Positions 1-38,056 of a stretch of DNA of 38,056 nucleotides are shown here, piece after piece; positions within the stretch are counted from its first letter, which is position 1; every line of letters starts with the position of its first letter. The notes below the pieces were generated by a model. That model made no database searches. It saw only the letters and a list, made by a program, of their open reading frames with translations, and was not told where the DNA came from. The DNA comes from Paludibacteraceae bacterium (GTDB taxonomy: Bacteria > Bacteroidota > Bacteroidia > Bacteroidales > Paludibacteraceae). The position numbers and the translations under genes were made by a program. Location of the stretch: contig JAKSNY010000018.1 in NCBI GenBank assembly GCA_024399495.1, positions 1 through 38,056 of the forward strand, in the 5' to 3' direction.

Positions 1-950
1 TAAAGCTCTGATTTGTAGTTTCGCATCTCCTCTATTAGGAACGTAGGTGTGCCTGAACTGTACCAGTACTGACCTATGCTTTTTGCACTGAAGGCGTTTA
101 TAAGACTGAACGGATTAAAAACATCTGTCATTACATTCTTCCTTCCCACAGAAAAGTGATAGCCGTCATAATTTTCAGTAAGTTTTGCAACAGCATCATC
201 AAAACTTATTTCAAGTTCATCTGCAAGTGCCTGAATGTCTGGCTTGCACTGGGTGAGCAGTTCATCCTTGGTTATGCCGCACAATCCGTCATAATCGGGC
301 AGCATACTTATGTTGGTGAGGTTGTTTATCTCAGAGAATATGCTCAGCTGTGAGAACTTGGTTATGCCGGTTATGAAGCCGAAACGCAGCATTGAGTCAC
401 AACTCTTTATGGGACTGTAGAATTCCTTAAGCACAGAACGGAACGTATCAAACAAATCCTTTTTGTGCATTATGTTCAAAAGTGGAGAATCATACTCATC
501 TATTAATATCACCACTTTCTGCCCCGTCTGACTATATGCTTGTGAAATTATATTCTCCAAACGGTTGCCAAACTTCATATCCTTTTTAGTCCTACCATAA
601 ATATCCTCATAAAGGCTGAGTCTGTAGTCAATAGCACTCCTTAAATCCGCTTCGCTCTCACACTTAACCTTGCTCATATCAAACCTTAGCACTGGGTACT
701 TAACCCAATCCTTCTCAAGTTCATCCGCTTTCAAGCCTGCAAACAACTCCTTTCTGCCCTCAAAATAGCACTGCAATGTATCAACAAGCAGAGACTTTCC
801 AAATCTGCGTGGACGGCTAAGGAACACATACCTGTATTTGTTGGCTATGTTATGCACATAACCAGTCTTATCCACATAAAAGTAACCGCCTTCAACAATA
901 TCTTTGAAAGTGTATATCCCTAATGGGTAGTTCTTAAGCGTTGTCTCCAT
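1..950 (-). CDS. AAA-ATPase-like / PD-(D/E)XK nuclease-type protein, left-truncated
   Basis: Reading the minus strand from the ATG at 948-950 gives an uninterrupted frame of about 316 codons that runs off the left edge, so the C-terminus is missing. The protein begins METTLKNYPLGIYTFKDIVE and continues with YVDKTGYV and FLSRPRRFGKSLLVDTL, a Walker A variant of the form RRFGKS. It later has VVILIDEYDSPL, a Walker B. This layout is typical of the large Bacteroidota AAA-ATPase-like family (PF09820), which usually ends in a PD-(D/E)XK nuclease-like domain (PF08011). That second domain would lie outside the window and cannot be checked. These genes are abundant, often multicopy, and their function is poorly known. 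It is divergent from rubrerythrin, and a TATCTTTG box on its strand at 1011-1004 could drive it. Confidence 0.85.
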   Translation of the reverse strand, partial: METTLKNYPLGIYTFKDIVEGGYFYVDKTGYVHNIANKYRYVFLSRPRRFGKSLLVDTLQCYFEGRKELFAGLKADELEKDWVKYPVLRFDMSKVKCESEADLRSAIDYRLSLYEDIYGRTKKDMKFGNRLENIISQAYSQTGQKVVILIDEYDSPLLNIMHKKDLFDTFRSVLKEFYSPIKSCDSMLRFGFITGITKFSQLSIFSEINNLTNISMLPDYDGLCGITKDELLTQCKPDIQALADELEISFDDAVAKLTENYDGYHFSVGRKNVMTDVFNPFSLINAFSAKSIGQYWYSSGTPTFLIEEMRNYKSEL

Positions 951-998
951 AAATTCCAGTTTTTGAATCTTACGAATTTACAAAAAGTGAGATGAATA

Positions 999-1031
999 TT
1001 GCACAAAGATAGTAAAAAAATCATATCTTTG
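999..1031 (+). promoter_or_regulatory. Promoter of rubrerythrin
   Basis: A TTG at 999-1001 and TATCTTTG at 1024-1031 are 22 bases apart, close to the Bacteroidota sigma-ABfr spacing. Transcription would start near 1037, just before the AACTTTT repeat tract that forms most of the leader. Confidence 0.55.
1004..1011 (-). promoter_or_regulatory. Candidate -7 box for the AAA-ATPase gene
   Basis: The minus strand reads TATCTTTG, the Bacteroidota -7 consensus TAnnTTTG, about 55 bases before the ATG at 950. No clear TTG lies 19-21 bases further upstream, so the call rests on the -7 box alone. It faces the rubrerythrin -7 box. Confidence 0.35.
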
Positions 1032-1039
1032 TACTCCAT

Positions 1040-1070
1040 AACTTTTAACTTTTAACTTTTAACTTTCAAC
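1040..1070 (+). repeat. AACTTTT heptamer tract in the rubrerythrin leader
   Basis: Three tandem AACTTTT units are followed by AACTTTCAAC and then TAATATG, where ATG is the start codon at 1075. The last 17 bases including the ATG are identical to those before panB at 26601-26617. Related tracts precede pgk and the 96-residue gene in the same orientation relative to the gene. Confidence 0.85.
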
Positions 1071-1074
1071 TAAT

Positions 1075-1614
1075 ATGAAGACACAGTATTCAGGTACCCA
1101 GACAGAAAAGAATCTGGAAGCGGCATTTGCCGGAGAGTCACAGGCAAGGAACAAATACACTTATTTTGCTTCTAAAGCCAAGAAAGAGGGTTTTGAACAA
1201 ATAGCAGCACTATTTTTGAAGACTGCTGACAATGAAAAGGAGCATGCAAAACTTTGGTTCAAGGAGTTGAACGGAATAGGGGATACCGCAGAGAACCTAA
1301 AGGCTGCCGCCGAGGGTGAAAACTATGAGTGGACAGATATGTATGAGGGTTTTGCAAAGACAGCAGAGAAAGAGGGTTTCCCTGTTTTGGCTGCAAAATT
1401 CCGTTTGGTTGCCGCTATTGAGAAAAAGCATGAGGAGCGTTACCGTGCATTGCTAAAGAATGTGGAGACTGCCAAAGTGTTTGAGAAATGCGAGGTTAAG
1501 GTTTGGGAGTGCCGTAACTGCGGACACATTATAGTAGGTACTACGGCACCCGATGTTTGCCCAACATGCAATCATCCGCAAGCGTACTTTGAAGTCCACG
1601 CAGAGAACTACTAA
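1075..1614 (+). CDS. rbr: Rubrerythrin
   Basis: This cytoplasmic non-haem iron protein reduces hydrogen peroxide in anaerobes, taking electrons from rubredoxin-like donors. The first ~135 residues form the ferritin-like diiron four-helix domain. It has E21 in ESQARNKY, the E54xxH57 pair in NEKEHAKLW and the E116xxH119 pair in [10 protein letters not shown]. The C-terminus is a rubredoxin-type iron site with two CxxC pairs, at C146/C149 (CRNC) and C162/C165 (CPTC). At 179 residues it is slightly shorter than many homologues, but both iron sites are complete. It stands alone, with its own promoter upstream and a shared terminator towards the convergent M16 peptidase gene. The leader consists of a heptamer repeat tract rather than a classical ribosome binding site. 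Confidence 0.96.
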
Positions 1615-1636
1615 AAAAATCTCTATGTTCCCAAGT

Positions 1637-1680
1637 AAAAAGAGGGTGGCTAAAAAGTTTTTAAGTCACCCTCTTTTTAT
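1637..1680. terminator. Bidirectional terminator between rbr and the M16 peptidase gene
   Basis: The arms AAAAAGAGGGTG and CACCCTCTTTTT flank a short A/T-rich loop. The A run on the left and T run on the right make the hairpin a rho-independent terminator in both directions, as expected between convergent genes. Confidence 0.85.
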
Positions 1681-1701
1681 ATTTTGCCGATTAAAGAGAA
1701 T

Positions 1702-4506
1702 TTATCGTACACCCACCTGTACAACCTGTTTTGTCTGCATGTTTTTGAGAAGGGTGTTTGTCAGTGCCTTTATTGACTCAGCAGATATGGCATTGACAGC
1801 ATCAACGTAGCCTTTGTCCATATTCAAACCTGTGATGTATTCTTCTGTTTTTGTGTCTAGCCAATAGTTGTTTGTAACTTGTGCGTCGGCATACACTTTC
1901 ATAAAATACTCTTTTGCTTTTTGCACGTCTTCTGGACGAGGACCGTTATCTGCAATGTTTTTCAGTTCCGCAAACAGAATGGGAACAAGTTTCTCATATT
2001 TAGCGCTGTCTGTGTCAAACTGCATTGTGAGTGTGAAACGTTGGTATGGCAGGGCGTCTTTTATAAACTGAGAATGAACTCCGTATGTGCCACCGTCCTC
2101 CTCTCTGACTTTCTCAAAATATACAATGTCAAGAATATGATTAAGAGCTTGAAGGTTTACTATGTTATTTAATGTGTAGTTGAATTTGCCGTCAGAGACA
2201 ATCATGACTGTTGTTTTTGGATTCTCCATAACCTTGTTGTAGGTTACATTGCGTTCTCCCTTTGCAGGTGCGGTTCCCAAATCTGTTATTTTCTGCTTAT
2301 TCTTTCCCGATGGCAGAGATGCCACATACTTGCAGAGAAGCGGGCGAATGCTATCCATATCTATGTTGCCGGTAAATGCGAATTTGAAGTTTGCGGCATT
2401 GCCTGTCAGTTTTTTTATTGTTTGTAAGCCATCGGAGTAGGAAGCCTCATAGAGATTTTCTGTTCTAAAGCGACGCTTAAACGGATTGTTTCCGTAAATG
2501 ACACTTGCAATGGAGTCTGTCAGTTCTGTTCTGGGGTATGCCTCGGCATTTCTGAGATATGCGTCATATTGGGCAATAAGAGATTTATATGCATCGTCAT
2601 CTTGTCTTATGTTAGTGAAATTAAGATAGATAAGTTGCATAAGAGTTTCAATGTCCTTTACTACGGAGTTCCCTGACATTGAGGTGACATACTCACCAAA
2701 CTCCATATTTACACTTGCATTCTTGCCGGCGAGTGCCTTTTTTAGGTCTGTGGCAGAGAAATTGCCAAGTCCGCCTACTGTAGCCATCTCGTTCAAGAGT
2801 TGCAGGGTAGAGGTGTTATCCCCCCTTTTGTAGATACTTGAGATTGCACCATTGGCTATGGCAGTCATAAGAATCTCGTCTTGTTTTAGTTTTGTAGGAC
2901 GCACGTCCACCTCCACACCATTACTTAGTCTGATGTGGTATGAAGAATCAGGCATCAGTTTCTCTGATACTATACTTCCTGCTTTTATATCACCAGTAAG
3001 CGGCTCTGTAATAACATTGTCAATATATGGCGCTATATCCGCTTTTTTAATGCTGTCCATTATGGAAAGAACCTCTTCGTCTGTCGGGAACTCAACTTTC
3101 TCTTTCTCCGTGCCACGCATCCATATAACCATATTGCCACCATCAATAGGGTGACGTGCAATCTCATTAAGTTGCTCAAGTGGAAGCATTTTTGCAAGTT
3201 GTTGGTATATAGGATACTCAAGTTCAATGCCGGGGAATGGATCGCCCTTTAAGAAATTATTGATGTACTCACTTGAATAAGAGCGATTTATAGTTTTATC
3301 TCGTTCGTTGAATCTCTTTTCAAGGTCTGTAAGAACGTCGGCTTTGGCACGTTCAAACTCACTTGCGGTAAAGCCGTAACGTGCAACTCTCTCATTCTCC
3401 TCTAAAATCTTTACAAGTGTGGCTCTGATATTTTGGTCCGTGCAGCCTGAAAAGTATTCAAATGCGTCTTTTGTGGCGGATAGCAAAAATTCACCATCAG
3501 AGGTATAGATATAACTGAATGGTGCACCCGGTTTTTGCAGAATCTCATCAAAGCGTGCATTGAGCATGGTCTCAATAAGAGTGTTGGCAAAATCATTTGC
3601 GAGAAATGCAACGGTGTTAGTCATCTCTTTAGGGAACACATCGTGTTTGAAATCAATTGAAACTCCGGCACTTGCATTCTCCTTGTCACGCGATGTCACA
3701 ATTATAGGCTCTTTATTGTCTGTAACCTGATACCAAATCCTTTCAGAGGCGTTCTCAGGCACCTTGCAATCTTTGAAAGTCTCTTGCAATTTGTTCAGGA
3801 CATAGTCAGGGTCAATATCACCGACTACTATAATACCTTGAAGGTCAGGACGATACCACTCCTTGTAGTAAGAACGCAACGCCTCGGGTTTGAATCCACG
3901 AATAACCTTTATATCGCCAATCGGCATACAGTCTGCATATTTTGTTCCGGCATAGATTTCAGGGAGAATCTTATCATACATACGCATCATGGCGTTGTCA
4001 CGTGTACGCCACTCCTCCTCAATTACACCACGTTCCTTATCAATCTCAGAGTCGGCAAGTGTTATGCCGTCAGACCAGTCACGCAGAATAAGCAAGCAGG
4101 AATCTACAGTTTGCGGGCGTGTCACAGGTACGTCTGAAAAGAAATAGACCGTCTCATCAACTGATGTGTAGGCGTTAAGATTGGCTCCGAATTTAACCCC
4201 GATGGTTTCAAGATAGTTAATCAACGCCTTGTCAGAGAAGTGCTTGGTTCCGTTAAACGCCATGTGCTCAAGAAAGTGGGCTAATCCACGCTGCTCTGGC
4301 TTTTCAAGAATTGAGCCTACCTTTTGGACTATATAGAACTCCGCTCTGCCAGGCACATAACTGTTTTTACGGATGTAGTAAGTGAGTCCGTTGTCAAGTT
4401 TTCCGAACTTCACGTTGCTGTCATACGGCAGCTGAGGCATCTGATTCTGGCTATAAATGCACAGGCTTGCAAAAAATGACGCTAAAATTAAAAATGTCTT
4501 TTTCAT
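1702..4506 (-). CDS. M16 family zinc metallopeptidase (insulinase/PqqL-like), exported
   Basis: The 934-residue protein has an N-terminal signal peptide (MKKTFLILASFFASLCIYSQ), so it probably acts in the periplasm. The inverted zinc motif HxxEH is H77-F-L-E-H81 in GLAHFLEHMAFNGT. The third ligand is expected in the downstream DKERGVIEEEWR segment around residue 157. The length and internal layout fit the two-half M16B/PqqL type, in which the second half has an inactive M16 fold and the pair closes around a peptide substrate. Members degrade peptides or process small polypeptides. It is the last gene of the minus-strand operon that begins at 9088, 22 bases after the small membrane protein. Its presence in an ABC exporter operon could mean peptide processing, but that is inference. 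Confidence 0.93.
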   Translation of the reverse strand: MKKTFLILASFFASLCIYSQNQMPQLPYDSNVKFGKLDNGLTYYIRKNSYVPGRAEFYIVQKVGSILEKPEQRGLAHFLEHMAFNGTKHFSDKALINYLETIGVKFGANLNAYTSVDETVYFFSDVPVTRPQTVDSCLLILRDWSDGITLADSEIDKERGVIEEEWRTRDNAMMRMYDKILPEIYAGTKYADCMPIGDIKVIRGFKPEALRSYYKEWYRPDLQGIIVVGDIDPDYVLNKLQETFKDCKVPENASERIWYQVTDNKEPIIVTSRDKENASAGVSIDFKHDVFPKEMTNTVAFLANDFANTLIETMLNARFDEILQKPGAPFSYIYTSDGEFLLSATKDAFEYFSGCTDQNIRATLVKILEENERVARYGFTASEFERAKADVLTDLEKRFNERDKTINRSYSSEYINNFLKGDPFPGIELEYPIYQQLAKMLPLEQLNEIARHPIDGGNMVIWMRGTEKEKVEFPTDEEVLSIMDSIKKADIAPYIDNVITEPLTGDIKAGSIVSEKLMPDSSYHIRLSNGVEVDVRPTKLKQDEILMTAIANGAISSIYKRGDNTSTLQLLNEMATVGGLGNFSATDLKKALAGKNASVNMEFGEYVTSMSGNSVVKDIETLMQLIYLNFTNIRQDDDAYKSLIAQYDAYLRNAEAYPRTELTDSIASVIYGNNPFKRRFRTENLYEASYSDGLQTIKKLTGNAANFKFAFTGNIDMDSIRPLLCKYVASLPSGKNKQKITDLGTAPAKGERNVTYNKVMENPKTTVMIVSDGKFNYTLNNIVNLQALNHILDIVYFEKVREEDGGTYGVHSQFIKDALPYQRFTLTMQFDTDSAKYEKLVPILFAELKNIADNGPRPEDVQKAKEYFMKVYADAQVTNNYWLDTKTEEYITGLNMDKGYVDAVNAISAESIKALTNTLLKNMQTKQVVQVGVR

Positions 4507-4528
4507 ATCAGTTTATAATTGGTTTATA

Positions 4529-4981
4529 TTAGTTATTTGCTTTTGTCTCAGATATATCTGGGAGGAGTAGTGTTGCAACCAAAGCCGCTACGGCACACAC
4601 TTCTAATACTATAAAAAGAGTAAATACAAAAGAATCCCCCAATATTATTCCTTTTTCCCATTCAGGTACAGAAGATACAATGATGTAATGCTCCATAATA
4701 AATGCGTACAGTGGTAGTATGGTTGCTATAATAAGGACAAGCCAGCTAATCCACCATTTTTTGTCTGCAATAATCAACACAACGGAGACTCCCATCAGAA
4801 ATGTTACAACAGACAGAATCCAATCAGGTGCCCAATTTCCTAAGTAGGAGGCAAATGTTTGGGCATAATTCACATCAAATACTCCCGATGAAAATATAAG
4901 AGAACAGACTGTCATTAATAGTATCAAGAATCCACAAATCAAAGATAGTGGTGTTAATATATTCAAAATAATCTTTTTCAT
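4529..4981 (-). CDS. Small membrane protein of unknown function
   Basis: The 150-residue product has about four hydrophobic segments (near residues 8-30, 55-72, 76-95 and 115-142) and a charged C-terminal tail, SETKANN. It starts MKKIILNILTPLSL and may use the first segment as an uncleaved anchor. I do not recognise a family. It lies 17 bases after the lipoprotein gene and 22 before the M16 peptidase gene, so it is almost certainly co-transcribed with the ABC exporter genes. The reading frame, start and spacing all look like a real gene. Confidence 0.75.
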   Translation of the reverse strand: MKKIILNILTPLSLICGFLILLMTVCSLIFSSGVFDVNYAQTFASYLGNWAPDWILSVVTFLMGVSVVLIIADKKWWISWLVLIIATILPLYAFIMEHYIIVSSVPEWEKGIILGDSFVFTLFIVLEVCAVAALVATLLLPDISETKANN

Positions 4982-4998
4982 TTTTTAAGTGTTTTATG

Positions 4999-6015
4999 TT
5001 ACAAATTGTTTAATTCTACGGTTTTAACCTCGGCTCCCTCGTTTCCGCTGGTGTAGAGTATAAAGATTCTACCGCCACATTTTGATATGGATTTAATATA
5101 GCGTCCTCTGCTTACAGGCAACAGCCAACTGCCTTTGTATTCAAATGTATGAGGGTCATATACGTCAAGGTATCTTTCAACACCTGACTCACACCAGCGG
5201 CGGCTTTTGAATTTTGGCGTTACTAAATAGATGCCTGTAGAGTCCACACATCCCGCCTCTATTCCGCAGTTCATAGGGTCAAGACGGTGGTTGTGTCCCA
5301 TCATAATTGTTTTAGGTACGGGTAAATGGCGATAATCTTCTCCCATTCTAAATACAGAGTCTCCTTCCACTACAACAAATTTGCTGTTAAAGTAGCAGTA
5401 GAATAGTGTTTTCCCGTCTCGGTGCTGGCTTATACGGCTTGTTACGGCGTATGCGCCACCGTTTTGGTCTGATAAATCATATCCACTCTCTTTTAGAATG
5501 TCAAATGAAGGTGTGTACTTACCGCTATCGGCATCTACAACATTTAGTGTGAATTTATATTTGTAAATGTCCGGTACAAGCATTTTACCGTCTCCTAAAT
5601 ATCCTATAGGGTTGGTTGTGGTTATGGAATCATTTGCCGTGGATATGGTGTCACCAGAAAAAGAGATATGAATAAATTTATTTGGACTTCCGGTATAGTA
5701 TATCCAATAACCATCATTGTCAATATCAAACGAGTAAACATATCCGCTCCCGTTAAATGGCATTTTGCAGAGTATAGTGCCGTCGTACCCATGACACTCA
5801 ATACTCTTGTTGTCTGCGATTATAATTGTTGAGTCTGTGACAGCCATGCCTTGCCAGCCACCAACGGTACGTTTAAAGGAGGCTACCTCTTTAAGTTCTC
5901 CTTTCTCAATTACACCATCGTAACACTCTTTTTCATTATCGCATGATGATAATGTTAGCATACTGATGCACACAGGTAATAGAAATGTGCTGAATTTAAA
6001 AAATTTCTTATTCAT
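4999..6015 (-). CDS. Lipoprotein, probable six-bladed beta-propeller
   Basis: I start the protein at the ATG at 6015 (MNKKFFKFSTFLLPV). The frame extends to 6036, but that start would overlap the ATPase gene and spoil the signal peptide. The 338-residue product has a lipoprotein signal ending TLSSC (Cys25), so it is lipid-anchored. The rest is rich in short beta segments of the type GDGKMLVPDIYKYKF and YLDVYDPHTFEYKGS. That pattern resembles the TolB-like six-bladed propeller lipoproteins (6-bladed beta-propeller/DUF4221-like) common in Bacteroidota. No catalytic motif is visible. It sits between the ABC ATPase gene and the small membrane protein gene. Family assignment is by general appearance only. 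Confidence 0.75.
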   Translation of the reverse strand: MNKKFFKFSTFLLPVCISMLTLSSCDNEKECYDGVIEKGELKEVASFKRTVGGWQGMAVTDSTIIIADNKSIECHGYDGTILCKMPFNGSGYVYSFDIDNDGYWIYYTGSPNKFIHISFSGDTISTANDSITTTNPIGYLGDGKMLVPDIYKYKFTLNVVDADSGKYTPSFDILKESGYDLSDQNGGAYAVTSRISQHRDGKTLFYCYFNSKFVVVEGDSVFRMGEDYRHLPVPKTIMMGHNHRLDPMNCGIEAGCVDSTGIYLVTPKFKSRRWCESGVERYLDVYDPHTFEYKGSWLLPVSRGRYIKSISKCGGRIFILYTSGNEGAEVKTVELNNL

Positions 6016-6028
6016 ATCTGTAATATAA

Positions 6029-6724
6029 TTATGCATTAAAATATGTAGAGAGAATGGTTTCCGCCTCTCCGTTTTTGTTGTCTATATCATTTACAATCCT
6101 TGCTTTTTCCATAAGCAGCACTCTTGAACATAGGTTTGATATTTGGCTTATGCTGTGACTTGAGACAATTACAAGAGCACCTCTTTCCGCCTCTGCCTTA
6201 AGTAAACGGTGAACTTCAACCTGTGATGACGGGTCCAGAAAGTTGAACGGCTCATCAAGTATTATGACATCGGGGTGGGAGATAATGGCTGATGCAATAC
6301 CCACTTTCTGCCTGTTGCCGGACGATAGGGTGGAGATGTATTTTTTGCTACCCCAAAGTTCATCTGTAAAGAGTTGCTTGAATGGCTCTTTGTACTCTGT
6401 GCGTAGTGTTTTGTCAATTTTATAAGCGTCACAAATAAAGTCGAGCAGTTCATCGGGGGTATAAAAGTCAATCAGAAAACCGCTGTCAAGGAATGAACCT
6501 GTAATGGTTTTCCACTTCTCTCCTTTAGAAACATCTTCTCCGTCAATTGTTACGTATCCGCTATCCGCCTTTAGCAAATCAAGCATAAGACGCATCAGCG
6601 TTGTCTTGCCGGCTCCGTTGTTGCCCACCAATCCTATAAGTTCCCCTTTGTTCGTATTGAGGGATTCCACATCTACAGCCGTCAAGCCGTTGAAACTCTT
6701 TTTTAAATCTTTTATCTCTATCAT
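6029..6724 (-). CDS. ABC transporter ATP-binding protein
   Basis: The 231-residue protein is a single nucleotide-binding domain. It has Walker A GNNGAGKTT near residue 34, an ABC signature LSSGNRQKVGIA near 137, Walker B VIILDEP near 155 and the H-loop histidine in VIVSSHSIS near 190. The overall pattern is that of exporter ATPases that pair with a separate membrane subunit. The partner is the permease ending five bases upstream at 6729. No substrate can be read from the sequence. Confidence 0.95.
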   Translation of the reverse strand: MIEIKDLKKSFNGLTAVDVESLNTNKGELIGLVGNNGAGKTTLMRLMLDLLKADSGYVTIDGEDVSKGEKWKTITGSFLDSGFLIDFYTPDELLDFICDAYKIDKTLRTEYKEPFKQLFTDELWGSKKYISTLSSGNRQKVGIASAIISHPDVIILDEPFNFLDPSSQVEVHRLLKAEAERGALVIVSSHSISQISNLCSRVLLMEKARIVNDIDNKNGEAETILSTYFNA

Positions 6725-6728
6725 AGTG

Positions 6729-8171
6729 TTAAAATTTATCTCTGTATATTGAGAGGTATTTGTATTTCTTCCTTAAAAATCTATCTGCAATGAGTTTTGT
6801 CCATAATGGGTATGTTAAAATAAATGCCACCCCGATGGCTAAGGAAAATGTTATAGCCGTTTTTTCTGAAAGAAGTCTGAAAACCAGCGTGGGTATAACA
6901 ATCAAGGGGGCAAGTGTGCATAGCTTTTTGGCAAAATTGTGTTGGTTGTTGTCGTTTAGTTCCAAACCCTTGCGACTCCAATCAACTTTTTGAAAAATGA
7001 AAGTTGATGCAAATAATGTGTAACAAGCCATTGGACCGGCAGAAAACAGTGCTATTGATATCACCAGCCATTCGTTTTGCGGATTCAATATGCAATCTGT
7101 TATAAGAGCGATGGAAATATAAATAATGTTAATGAAAAAATCTGTCCTTACAATTTTTGAGTAATCAATATTCAGGGTTGACAGTCTATCAAAACAAGTG
7201 GATTCCATATTGAATGTATGGGCGCCAAGTACCAATAAATAAAGCATGTATAAAAAAATGAACATTGACAAGTCGTGTACAGAATGCATTCCGGACATAA
7301 AAGAGGGTCCATAACGTCCGATTAGGGGGAAACCTATACACACAATTAGTGATGTTATTCCGTTTGTCGGTGAATTAAACAGCATTCTTATTCTCAATTT
7401 TAACAGATGCGAATCACCTAAAAGACCGGATAACCGCACACCCCAACCTGATGTTGTGCTTTTCTTCTCCAATATAGCATATCTCTCCGCTCCGACAATG
7501 TAAATGTATAACTCTTTGATTACAAAAAACATAACAACAGATACCAATAGTAAAAGTGATGGGTGATATTCACTTAATGCCCTGATTGGTAGTGTGGCAA
7601 AACCAGTGTAACATGATATAAATGCCCAAGCAGTATATGCTATTGTTATGGTTAATAATAGAGAAAAACCGTATGGCAGATATTTCAGTTCATGTACAAT
7701 AATGGAATTGATTATTGACCAAACATAAAAAATGATAAGCCAGGCAAATGTAGCCGTGTATCCGTATGTTGGAGCAATAAGAGAGAAACAAGGTCCTAAC
7801 ACTAAAAGAACCATGCTTAACACCTCAATAGAGCAGCATAAACGAGCGAATGAAAAAGTAATGTAACCTCTTCTTTTTAACGGCAATGTCATATACGTTA
7901 CCATGTGATTGTCTATGCCTTTGCAAAAAATCAATTTAATTATAAAATCGAGTGCTATAATAACCGGTGCCGCAATTGTAAAAGCATCTAATGGGAGTAT
8001 ATCTTCAATGTAGTCAGTGAATATGGCGAGAGACGAAAATCCTAAGCCTATCATATACATGGCGATAAAGACTGATATCCAGCCATCAAATGTGTTAGAC
8101 CGGTTTATGCTTTTTGTGCGGTTGCTTCTAAACATAGGCAAATATATTGCCTCAAAATAGTGTTTAATCAT
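6729..8171 (-). CDS. ABC exporter membrane subunit, DUF5687-like
   Basis: The open frame reaches 8189, but the ATG at 8171 (MIKHYFEAIYLPMFRS) has a strong AAGGAGGT five bases upstream, so I use that start; the product is then 480 residues. It contains about twelve hydrophobic segments spread along its length and no nucleotide-binding motif. It is followed at once by an ABC ATPase gene, which is the arrangement I associate with the Bacteroidota DUF5687 permeases. It overlaps the end of the HTH regulator gene by eight bases, suggesting translational coupling. Membrane character is clear; the DUF number is from memory. Confidence 0.82.
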   Translation of the reverse strand: MIKHYFEAIYLPMFRSNRTKSINRSNTFDGWISVFIAMYMIGLGFSSLAIFTDYIEDILPLDAFTIAAPVIIALDFIIKLIFCKGIDNHMVTYMTLPLKRRGYITFSFARLCCSIEVLSMVLLVLGPCFSLIAPTYGYTATFAWLIIFYVWSIINSIIVHELKYLPYGFSLLLTITIAYTAWAFISCYTGFATLPIRALSEYHPSLLLLVSVVMFFVIKELYIYIVGAERYAILEKKSTTSGWGVRLSGLLGDSHLLKLRIRMLFNSPTNGITSLIVCIGFPLIGRYGPSFMSGMHSVHDLSMFIFLYMLYLLVLGAHTFNMESTCFDRLSTLNIDYSKIVRTDFFINIIYISIALITDCILNPQNEWLVISIALFSAGPMACYTLFASTFIFQKVDWSRKGLELNDNNQHNFAKKLCTLAPLIVIPTLVFRLLSEKTAITFSLAIGVAFILTYPLWTKLIADRFLRKKYKYLSIYRDKF

Positions 8172-8382
8172 TCTGACCTCCTTTCTCATAACTTAAAATA
8201 TCTGATGGCTGACAGTCAAGTGCCTCACACAGTGCCTCAAGTGTACTGAATCTGACGGCTTTAGCCTTGCCTGTTTTCAGAATTGAGAGGTTTGCTTGCG
8301 TAATACCTACTTTATCTGCCAGTTCTCCAAGCGATATCTTGCGCTTGGCCATCATTACGTCAAGATTAACTACAATAGCCAT
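8164..8382 (-). CDS. Small Cro/CI-type helix-turn-helix regulator (YozG-like)
   Basis: The 72-residue protein is little more than one HTH domain. The segment KRKISLGELADKVGITQANL holds the helix-turn-helix, with recognition helix ITQANLSILKTG. It ends in CQPSDILSYEKG, typical of YozG-like XRE regulators. It is preceded by a DUF2975-like membrane protein gene, a common partner in Firmicutes and Bacteroidota, and followed with overlap by the ABC permease gene. It probably regulates its own operon; no operator could be identified. Confidence 0.92.
   Translation of the reverse strand: MAIVVNLDVMMAKRKISLGELADKVGITQANLSILKTGKAKAVRFSTLEALCEALDCQPSDILSYEKGGQND
8176..8183 (-). promoter_or_regulatory. 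Strong Shine-Dalgarno deciding the permease start
   Basis: The minus strand reads AAGGAGGTCAGAATG. Such a full anti-16S match is unusual in this AT-rich, mostly SD-poor sequence, and it fixes the start at 8171 rather than 8189. Confidence 0.8.
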
Positions 8383-8392
8383 AATTAATCAA

Positions 8393-9088
8393 TTATATTG
8401 TAAGGTCTTGGTCCTCTTTAATAGAAGTTGCAAGACGCAATATTTCATTCATAACAAGTATTCCCATTCCAAATAATATGGATTCAAAATGAAGCATAGG
8501 AAATGTTATCTCATAACCTTCAAGCACTATTTCTGACCTTGCCTTAAGCACATTATATATAGGCGTTGCCACTTCCCAAATGCCAATACATATCATTAAG
8601 ATGCCCATCCAAAGTAGGCGTCTGCTATTGGTTTTGTCAAAAATAAGACTAATTGAAAAAGAACGGATAAGTTTTATAAATAGAATAAAGAATGTTATGA
8701 TTAACACAAACACAACTAATATACTTATAATGTCTATTATTTCGTCACTTAAGTGTGCTGAATTAGTGTCTGAAACCTTTTTGATAGTTTGGATGGTTAC
8801 TCCCTCTTCCTCGGTTGGTCTGATTCTGACCTTTTCGCCTGTTAACGAGTTTTGTGTGTCTGTAACTATCTTTGTGGCAGTGGAATCTGTTGTGGGAATC
8901 AGTTGTACACAGTAGGTTTGTATAATCTCTTTTGAATTATCTGTGCATACAAATAAACCTGAGTGACCTCTTGAAATTTCAAAGTAGTTACTAAGGTAAA
9001 CAAACGGATAACAAAAGCAGTATGTTAATGAGGCTATTAAAAGAATACTGCATAAAATTTTAAAAGTGAGAGTTGTCTTTGTTTTCAT
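8393..9088 (-). CDS. DUF2975-like membrane protein
   Basis: The 231-residue protein has four hydrophobic segments (near residues 8-32, 120-142, 157-175 and 198-215), with a polar domain of about 80 residues between the first and second. The last three helices, with MLHFESILFGMGILVMNEILR near the end, resemble DUF2975. The polar loop is longer than I expect for the family. It lies ten bases before the HTH gene, matching the usual DUF2975-HTH pairing, so a membrane sensor or partner role for the regulator is plausible but unproven. It is the first gene of the operon, directly behind a good promoter. Confidence 0.75.
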   Translation of the reverse strand: MKTKTTLTFKILCSILLIASLTYCFCYPFVYLSNYFEISRGHSGLFVCTDNSKEIIQTYCVQLIPTTDSTATKIVTDTQNSLTGEKVRIRPTEEEGVTIQTIKKVSDTNSAHLSDEIIDIISILVVFVLIITFFILFIKLIRSFSISLIFDKTNSRRLLWMGILMICIGIWEVATPIYNVLKARSEIVLEGYEITFPMLHFESILFGMGILVMNEILRLATSIKEDQDLTI

Positions 9089-9123
9089 ATTGCATTATGA
9101 TTGTTATTTTTTGTTTCACGATG

Positions 9124-9153
9124 CAAAGATAAAACATATTTATTGAATTACAA
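9124..9153 (-). promoter_or_regulatory. Promoter of the DUF2975-HTH-ABC-M16 operon
   Basis: On the minus strand TTG (9153-9151) and TATCTTTG (9131-9124) are 19 bases apart, an exact match to the Bacteroidota promoter pattern. The ATG at 9088 is about 36 bases downstream. This appears to be the only good promoter for the seven genes down to 1702. Confidence 0.65.
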
Positions 9154-9201
9154 AATAAATTTATTGAAAAACGATAAAAATTTAATGAATGGCAATAAAT
9201 T

Positions 9202-10425
9202 TTACTTACGAAGATAGTCATACATGGTTAGGATATCTTTCCATCGGGGGTCTGAATGAAGATTCTCCAAATCGGGGTTCCCAATTATATGTTCCAGTGT
9301 CTCTGGTTTTTGCTCTAACCTAAGATATTTATATAGCCTCTCATACGCTAAATCAATTTTTCCTGTTTTTGAAGCGCAGACAGCGTACAGATACCAGCAG
9401 GCGGGGACAACTTGGCTTTTCATACAGACCGCTATCTCCAAAAACTTTTCTGCTTTGGAATAGTCTCCACTATAAAACGCATTCTCTGCTAATTTGGTTA
9501 TTTTGTTGTAGTTCTCCTTATTGTATAATATATCTTCAGCGCCATCCGGGACTATTTCGTAATCAGACGATTTAAATCTTATAATTTCAAGCAGAATGTT
9601 CCACCTGCGATCAGAATGAAGAGTTAACAAATCAGGATCTCTCTCCATCAAGTAACTGCTCTCCCATTTCTTATCTGTCTTTATTTTCTCTAAAAGACGT
9701 GCAAAAGCCAAATCCTTTTTTCCGTTTAAGGCGGCACAACATGCCGCTTGGTAAAGGATGGCACCTGGAACTGAGTTCTTTATATCAAGTGCGGCAGTAT
9801 AAAAAGAGTCCGCTTCTGAATAATACTCATTACAATATGACATGTTTGCCTTTGAAACCAAATCATTAAATTCAGCATCCTCTGCGTTTGTAGTGGAACT
9901 GTTCACTATGTTAAAGGTGTTTATTGTGTATTTATCAAGGAACGCACACAAAGTATAAACATTGCCGTCTGCCGTTATATCTCCATGTGTGTTACTATAG
10001 CCTACGGACACTCCGTAATGTTTGTCACCTGATTGAATTATATATATTACGGCATAACTGTTTTCCCCGATGTAAATCCTATCTACACATAATACCCTGT
10101 GGTGCTTTCTGTTATAAATAAGATTACGCCAAATCATACTTTTAGGCTGACCATAATAATATTCTGAATACTCCGTTGGAACCACCCCTTTTTCAAAGTA
10201 TGAGGTGTGAGTTCTGCCTAATGAATCTATGATAATATCCGGTACCCATTTTTCCCAGCCTTTTGTTTTAGCTAAAACAGTGAATTGGTCATACCGCTTC
10301 TCCACTGACTCTACTTTATACGGCAAATCTGCCAATGCGTCTTGAACAAGAGCGTCACCAGATTTTACCGCAGCGCAGCCTGTCAGCACAAAGACTGCAA
10401 ATACAACAATACACGTGCGTGACAT
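9202..10425 (-). CDS. Lipoprotein with TPR-like C-terminal repeats
   Basis: The 407-residue product has a lipoprotein signal ending VLTGC (Cys17). Residues about 190-407 contain helical, TPR-like repeats. Two copies of a block are clear: one ends in RDPDLLTLHSDRRWNILLEI and the other in GNPDLENLHSDPRWKDILTM, each preceded by an LAFARLLEKI/LAYERLYKYL helix. This TPR-like ending is common in Bacteroidota exported proteins that scaffold protein complexes. The N-terminal 180 residues are not recognised. It starts two bases after the TonB-C gene stop and is the last gene of the sigma factor operon. Confidence 0.85.
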   Translation of the reverse strand: MSRTCIVVFAVFVLTGCAAVKSGDALVQDALADLPYKVESVEKRYDQFTVLAKTKGWEKWVPDIIIDSLGRTHTSYFEKGVVPTEYSEYYYGQPKSMIWRNLIYNRKHHRVLCVDRIYIGENSYAVIYIIQSGDKHYGVSVGYSNTHGDITADGNVYTLCAFLDKYTINTFNIVNSSTTNAEDAEFNDLVSKANMSYCNEYYSEADSFYTAALDIKNSVPGAILYQAACCAALNGKKDLAFARLLEKIKTDKKWESSYLMERDPDLLTLHSDRRWNILLEIIRFKSSDYEIVPDGAEDILYNKENYNKITKLAENAFYSGDYSKAEKFLEIAVCMKSQVVPACWYLYAVCASKTGKIDLAYERLYKYLRLEQKPETLEHIIGNPDLENLHSDPRWKDILTMYDYLRK

Positions 10426-10427
10426 AC

Positions 10428-10835
10428 CTATAATTTGAATTTAATAGGAAGTAAGTATTTTACCGCCACTGTTTTTCCTTTTTGTGTTCCCGGCTTCCAA
10501 TCAGGCATTGCAGAGATGACTCTTACCGCCTCATTGTCTAAAGATTTTTCAACTGATTTTACAACCGTAACATCTTTGATTTTTCCAGTTGAGCTGACTA
10601 CAAACTGACAGATTACTCTTCCCTCTATTTTTTTTTCTTGTGCATCTTTGGGGTATTTAATGTTCTGCGATAACCATTTATTCATAGACTCAAATCCGCC
10701 GGGAAATTCGGGCATAGCCTCAACTACATTATAAATTTCTTCACCGGGTTTTGTCTGATTCTCTTTGACAGATTGAGCAAACGCTGTTAAAACAGATGTG
10801 GCAATAACTAATGCCAGAACAAATAATTTTTTCAT
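10428..10835 (-). CDS. TonB C-terminal domain protein, exported
   Basis: The 135-residue protein has a signal peptide (MKKLFVLALVIATSVLTAFA) followed by a TonB-C domain, from about residue 40 to the end. Family features include MPEFPGGFESMNKWLSQNI, the GRVICQFVVSSTGKIKDV strand pair and AMPDWKPGTQKGK. It has no proline-rich spacer and no retained membrane anchor. It is therefore not a full energy transducer; many Bacteroidota encode such soluble domains. It is the third gene of the ECF sigma operon. Confidence 0.9.
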   Translation of the reverse strand: MKKLFVLALVIATSVLTAFAQSVKENQTKPGEEIYNVVEAMPEFPGGFESMNKWLSQNIKYPKDAQEKKIEGRVICQFVVSSTGKIKDVTVVKSVEKSLDNEAVRVISAMPDWKPGTQKGKTVAVKYLLPIKFKL

Positions 10836-10874
10836 GATAATAAAAATTAAAGGATAAACATATATGATAAAATT

Positions 10875-11210
10875 TTATCTCCTATTACTTAAACAATTCA
10901 CCTCTGGAAGCATAATGCACCAAGTGTTTCCGCTTTTGCCAAGCCACTCATAATCACAATCAGCCTCTACGTATATGGTGTCACAAACCATTGTACCTGC
11001 AATTTCAGAGGAGAAATCGGGATATTTCTTGATGTTTATAGTTATAATGACCCCCAATAGCACTCCTGCCAGCATTGCAACCGGCGTTGAAATCCATGCT
11101 ATAGAGAAGGCTCTTTTCTTTGGATTCTCTATCAAGTTTATAGTTCTTCCTGTTGATGCCTTATGCCTTTTGGCAGAGGCTTTCAATTGCGACTGAAAAG
11201 TGTTATTCAT
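10875..11210 (-). CDS. Single-pass membrane protein co-encoded with the sigma factor
   Basis: The 111-residue protein has a basic N-terminus (KRHKASTGR), one membrane segment at about residues 35-57 (WISTPVAMLAGVLLGVII), and a C-terminal extracytoplasmic stretch with three cysteines. Its ATG overlaps the sigma factor stop in ATGAATAA, so the two are translationally coupled. Position and topology are those expected of a small anti-sigma factor, but no recognised anti-sigma domain (FecR, zinc-binding ZAS) is visible. I would call it an unknown membrane protein with a possible anti-sigma role. Confidence 0.75.
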   Translation of the reverse strand: MNNTFQSQLKASAKRHKASTGRTINLIENPKKRAFSIAWISTPVAMLAGVLLGVIITINIKKYPDFSSEIAGTMVCDTIYVEADCDYEWLGKSGNTWCIMLPEVNCLSNRR

Positions 11211-11769
11211 ATACTTTAAGTTTATTTCTTAGTTTCACAGTTAGTGTATGCAATCTGAACTTTACGGTGCCCTCCATGACTCCCATGATTTTTGAAATTT
11301 CAGGGACTGTCATCTCCTCAGAAAAACGTAAGTCAAAAAGCGTCTGCTCATCTTCTGTCAGCTTATTCAGTTCCTTTTGCAACGCTTTGTCAAACAGTTC
11401 CGCATCAATTTTAAGTGGGGTGTCGTCTTCTTCCGCCTCGTCTATAATCCCCGATGTCTGATACGCCTCAACGCATTCCTGATGCTTATATAAGTTCTTT
11501 AATTGGTTGTATGCAATTGTAAATATCCAGGTTCTTAGATTTTGTTTCAGGTCAAACGATTCCCTCTTTGTCCATACTTGCAGGAAAAGTTCTTGTGTAA
11601 GGTCTGCCGCCAAATCATTGTCACCTCCGCATCTTCTGAAAAAGAAATTCTGTAAATCAGATACATATCTGTCAAATAATTCGCTGAATGCCTTGTCATC
11701 TCCATCGGTGGCAAGTTCCATCAAATCCTCATCAGAGTGATTCTTATATCTGTTTAGAAATTTAAACAT
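11203..11769 (-). CDS. ECF family RNA polymerase sigma factor
   Basis: The 188-residue protein has sigma region 2, from FSELFDRYVSDLQNFFFRRC through DLTQELFLQVWTK to LRTWIFTIAYNQLKNLYKH. Region 4 follows in LTEDEQTLFDLRFSEEMTVPE and the helix-turn-helix ISKIMGVMEGTVKFRLHTLTVK. It would direct transcription of a small regulon in response to an envelope signal. It opens a four-gene operon (sigma, single-pass protein, TonB-C protein, lipoprotein). This differs from the usual Bacteroides sigma/FecR/SusC/SusD layout. No clear promoter was seen in the 190 bases upstream. Confidence 0.95.
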   Translation of the reverse strand: MFKFLNRYKNHSDEDLMELATDGDDKAFSELFDRYVSDLQNFFFRRCGGDNDLAADLTQELFLQVWTKRESFDLKQNLRTWIFTIAYNQLKNLYKHQECVEAYQTSGIIDEAEEDDTPLKIDAELFDKALQKELNKLTEDEQTLFDLRFSEEMTVPEISKIMGVMEGTVKFRLHTLTVKLRNKLKVYE

Positions 11770-11914
11770 AGCATTCGGTCAAAAAGTGTCCTTTAATTGA
11801 CGCTTCAATTATGCATACAACTGAAATATGAAATGGTTTGTTTTATTTTATGATAATATAACAAGTAAACGTAAAAACTACAAATTTATTTTTATGAAAT
11901 TTTCATTATTAGAT

Positions 11915-11945
11915 TTGCATAATTAAAAAATCATAATTATATTTG
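11915..11945 (+). promoter_or_regulatory. Promoter of the AAA ATPase gene
   Basis: TTG at 11915-11917 and TATATTTG at 11938-11945 are separated by 20 bases. The in-frame TTG at 11943 lies inside the -7 box and so cannot be the start codon; the ATG at 11964 must be. The leader is only about 12 bases. Confidence 0.7.
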
Positions 11946-11963
11946 CAAAAAAATAATAAGACA

Positions 11964-13109
11964 ATGAATCAAATAGAAAATCCCTTTATAATCAAAGGAG
12001 AGATACCTGAAGAACTATTCTGCGACAGAGTATCAGAGAGAGACACGCTGACAAGATTGCTTTTAAATGGGAATAATGTAGTGCTGACTTCTAATAGGAG
12101 GGTTGGCAAGACAGGGCTTATAAACTTTTGTTTTAATCAAAAGCAAATCCAAGATAACCACTATACCATATTCTGCGATATACTTGAGACATCAAGTCTA
12201 AAGGAATTCACTTACATTTTTGGTAAAAGGATATTTGATACACTAAAGCCCAAAAGCAAAAAAATGATGGAACTGTTTATTAGAACAGTCCGTTCTCTTT
12301 CTGGTGAGTTTACCATTGATGTAGCCACAGGCTTACCCAAATTCAGTTTGTCATTTGGAAACATTACTAATCCAGAATACACCCTTGACGAGATTTTTGA
12401 ATACATTGACAAAGCCGACAAGCGTTGTGTAATTGCAATAGATGAGTTCCAACAAATAACCCGATATCCTGAAAAAAATATAGAGGCGATACTAAGAACA
12501 CATATACAGCACTGCAAGAACGCCGATTTTATATTCGCTGGTTCAGAACGTCACATACTTGCAGAAATGTTCAACTCATACTCCAGACCTTTCTATGCCA
12601 GCACATCGGCATTAGGCTTGGATGAGATACCTCTTGAAAAATATGCTGAATTTGCAATAAGGCTTTTCTCTAATTACAATAAGTTGCTGACTAACGATGT
12701 GGTGGAATCTGTTTACAGTAAATTCAGTGGTAACACATTTTGTATGCAGAAATGTTTTAACACAGCGTTTTCCATTACAAAAGAAAATGGTGTCTGCACC
12801 GTTGAAACAATAGATGCCGCCATAGACGATATACTTGCTGAAAACGAGCATTCTTATAGATTAAGGTTGTCATTGCTTTCAAATAGGAATAAGGAACTGC
12901 TGTTTGCCATAGCAAAAGAGGGTGTGGCAGAGCAAATCACATCGGGCAAGTTCATCAGGAAACACGCACTGCAATCATCAAGTTCAGTACAAACAAGTGC
13001 CAAGCAACTACTCTCTGATGATTGGATAACAATAAAAGCAACTGCCAATGGTAAGCAATACAGGCTTACAGATTACTTTTTAATGCTTTGGATTGTAAAA
13101 AACTACTGA
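11964..13109 (+). CDS. AAA ATPase of the archaeal ATPase (ATPase_2) type
   Basis: The product is 381 residues from ATG 11964. It begins MNQIENPFIIKGEIPEELFC and then DRVSERDTLTRLL, typical of this family. The Walker A is SNRRVGKTGL and the Walker B is CVIAIDEFQQI, with a sensor-like FAGSERH after it. The last ~80 residues look like a winged helix (SSVQTSAKQLLSDDWITI) and end in YRLTDYFLMLWI. Members are STAND/P-loop proteins of uncertain function that are often multicopy in Bacteroidales. It is a single-gene unit with its own promoter and convergent terminator. No toxin or nuclease partner is adjacent. Confidence 0.9.
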   Translation: MNQIENPFIIKGEIPEELFCDRVSERDTLTRLLLNGNNVVLTSNRRVGKTGLINFCFNQKQIQDNHYTIFCDILETSSLKEFTYIFGKRIFDTLKPKSKKMMELFIRTVRSLSGEFTIDVATGLPKFSLSFGNITNPEYTLDEIFEYIDKADKRCVIAIDEFQQITRYPEKNIEAILRTHIQHCKNADFIFAGSERHILAEMFNSYSRPFYASTSALGLDEIPLEKYAEFAIRLFSNYNKLLTNDVVESVYSKFSGNTFCMQKCFNTAFSITKENGVCTVETIDAAIDDILAENEHSYRLRLSLLSNRNKELLFAIAKEGVAEQITSGKFIRKHALQSSSSVQTSAKQLLSDDWITIKATANGKQYRLTDYFLMLWIVKNY

Positions 13110-13110
13110 A

Positions 13111-13172
13111 AAAACAACCTTTGCATCATTACAGAGAACCCTTCTATAAGACTTGATGATGCAAGAGTTTTT
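13111..13172. terminator. Bidirectional terminator between the AAA ATPase and C39 ABC exporter genes
   Basis: A perfect 9-base inverted repeat, TTGCATCAT (13121-13129) and ATGATGCAA (13156-13164), has a 26-base loop. A T run follows on each strand. The right arm lies within the last codons of the ABC gene (LLHHQVL). Confidence 0.65.
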
Positions 13173-15300
13173 GAAATTCCCCGTTTGCTTGTTTCAGCGA
13201 GTCAAAGGTTCCCTCTTCAGTAACTACACCCTCCTTTAAGACGATTATTTTATCTGCCTGTTGTACGGTGCTTAATCTATGTGCAATAACAATTATTGTC
13301 TTTCCTTTTTCTTTGAGATTCAGAATGACATTTTGAACAAATTGCTCTGATTTGGAGTCAAGAGAAGATGTGGCTTCGTCAAGAATAAGTACATCCGGTT
13401 CTTTATATAAGGCTCTCATAATTGCCAGACGCTGTTTTTGTCCACCAGAGAGTTGAGAGCCATTCTCTCCAACGTTTGTTTCATATCCGTCTGGTAGAGA
13501 ATTTATGAATTCGTTCATCCCCAATAGGTCAGCTAAGTCTATAATCTTCTTCAAATCAGGTTCATATTCACCAATTGCCACATTCTGAAGAATAGATCCC
13601 GAAAATAAGCTAATCTGCTGTGGAACAGCACAAATCCTTTTTCTAAGACTTTCATTAGAAAGAAATTTTATGTCATTTCCGCCGATAGTGATTTTCCCTG
13701 TATTGATGGGATATAGATTTTGAAGTAGTGATGCAATGGTTGTCTTTCCGGATCCGCTCTCTCCAACTATTGCGGTCATAGTGTTTTTGTTGATTTTGAG
13801 ATTTAAATTTTCAAAAACATTTTTTCTTGTTCCGTAAGCAAATGAAACATTTTTGAATTCTATATCACCAACCATTTCCTGTGTTATGTCTATTTTTCCC
13901 GAAATCTGCTCCCTTTCTAAATCCATTATTTCAAAAAGTCTGTCTGCGGCTATTGTTGCACTTCTTACTTCTTTGTTTGCGGAAATAATGCTTGCCACAG
14001 GTCCTGTAAGGTAGCCTATTAAGGCATAAAAAGACATTAATTCGCCAGCAGTAATGTTTCCGTCTAAAACATAATAGCATCCAACCCACATTAGCACAAT
14101 GGTGAAAATAGATGTAATAAATCCAGTGCTTGTTCCTGTGAATATAGCATTATTGGCAGAACTGCAAACTTTATACATCAAGGCTATGAATTTGTTTTCT
14201 GTTTTCTCATTATAATATTCTTCCACTCCAAATTGCTTGATTGTCTTGATTCCATTTAGAGATTCAACAAGTTGCCCCTCTAAATCAGCGGCTTTTTCCA
14301 TTACCTTACGTTCAACTCTCTTATTCCATTTGTCTGTGATTAGGAATATTACAGCATAAAGAGGTATAATAACAAGGGCAATTAACGCAAGTCTCCAATA
14401 GTATGCAAACATCAGACAAAAAGAGAATATCAAGATTAACACATTGACTAATAGGTTGATGGCGGTTTGATTGATAAAATTTCTAATATTTGCGGCATCT
14501 CCTATTCTTGATGTTATTTCACCAATACGCATTGTGTCAAAAAATGTTTGGGGTAATCTTAACAGATGGTGATAATATCCTAGAACTAATTCGCAATCTA
14601 TCAGTTGCCCCGTTCTGAGTGCAAGTAAACTTTGAAATACGCCAATTAACATTCTTAGAAGTAGAATCACAATCATTGAGATGCTTAGGATGTTAAGAAG
14701 GTTTGTGTTTCCTCCCACCAATACGTAGTCTGTTATCTTTTCTATATATATTGATGTGGAAAGTCCAATTGCGGTATATAAGACAGCACCAATGAATGAT
14801 TGAATCATAACGGCACCGTGTGGTTTTATCAGTTTTGCAAATCTATTCCATACAGATATGATTTCATTGTGCGGAATTGTTTCCGTTTTTGGTTCTAAAA
14901 GGATCAGAACTCCGCTCCACTCGTTTGCAAAATCATCAATTGGAGTTTTTTTTATGCACCCGTCTTCCGGATCCATAATAGATATGGTGTTTTTGTTGAT
15001 TTTATATATGACAACGTAGTGGTGTAATGGCGTGTCTCCTATCTTGCGTATAACATGGGCTATGGCAGGTAGCGGTATAACATGAAGAGCGTCTTTATCT
15101 CCCTTAACTCCCTTTGCTTCAAATCCAAGTTCGGTTGCCGCCTTTATCATACCCAGTACATTAGTCCCTTGCCTGTCAGTGCATGCAAGTTGTCTTATTT
15201 TTGCAACAGGTATTCCTATGTTATAGTGTGCGGCAACAGATGACAGACATGCCGCTCCGCAGTCTGTTATATCTCGTTGTTTGATATTAATTTTGAGCAT
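13144..15300 (-). CDS. C39 peptidase-containing ABC exporter of double-glycine peptides
   Basis: The 718-residue protein cleaves a leader after Gly-Gly and exports the core peptide across the inner membrane. Residues 1-137 form an intact C39 peptidase: oxyanion Gln8, catalytic Cys14 (TDCGAACL), His94 (PLHHYVV) and Asp110 (SIMDPEDG). Residues about 150-440 form the six-helix exporter membrane domain. The nucleotide-binding domain has Walker A GESGSGKTT near 510, signature LSGGQKQRLAI near 617, and Walker B VLILDEATSSLD near 638. It overlaps the HlyD gene by 14 bases. The likely substrate is the precursor at 19356-19547, since no other GG peptide is seen. An outer membrane channel is not encoded here. 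Confidence 0.96.
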   Translation of the reverse strand: MLKINIKQRDITDCGAACLSSVAAHYNIGIPVAKIRQLACTDRQGTNVLGMIKAATELGFEAKGVKGDKDALHVIPLPAIAHVIRKIGDTPLHHYVVIYKINKNTISIMDPEDGCIKKTPIDDFANEWSGVLILLEPKTETIPHNEIISVWNRFAKLIKPHGAVMIQSFIGAVLYTAIGLSTSIYIEKITDYVLVGGNTNLLNILSISMIVILLLRMLIGVFQSLLALRTGQLIDCELVLGYYHHLLRLPQTFFDTMRIGEITSRIGDAANIRNFINQTAINLLVNVLILIFSFCLMFAYYWRLALIALVIIPLYAVIFLITDKWNKRVERKVMEKAADLEGQLVESLNGIKTIKQFGVEEYYNEKTENKFIALMYKVCSSANNAIFTGTSTGFITSIFTIVLMWVGCYYVLDGNITAGELMSFYALIGYLTGPVASIISANKEVRSATIAADRLFEIMDLEREQISGKIDITQEMVGDIEFKNVSFAYGTRKNVFENLNLKINKNTMTAIVGESGSGKTTIASLLQNLYPINTGKITIGGNDIKFLSNESLRKRICAVPQQISLFSGSILQNVAIGEYEPDLKKIIDLADLLGMNEFINSLPDGYETNVGENGSQLSGGQKQRLAIMRALYKEPDVLILDEATSSLDSKSEQFVQNVILNLKEKGKTIIVIAHRLSTVQQADKIIVLKEGVVTEEGTFDSLKQANGEFQKLLHHQVL

Positions 15301-16438
15301 TGGAAATAATTTTAGGATTGAACCAATCGTCTATTTTATCGTAAAGAAGTTGCCATAATGTTCTTTGTGTTAATGTAAATCGACCTGTTAATGTCATCCC
15401 TTTCCTCAGATTTGCCACGTAGCCGTTTTTGAGGCATAGTTGCATAGAATGCAATTTGCAACGGACAAGAAAGAATGTTTGATTTTCTGTGGTTCTTGGA
15501 TTGTTGTCTATCTCAATAACGGTCGCTTTGCCAAGTCCCCACTGATTGTAGTCAAAAGCATCGTATTGTACAGAGACATTTTGTCCCGTAAAAATATATC
15601 CTATATCTTTGGGACTTACATAACATTCTACTATAAGTTTGTCGTCCGGTGATATTTCAACCAGTTGCTGTCCAGAATATACAAATGTTCCGTCATCAAA
15701 ATTGTATAAACAAATAGTTGTCCCTGATATTGGGGCTGTAATGTAATAGTGTTTTCTCTCTGTTTGTAACCTATCAACATTTGCTGTTGCTGATAGTAAT
15801 TGGTTTGTTATGTTGATTTCCTCGTCACGCCATAAAAACAACTTGTTTTCTTTAAAAGATTCCAAGGTGGTTAAGGCTGATTCATACTGATCTTTGAATT
15901 GATGGTACTCAACGTCAGATATAGCCCCCATATCAAAAGCGCGTTTGTTGCGGTCAAACTCTCTTTTGGTTTGTTCTGCTTTTAATATTTTATCATCAAG
16001 AGCCTTCTTATAATCAAAAAAGGCTTGCTGGTATTTGTGCGTGTATAGTACATCTGATTGTTCGGTGCCTTTACATAAAATATCAAGATCATGTAAACGT
16101 TCAGAGTAATCCTTTACAAGTTCTTCCTGCATCTGCAGTTCTGCGAGTAAAGCATGGTCATCAATAATTAACAATGTGTCACCCTCTTTTACTTGCTGAT
16201 TGTTATGTAAATTGACGTATGTGATTTTTCCTCCTACTACGGAAACTATTTTATTGTTTTCGGTAATTGAGCGTATTATTCCTCTGCTTTGGCTGGTAAT
16301 ATCCACTTTTATTAAAGGAAGTGAGATAAACAAGATTATCACCGCTGATAAAAAAATCCAGTAAATAGGATGTGATTCTTTACCGTATTTTGATTTGAAC
16401 GATTGATATGTGTTTAGAATTTCAGAGGTGAATTGCAT
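15287..16438 (-). CDS. HlyD-family periplasmic adaptor of the peptide exporter
   Basis: The 383-residue protein has a short cytoplasmic N-terminus and one membrane helix at about residues 27-46 (WIFLSAVIILFISLPLI). A biotinyl-lipoyl-like strand follows (VNLHNNQQVKEGDTLLIID), then a long coiled coil from about 85 to 220 and the returning half (YYITAPISGTTICLYNFDDG). That is the HlyD/CvaA membrane fusion layout. It links an ABC exporter to an outer membrane TolC-type channel, which must be encoded elsewhere. The next gene, overlapping by 14 bases, is the C39 ABC exporter. It lies 62 bases after the glycosyltransferase-C39 fusion gene. Confidence 0.94.
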   Translation of the reverse strand: MQFTSEILNTYQSFKSKYGKESHPIYWIFLSAVIILFISLPLIKVDITSQSRGIIRSITENNKIVSVVGGKITYVNLHNNQQVKEGDTLLIIDDHALLAELQMQEELVKDYSERLHDLDILCKGTEQSDVLYTHKYQQAFFDYKKALDDKILKAEQTKREFDRNKRAFDMGAISDVEYHQFKDQYESALTTLESFKENKLFLWRDEEINITNQLLSATANVDRLQTERKHYYITAPISGTTICLYNFDDGTFVYSGQQLVEISPDDKLIVECYVSPKDIGYIFTGQNVSVQYDAFDYNQWGLGKATVIEIDNNPRTTENQTFFLVRCKLHSMQLCLKNGYVANLRKGMTLTGRFTLTQRTLWQLLYDKIDDWFNPKIISNAQN

Positions 16439-16500
16439 GTTTTGCTATATTGCATTTGTAGGTTTCTTTATAAGAGAGAAATTCAATTGTGATGATATGA

Positions 16501-18384
16501 TTATTTTAAAATTATACAATATCCACTCCATACTTTTTGTAATATTGGCAATGGGTATGTTTCATCTACATTTGTGTCTAAGTTAAATAATGTCACATTT
16601 TTGTTTGAAATTTGTTTTATAATAACATACGAAAATTGTAAACTGAAATTTAATAGTGCAATTACTGGTAATGGAACTGATGATAACGTTTCATAAGAAA
16701 GTTCGGCACCAAACGAGGAAACCCCAACATTTTTTAATGCATTAATTATATCTAATAGAGAAATTTCTTGTCCTTCCTTTTTTTTAAACGAATCTAGATT
16801 AATCTCACTTGCTGAAATATAATTATTTGTGATTAAGTGTCTGATAATATTACACACTGTCAGTTGTTGTTGTTTTATATTGGTAATACTATAGTTGGAG
16901 TAACTTTGAATGCATATATCTTTAGCATTTTTTTTAAAGAAAATTAGTCCGAATGTATACCACAATTTGATTTGCAGGGAGATTAAATCTTTATATGACT
17001 TGTCCTTAAATTTTTTAATTAATTCTTTTAACTTTATGGGATGTGTCTTTAGGTATTCAAGTAAATTAAACATATTTGGAGATAACCAGCAATTATCTGG
17101 AGATCCTGTGTATACATTACAATAACAAGTATAATATCTTCTTTCTGGATAAATATCGGCTTCTGATTTTATGTTTCCAGCAATCAGTCGACTCCAGTTG
17201 TATTTGGTTTGAAAATAATGGCAATGTTCAGAAACTTGAATATACATATTTTCAAAGTCAGATTCTTGATATTTTTTTGAATATGTTGGAAAAATGTATG
17301 ATGATGAAGCCTTTGTTGTCATTGTTGAATAAAATGTATTTGTCTGTGATTCAATTTCCTCGATTTCAGGCATATATTTTTTTGAAGGTATTTGAAACCT
17401 ATGAAAGATTTCTAAAACTGTTTCTGATAATGTAAAATTTGAATAATTATTAAATTGATCACTTTCAGTTTTGTTTAATTGTGTGAAATAATGATGTTTT
17501 ACATTGTTCTTATGCAGTATGTAACAAACCTTATCCCATACGGTGGGATATTTATCTTTTAATACAAAAGAAATGAAATTATTCATTAGCATTGATTGTT
17601 TGGCTCCACCTAAAACGTGCGTTAATTGTCGTTCCCATGGAACATCTTCAATAGTGGTGTATATACGTAATTCTTTTGAAGTGAGTAATCTGTCCTTGCT
17701 AATTGTATTCACATTTTCTTTTTCTTGTAAAGATAAACAATATAATGAATATTGCTCAATAAACGTATTGATATTTTCGTTAACGTTGGATAACCTAGAC
17801 CAGATGCTTTTATTTCTGAAATAGAAATTCAATGATTCTGAACTATATTTATTCAAAAAAGCAGTATTATTACCACCCAATAATCCGGCGTTATATCCAC
17901 TTGGTTCTTTCATTCCGTATTGCATCCATTCTGGTCGGTAGGTATTTGCAACTTTATTGAAATCAAATAAGCAATCTTGATAAGTGTCCCAATTGAATTC
18001 TAAACATTGTGCACATACATTGGAGTGCAAGAAACTTTTTTCTAAAGGTCTCCATAAAAAAACGTCACCGTCAATATGTAGGAATGGTTTTGTTTGAATA
18101 CTATATGTTAAAATTTTGGCGAGAGACCACAATGATGGATCCACATCATTCATCACGCCTTCTTCATGGGTAATATTTATTTTTGTATATGGAATTTCAA
18201 AGGAATCAAAAACTTCTGCACCAATTCGATCTGTATATAATTCAACGGAAGGGAAGAATTGCTTGAGTTGCATACATGATAAAGCCCATGACATCCAATG
18301 TGTTTCTGGTGATAAAAATCCTCCAGTGTTAAGATATGGATTAATATCTTTTTTTTGAAACCAGTACGTTTGTATAATGTTCAT
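16501..18384 (-). CDS. GT-A glycosyltransferase-like protein fused to a degenerate C39-like domain
   Basis: The 627-residue protein has three parts. Residues 1-~300 resemble a GT-A glycosyltransferase: SLAKILTYSIQTKPFLHIDG is followed by DVFLW, giving a D105-G-D107 metal motif, and SGYNAGLLGG comes near 162-171. I associate it with DUF6734-like proteins, from memory. Residues ~418-485 (LSPNMFNLLEYLKTHPIKLK and following) look like a PqqD/RRE-type winged helix. Residues ~500-627 align with the C39 domain of the neighbouring exporter: IKQQQLTVC matches IKQRDITDC, keeping Gln505 and Cys511, and PLPVIALL matches PLPAIAHV. The stretch from Ser585 to Trp619 aligns without gaps to His94-Trp128, giving Ser for the catalytic His and Asn601 for Asp. 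The domain is probably a non-cleaving leader binder. Its ATG overlaps the CPBP stop (ATGA). The DNA is visibly more AT-rich than in the housekeeping genes. Confidence 0.85.
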   Translation of the reverse strand: MNIIQTYWFQKKDINPYLNTGGFLSPETHWMSWALSCMQLKQFFPSVELYTDRIGAEVFDSFEIPYTKINITHEEGVMNDVDPSLWSLAKILTYSIQTKPFLHIDGDVFLWRPLEKSFLHSNVCAQCLEFNWDTYQDCLFDFNKVANTYRPEWMQYGMKEPSGYNAGLLGGNNTAFLNKYSSESLNFYFRNKSIWSRLSNVNENINTFIEQYSLYCLSLQEKENVNTISKDRLLTSKELRIYTTIEDVPWERQLTHVLGGAKQSMLMNNFISFVLKDKYPTVWDKVCYILHKNNVKHHYFTQLNKTESDQFNNYSNFTLSETVLEIFHRFQIPSKKYMPEIEEIESQTNTFYSTMTTKASSSYIFPTYSKKYQESDFENMYIQVSEHCHYFQTKYNWSRLIAGNIKSEADIYPERRYYTCYCNVYTGSPDNCWLSPNMFNLLEYLKTHPIKLKELIKKFKDKSYKDLISLQIKLWYTFGLIFFKKNAKDICIQSYSNYSITNIKQQQLTVCNIIRHLITNNYISASEINLDSFKKKEGQEISLLDIINALKNVGVSSFGAELSYETLSSVPLPVIALLNFSLQFSYVIIKQISNKNVTLFNLDTNVDETYPLPILQKVWSGYCIILK

Positions 18385-19274
18385 TTTAAATTTAATTTAA
18401 CTAATATGTCAGATAATGTCCAATTGTATTTCTTGCAGCATGCCAGCAATATTCCAAAATCAATAATGCAAGAAACAATAATTCCAATAATTATTTGATT
18501 CTCATTTGTTGTGTCACATCTGAATATTGTCGGCACATTTGAAAAATCAGAAGTAGGATCTGATAGTAGCGAACATGCAATAATATTATTGAAAAAATGA
18601 CAACTCCACGACAGTTCTATTCCATTGTCTAAAATTGTGATGATCCCCCAAACCATTCCCGAAATAAAATAAACAACTAAATGTGTGATATTGTTTTGCA
18701 CTGGCGTGTTCTCAATATGCAAATATGCAAAGAGAATGGATGATAAGGTTACTATAATCCATCTTTTCTTACAATATAAACCACAAAATTGAAAAAAATA
18801 CGACCTGACAATTATTTCTTCAAACAATGTTTGAAAAATAAGGAGAAATGCACATGTAAAAAAATACGGAATAAAATCCCTAAGACACAAAACAAATTTA
18901 GTATCGGGATCTAAAATACTGCTTATAATAGATATAACAAAAAGAATACAGTATATTGTAAAAGTGAACCCAATGCGGTTTGCTCTAAAATGTGAGGTGG
19001 TGTTGATTAAATGCCATATTTTTCCATTGTGAATTGCCTTAAAGTTAATAAGAAATGCTATCAATGATATCACAAATGTTGTTAAATTGTATATGGCGTT
19101 TTGTTCTACAAGTAAAACTATATCATCTTTAGCAGGTAAATCTATGCCTGTTGCAAAGCAAACAAATAATGCTATTATAGCAAAAATTATTAGAAAAATT
19201 AAAGAACAGAATACAGTCAGAACAAATCTCCAAAGTTGATTTTTGTATAATGTGGCATTATTTATGAAGTCCAT
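18381..19274 (-). CDS. CPBP family intramembrane metalloprotease
   Basis: The 297-residue protein has about seven or eight hydrophobic segments. It carries the three CPBP motifs: EExxxR at E152-E153-I-I-V-R157, FxxxH at F182-AYL-H186, and HxxxN at H226-FFN-N230 (CHFFNN). Bacterial CPBP proteins in bacteriocin loci, such as the PlnI and Abi types, are linked to self-immunity or peptide maturation. It is the first gene after the precursor peptide, behind a hairpin, and is translationally coupled to the glycosyltransferase fusion gene. Immunity or processing of the peptide is the likely role here, by context. Confidence 0.9.
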   Translation of the reverse strand: MDFINNATLYKNQLWRFVLTVFCSLIFLIIFAIIALFVCFATGIDLPAKDDIVLLVEQNAIYNLTTFVISLIAFLINFKAIHNGKIWHLINTTSHFRANRIGFTFTIYCILFVISIISSILDPDTKFVLCLRDFIPYFFTCAFLLIFQTLFEEIIVRSYFFQFCGLYCKKRWIIVTLSSILFAYLHIENTPVQNNITHLVVYFISGMVWGIITILDNGIELSWSCHFFNNIIACSLLSDPTSDFSNVPTIFRCDTTNENQIIIGIIVSCIIDFGILLACCKKYNWTLSDILVKLNLK

Positions 19275-19290
19275 GTTTTTTGTTTTTAAT

Positions 19291-19345
19291 AAAAAAGAAG
19301 GGTGACTATAAACGTTTGCTGTATGTTTTTGTCACCACTCCTTTC
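19291..19345 (-). terminator. Hairpin between the precursor and downstream genes, likely attenuator
   Basis: On the minus strand GGAGTGGTGAC (ending at 19331) and GTCACCCTTC (19306-19297) form a stem with a loop of about 24 bases, followed by six T. It lies 11 bases after the precursor stop. It would end most transcripts after the peptide gene and let fewer continue into the export genes. Confidence 0.6.
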
Positions 19346-19355
19346 GCTCTGAATA

Positions 19356-19547
19356 TTAACTACGTGATGTAAAGAATTCGGTTGCTATTTCATATGCCAT
19401 ATATCCGTATTCAATAACACGAGGTCCGTACTTTTTCACTAATTCTAAAGCTTTCATTCCGAGTCCTATCCAGTTTGCTCCGCCATAAATACTCTGACAC
19501 TCTTGAAGTGATAACTCTTTCACTCCATAATAATTTAGTTGTTTCAT
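19356..19547 (-). CDS. Double-glycine leader peptide precursor (bacteriocin-like)
   Basis: The 63-residue product has a 23-residue leader, MKQLNYYGVKELSLQECQSI followed by YGG. It fits the Bacteroidota double-glycine leader pattern (ELS...E...I.GG). Cleavage after Gly23 would release a 40-residue core that starts ANWIGLGMKALELVKKYG and ends in FFTSRS. The core has no cysteine, so disulfides, lanthionines and S-glycosylation are excluded. It has five aromatic or hydroxyl Tyr/Trp positions, two Thr and two Ser near the C-terminus, and an amphipathic helix-like middle. The only cysteine (Cys17) is in the leader. It heads the locus with the CPBP, glycosyltransferase-C39, HlyD and C39 exporter genes. 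Small size makes family naming unsafe. Confidence 0.88.
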   Translation of the reverse strand: MKQLNYYGVKELSLQECQSIYGGANWIGLGMKALELVKKYGPRVIEYGYMAYEIATEFFTSRS

Positions 19548-19936
19548 TTTTGTTTGAATTTTTAATGTTTTTCCTACTCTGTTTAAGGATTTTCGGAGTC
19601 TTCCTCTTCCGGAATATTCAATTGTTTTTTTTTTGTGTAAGCTTTTTGACCAATAGTTCGTTAAATTTTGTAAAATATTATTTAACGCACTACTCGTTTA
19701 TGTTGACCTTTCGATTACTCCAATTATACTTTTGCAAAAGTTATTTCGCTTGCAAATGTAGGAATAAAATCAATGGATAATTAAATCAGTAGTGAAGATA
19801 GTAGTGAAAATGTGCTTGCTAAAAATCATAAATACTTGATAGTCATAATGTTTAGTGCAATGGGGGGGGTAAAAAGGTAGTGAATATGTGCAAAAAATGT
19901 AAATATTCCCCATATAGTGTCAACTTTTTTGTAAGT
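19548..19936. other. Intergenic region upstream of the peptide precursor
   Basis: This 389-base AT-rich stretch has no convincing gene. It contains a weak TACATTTG box on the minus strand (19760-19753), a perfect palindrome CTTTTGCAAAAG at 19729-19740, and a run of eight G at 19862-19869. Two imperfect copies of GTAGTGAAnATGTGC lie at 19801-19815 and 19877-19891. It may hold the control region of the peptide locus. Confidence 0.5.
19753..19760 (-). promoter_or_regulatory. Weak candidate -7 box for the peptide precursor
   Basis: TACATTTG on the minus strand fits TAnnTTTG, but no TTG stands at the right distance upstream. The leader would be about 200 bases. It is the only match I found in the region. 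Confidence 0.25.
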
Positions 19937-20041
19937 TTAATTTTGTGAAATGTTGAAGTTGTTACTTTTGATATATTCTTTGATTTCTGAATCCAACTCG
20001 TTTTCATTTATATCTGTAGTCAAGAATTCATCAATAGACAT
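19937..20041 (-). CDS. Possible 34-residue acidic peptide
   Basis: ATG at 20041 opens a short frame starting MSIDEFLTTDINENELDSEI and ending at TAA 19937. It is acidic, with no GG leader, signal or membrane segment. It starts 11 bases after the stop of the HEMTH-containing frame, in a different frame. It could be a small gene, a remnant of a larger one, or chance. No family is recognised. Confidence 0.25.
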   Translation of the reverse strand: MSIDEFLTTDINENELDSEIKEYIKSNNFNISQN

Positions 20042-20052
20042 CTTTTTCACGT

Positions 20053-20301
20053 CTAATAGATATTATAATAAGATTTTTTCCCTAAATCAACATTGAATGA
20101 AGATGATTCAGCAACGTATTCTGCATGTCCTTCCAGTTTCCAGTTGTGAAACAGTTGTTTATGAATAAAATTAAATATGCCTAATTCAGACATATCACTT
20201 ATGTGCGTCATTTCATGAGCAATAGAGGATGAAAGTGGTCTTTGAACAAGACGGTCGTCCATTTTATCTTGTAGATTGTTTTCTAAATCGGCTGGAGACA
20301 T
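20053..20301 (-). pseudogene. Metallopeptidase-like fragment with an HExxH motif
   Basis: The 82-residue frame contains SSSIAHEMTHISDMSE, an HExxH zinc motif. About 30 residues on is WKLEGHAEYVAES, which resembles the second-glutamate EGxAEY motif of peptidase MA-like gluzincins. The piece is far shorter than any complete enzyme of that type and has no signal peptide. Its ATG lies only 33 bases after the pgk terminator, leaving no room for a recognisable promoter. I read it as a truncated remnant, though a very small intact gene linked to the peptide locus cannot be excluded. Confidence 0.5.
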
Positions 20302-20334
20302 AATAATAACCTTACAGTAATTTGATTTTAGTGC

Positions 20335-20369
20335 AAAAAATAGAGCCTTTTAACAAGGCTCTATTTTTT
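20335..20369 (-). terminator. Terminator of pgk
   Basis: A perfect palindrome, AAAAAATAGAGCCTT and AAGGCTCTATTTTTT with a five-base loop, forms a 15-base stem with a T run on the minus strand. It lies 43 bases after the pgk stop. Confidence 0.9.
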
Positions 20370-20371
20370 GG

Positions 20372-20406
20372 TTCAAGGGTCAAGGGTCAAGGAAAAGACC
20401 CTTGAA
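20372..20406. repeat. GGGTCAA heptamer repeat with hairpin after pgk
   Basis: TCAAGGGTCAAGGGTCAAGG is a heptamer repeat. The unit TCAAGGGTC (20380-20388) pairs perfectly with GACCCTTGA (20397-20405) across an eight-base loop. A related tract lies at 26126-26157. Confidence 0.75.
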
Positions 20407-20412
20407 TCTTGA

Positions 20413-21669
20413 TTATTCTCCTTTTATAGCGGCAACACCTGGAAGTGTTTTGCCCTCTATAGCCTCAAGCATTGCACCACCACCGGTAGATACGTATGAT
20501 ACTTTGTCTGCAAGACCAAACTTGCCTACAGCCGCAACTGAATCACCGCCACCTACAAGAGTGTAGCAGCCGTTCTTTTGTGTAGCCTCTGCAAGAGCCT
20601 TTGCAATCTCGCCTGTACCGTGAGAGAAGTTGTCAAACTCAAACACACCTGCAGGACCATTCCAAAGAATGGTTTTAGAAGCCATTATAATCTTCTTCCA
20701 ATTCTCAAGGGATGCCTCAGAAGCGTCCATACCTTGCCATCCGTCAGGAATGTTGAATATGTCAACTGTCTTGCGGTTAGCGTCGTTAGAGAAAGCGTCT
20801 GCCGCTACAGTGGCAACAGAAAGGCTTAGGTTTACACCCTTCTCCTTAGCGGCTGCAATGATGTTGAGAGCCTCTGGTATTAGGTCATCCTCATGGATTG
20901 ACTCACCAATCTTACCGCCTTGAGCCTTGATGAATGTGTATCCCATACCACCGCATATAATAAGGTTGTCAACCTTGTCAAGCAGGTTCTTTATAACGGC
21001 AAGTTTTGAACTTACCTTAGAACCACCGATGATGGCTGTGAATGGGTGTTGTGCGTTTTTAAGTACATTGTCAATAGCGTTAACCTCTTTCTCCATCAGG
21101 TAACCAAGCATCTTGTTGTCAGCGTCAAAGTAGTCTGCAATAACGGCTGTAGATGCGTGCTTACGGTGAGCGGTGCCAAATGCATCGTTAACGTAGCAGT
21201 CAGCGTAAGAGGCAAGAGTCTTTGCAAAATCTTTTTGTTTTGCTTTCATCTCTTTCTTAGCCGCCTCGTATGCAGGGTCTTCTTTATCAATGCCTACAGG
21301 TTTGCCTTCTTCCTCACCGTAGAAACGGAGGTTCTCAAGTAGCAACACTTCGCCCATCTTAAGTGCTTTGGCTGCATCGGCGGCTTTGGCACAGTCAGGA
21401 GCAAATTGAACTTTAACGCCAAGTTTCTCTGATACAGCGTCAACTATCTGACCAAGAGAGAATTTAGGATTAACCTTTCCTTTAGGCTTGCCCATGTGTG
21501 ACATTATGATTAGGGCACCGCCGTCATTAAGAATCTTCTTAAGTGTAGGCAATGCACCACGGATACGTGTGTCATCTGTAATCTTACCGTTCTCATCCAG
21601 TGGAACGTTAAAGTCCACTCTAACAATCGCCTTTTTGCCAGCGAATTTAAAATTGTCAATAGTTTGCAT
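20413..21669 (-). CDS. pgk: Phosphoglycerate kinase
   Basis: This glycolytic enzyme transfers phosphate from 1,3-bisphosphoglycerate to ADP in the cytoplasm. The 418-residue protein shows the family motifs: [20 protein letters not shown] at the start, the substrate region [26 protein letters not shown], and [18 protein letters not shown]. The nucleotide-binding end has [15 protein letters not shown] and [13 protein letters not shown]. Its length is normal. It follows the CAP-domain gene on the same strand, with 73 bases between filled by a repeat element; the AACTTT tract reaches to within ten bases of the ATG. A strong terminator follows. Confidence 0.98.
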
Positions 21670-21677
21670 AATATATA

Positions 21678-21742
21678 AAAGTTAAAAGTTGAAAGTTAAA
21701 AGTTAAAAGTTAACTGCGTTAGCTGACTGAAAGTAAAGTTAA
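21678..21742. repeat. AAAGTTR tract and GCGTTAGCTGAC module between the CAP-domain gene and pgk
   Basis: Tandem AAAAGTT/GAAAGTT heptamers (21678-21712) run into ACTGCGTTAGCTGACTGAAA and GTAAAGTTAA. The module ends exactly at the base before the CAP-domain stop codon (21743-21745). The same module occurs at 25069-25100 and, in tandem, at 27458-27519. Confidence 0.85.
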
Positions 21743-22240
21743 TTACCTTTGAGTAAGTATTAAGACCCAGAAATCACCCGATTTGGCGGCACCCATCGTG
21801 GTCATTTTCTTATCCATAATATTCTGACACGATTCCGGGTTGTTTAGCCAATAATCAATAACCATATCCTCATTACCGCTGATGAACGCAATGTTCTCTA
21901 CTGCGTTTTTAGCACTGTAACCAGCATTTTCCAGCCTGCTTGCAAGTGTGCTGCCGTCTGTTCCTATATGGCTGATAAACAGGTGTGCGTCCTGCGATGT
22001 ACGGTTGTTTTCTTTAAGTTGCTCCGCATACTCTTTTGCAATAGAAGCCAATTGCTTGTTCCATATTAAAGAGCCTGCTGGTTTGGTATTTACGTTGCCG
22101 CACATGCAACCCTCCGCCCTAAGTTGGTTAAGTTCATTGATAAGTATTACATCGGGGGCTTCAGTCTCTGGATTTTGGGCGTTTGCATACCCTAAAAATA
22201 ATAATCCCGATATTAAAAGTGCGGAAAGTTTGCGTAACAT
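21743..22240 (-). CDS. CAP/SCP-domain protein, exported
   Basis: The open frame reaches 22267, but that start lies in the promoter's -7 box. The ATG at 22240 (MLRKLSALLISGLLFLGYAN) gives a good signal peptide and a 165-residue product. The mature part is a CAP-superfamily domain (SCP/PR-1/YkwD type). It includes ILINELNQLRAEGC, LIWNKQLASIAKEYAEQL, HLFISHIGTDGSTLASRLEN, ENIAF and a final DFWVLILTQ strand. The His in FISHIG and the Glu in VENIAF are at the usual CAP cavity positions. Bacterial members are secreted and mostly of unknown activity. Two cysteines near residue 45 (GCMCG) are unusual. It probably leads into pgk. Confidence 0.9.
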   Translation of the reverse strand: MLRKLSALLISGLLFLGYANAQNPETEAPDVILINELNQLRAEGCMCGNVNTKPAGSLIWNKQLASIAKEYAEQLKENNRTSQDAHLFISHIGTDGSTLASRLENAGYSAKNAVENIAFISGNEDMVIDYWLNNPESCQNIMDKKMTTMGAAKSGDFWVLILTQR

Positions 22241-22264
22241 TTTTACAATCTGAAAAATTTTGTG

Positions 22265-22295
22265 CAAAGATAGTTATTTTTTGTCATTTGCCCAA
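22265..22295 (-). promoter_or_regulatory. Promoter of the CAP-domain gene (and pgk)
   Basis: On the minus strand TTG (22295-22293) and TATCTTTG (22272-22265) are 20 bases apart. It overlaps the divergent amylase promoter, so the two sites may compete for RNA polymerase. Confidence 0.65.
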
Positions 22296-22310
22296 AAATT
22301 GTTATATTTG
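22281..22310 (+). promoter_or_regulatory. Promoter of the alpha-amylase gene
   Basis: TTG at 22281-22283 and TATATTTG at 22303-22310 are 19 bases apart. The ATG at 22334 follows about 17 bases after the expected start point. Confidence 0.65.
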
Positions 22311-22333
22311 CGAATTAAAAATACTTGCATGAT

Positions 22334-25006
22334 ATGAAAAAACGTTACCCCTCTTCTTTTTTTAAAGTAATCCTTGTGGTGTTGATAGTTGCCGGCACGG
22401 CTCCCAACCTTTATGCTGATGTTGAGAAAAGAATTGTGTTGCAAGGCTTTTGGTGGGACTATTGGAATAATAATTATGAGAATGCGTATGCCAACTACCT
22501 TACAGAACTTGCCCCAAGGCTTAAAGAGATAGGTGTGAATGCTGTGCTTATTCCAGGTTTTCAAAAGAACACAGGTACAAACTCTAACGGCTACTCTCCG
22601 TTTGATAACTACGATTTGGGAGATAAATATCAAAAAGGTACTGTTCATACCCGTTTCGGTACAAAAGATGACCTGCTGCGTTGCATTGCGGTAATGCATG
22701 CAAACGGCATAGAGGTTATTGCAGATGCGGTTCTTAACCATGTAGATGGTGCCGGTGGTGATAATGGTGCAGGAGGCGAGGACCCGAAAGCATGGAATAG
22801 TCAGTGGAAAAACTTTAGATATGTATGTTATAAGACACCTCATAAGACGGGCGATGCCAAGGATTATTTGAGCCGTGAGGGGCGTTGGCCTAAGAACTGG
22901 GAGAATTTCCACCCCAATGAGGGACATAACTGCTCAGACGGTGATTGGTGCTCTGATTGGTGGGGACCCGATATCTGTTATGAAGACGGTGCTTACGGAC
23001 AAAGCTCAAATGCCATATACAATCCTGCACAAAATCCAAAATATATGACCGACAACGCCCGTGACTGGATGATGTGGATGAAAAAGCAGACAAATGTTGA
23101 TGGCTACCGTTGGGATGCCGTAAAGCACTTCCCGTATTGGACACAACAAGATATTTCATACAATGTTAAGTATATGTTGCCTGATTGGTGCCAGGGTGGC
23201 GAGGCTATGTTTAACGTAGGTGAGTTTATTGGCGGAACAGGAGAGATAGACAACTTTGTGAACAATGTGACCACAGCCAATGGCGGTACGGAGTTTCTTA
23301 TGGGCGGTTATGATTTCCCGCTCTGTATGGAGATTAAGAATGTGGTTAATGGCGGCGGTTACGGAGATATAGGCAGTATTCCAAGCAAGCAGTTAAGTAA
23401 CAGGTTTGCTGAATATCAGTCTCAAAAGGTGCATCGCTCGCTTAACTATCTTAACAGCCACGATTCTTTCCGTCCTACTTTTGATAAGAACGGAAACTAT
23501 AACGGTTGGGATACAGAGCACGAGACTCCTGGACATACAGACCCGTTTGATTGGCGCTTAGGTATGGCATACGCCACCCTTGCCGCTATGGACGGTAACC
23601 TGCTTGTATATTTTGAGGATTTGTTTAACCTCTCTAATAATAACAGATACACACATCACCCTGCAAGTGCTACGGAATTGCCTGTAAGAGAGTCTGTTAA
23701 GAATGTTATTTGGACTCATCAGAACCTTAATTTCAAGTGGGGAGACTATAAAGTAAGGTGTCAGGAAGGGGATTTGCTTATTATTGAGCGTTCAGGCAGG
23801 GCTCTGATCTGCTTAACAGATGACGGCAGTAATAATTGGCATAACAAATGGGTTCCGACAGATTTTGCACCTGGTACAGTTCTGAAAGATTATTCTGGTG
23901 GTTCGGATGGTAATCCTGTTGTAAACAAAGATGGTTGGGTTGAACTTTGGGTAAGACCTGTGACAGATGACGGTTCCAGCAAATCAGGTAGAGGTTACGC
24001 TGTTTGGGCTCCGGAAGGAGCAGGCGGCTTTGCACCATATCGTAGTACAACAACAGTACAGGAGTGGGAGATGGCAGATGACCTTGGAGACAGTAACTGC
24101 CAATCATTAGGGCAGGGTGGAGCATTGCCTAAAGGCTCCACTAATCAGCGTCTTGTAGGTAAAATCTATGTTGCAAAGGGTAAGAAAGCAAACTTCCACG
24201 CATATATGGCAAGTTCTAAGGATAATGTTACACTTGCTATTTATGACCTTGACGGCAACCTGCTGCAGAAGAAGAGTGGTGTGCAGGAGTTTGATTTTGA
24301 CTATACTCCTACAAAAGCAGGTTGGGTTGCTATGAAGATTTGGAATAACAGTAAGAGTGCTGAGGGTGGCAAAGCGTACATAAAGGCTTCATATACGGCT
24401 CCTACAACTGTTGCAAACACAATGAGTGACCGAGCGGACACCCGTGCAAGCGTTTGGACAGGTAATATGGGTACATCAAATTGGAGTGATTGCGGTAACT
24501 GGGAGCAGGGTAGGGTTCCAACTATATCATCTACGGTTGTTATTCCAGATAATGGTGATGTTCAGCCTATAATATCGGGTAATGTTACCATTAAGGAGTT
24601 GATTATAGAGAAAGGCTCCAACTCTTTAGCAAATCCCGATATAAATGTTACAGGTTCGCTGAAAGTGACAACAAAGACCACCTGTAAAGAGGGTTCGGCT
24701 TATATTTGCGGTTCAAATGTCAGTCTTGGAACTACATCGGGAACAATAGGCAGTTGTACAACTTCAATAGAACAGTTGGTTGATGAGTCTGAATTTACTC
24801 TATTCCCATCACCTGCAGATGATTATGTGACAATAACATCATCGTATCTTCCAAAGGAGGAGATTTTGTTCTATAACTCACTATATCAGTTGGTTAAGAG
24901 TGTAAGAATGGAAGAGACTATAGAGAAGGTTAATGTATCAGATTTGCCTGCAGGAGTCTATACCGTTACAGACGGCACATACTCAAAGAGGTTCATAATA
25001 AAATAG
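22334..25006 (+). CDS. Secreted GH13 alpha-amylase with type IX sorting domain
   Basis: The frame opens at a TTG at 22325, but ATG 22334 (MKKRYPSSFFKVILVVLIVA) starts the signal peptide; the product is 890 residues. The GH13 barrel spans about residues 30-480. It has the calcium/substrate segment VIADAVLNHVDG, nucleophile D261 in GYRWDAVKH, acid/base E297 in NVGEF and D377 in LNSHDS. Residues ~550-690 look like beta-sandwich modules. Then comes a WTGNMGTSNWSDCGNWEQG repeat-type domain, and finally a type IX secretion type A sorting domain (FTLFPSPADDYVTI to YSKRFIIK). It would hydrolyse starch outside the cell or on the surface. It is a single-gene unit; the T9SS machinery is elsewhere. Confidence 0.95.
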   Translation: MKKRYPSSFFKVILVVLIVAGTAPNLYADVEKRIVLQGFWWDYWNNNYENAYANYLTELAPRLKEIGVNAVLIPGFQKNTGTNSNGYSPFDNYDLGDKYQKGTVHTRFGTKDDLLRCIAVMHANGIEVIADAVLNHVDGAGGDNGAGGEDPKAWNSQWKNFRYVCYKTPHKTGDAKDYLSREGRWPKNWENFHPNEGHNCSDGDWCSDWWGPDICYEDGAYGQSSNAIYNPAQNPKYMTDNARDWMMWMKKQTNVDGYRWDAVKHFPYWTQQDISYNVKYMLPDWCQGGEAMFNVGEFIGGTGEIDNFVNNVTTANGGTEFLMGGYDFPLCMEIKNVVNGGGYGDIGSIPSKQLSNRFAEYQSQKVHRSLNYLNSHDSFRPTFDKNGNYNGWDTEHETPGHTDPFDWRLGMAYATLAAMDGNLLVYFEDLFNLSNNNRYTHHPASATELPVRESVKNVIWTHQNLNFKWGDYKVRCQEGDLLIIERSGRALICLTDDGSNNWHNKWVPTDFAPGTVLKDYSGGSDGNPVVNKDGWVELWVRPVTDDGSSKSGRGYAVWAPEGAGGFAPYRSTTTVQEWEMADDLGDSNCQSLGQGGALPKGSTNQRLVGKIYVAKGKKANFHAYMASSKDNVTLAIYDLDGNLLQKKSGVQEFDFDYTPTKAGWVAMKIWNNSKSAEGGKAYIKASYTAPTTVANTMSDRADTRASVWTGNMGTSNWSDCGNWEQGRVPTISSTVVIPDNGDVQPIISGNVTIKELIIEKGSNSLANPDINVTGSLKVTTKTTCKEGSAYICGSNVSLGTTSGTIGSCTTSIEQLVDESEFTLFPSPADDYVTITSSYLPKEEILFYNSLYQLVKSVRMEETIEKVNVSDLPAGVYTVTDGTYSKRFIIK

Positions 25007-25115
25007 TTGAAAATTAAAAATTGAAAATGCAAAGTTCCCTCCTAACCTCCCTAAAGGGAGGAACTTTCAACTTTACTTTCAGTCAGCTAACGCAGTCAAC
25101 TTTCAATTTTCAATT
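25007..25115. repeat. Composite intergenic repeat element, copy 1
   Basis: The element fills the junction between the convergent amylase and GT2 genes. It contains TTGAAAATTAAAAATTG tracts and a CCTCCCTAAAGGGAGG hairpin inside 25031-25061. The GCGTTAGCTGAC module is on the minus strand at 25069-25100, followed by more AACTTTC/AATTTTC units. It supplies the GT2 stop and its last residues (SIEN). It is the reverse complement in order of the copy at 27437-27592. Confidence 0.85.
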
Positions 25116-26119
25116 GATACGGAGTGTTTTCTAAGTATGTAGAATGCTATTAAAATGCTCCCCTTATATACGCATGGAATGCCATTGGCGATGGAAACTT
25201 CAAGGTTCTGTCGCCTTTTTTCTTTAAAGCGTGATTTCATGCTATAGAAACTCCAACGTGCATGAATAACCTCGTATGCGTTTCTAAATTCACCTTTTAA
25301 CAGGAACACAATTGTGGCAAGATTATCCAAGAACCATCTTGCTATGGCAATAGGTATAAGGTGCTGAGGTTTAAGGTTTTTATAAAGCATCAGCAGATTG
25401 TTTCTGAAATTAAGGTAGGTCTTGCGAGGATTGTTATAGTTAAGTGTGCCACCGCCTACATGATACACCTTGCTTTGCGGTACGGCTGCCACCTTTCTGC
25501 CTCTTGCATTAAAACGGAAACAGAGGTCAATCTCTTCTTGATGGGCAAAAAACTCTGCATCAAAACCGCCATAGTCTATAAAATCATCTCTGCGTACAAA
25601 CATACATGCCCCCGATGCCCAGAATATATATGCATTATCATTGTACTGTCCGTTGTCCTTTTCAAGATGTCCCATAATCCTACCACGACAGAACGGATAG
25701 CCTAAGACATCAATAAGTCCGCCTGCGGCACCTGCTGTCTCAAAGTACTCACGGTTGCTCTCTTTTAGGATTTTAGGCTGGCATGCCGCCACTTTTGGAT
25801 TCTCATCCATATACTTAACCAGTGGCTCCAGATAGTTCTCCGTTACCTCCACATCGCTGTTAAGCAGTAGGATAAACTCTGTATCAGTGCGTTTTATGGC
25901 TAAGTTGTACCCCTCTGCAAAACCATAGTTCTTCTCAAAACGGTATATTTCCACATCGGGATAATTGGTTTTAAGAAAATCTATGCTGTCATCTGTTGAT
26001 GCATTATCGGCTACAATGATTTTCGCCAAACTTTTGGGTGTGTATTTGACTACAGAGGGCAAGAACTTTTTAAGGTAATTGCGTCCGTTATAGTTCAATA
26101 TGATGACTGCGATACGCAT
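25103..26119 (-). CDS. Glycosyltransferase family 2 protein
   Basis: The frame opens at TTG 26134 inside a repeat, but ATG 26119 (MRIAVIILNYNGRNYLKKFL) is the standard GT2 start, giving 338 residues. The GT-A fold shows VIILNYN, IIVADNASTDDSIDFL, the DSDVE-type metal motif in LLLNSDVEVTENYLEP, and the acceptor region GFDAEFFAHQEEIDLCFRF. After residue 250 it has the family's membrane-associated tail (LIPIAIARWFLDNL). Members of this rhamnosyltransferase-like group build surface polysaccharides or glycolipids. There is no sugar-synthesis gene nearby. Its last four codons and stop lie inside a repeat element. Confidence 0.92.
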   Translation of the reverse strand: MRIAVIILNYNGRNYLKKFLPSVVKYTPKSLAKIIVADNASTDDSIDFLKTNYPDVEIYRFEKNYGFAEGYNLAIKRTDTEFILLLNSDVEVTENYLEPLVKYMDENPKVAACQPKILKESNREYFETAGAAGGLIDVLGYPFCRGRIMGHLEKDNGQYNDNAYIFWASGACMFVRRDDFIDYGGFDAEFFAHQEEIDLCFRFNARGRKVAAVPQSKVYHVGGGTLNYNNPRKTYLNFRNNLLMLYKNLKPQHLIPIAIARWFLDNLATIVFLLKGEFRNAYEVIHARWSFYSMKSRFKEKRRQNLEVSIANGIPCVYKGSILIAFYILRKHSVSIEN

Positions 26120-26125
26120 AGGTGA

Positions 26126-26157
26126 TAGGGACAAGGGTCAAGGGACAAGGGTCAAGG
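26126..26157. repeat. Tandem GGGACAAGGGTCAA repeat
   Basis: Two copies of the 14-base unit GGGACAAGGGTCAA stand in tandem, made from alternating GGGACAA and GGGTCAA heptamers. The right part encodes the last residues and stop of the 96-residue gene (SLTLVP), and the left part lies just before the GT2 start. Confidence 0.8.
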
Positions 26158-26428
26158 ATTTAAAATAATCGGCTTCTCCGTTTATCAGGTAATCCACATT
26201 TTCTGGAGTGATGGCAGTGATTTCATCTTTTTTGGCGTATGAAAGTATTTTACTGCGGAACTCGTCGGGGTCTATAATACAAGACTCATCAAGAATGTAG
26301 ATGACATCAAGGAAATACTGAATGTCATCTTCTGTGAACTGTTGCCTAATATCTGTAGGTAGAGTGTTTATGATGAATTTTATGGCTTCATCATCATCGT
26401 AAGATTCAAGAACTTTATCAATATCCAT
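26138..26428 (-). CDS. Small acidic protein of unknown function
   Basis: The 96-residue product is acidic and predicted helical, starting MDIDKVLESYDDDEAIKFII. It has no signal peptide, membrane segment or known motif. I do not recognise the family. It ends 18 bases before the GT2 start, on the same strand, so the two are probably co-transcribed. The final residues SLTLVP come from a GGGTCAA-type repeat and are probably not ancestral. An AACTTTC heptamer tract lies directly before its ATG, as for rbr, pgk and panB. Divergent from panB. Confidence 0.7.
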   Translation of the reverse strand: MDIDKVLESYDDDEAIKFIINTLPTDIRQQFTEDDIQYFLDVIYILDESCIIDPDEFRSKILSYAKKDEITAITPENVDYLINGEADYFKSLTLVP

Positions 26429-26614
26429 AAATAGTTGAAAGTTGACAGTTGAAAGTTGAAAGTGAAAACAAACTTTTAAATATCTACAAAGTTACAAATT
26501 TTTATTAAACTTACATATTTTATATGTAAATTTGCAAATTATTTCTAAATTATAAGTTGATAATTGGCTATTCATTGTCAACTTTTAACTTTCAATTTTT
26601 AACTTTCAACTAAT
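26429..26614. repeat. Divergent leader region with AACTTTY tracts on both sides
   Basis: The left side (26432-26460) reads AACTTTC units towards the 96-residue gene. The right side (26579-26610) reads AACTTTT/AACTTTC units towards panB. Each tract ends next to the start codon of its gene. Between them lie TAAATTTG (26527-26534, plus) and TAACTTTG (26494-26487, minus), possible -7 boxes without clear -33 partners. Confidence 0.6.
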
Positions 26615-27436
26615 ATGTCAGTTCATCAGGCAGAAACTCAAAGTAAGGTTACAGTAAACACTCTCTTAGATATGAAGAAGAGGGGTGAGAAAATAAGTAT
26701 GCTTACTGCATACGATTATTCAATGGCTAAAATAGTGGATGGAGCAGGTTGCGATATGATACTTATAGGCGATTCCGCTTCAAATGTAATTTGTGGAAAT
26801 TCATCTACGCTGCCTATTACCATCGATGAGATGATATTTCTTGCCAAAAATGTGGTTCGTGGGGTTAAACGTGCATTTGTATCGGTGGATATGCCTTTTG
26901 GAACTTGCTCCGGAAATCCTGAAAAGAGCCTTGAATGTGCAATTAAGATGATTAAGAACACAGGTGCAGACAGCGTTAAGATAGAGGGTGGGGAGGAACT
27001 TATAGAGGATATACGCAAGATAATAAATGCAGGTATTCCGGTTGTAGGTCATTTGGGGCTTATGCCACAGTCTATAAATAAGTACGGTGGTTATTCTGTC
27101 AGAGCCAAGGGAGACGCTGAGGCAGAGAAACTTATGAGTGATGCTCACCTGTTGGAGCAGGCTGGCTGCTGTGCATTGGTATTGGAGAAAATCCCTGCCG
27201 CACTTGCAGAAAAGGTTGCTAAAAGCCTTACAATCCCTGTAATAGGTATAGGTGCAGGCAGCGGTGTTGACGGACAGGTTCTTGTTTTTCACGATATGTT
27301 AGGAATAAACCAAGGATTCTCCCCAAAGTTCCTGCGTAAATATGCAAATATAGGCGAGGTTGCCACAAATGCCATTCAGCAATACATCAAGGACGTAAAG
27401 AGTGTTGATTTTCCTAATAAGGAGGAACAATATTAG
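26615..27436 (+). CDS. panB: 3-methyl-2-oxobutanoate hydroxymethyltransferase
   Basis: PanB makes ketopantoate from 2-oxoisovalerate and methylenetetrahydrofolate, the first step towards pantothenate and coenzyme A. The 273-residue protein has the family motifs: MLTAYDYSMAKIVDGAGCDM, LIGDSASNV with the metal-binding Asp, the VSVDMPFG stretch, VKIEGGEE, GIPVVGHLGLMPQS and the catalytic Glu region LVLEKIPAALA. It ends with GIGAGSGVDGQVLVFHDMLG. Length is normal. The coenzyme A gene coaBC is nearby at 30115, on the other strand. The start codon is preceded by the heptamer leader shared with rbr. Confidence 0.97.
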   Translation: MSVHQAETQSKVTVNTLLDMKKRGEKISMLTAYDYSMAKIVDGAGCDMILIGDSASNVICGNSSTLPITIDEMIFLAKNVVRGVKRAFVSVDMPFGTCSGNPEKSLECAIKMIKNTGADSVKIEGGEELIEDIRKIINAGIPVVGHLGLMPQSINKYGGYSVRAKGDAEAEKLMSDAHLLEQAGCCALVLEKIPAALAEKVAKSLTIPVIGIGAGSGVDGQVLVFHDMLGINQGFSPKFLRKYANIGEVATNAIQQYIKDVKSVDFPNKEEQY

Positions 27437-27592
27437 TTAAAAGTTGAAAGTTAAAAGTTGACTGCGTTAGCTGACTGAAAGTAAAGTTAACTGCGTAAGC
27501 TGACTTAAAGTAAAGTTAATAGTTTTTATATAATATTCCTCCCTTTAGGGAGGTTAGGAGGGAACTTTCAATTTTCAATTTTCAATTAACTC
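27437..27592. repeat. Composite intergenic repeat element, copy 2
   Basis: It begins one base after the panB stop and runs into the recN stop. Order: AAAAGTT/GAAAGTT heptamers; two tandem copies of a ~30-base module (ACTGCGTTAGCTGACTGAAA then GTAAAGTTA) at 27459-27519; an AT-rich spacer; the hairpin module CCTCCCTTTAGGGAGG with TTAGGAGGGAACTTT at 27538-27569; and TCAATTT units. The final ATTGAAAATTGA on the minus strand supplies the recN ending IEN plus stop. Confidence 0.88.
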
Positions 27593-29224
27593 TTTTGCAT
27601 TTGCAACAGCGGCATCTGTAATGTTGTCTCCACTTAACATTGCTGCTATCTCAGTTATACGCTGAGTGTTATCAAGAGTATTTATTATGGTTTGTACAGG
27701 ATTTACAGAAGAATCCTTATAAACAGAGTAGTGGGTGCTACCTTTTGCAGCCACTTGTGGCAGGTGTGTGATACATATAATCTGCATTGATTCAGACATA
27801 TTTTTAAGAATGGTACCCATTTGTGAGGCTATATTTCCCGATATGCCTGTATCTATCTCGTCAAAAATAAGTGTAGGCAGATTTGTGTTCTTGGCAATAA
27901 GAGCCTTTAGACAAAGCATTACCCTTGAAATCTCTCCACCAGATGCACTGCTTTGTATAGGTTGCGGCTTGGTCTTGTTAGATGAGAACAGGAACTGTAC
28001 AGACTCTCCGCCACAGGATGTAAGCTCACTACACTCAGTAAATTCAATTTCAAATTTGGAGTCAGGCATTCCTAAAAACCGTAGATTATCCTCAACGCTA
28101 CGCTTTATAGGCTCCACTGCGGCACATCTGTTCTTGTAAAGTACCGATGCCAATGCCTTTAATTTTAATAGCATCTCTGATTTCTCTTTTTCAAGAGCCT
28201 CTAAATCTGAATCAAAATTCTCTATACCTTTTAACTGCTCTCCTATAGAGTCTCTTATGGCAATAAGTTCCTCCACACTCTTGACTCTGTGTTTTTGCAG
28301 TAGAGAGTATAGAGTATCAAGTCTGCCACGCATCTGCTCTAATTGGGTAGGGCTTACATCAACAGACTCATTGGAGTGCTCTATTTCACCATAAACATCC
28401 TTTAGCTCCACAGTACATGATGAAACCCTCCCTGCCAAATCAGCATAGTTGCTTCCAAAAGATGATATGGAGTTCAGTGAATTTTGCAGAGAGTGCAGTT
28501 TTGTGAGTACACCATCATCGCCGTAGAGTAGGACAGAGGCATTCTGTAAAGAGTTCTTAATGTCTGACGTATGTTCAAGTGCGTTCAGATTCTCCTCTAA
28601 CGATGTCAGTTCCCCCTCTTTCAAGTTGGAATCCACAAGTTGCTTGTATTGGAACTGAAGGTAGTCTGCATTGCTTTTGGCATTTTCAGCCTGCTCTTTT
28701 AGCGTATCTATTCTGTGGCATAAATCAGCGTATGACTTAAACTGCTGTTTATAGTTTTTTAGTGCTTCTGCATTATCTGCCACACTGTCAACCACACTAA
28801 GTTGGAAAGCATTGCTCTCCAGCAGCAGCGAACTGTGCTGTGAGTGTATATCTATAAGCCTGATACCTATTTGTTTAAGTATAGACACCAATACAGGTGT
28901 GTCATTTAAGAAAGAACGGGATTTGCCGTTGTCAGAGAGTTCACGCCTGATTATGCACTCATCGGAGTAGTCTATGTCGTTATCTTCAAAAAAACTCTCC
29001 AGTCCGTACCCCTTAACATTAAAGGTTGCCTCTATCACACACTTTTTTTCTCCTTGGAAAATGGCTTTTGAATCTGCTTTAGCCCCTAATGCCAACTCTA
29101 ATGCCCCAAGCATTATTGATTTTCCCGCACCTGTCTGTCCTGTAATCACAGAGAATCCGCTATTAAAGTCCAAATCAAGATTTTTAATAAGGACAAAATT
29201 CTCTATATGCAGGTGGGTAAGCAT
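27575..29224 (-). CDS. recN: DNA repair protein RecN
   Basis: RecN is an SMC-like ATPase that acts at DNA double-strand breaks. The 549-residue protein starts MLTHLHIENFVLIKNLDLDF, with Walker A ITGQTGAGKSIM at about residues 28-37. Long coiled-coil arms fill about 150-360. The C-terminal ATPase half has the signature SSASGGEISRVMLCLKALIA near 430 and Walker B LPTLIFDEIDTGISG near 456. The typical CITHLPQVAA motif follows. Length is normal. It is the last gene of the lysC-to-recN operon, 12 bases after the DUF4835 gene. Its last three residues and stop lie in a repeat element. Confidence 0.97.
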   Translation of the reverse strand: MLTHLHIENFVLIKNLDLDFNSGFSVITGQTGAGKSIMLGALELALGAKADSKAIFQGEKKCVIEATFNVKGYGLESFFEDNDIDYSDECIIRRELSDNGKSRSFLNDTPVLVSILKQIGIRLIDIHSQHSSLLLESNAFQLSVVDSVADNAEALKNYKQQFKSYADLCHRIDTLKEQAENAKSNADYLQFQYKQLVDSNLKEGELTSLEENLNALEHTSDIKNSLQNASVLLYGDDGVLTKLHSLQNSLNSISSFGSNYADLAGRVSSCTVELKDVYGEIEHSNESVDVSPTQLEQMRGRLDTLYSLLQKHRVKSVEELIAIRDSIGEQLKGIENFDSDLEALEKEKSEMLLKLKALASVLYKNRCAAVEPIKRSVEDNLRFLGMPDSKFEIEFTECSELTSCGGESVQFLFSSNKTKPQPIQSSASGGEISRVMLCLKALIAKNTNLPTLIFDEIDTGISGNIASQMGTILKNMSESMQIICITHLPQVAAKGSTHYSVYKDSSVNPVQTIINTLDNTQRITEIAAMLSGDNITDAAVANAKELIEN

Positions 29225-29236
29225 TGTTTTTTATTT

Positions 29237-30127
29237 TTATTTTAATTTATCCAGTATTTTACTCGATGTAGGTGCTATGTAGCTCATAATCTCATAAACT
29301 TGCTTGCGTTCGTCAGAAGAGCCTCTTGACATTATATCCACAATTTCCTGTGATTTGGTTTCAGCAAATTCAGATACTATAATCATCAACGGTCTTGCCT
29401 TATAGCAAGATTTAAGCACAGGCATTCCTTCCACTATAGTGGCACGGCTGTTGTCCGCCATTTTGTGCATTTGGTCCAAGCCAAGCCTGTGATAGGTGTA
29501 AAAATACTCCCGATATGGTTTTGTGGCATCGTCCAATATATTGTTAATTAGGGCATAGCGATTGTGATTGTCTTCAAATGCCTTCCAGCCACTCTCATTG
29601 GAGCTTTGAGCCTGATTTACAATCTGTTCTGCCATTCTGAAAGCATAATCGCCTCCAAATTTAGAAAACGAGTCGCAGTCTGTGCCTATGATTATATAAG
29701 CGTAAAAAGCCAGTACTTCTGTAAGGTTGTTGCCAAAAGAGGTAAGATCAAAAGACATTTGATCTCCTTCTGCATAGGTAAAATTAAATGTTTTATCGCT
29801 ATATGAAAATATGGGGCTTTTATAGTTGCTGCCAAACACAGGCCTGTTTGCTTGCACTTGAATCTCTGTAGTAAAATTATTATTAGAATAATTATTGATA
29901 ATCAGGTAGATAGAGCATTCTATCTTTTCTTTCTGCTCATATCTGTATTCAGTAAACTGACGCTCGTTCATAAATTCGGTAATGGCTTTCTCCAAAGCGT
30001 CAAACATAGATTTATTAGTACCGTGTATCTGCTCTGAATTTACTGTAACTGTGCAGTTAAGTTCCTGTGCCATAGTAAATGGAATCAAGCAAAACAGCAC
30101 ATATAGTATTGATATTATTTTACGCAT
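29237..30127 (-). CDS. DUF4835 family exported protein
   Basis: The 296-residue protein has a signal peptide (MRKIISILYVLFCLIPFTMA) followed by QELNCTVTVNSEQIHGTNKS, the usual DUF4835 opening with its conserved NCTV segment. It also has FGSNYKSPIFSYSDKTFNF. The family is conserved across Bacteroidota beside recN and coaBC. Its role is not settled; an envelope or gliding/secretion link has been suggested by context only. Its ATG overlaps the end of coaBC by 13 bases. Confidence 0.93.
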   Translation of the reverse strand: MRKIISILYVLFCLIPFTMAQELNCTVTVNSEQIHGTNKSMFDALEKAITEFMNERQFTEYRYEQKEKIECSIYLIINNYSNNNFTTEIQVQANRPVFGSNYKSPIFSYSDKTFNFTYAEGDQMSFDLTSFGNNLTEVLAFYAYIIIGTDCDSFSKFGGDYAFRMAEQIVNQAQSSNESGWKAFEDNHNRYALINNILDDATKPYREYFYTYHRLGLDQMHKMADNSRATIVEGMPVLKSCYKARPLMIIVSEFAETKSQEIVDIMSRGSSDERKQVYEIMSYIAPTSSKILDKLK

Positions 30128-31311
30128 ACTTCTATTTTATTTACTATATCTTTGGCAACTTCTTTTTTGCTTTTTAAAGTATATTCATTAATTTCACCCG
30201 ATTTGTCAAAAATCTTGATTTGATTATTATCGTATCCAAAACATGTGCCTGGATTCTGCATTGAGTTAAGGACTATGAAATCAAGGTTCTTACGATTCAA
30301 CTTGTCTTGGGCGTGAGCCTCCGCATCGTTGGTCTCCAGTGCAAAACCAACTAAAACCTGTCCTCTTTTTTTCTGTTTGCCAAGTTGCTCTGCAATATCA
30401 ACGGTAGGACATAACTCAATGGTCATATTATCCTTGCCCCTTTTAATCTTATGGTCTGCGGTCTCTTTTGGAGTAAAGTCAGCAACTGCTGCACACAGAA
30501 CGGTTATATCAGCACAGGAAAATTGTTTTGCTGCCTCTGCATACATCTCTGCCGCACTTGTAACATTTATCACAGTTATGCTACTGTTGGATGTTTTAAC
30601 GCTTACAGGCCCCGATATAATGGTGACATCAGCCCCTCTTGACGCACACTCATCTGCAATGGCATATCCCATCTTACCCGATGAGTGATTGCCAATAAAG
30701 CGTACAGGGTCTATTTTTTCATACGTGGGACCCGCAGTTATTAGAACTTTTTTTTTATTTAGAGTCAGTTCCTTATTAAAGAAAGACTCCACAAAAGTGG
30801 CAATGGTGTCAGCCTCAGGCATACGCCCTTTGCCTTCAAGACCGCTTGCAAGAGAGCCGCTCTCTGGTTCCATAATGGTTACTCCACGGCTTTTTAGAGT
30901 TGCAATATTTGCTTGTGTGGCTTCTGCGGCATACATATCCATATCCATGGCAGGAACCACGATGGCTGGACACCTGCGAGACAGGAACGTGGTGGTAAGC
31001 AGATTGTCTGCAATACCGTTAGCCATTTTTGCTATGGTATTGGCTGTGGCAGGGGCAACTAACATTAAATCAGCCCATAATCCTAACTTTACGTGGCTAT
31101 GCCATTCACCGTTATCAGGATTGAAAAACTCTGTATAAACAGGATTTTTGGATAGAGTGGAGAATGTAAGAGGCGTAACAAAGCGTTTGGCATTTTCTGT
31201 CATAATGACTTTTACCTCTGCACCTTGTTTAATCAGGTATCTTACAAGATATGCCGCCTTGTATGCGGCAATCCCGCCTGTTACACCTAATACAATGTGT
31301 TTGCCTTGCAA
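30115..31311 (-). CDS. coaBC: Bifunctional phosphopantothenoylcysteine decarboxylase / phosphopantothenate-cysteine ligase
   Basis: CoaBC joins cysteine to phosphopantothenate and decarboxylates the product, two steps of coenzyme A synthesis. The 398-residue protein begins QGKHIVLGVTGGIAAYKAAY, the FMN-binding flavoprotein domain, with the catalytic His in EWHSHVKLGLWADLMLVAPA and the MDMDMY substrate segment. The ligase half begins ~190 with KKVLITAGPTYEKIDPVRFI and has the dimer motif KIKRGKD. The start codon is TTG at 31311, because the rpoZ stop TAA lies directly before it in the same frame and no ATG follows soon enough. Confidence 0.95.
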   Translation of the reverse strand: MQGKHIVLGVTGGIAAYKAAYLVRYLIKQGAEVKVIMTENAKRFVTPLTFSTLSKNPVYTEFFNPDNGEWHSHVKLGLWADLMLVAPATANTIAKMANGIADNLLTTTFLSRRCPAIVVPAMDMDMYAAEATQANIATLKSRGVTIMEPESGSLASGLEGKGRMPEADTIATFVESFFNKELTLNKKKVLITAGPTYEKIDPVRFIGNHSSGKMGYAIADECASRGADVTIISGPVSVKTSNSSITVINVTSAAEMYAEAAKQFSCADITVLCAAVADFTPKETADHKIKRGKDNMTIELCPTVDIAEQLGKQKKRGQVLVGFALETNDAEAHAQDKLNRKNLDFIVLNSMQNPGTCFGYDNNQIKIFDKSGEINEYTLKSKKEVAKDIVNKIEVCVK

Positions 31312-31638
31312 TTATTTAAGTTTTGCAGGGTTACGGAAATATGTCTTGTCCTCTATGTACTCTTGAGTGGCAAGAAGAGTTGGTTTTGGCAACTTCTCAT
31401 AGTACTTGGAAATCTCTATTTGCTCACGATTTTCAAATACTTCCTCAAGATTATCAACTGTAGATGCAGAGAACTCCTCTAATTTGTGTTTTAACTCATC
31501 TCTAATCTCAACACCTATTTGGTTTGCACGTTTTGAGATTATGGAAACGGTCTCATATACGTTACCTGTATTCTCAACCAAAGAATTAACGTCTCTTGTT
31601 ATAGTGGAGACTGGAGCGTTTGATTTTTTGTAATCCAT
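31312..31638 (-). CDS. rpoZ: RNA polymerase omega subunit, Bacteroidota type
   Basis: The 108-residue protein starts MDYKKSNAPVSTITRDVNSL. The omega-like core is NVYETVSIISKRANQIGVEI, which matches the RANQI segment that is conserved in this phylum's omega. The C-terminal tail (YYEKLPKPTLLATQEYIEDK) is typical for the group. It assists assembly of the polymerase core. Its stop codon abuts the coaBC TTG start; it lies ten bases after bamD. Confidence 0.88.
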   Translation of the reverse strand: MDYKKSNAPVSTITRDVNSLVENTGNVYETVSIISKRANQIGVEIRDELKHKLEEFSASTVDNLEEVFENREQIEISKYYEKLPKPTLLATQEYIEDKTYFRNPAKLK

Positions 31639-31648
31639 TGTTTTATAA

Positions 31649-32485
31649 TTAATTATTGTTAATATTATCTATATTTGCCTTGTTTATTTTATCTAAGTGG
31701 GCAGCCATTTTCTCCACCTCTTTTCTGTGAGTGGTGTTAGGAAATTCATTTAAAAAATAGTAACATTCGTCCCATGCGTCCTCACTTCTTTCGTACATTT
31801 TTTTAGACACAGAGTTTAATGTCTCCTTATATTTTGCTTTAACTATTATAAATGCAAAATCCTCTTTGTACTGACAATCGGGGAAGTCATTCATAGCATT
31901 CATAGATGTAACCACTGCCGCCCGATAGTTGTTTCCCATATACATTCCCAAATTGTAATATAGTTTTGCATTGGCTAATTCACGTTTTGCAAGTTTGTCA
32001 TTCATTTCGTCAAGCATTATTTTTGCATCAGCCGCCTTTTCATTCGACGGATACATTGTAAGGCAGTAATTGAGTTGTGTCACTGCTTTGACTGTGGATG
32101 TTTGGTCTAACTCATAGTGAGGCGATTGCTTGTAATGGCAATATGCAAGCATATAATGGCACTCTTCAAGATACTTGCCTCTAATATATGTTTCGGTATA
32201 TAATTCAAGATAATGAATGGCACTTTCGTAATCTTTACGCTGTACGTAACAGTTTGCAAGATAATATGTTATATCTTGTGCTTGGTCGGTTCCCCTAAAT
32301 GCTCCCTGAATATCCTCAAAAAGTTGTAACGCCTTCTTATAATCCTTGTTATTGTAATAATTAAGAGCACCTTGATACTTGACGTTTACATCTGGGTGCT
32401 TCATTAACATTGCAAGCTCGTTCCTTTTAGCCGATATAGATGCGGCTAAAACCGAAAGCAATATAAGAAGAACTGTTTTTTTCAC
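31649..32485 (-). CDS. bamD: BamD-like outer membrane assembly factor lacking the lipobox
   Basis: BamD is part of the BAM complex that inserts beta-barrel proteins into the outer membrane. The 278-residue protein has tetratricopeptide-type repeats: YQGALNYYNNKDYKKALQLF, YLANCYVQRKDYESAIHYLE, then YYNLGMYMGNNYRAAVVTSM and FPNTTHRKEVEKMAAHLDKI. It starts at GTG 32485. Its signal peptide MKKTVLLILLSVLAASISA is followed by KRNEL and has no cysteine, so the usual lipid anchor of BamD cannot form. Position beside rpoZ and coaBC is the conserved place for bamD in Bacteroidales. Confidence 0.87.
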   Translation of the reverse strand: MKKTVLLILLSVLAASISAKRNELAMLMKHPDVNVKYQGALNYYNNKDYKKALQLFEDIQGAFRGTDQAQDITYYLANCYVQRKDYESAIHYLELYTETYIRGKYLEECHYMLAYCHYKQSPHYELDQTSTVKAVTQLNYCLTMYPSNEKAADAKIMLDEMNDKLAKRELANAKLYYNLGMYMGNNYRAAVVTSMNAMNDFPDCQYKEDFAFIIVKAKYKETLNSVSKKMYERSEDAWDECYYFLNEFPNTTHRKEVEKMAAHLDKINKANIDNINNN

Positions 32486-32503
32486 GGGTGCAAAGTTAAT
32501 AAA

Positions 32504-33673
32504 TTATTTCCATTTATACACAGTGCCGCCTCTAAGCTTGGAGTGTGTGTTTACAAAAAAGTTAATAAGCGGTATCACGATGTCAAGGAAAAGTATTCCC
32601 ACATAATAGTGCCTTTCTCCAAGTATTGTTGCGGTTCTGTTTATTATCAGATATTGGGTAATGTATCTCAAAACAAAACATCCTGCCACTATGTATGCTG
32701 TAATGAAGTTTCCTATAATCAATGATGCAATAAGACTTGCGTAGAAAAACACTCTGAATGCCAGCTCTGAACCAATCAGCATTTTAGTTGAGGTTTTATA
32801 ATAGGAACCGGTTGACAGGTGTCTCTCCTTTTGTCTGAACCACTGATGCAGTGTAGGTTTAGGTTCCGATATGGTTTTGCTGCCATTCTGAAACTCCACT
32901 TTAGTGTTTGTCTGCGTAGAGACCTCCATTATAAACAGGTCATCATCGCCTGACTGTATATCCAAGTGTTTGGAGAAACCTTTTGAGTTCAGAAACATGG
33001 ATTTTCTGTAGGCTAAGTTCCTGCCCACACCCATATAGGTCTTGCCTGCCAATGAGTAGTTAAAATACTGTAACCCGATAAACAGAGTGTCAAACACTTG
33101 CAGCCAATTTAGAAAACTTTTTTTATGCTTGTACGCTCCATAGCCCAAAACTATTTGAGTGCCCTCATCAAAATTACGGACTATATTATCTAACCAATTA
33201 TTGCTCTCAGGTACACAGTCTGCATCTGTAAACACAAGTATATCGTTTTTTGCGGCTTTTATACCAAGCGTAAGGGCAAATTTTTTGGAATCTATGAATT
33301 TGGCATTCTCTGGTACGTATGTGGTACGCATATTAGGATACTGAGTCATAAACTGTCCAATAACCTCATCTGTGGCGTCTGTAGATGCGTCATTAACCAC
33401 AATTACCTCATAATCGGGGTAGTCTTGACTCATAATAAGAGGAATGTTATGTGTAAGGTTCTCCTCTTCATCTCTGGCACATATAATTACAGATACCGAT
33501 GGCTTGGTATCGTTGTATCTAACCTTACCCTTACGTACTTTACGGTTATATCTTATAATGCCTGTAAAATATGTGAGCCACCATACAAGTTGCACTATGA
33601 ATGCCACGGCAAATATGCCGAATACGGCAAGTTGCCATACCTCAAATTGCTCTATGTTTAGATGCTGAATCAT
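32504..33673 (-). CDS. Membrane-bound glycosyltransferase family 2 protein
   Basis: The 389-residue protein has an N-terminal membrane helix (VWQLAVFGIFAVAFIVQLVW) and a GT2 catalytic domain. Motifs are PSVSVIICARDEEENL, VIVVNDASTDAT, the metal-binding DADCVP, SGDDDLFI and QKERHLST, the processive QxxRW-like site. Two or three further membrane helices follow after residue ~295. It is likely to build a cell-envelope glycan; the substrate cannot be read. It overlaps lysA by four bases and is followed by bamD after 18 bases. Confidence 0.92.
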   Translation of the reverse strand: MIQHLNIEQFEVWQLAVFGIFAVAFIVQLVWWLTYFTGIIRYNRKVRKGKVRYNDTKPSVSVIICARDEEENLTHNIPLIMSQDYPDYEVIVVNDASTDATDEVIGQFMTQYPNMRTTYVPENAKFIDSKKFALTLGIKAAKNDILVFTDADCVPESNNWLDNIVRNFDEGTQIVLGYGAYKHKKSFLNWLQVFDTLFIGLQYFNYSLAGKTYMGVGRNLAYRKSMFLNSKGFSKHLDIQSGDDDLFIMEVSTQTNTKVEFQNGSKTISEPKPTLHQWFRQKERHLSTGSYYKTSTKMLIGSELAFRVFFYASLIASLIIGNFITAYIVAGCFVLRYITQYLIINRTATILGERHYYVGILFLDIVIPLINFFVNTHSKLRGGTVYKWK

Positions 33674-34791
33674 AACGTGTTATTTGCAAAAACCGCTTCA
33701 GGCAATTTTCTTAGATTATACTGCGATGCCATAACCTCTCCGTAGGCACCTGCCGTGCGTATCTCTATAATATCTCCTCTGTGGGTGGCATTCAGCATTC
33801 TATCCTTGCCAAACACATCTGACGATTCACAGATAGGTCCCACCACATCGTATTTCTTAGCAGGCTCTTTGCTTGTTATGTTCTCTATCTTATGGTAGGC
33901 ATCGTACATGGCTGGGCGTATTAGGTCTGTGAAACCTGCGTCAAGTATTACAAATTTCTTAGACTCGCCCTCTTTTACATACAGTACCTTGCTTACAAGT
34001 GTGCCGCATTGGGCTACTACTGCACGTCCAAGTTCAAAATGTATGCTCACCCCTTTCAGCCCTTTTGTGTAGTTGCTGAAAACGGCAAAATACTCTTTAA
34101 ATGGCGGAATAGGGGTTACATCTGGGTTCTGATAATCAACTCCAAGACCACCGCCAAAATTTATGTTTGTAAATGTTATGCCTTGTGCCTTAAGATCTGC
34201 AAGTAGCCCCAAGACAGTATTACACAGATTGTCAAAAACAGTAAGGTCTGTAATCTGTGAGCCTATATGAAAATGCAATCCTATAAGGTTAAGATTGTTC
34301 AAATTTTTAATATGCTCTATTACAGATGGTAATAGTGGCAGATTTATGCCAAACTTATTCTCATTGAGTCCTGTTGTTATTTTGGCGTGGGTATGGGCAT
34401 CTACATTTGGATTAACCCTTATCTCCACATTGACTCTCTTACCTTTGGCTCTTGCTATCTGATTTATAACATCAGCCTCAGGCAGTGATTCCACATTAAA
34501 GCAGAAGATATTATTGTCAATGGCTGTCTCTATCTCCCAATCTGCCTTGCCTACACCGGCAAAAACTATCTTATCGGGGTTAAAACCAGCCTTTACTGCC
34601 GCTAAAACCTCACCTCCGCTAACGCAGTCTGCACCAAATCCGTAACTTGCAATTTTTTTAAGGATTGTAGGGTTTGCATTTGCCTTTATGGCATAATGCT
34701 CTGTGAATCCGTATTTTGCAGTCTCATCCTTTATGGCTTGCAGAGTGCGTTCCAGCAACTCCATATCATATTTGTAGTACGGAGTGTTCAT
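33670..34791 (-). CDS. lysA: Diaminopimelate decarboxylase
   Basis: This PLP enzyme decarboxylates meso-diaminopimelate to lysine. The 373-residue protein has the PLP lysine in EHYAIKANANP (Lys42), the HIGSQI motif (LIGLHFHIGSQI), the glycine-rich phosphate loop NINFGGGLGVDY, the ELGR arginine in HFELGRAVVAQCG, and CESSDVFGKDR that closes the second site. It is about 40 residues shorter at the N-terminus than the E. coli enzyme, as in many Bacteroidota. It starts three bases after lysC, so lysine synthesis genes are co-transcribed. Confidence 0.96.
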   Translation of the reverse strand: MNTPYYKYDMELLERTLQAIKDETAKYGFTEHYAIKANANPTILKKIASYGFGADCVSGGEVLAAVKAGFNPDKIVFAGVGKADWEIETAIDNNIFCFNVESLPEADVINQIARAKGKRVNVEIRVNPNVDAHTHAKITTGLNENKFGINLPLLPSVIEHIKNLNNLNLIGLHFHIGSQITDLTVFDNLCNTVLGLLADLKAQGITFTNINFGGGLGVDYQNPDVTPIPPFKEYFAVFSNYTKGLKGVSIHFELGRAVVAQCGTLVSKVLYVKEGESKKFVILDAGFTDLIRPAMYDAYHKIENITSKEPAKKYDVVGPICESSDVFGKDRMLNATHRGDIIEIRTAGAYGEVMASQYNLRKLPEAVFANNTL

Positions 34792-34794
34792 CAG

Positions 34795-36111
34795 TTAAAA
34801 CAGGTTTTTACTTAATGCTTCCAATGCACGTTTCTTATCTGCGGCACCTACAAGGAATGATACATTGTAGTTACTGCCACCGTATGAAATCATACGTACA
34901 GGTATGTTTTTAAGAGCGTTTACTATCTTGGCTTGGAAACCTACGTTAGCACAGTTCATATCGCCTACAACGCAGATAATTACCATGTCATGCTCTACGG
35001 TAACAGTTCCAAACTGTTTCAGCTCATTAACTATATCGTCCAAATGCTTGGTGTTGTCTATAGTGACTGATACGCCCACCTCTGATGTGGTTATCATATC
35101 TATAGATGTCTTGTAGGTCTCAAAACAGTCAAACACTTTACGCAGAAATCCGTAAGCAAGCAACATTCTGCCTGATTTAATCTTTATGGCGGTTATATTA
35201 TCCTTGGCGGCTACAGCCTCTATCTTATGTTCTGTTATATGGTTTGATATAAGCGTTCCGTGTGCCTTAGGGTCCATTGTGTTAAGCAACCTTACAGGTA
35301 TGTTTGCAAGTTTTGCAGGGAGAATACATGTGGGGTGGAGTATCTTGGCTCCAAAATATGCAAGCTCGGCAGCCTCCTCAAAATGGAGTGTTGCAACAGG
35401 CTTTGTACCCTTTACAAAACGTGGGTCATTGTTATGCATTCCGTCTATATCTGTCCAGATTTGGATTTCTTCTGCACCTATGGCTGCACCTATAAGTGAT
35501 GCGGAGTAGTCACTGCCACCACGTTTCAGATTGTCTATCTCATTGTAGGCGTTGCGGCATATATAGCCTTGTGTTATATAGACGACTGTATCGGCAGGCA
35601 GTTTTGCAAGTTCCTTTGCAATATGCTCACGTATGTAGGCTACATCGGGTTCCTCATTCTTGTCTATACGCATATAGTCAAGTGCAGGCAGTAGGGCAGA
35701 CTTAACCCCTAACTCATTAAGATAGAGATTAACCATAGCGGTTGACATCTGCTCACCTTGTGCCAAGGCTATCTTCTCCTCAAAAACTGTAAAGAAATTG
35801 TTTTTGCTTAGGGAGCGTAGTGTGTCAAAATTAACCTTGATGGCTTTCTTAGCCTTATCTTTGTAATCGGCAGACTTATATAGTTCATCTATAACCCCAT
35901 TATACTTGGTTTCCAATGTGTTTATAACCTCATTGGCACTAACGGGATTCTTTTTATACAGATAGTCCGCTATCTCTACAAGTGTGTTTGTAGTACCCGA
36001 CATTGCAGATAACACAACTATTTTCTTATTGCCGTCATTTATAAGTGAGGCAACCTCTTTCATTCTCTTGGCACTACCTACTGATGTGCCACCAAATTTC
36101 TGTACCTTCAT
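34795..36111 (-). CDS. lysC: Aspartate kinase
   Basis: Aspartokinase phosphorylates aspartate, the first step to lysine, threonine and methionine. The frame is open to 36363, but the real start is ATG 36111 (MKVQKFGGTSVGSAKRMKEV), giving 438 residues; the longer version would overlap the nitroreductase gene by 179 bases. Motifs include KFGGTSVGS, LSAMSGTTNTL, GGSDYSASLIGAAIGAEEIQ and the TDIDGMHNNDPR substrate loop. Two ACT domains fill the end (from about residue 300), suggesting lysine feedback control. It heads the lysC-lysA-GT2-bamD-rpoZ-coaBC-DUF4835-recN operon. Confidence 0.96.
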   Translation of the reverse strand: MKVQKFGGTSVGSAKRMKEVASLINDGNKKIVVLSAMSGTTNTLVEIADYLYKKNPVSANEVINTLETKYNGVIDELYKSADYKDKAKKAIKVNFDTLRSLSKNNFFTVFEEKIALAQGEQMSTAMVNLYLNELGVKSALLPALDYMRIDKNEEPDVAYIREHIAKELAKLPADTVVYITQGYICRNAYNEIDNLKRGGSDYSASLIGAAIGAEEIQIWTDIDGMHNNDPRFVKGTKPVATLHFEEAAELAYFGAKILHPTCILPAKLANIPVRLLNTMDPKAHGTLISNHITEHKIEAVAAKDNITAIKIKSGRMLLAYGFLRKVFDCFETYKTSIDMITTSEVGVSVTIDNTKHLDDIVNELKQFGTVTVEHDMVIICVVGDMNCANVGFQAKIVNALKNIPVRMISYGGSNYNVSFLVGAADKKRALEALSKNLF

Positions 36112-36138
36112 AAGAATTGAAAATATATAAATAAACTG

Positions 36139-36146
36139 CAAAGATA
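36139..36146 (-). promoter_or_regulatory. Candidate -7 box for lysC
   Basis: The minus strand reads TATCTTTG 28 bases before the lysC ATG. No TTG occurs at the usual distance; an AACTTTCAATT copy of the intergenic repeat occupies that place. Confidence 0.4.
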
Positions 36147-36184
36147 CGAATTTTAATTGAAAGTTGAAAATTATACCGTTTTTG

Positions 36185-36769
36185 TTATTCCCAAATGTTA
36201 TAGTGGACTGCATCTGGATTCCACTTCTCTTTAACATCGGGGTTCTCTGCAGGATAACCCATAGGAATAACGCCCAAAACTGTGTAAGAATCAGGTATAT
36301 GCAGATATTGAGCAACCAAAGAGCAACGCTCCATGTTAGGCCAGCCTCCTGTAAACACAGCACCTAAACCCATAGAGTGGGCTGCAAGCAACATGTTCTC
36401 TGCCATTAGAGAGCAATCCACAACCCAAAACTCACGTGCTGTACCCTCCATAGCCTTGTTTAAGTCTCCGCAAACCACAAATGCCACTGCCGCAGTTTCA
36501 AGTTGTGAGTACGGCATGTCTTTTGCCATTTGCCTAAGTAGAGTGGTGTCATTTACCACGCCTATGCTCCATGGCTGACGGTTCATAGCGGTAGGTGCCG
36601 CAAACCCTGCTTTAAGTATGGCATCAATTTTAGCCTGTTCCACAGGTTGGTTTGTAAACTTACGCACACTCTTGCGGCTCATAATAGCATCCAAAGAATC
36701 GTTCTTACAGTTACATGCACCCAATACCATTAGCATTGCAAGTGCCGGAATAATAAATAGTTTTTTCAT
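36185..36769 (-). CDS. Nitroreductase family lipoprotein
   Basis: The 194-residue protein has a lipoprotein signal, MKKLFIIPALAMLMVLGAC, with Cys19 (another follows at 21). A nitroreductase domain follows, with the FMN-binding RKSVRKFTNQPV near 32-43, AAPTAMNRQPWSIGVV, and GLGAVFTGGWPN. It ends VLGVIPMGYPAENPDVKEKW. The nitroreductase fold normally binds FMN in the cytoplasm, so an exported form is notable. Its natural substrate is unknown. It lies 73 bases upstream of lysC, which has its own -7 box. Confidence 0.92.
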   Translation of the reverse strand: MKKLFIIPALAMLMVLGACNCKNDSLDAIMSRKSVRKFTNQPVEQAKIDAILKAGFAAPTAMNRQPWSIGVVNDTTLLRQMAKDMPYSQLETAAVAFVVCGDLNKAMEGTAREFWVVDCSLMAENMLLAAHSMGLGAVFTGGWPNMERCSLVAQYLHIPDSYTVLGVIPMGYPAENPDVKEKWNPDAVHYNIWE

Positions 36770-36780
36770 GATTTAAAATA

Positions 36781-37557
36781 TTAAATTTTTAGTTTGCGTT
36801 TATAATATAATTCAGTTTCCTTATCTGGGATTTGGATGTTTTTACCCTCTCTGTAGTACTTAAACCAAGGAGTGTCCTTTTGGTGTAATTCTGAAACCAG
36901 TTTAGAGGGACTCCATGTCTTATAATCCATCCAAACTTTATCTAAAATAAATTTTGTATCCTTGTCTTTAACAATAGGTTCCTCAAATGTGTAGTTCCCG
37001 TCATCAAACCATTTGAGAATCATTGTTTTCTCTTTGATAGGATTGTTCCCGCAATGTTTGAAAGAATTATATACACTTGGAACCACAGGACCAAATTTCC
37101 ATGCTTCCACTTTATCAAATCTGGAATTGGTGATTGGTCTGCCAAGCAATGCAAGACTGTATCCCTGTGCAATATAAACCAACTTTACAAGCATAAGCAT
37201 TGTTATATCCTTATGTTCATTCTCCGCCTTTTCTACAAAATAGTTTGCAACAGATAGAGCGTCTGTTTTTGAACTTGATGCACGAACTTTTATGCGTTCA
37301 GTGTCTAATTCATAATTGGCTTGTGCATTCATCCAAAATGATGCCTGAATACCCAAATAATCCTCAAGTTTAACAGATAGTTCTGCAGTTATTCCCCTTT
37401 TCCCATGCAGTATATCAGAAATTATAGAACGGTTAACTTCAATAGAATCAGCCAATTCACTTGGTTTAATACCACGCTCCGTTAACTCGTCTTTTAGAAA
37501 TTCACCAGGGTGCGTTGCAAAAGCCGGTGTCAAATTATTTGCACAAATATTATTCAT
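36781..37557 (-). CDS. HigA-type antitoxin fused to a Panacea (DUF4065) domain
   Basis: I start at ATG 37557 (MNNICANNLTPAFATHPGEF), giving 258 residues. The upstream part of the open frame lies in the toxin gene. Residues ~10-85 are HigA-like: HPGEFLKDELTERGIKPSEL, the helix-turn-helix ADSIEVNRSIISDILHGKRG, and LGIQASFWMNAQANYE. Residues ~100-258 match the Panacea/DUF4065 type: ANYFVEKAENEHKDITMLML, VKLVYIAQGYSLALLGRPI, FDKVEAWKFGPVVPSVYNSF. It would neutralise the toxin and repress its own operon. Its ATG overlaps the toxin stop in ATGAATAA. Confidence 0.92.
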   Translation of the reverse strand: MNNICANNLTPAFATHPGEFLKDELTERGIKPSELADSIEVNRSIISDILHGKRGITAELSVKLEDYLGIQASFWMNAQANYELDTERIKVRASSSKTDALSVANYFVEKAENEHKDITMLMLVKLVYIAQGYSLALLGRPITNSRFDKVEAWKFGPVVPSVYNSFKHCGNNPIKEKTMILKWFDDGNYTFEEPIVKDKDTKFILDKVWMDYKTWSPSKLVSELHQKDTPWFKYYREGKNIQIPDKETELYYKRKLKI

Positions 37558-37870
37558 AGTGTTTAGAAATTTTATAAACGTTAATATCAAAAATGGTTAA
37601 GGTGTTATCAATCTCACTACTTCTAACTATTAGTCTGTATTGGTTGTTTATCCTTAGGGATTCATATCCATTCAAATTTCCTTTTAGTTTCTCATACCTT
37701 AATCCATTATAGTTTTTTAATATGTTAATGTTATCAAAAGATTTTATTCTTTGAATTGTTTTAATGAATGCAGATACCACTCTAATATCTAATTTTGAAT
37801 AATCGCGTCCAATTGAACAGCCATATTCATATAAGGATTCCAATTCATCTGATTTAAATAACACATTCAT
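37550..37870 (-). CDS. HigB/RelE-type toxin
   Basis: The 106-residue protein starts at ATG 37870 (MNVLFKSDELESLYEYGCSI); the open frame extends to 37897, but that region is the -7 box of its promoter. It has the RelE/HigB fold pattern: VVSAFIKTIQRIKSFDNINI, then NGLRYEKLKGNLNGYESLRI and NNQYRLIVR, and a final IFDINVYKISKHYE. The family cleaves mRNA on the ribosome. The toxin-first order and overlap with the antitoxin are typical of higBA. Confidence 0.9.
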   Translation of the reverse strand: MNVLFKSDELESLYEYGCSIGRDYSKLDIRVVSAFIKTIQRIKSFDNINILKNYNGLRYEKLKGNLNGYESLRINNQYRLIVRSSEIDNTLTIFDINVYKISKHYE

Positions 37871-37894
37871 TGATGCATATTCAATATTTTTCTG

Positions 37895-37926
37895 CAAAGA
37901 TACATAATTATTTACAAATTTGTCAA
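37895..37926 (-). promoter_or_regulatory. Promoter of the higBA-like operon
   Basis: On the minus strand TTG (37926-37924) and TATCTTTG (37902-37895) are 21 bases apart. The -7 box covers an alternative ATG at 37897, so the toxin starts at 37870. The autoregulated operator is expected here. Confidence 0.55.
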
Positions 37927-37934
37927 TAATTTAC

Positions 37935-37976
37935 AAAAAAAATAGCTAACGATACTGAATTTGCATCAGTAGTTAG
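37935..37976 (-). terminator. Terminator for a gene beyond the right edge
   Basis: On the minus strand CTAAC-TACTGA and TCAGTA-(TC)-GTTAG form an 11-base stem with a two-base bulge and a seven-base loop, then CTA and eight T. A minus-strand gene probably ends just to the right. The last 80 bases hold no ORF I can assign. Confidence 0.6.
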
Positions 37977-38056
37977 TTCTATAAAAGTTTTTTAATTTCG
38001 CATAAGCGCCATTATGAGAATATAACGGAAAACACTCCGTTTGAAATACCTGATGG

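Follow-up and report, generated by a model that had tools for sequence, protein, structure and literature searches.

A DUF6734 protein fused to a degenerate C39 domain in a candidate peptide modification and export locus of a Paludibacteraceae bacterium

The window, by which we mean the whole 38,056-nt stretch analysed, carries on its minus strand, from 19547 to 13144, genes for a short precursor peptide, a CPBP protein, a fusion protein, an HlyD adaptor and a C39 ABC exporter (Table 1). The initial annotation had put five such genes on one strand, and ORFs and domain matches found each of them in its place. The CPBP and fusion genes overlap by 4 nt and the HlyD and ABC genes by 14 nt, with gaps of 62 and 81 nt among the rest, a spacing that is operon-like.

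Table 1. Features of the locus in the window (nt, nucleotide positions; aa, amino acids)
Feature	Position	Strand	Basis or remarks
Rfam DUF805b cis-regulatory RNA (RF02914)	19571..19606	-	41.9 bits, gathering 35.6, E 1e-8
Precursor peptide, 63 aa	19356..19547	-	ORF; GG leader and core
GG leader, 23 aa, MKQLNYYGVKELSLQECQSIYGG	19479-19547	-	Ile-4, Cys-7, Leu-12
Core, 40 aa, without Cys	19359-19478	-	Sole Ser/Thr: T33, T37, S38, S40
CPBP (Rce1-like) intramembrane protease, 297 aa	18381..19274	-	PF02517 E 5.7e-13
Fusion protein, 627 aa	16501-18384	-	DUF6734, middle region and Peptidase_C39
Fusion residues 1-287, DUF6734	17524..18384	-	PF20508 E 1.1e-68; GT8-like motif set
Fusion residues 385-500, middle block	16885..17232	-	YNW-type motif, alignment A7
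Fusion residues 502-626, degenerate Peptidase_C39	16507..16881	-	PF03412 over 519-626; own C39 profile over 502-626
HlyD-type periplasmic adaptor, 383 aa	15287..16438	-	PF13437 E 7.4e-13; PF16576 E 4e-10
C39-peptidase ABC exporter, 718 aa	13144..15300	-	PF03412 E 1.2e-35, PF00664, PF00005; TIGR01193

The exporter scores 547 bits against TIGR01193 (cut-off 523.85) and keeps Gln, Cys, His and Asp intact in the catalytic-residue alignment, and at that level its earlier description as the live peptidase of the system holds. The CPBP protein, which we take to be a candidate immunity or processing protein, matched only the window in phmmer searches of the ORFs of at least 100 aa from the fetched DUF6734 loci. 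A mobile-element reading was considered and set aside: two plasmid records match DUF6734 alone, and phage records gave no match.

The precursor is the only GG-leader candidate that the GG scan retrieved in the window. As had been annotated, its core is free of Cys, and Ser and Thr are confined to the four positions given in Table 1. No relative was found at E 0.01 among 357 other genomes of its family, so conservation cannot indicate which residue might be modified. The window precursor stands alone in having Cys at -7 among 78 GG-leader candidates. Candidates had to carry GG and to satisfy four of the five residue rules of the scan, a filter that biases counts of leader residues. The precursor gene has a DUF805b RNA in its 5′ leader, with 23 nt between this RNA and the ATG. 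Within DUF6734 loci, where 24 of 26 model hits fitted, the RNA at first seemed to go with GG precursors specifically, a view rejected after a search of the phylum, where GG-type peptides, judged by eye, followed it in only 5 of the 29 loci examined; DUF805b is therefore a general Bacteroidota element. A Bacteroidota promoter pattern occurs 10 times in the window (2.4 expected); on the strand of the precursor, no occurrence directly precedes it.

The initial annotation described the third gene product as a fusion of GT-A-like and C39-like parts. Its length and its C39 C-terminus stand, but the middle region between the two domains had been overlooked. The YNW-type motif of the middle block is common to the C-termini of unfused DUF6734 proteins in alignment A7. 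Compared by hhalign with PqqD-like candidates (three M50-type N-termini, judged PqqD-like by eye, for which Pfam gives no support), this block reached a probability of 0.1%. The C-terminus of the fusion matched PF03412 with 31.8 bits (E 1.4e-7, cut-off 22), aligned to exporter C39 domains by hhalign with a probability of 97.3% (E 1.9e-11), and retrieved PCAT1 (E 2e-8) and ComA from the PDB, with a best E of 1.5e-8. In neither of the alignments made does the domain retain His or Asp. The position of the catalytic Cys depends on the alignment, being Gln in one and Cys in the other, and the residue has probably been lost, judging from these alignments. The Cys, His, Asp triad of an active C39 peptidase is thus not present in the fused domain, and the annotation of a dead C39 domain is upheld by the profile match together with the replaced His and Asp.

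Four further fused homologues, two from Bacteroidales and two from Flavobacterium, were found; a single-protein scan of genome contigs confirmed no relative, and the alignment-based scan did. The architecture recurs in other Bacteroidota, and the fusion goes beyond chance. Pfam finds a C39 domain in 4 of 100 DUF6734 rows, to which the full-length alignment adds L078, whose C39-like domain was missed both by Pfam and by our own C39 profile. The five fused members form one clade (support 100/99), all with broken triads, and this grouping across Bacteroidales and Flavobacterium suggests that the fusion has been retained over a long divergence. His is replaced by Ser, Glu, Lys, Asn or Asp, and Asp by a conserved Asn in all five; Cys is replaced by Gln or Asn in one alignment, while the other aligns a Cys of the window there. 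Among the exporters of the fetched loci, every C39 triad was intact (46 of 46 domains; distinct proteins, 40 of 40). The fused domains have invariant columns of Lys, Pro, Glu, Trp and Ile, and the domain of the window is 21-28% identical to the other four. Exporter and HlyD genes adjoin the fusion gene in the window and in L055. The initial annotation would have counted a general lack of GG precursors beside fused homologues against its own reading, but three of the five have them (window, L055 and L078, the last a 6.1-kb contig that is uninformative on exporter presence). The two Flavobacterium fusions (L075 and L076) are instead accompanied by a small peptide with a common non-GG leader, and neither a GG precursor nor a C39 exporter was found in the 16.6 and 19.9 kb fetched around them.

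The N-terminal domain belongs to DUF6734, with 232 bits against PF20508 (curated cut-off 27). It contains D105-x-D107, N165-A-G167, E210-Q211 and H256-xx-G259-xx-K262, and this DxD with its ordered set of motifs we take to be of GT-A/GT8 type. Both Asp residues of the DxD are invariant in alignment A2 (99 distinct rows, leaving out proteins with a domain match below 240 residues or 150 bits). By a pattern written after the DUF6734 alignment had been viewed, the ordered set was found in 85 of 99 DUF6734 proteins; among 768 other proteins (711 distinct) of at least 250 aa it occurred in 1, a GT8 (PF01501, E 1.1e-23). When the pattern was loosened slightly, no more than 2 of 10 Pfam GT8 proteins conformed to it. 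Two natural GT8-DUF6734 fusions were found (PF01501 E 4.9e-16 and 1e-14), as were six Gly_transf_sug (PF04488) genes in five loci, five of them no more than 31 nt from a DUF6734 gene. Profile comparisons by hhalign gave weak P values, 0.0081 and 0.0047 with GT32 (probability 4.9 and 7.5%; all 15 frames verified) and 0.032 and 0.052 with GT8 (one partial match of 11 left out), against 0.13-0.47 for local-mode controls; the comparison with two Caps_synth proteins was also weak. A PDB sequence search with DUF6734 returned no match up to E 10, no glycosyltransferase was among the 25 commonest of the 47 and 36 families of 100 DUF6734 members, and a literature search, whose scope excluded most subscription papers, returned no paper on DUF6734. 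Distant DUF6734-like genes lie directly 5′ of an eCIS core protein gene (PF13699, E 4.4e-32). The GT-A activity that had been proposed for the fusion is favoured by motif order, by the GT8-DUF6734 fusions and by the adjacent Gly_transf_sug genes, but hhalign was weak and the PDB search empty. Taking these sequence features together, the DUF6734 domain is likely a sugar transferase of an uncharacterised family.

DUF6734 tracks peptide export and GG-leader precursors. The density of GG-leader candidates is 2.09 per 10 kb up to 1.5 kb from a DUF6734 gene and 0.09 at 6-7.5 kb, and none was found beyond 7.5 kb in the same loci, which were picked for holding DUF6734, so that distance inside them serves as the control. 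Among 94 non-redundant loci (seven fetched twice were counted once, and L069 was excluded as too distant), a GG candidate lies within 3 kb in 56, a C39 exporter is present in 41 and either in 70, counts that include false positives recognised by eye (a rhodanese-like one in L076, with ribosomal-type ones in L144, L095 at 8364, L098 at 5840 and L109 at 1739) and miss precursors in L067 and the 3856 region of L095. In the remaining 24 loci, some of them short contigs, both a nearby GG candidate and a C39 exporter of full size are lacking. All 72 distinct candidate cores contain Ser, Thr or Cys, and some larger proteins neighbouring DUF6734 genes bear Gly-Ser repeats. C39 proteins of middle size, defined by length, occur in 31 of the 94 loci, and those of 30 loci also match a VKOR protein. 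Of five examples scanned with Pfam, all matched VKOR and three matched C39, and all 30 C39-like-VKOR proteins examined lack the catalytic Cys. These C39-like-VKOR-thioredoxin proteins, one of which is also encoded in this genome (L010), resemble the fusion in joining a degenerate C39 domain to an enzyme of a peptide-modifying type beside GG precursors; they differ from it in their oxidoreductase partner and in the N-terminal position of the C39 part.

SunS-like glycosyltransferases are GT2-type enzymes. No match of that type, nor to any other known glycosyltransferase family, was found for the window fusion at E 1 in the complete Pfam and NCBIfam tables, and the glycocin label given initially is therefore not justified. 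PMC12457901 describes for the glycocins sublancin, glycocin F and thermoglycocin a leader precursor that is encoded together with a transferase and a C39 exporter, with glycosylation on Ser, Thr or Cys; a GG-leader precursor and a C39 exporter likewise co-occur in the window. Many DUF6734 loci further resemble glycocin loci in holding thiol oxidoreductases of the C39-like-VKOR type (30 of 94). On sequence grounds, enzyme family and architecture both set the window system apart from known glycocins: its enzyme is a DUF6734 protein with a C39-like domain, and its host belongs to Bacteroidota. From DUF6734 at large the window protein, a full-length match, is set apart by its C39 domain, which most members lack. 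With GT8 it shares the order of the DxD, NxG, D/E-Q and His motifs, and the two families are naturally fused, but DUF6734 has no significant sequence match to GT8 (hhalign P 0.03-0.05). The literature search, most subscription papers being outside its scope, returned no description of this DUF6734-C39 fusion, and glycocin and glycosyl terms are absent from the available part of PMC13289728.

We read the locus, with a probability of roughly one half, as an operon for a ribosomally made, sugar-tagged and exported peptide, whose DUF6734 transferase would be recruited through a degenerate C39 module. DUF6734 would be a metal-dependent GT-A-type glycosyltransferase, nearest to GT8 by motif order. 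The degenerate C39 domain would hold the leader at Ile-4, Cys-7 and Leu-12 uncut and so offer the core to the transferase, which would attach sugar to at least one of T33, T37, S38 and S40. The intact exporter would then receive the peptide and cut after GG, with exit through an HlyD-bridged type I channel, and the CPBP protein may provide self-protection or extra processing. PMC6363468 reports that a groove of LahT, about 20 Å from the active site, holds leader residues -4, -7 and -12, and that the degenerate, non-proteolytic C39-like domain of HlyB is required for substrate recruitment. The fused domain matched this HlyB domain (PDB 3zua) at E 0.038, but it is joined to a modification-type enzyme rather than to a transporter. 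In this proposal the fusion, the degenerate C39 domain, the intact exporter and the recurrence of the architecture carry over from the initial interpretation, GT-A activity less firmly. Weighing against it are the weak hhalign scores, a motif pattern drawn up with the alignment in view, the empty PDB search, the 24 loci that lack both features, the two Flavobacterium fusions with their non-GG leader, the precursor's want of relatives and its unusual Cys at -7.

A glycosyltransferase could also be docked by its C39-like domain on the exporter, as a scaffold, instead of on the leader. The neighbouring exporter and HlyD genes in the window and L055 agree with such an arrangement, as does HlyB, whose degenerate domain operates within the transporter according to PMC6363468; we nevertheless consider it unlikely, the L075 and L076 fusions having no C39 exporter in the DNA fetched around them, while the loss of protease residues is compatible with docking on leader or exporter alike. 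Decay of the C39-like part into a functionless remnant would account for its divergence and for the failure of profiles to detect it in L078, but the domain is kept in all five clade members with Asn for Asp and its invariant columns, which makes decay highly improbable.

Equally unlikely as exporter docking is that the core stays unmodified, as in a class II-like bacteriocin, with DUF6734 adding a group other than a sugar or having a different target, for instance a glycan of the cell surface or some other secreted protein. This reading is favoured by a window core poor in acceptors and devoid of Cys, by the empty PDB and literature searches for DUF6734, and by its distant relatives directly before an eCIS core protein. 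The tight clustering of GG candidates around DUF6734 across the 94 loci, and the resemblance of the adjacent Gly-Ser-repeat proteins to glycosylation substrates, speak against it.

Beyond this locus, and somewhat short of an even chance, DUF6734 may comprise peptide glycosyltransferases of a kind not yet described, which would make glycosylated peptides of a large and so far unrecognised class across Bacteroidota, with degenerate C39 domains as portable leader-recognition modules of tailoring enzymes (the DUF6734 transferase, the VKOR-thioredoxin oxidoreductases), as PqqD-like elements are elsewhere. If leader binding and catalysis do reside in one chain, docking can be tested by the removal of a single domain. 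If the proposal is true, DUF6734, a family of unknown function, would gain a role as a peptide glycosyltransferase whose substrates are already at hand, one gene would trace glycosylated peptides across Bacteroidota, and dead C39 domains would offer a testable route by which an enzyme reaches a double-glycine leader.

The operon comprises five co-directional genes on the minus strand of the window, running from 19547 down to 13144; two of its junctions overlap and the other two are gaps of 62 and 81 nt. The host genome, in which the window is contig C10, measures 2.08 Mb and is 82.5% complete. An ORF upstream of the precursor gene, with HEMTH and EGHAEY motifs, stops around it and no family in a Pfam scan, is possibly the remnant of a metalloprotease gene.

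Coordinates of the features discussed (L-numbers denote loci from other contigs or genomes, most gathered for DUF6734 genes)
Feature	Source	Positions	Strand	Length
Precursor	window	19356-19547	-	63 aa
CPBP protein	window	18381-19274	-	297 aa
Fusion	window	16501-18384	-	627 aa
HlyD adaptor	window	15287-16438	-	383 aa
C39 ABC exporter	window	13144-15300	-	718 aa
Upstream ORF	window	20053-20301	-	82 aa
DUF805b RNA	window	19571-19606	-	
DUF805b RNA	L083	3933-3967		
DUF805b RNA	L104	7190-7221		
GT8 protein	L069	12002-13024		
GT8/DUF6734-like protein	L069	6598-8604		
GT8/DUF6734-like protein	L069	8791-10791		
Second GG-peptide system	L010	2575-11057		
Non-GG peptide	L011	10097-10222		
Non-GG peptide	L075	8215-8373		
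Non-GG peptide	L076	8097-8273		

In the fusion, Pfam places DUF6734 at residues 1-287 (PF20508, E 1.1e-68) and Peptidase_C39 at residues 519-626 (E 1.4e-7). Residues ~385-500 contain a YNW-type block common to the C-termini of unfused DUF6734 proteins, and comparison of this region with PqqD-like candidates gave no match. A profile of the C-termini of the window protein and four fused relatives aligned with exporter C39 domains in profile-profile alignment (97.3%, E 1.9e-11) and retrieved PCAT1, ComA, HlyB and LahT chains from the PDB (E 1.5e-8 to 0.052). All five fused domains have S, E, K, N or D at the position of the C39 catalytic His and N at that of the catalytic Asp; the catalytic Cys column holds Q or N in the joint alignment, and in the HMM alignment the window protein has a Cys there. 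Gln, Cys, His and Asp are kept in all 46 C39 domains (40 distinct proteins) of exporters of at least 640 aa in the same loci.

DUF6734 is probably a glycosyltransferase, a reading to which we give a probability of roughly three in four. D105, D107, E210, Q211 and H256 are invariant in an alignment of 99 distinct DUF6734 domains. The ordered pattern DxD, NxG, D/E-Q, HxxGxxK, drawn up after viewing the family, occurs in 85 of the 99 proteins and in one of 768 other proteins of at least 250 aa from the same loci (1/711 distinct). That sole background match is GT8 by Pfam (L069, E 1.1e-23), and a somewhat looser pattern matches just two of ten Pfam GT8 proteins. We read these motifs as GT8-type. 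Two adjacent L069 proteins join GT8 and DUF6734-like parts, with a separate GT8 gene nearby, and five loci contain six Gly_transf_sug genes, all Pfam-confirmed; a DUF6734 gene lies no more than 31 nt from five of the six. Using hhalign, DUF6734 aligned weakly with GT32 (P 0.0081 and 0.0047) and GT8 (P 0.032 and 0.052), local-mode controls giving 0.13-0.47. Domain-family scans of the window fusion returned no glycosyltransferase family at E 1, and a sequence search of the PDB with DUF6734 gave no match.

DUF6734 is uncommon. Its Pfam model scored above cut-off in 8/393 genomes of an order sample and 16/395 of a phylum sample, and a search of 358 genomes of the host's family with the fusion protein gave matches at E 1e-10 in five, including the host genome itself. 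A contig search yielded 239 stretches fitting the pattern, 206 of which coded a relative; the best 80 of the 206 gave 79 loci. The fusion pointed out in the initial annotation recurs in other Bacteroidota: there are at least four further fused proteins, from SIG115 (L055/L077), a sheep rumen Bacteroidales (L078), Flavobacterium gawalongense (L075) and F. taihuense (L076), and GG precursors lie beside three of the five (window, L055 and L078). The C39 part of L078 was missed by Pfam and by our own profile, and is assigned from a full-length match and alignment. In phylogenetic analysis of 99 DUF6734 domains, in which the bootstrap had not fully settled, all five fall into a single clade (support 100/99).

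In place of a GG precursor, L075 and L076 have a small opposite-strand peptide, the two sharing the leader LLQEF.VEELEKRYEF.W and differing in their cores. Both loci also encode an isoprenoid-synthase/cyclase-like protein, a weak M50 match and an ORF related between them and to L011, which lies on contig C14 of the host genome. Small non-GG peptides with the leader VEELE[KQ]RYE[FM].W occur in L011, L075 and L076, where they adjoin similar gene sets and a DUF6734 enzyme, and possibly represent a second precursor class.

Across 94 non-redundant loci, rule-based scanning placed 58 GG candidates at up to 1.5 kb from DUF6734 genes, a density of 2.09 per 10 kb, and 20 (0.77), 5 (0.20), 8 (0.35), 2 (0.09), 0 and 0 in successive 1.5 kb steps outward. 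A candidate lies within 3 kb in 56 loci, 41 encode a C39 exporter of at least 640 aa, 30 encode a C39-like-VKOR-type protein, and 24 have neither such a candidate nor such an exporter. In L101, L116, L147 and L150, which belong to those 24, larger proteins bearing Gly-Ser repeats are encoded nearby; these, with others in L132 and L151, are proteins of ~200-400 aa, Gly-Ser-repeated or Gly/Ser-rich, and candidates for larger substrates. Of 72 distinct candidate cores, seven have no Cys, five have neither Ser nor Thr, and none lacks all three. One GG peptide, with an equal-score DUF6734 match, is common to a Lachnospiraceae-titled and a Bacteroidales record (L109, L107), the former probably a misbinned contig. 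In L046 and L047, pairs of distant DUF6734-like genes, possibly with a use outside GG peptides, precede a gene whose product has a HELTH motif; Pfam identifies the L046 product as an eCIS core protein (PF13699, E 4.4e-32).

A DUF805b RNA (Rfam RF02914, E 1e-8) lies 5' of the precursor gene; other sites are in L083, L104 and L198-L226. A model built on 12 examples and searched in 94 sources gave 26 matches, 24 of them ending 7-23 nt upstream of a GG-type peptide's start codon (ATG); 14 of the 16 non-training matches are placed likewise. Covariation supports the pairing of the stem: with three rows that had no core motif left out, 45 of 52 stem cells were paired over 13 distinct stems (shuffle mean 31.3; 0/10,000 as high). 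Three more pairs, between the loop and GAGTA-GGN, were paired in 26 of 30 cells over 10 distinct combinations, one of them misread by the pattern (shuffle mean 20.3; 6/10,000 as high). The latter covariation points to an H-type pseudoknot in addition to the one stem drawn in the Rfam match. The RNA was present in 62 of 296 genomes in a phylum search. In 28 of 29 loci examined an ATG follows GAGTA by 19-29 nt (38 in the remaining one), and the genes downstream are of many kinds, labelled by eye as GG peptides, secreted proteins, a rhodopsin-like protein and an NHLP-like protein.

Glycocins are described in excerpts of PMC12457901 as RiPPs with glycosylated Ser, Thr or Cys whose clusters hold C39 transporters. 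The window gene set would work alike on paper. However, enzyme family, fused domain and phylum all differ and the sugar is a prediction, and we therefore do not class the system as a glycocin. The literature searched, including few subscription papers, contained no description of DUF6734 or of its fusion to C39.

Excerpts of PMC6363468 report that a hydrophobic groove of LahT, away from the active site, holds leader residues -4, -7 and -12, and that the degenerate domain of HlyB is required for substrate recruitment without cutting. The window leader has Ile-4, Cys-7 and Leu-12. The degenerate C39 domain could bind and hold the leader while the putative transferase acts on the core, where Ser and Thr occur only at T33, T37, S38 and S40; one or more of these would accept a presumed sugar, and the exporter would then cut the precursor after GG. 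On contig C22 (L010), the host genome has a second system with a C39 exporter, HlyD, DUF6734 proteins of 491 and 298 aa and a Cys-containing precursor, in which one protein combines a degenerate C39 domain with VKOR and thioredoxin parts (PF03412, E 1.6e-10; PF07884; PF13462). This second system makes it likelier that the degenerate C39 domain is a reusable docking part.
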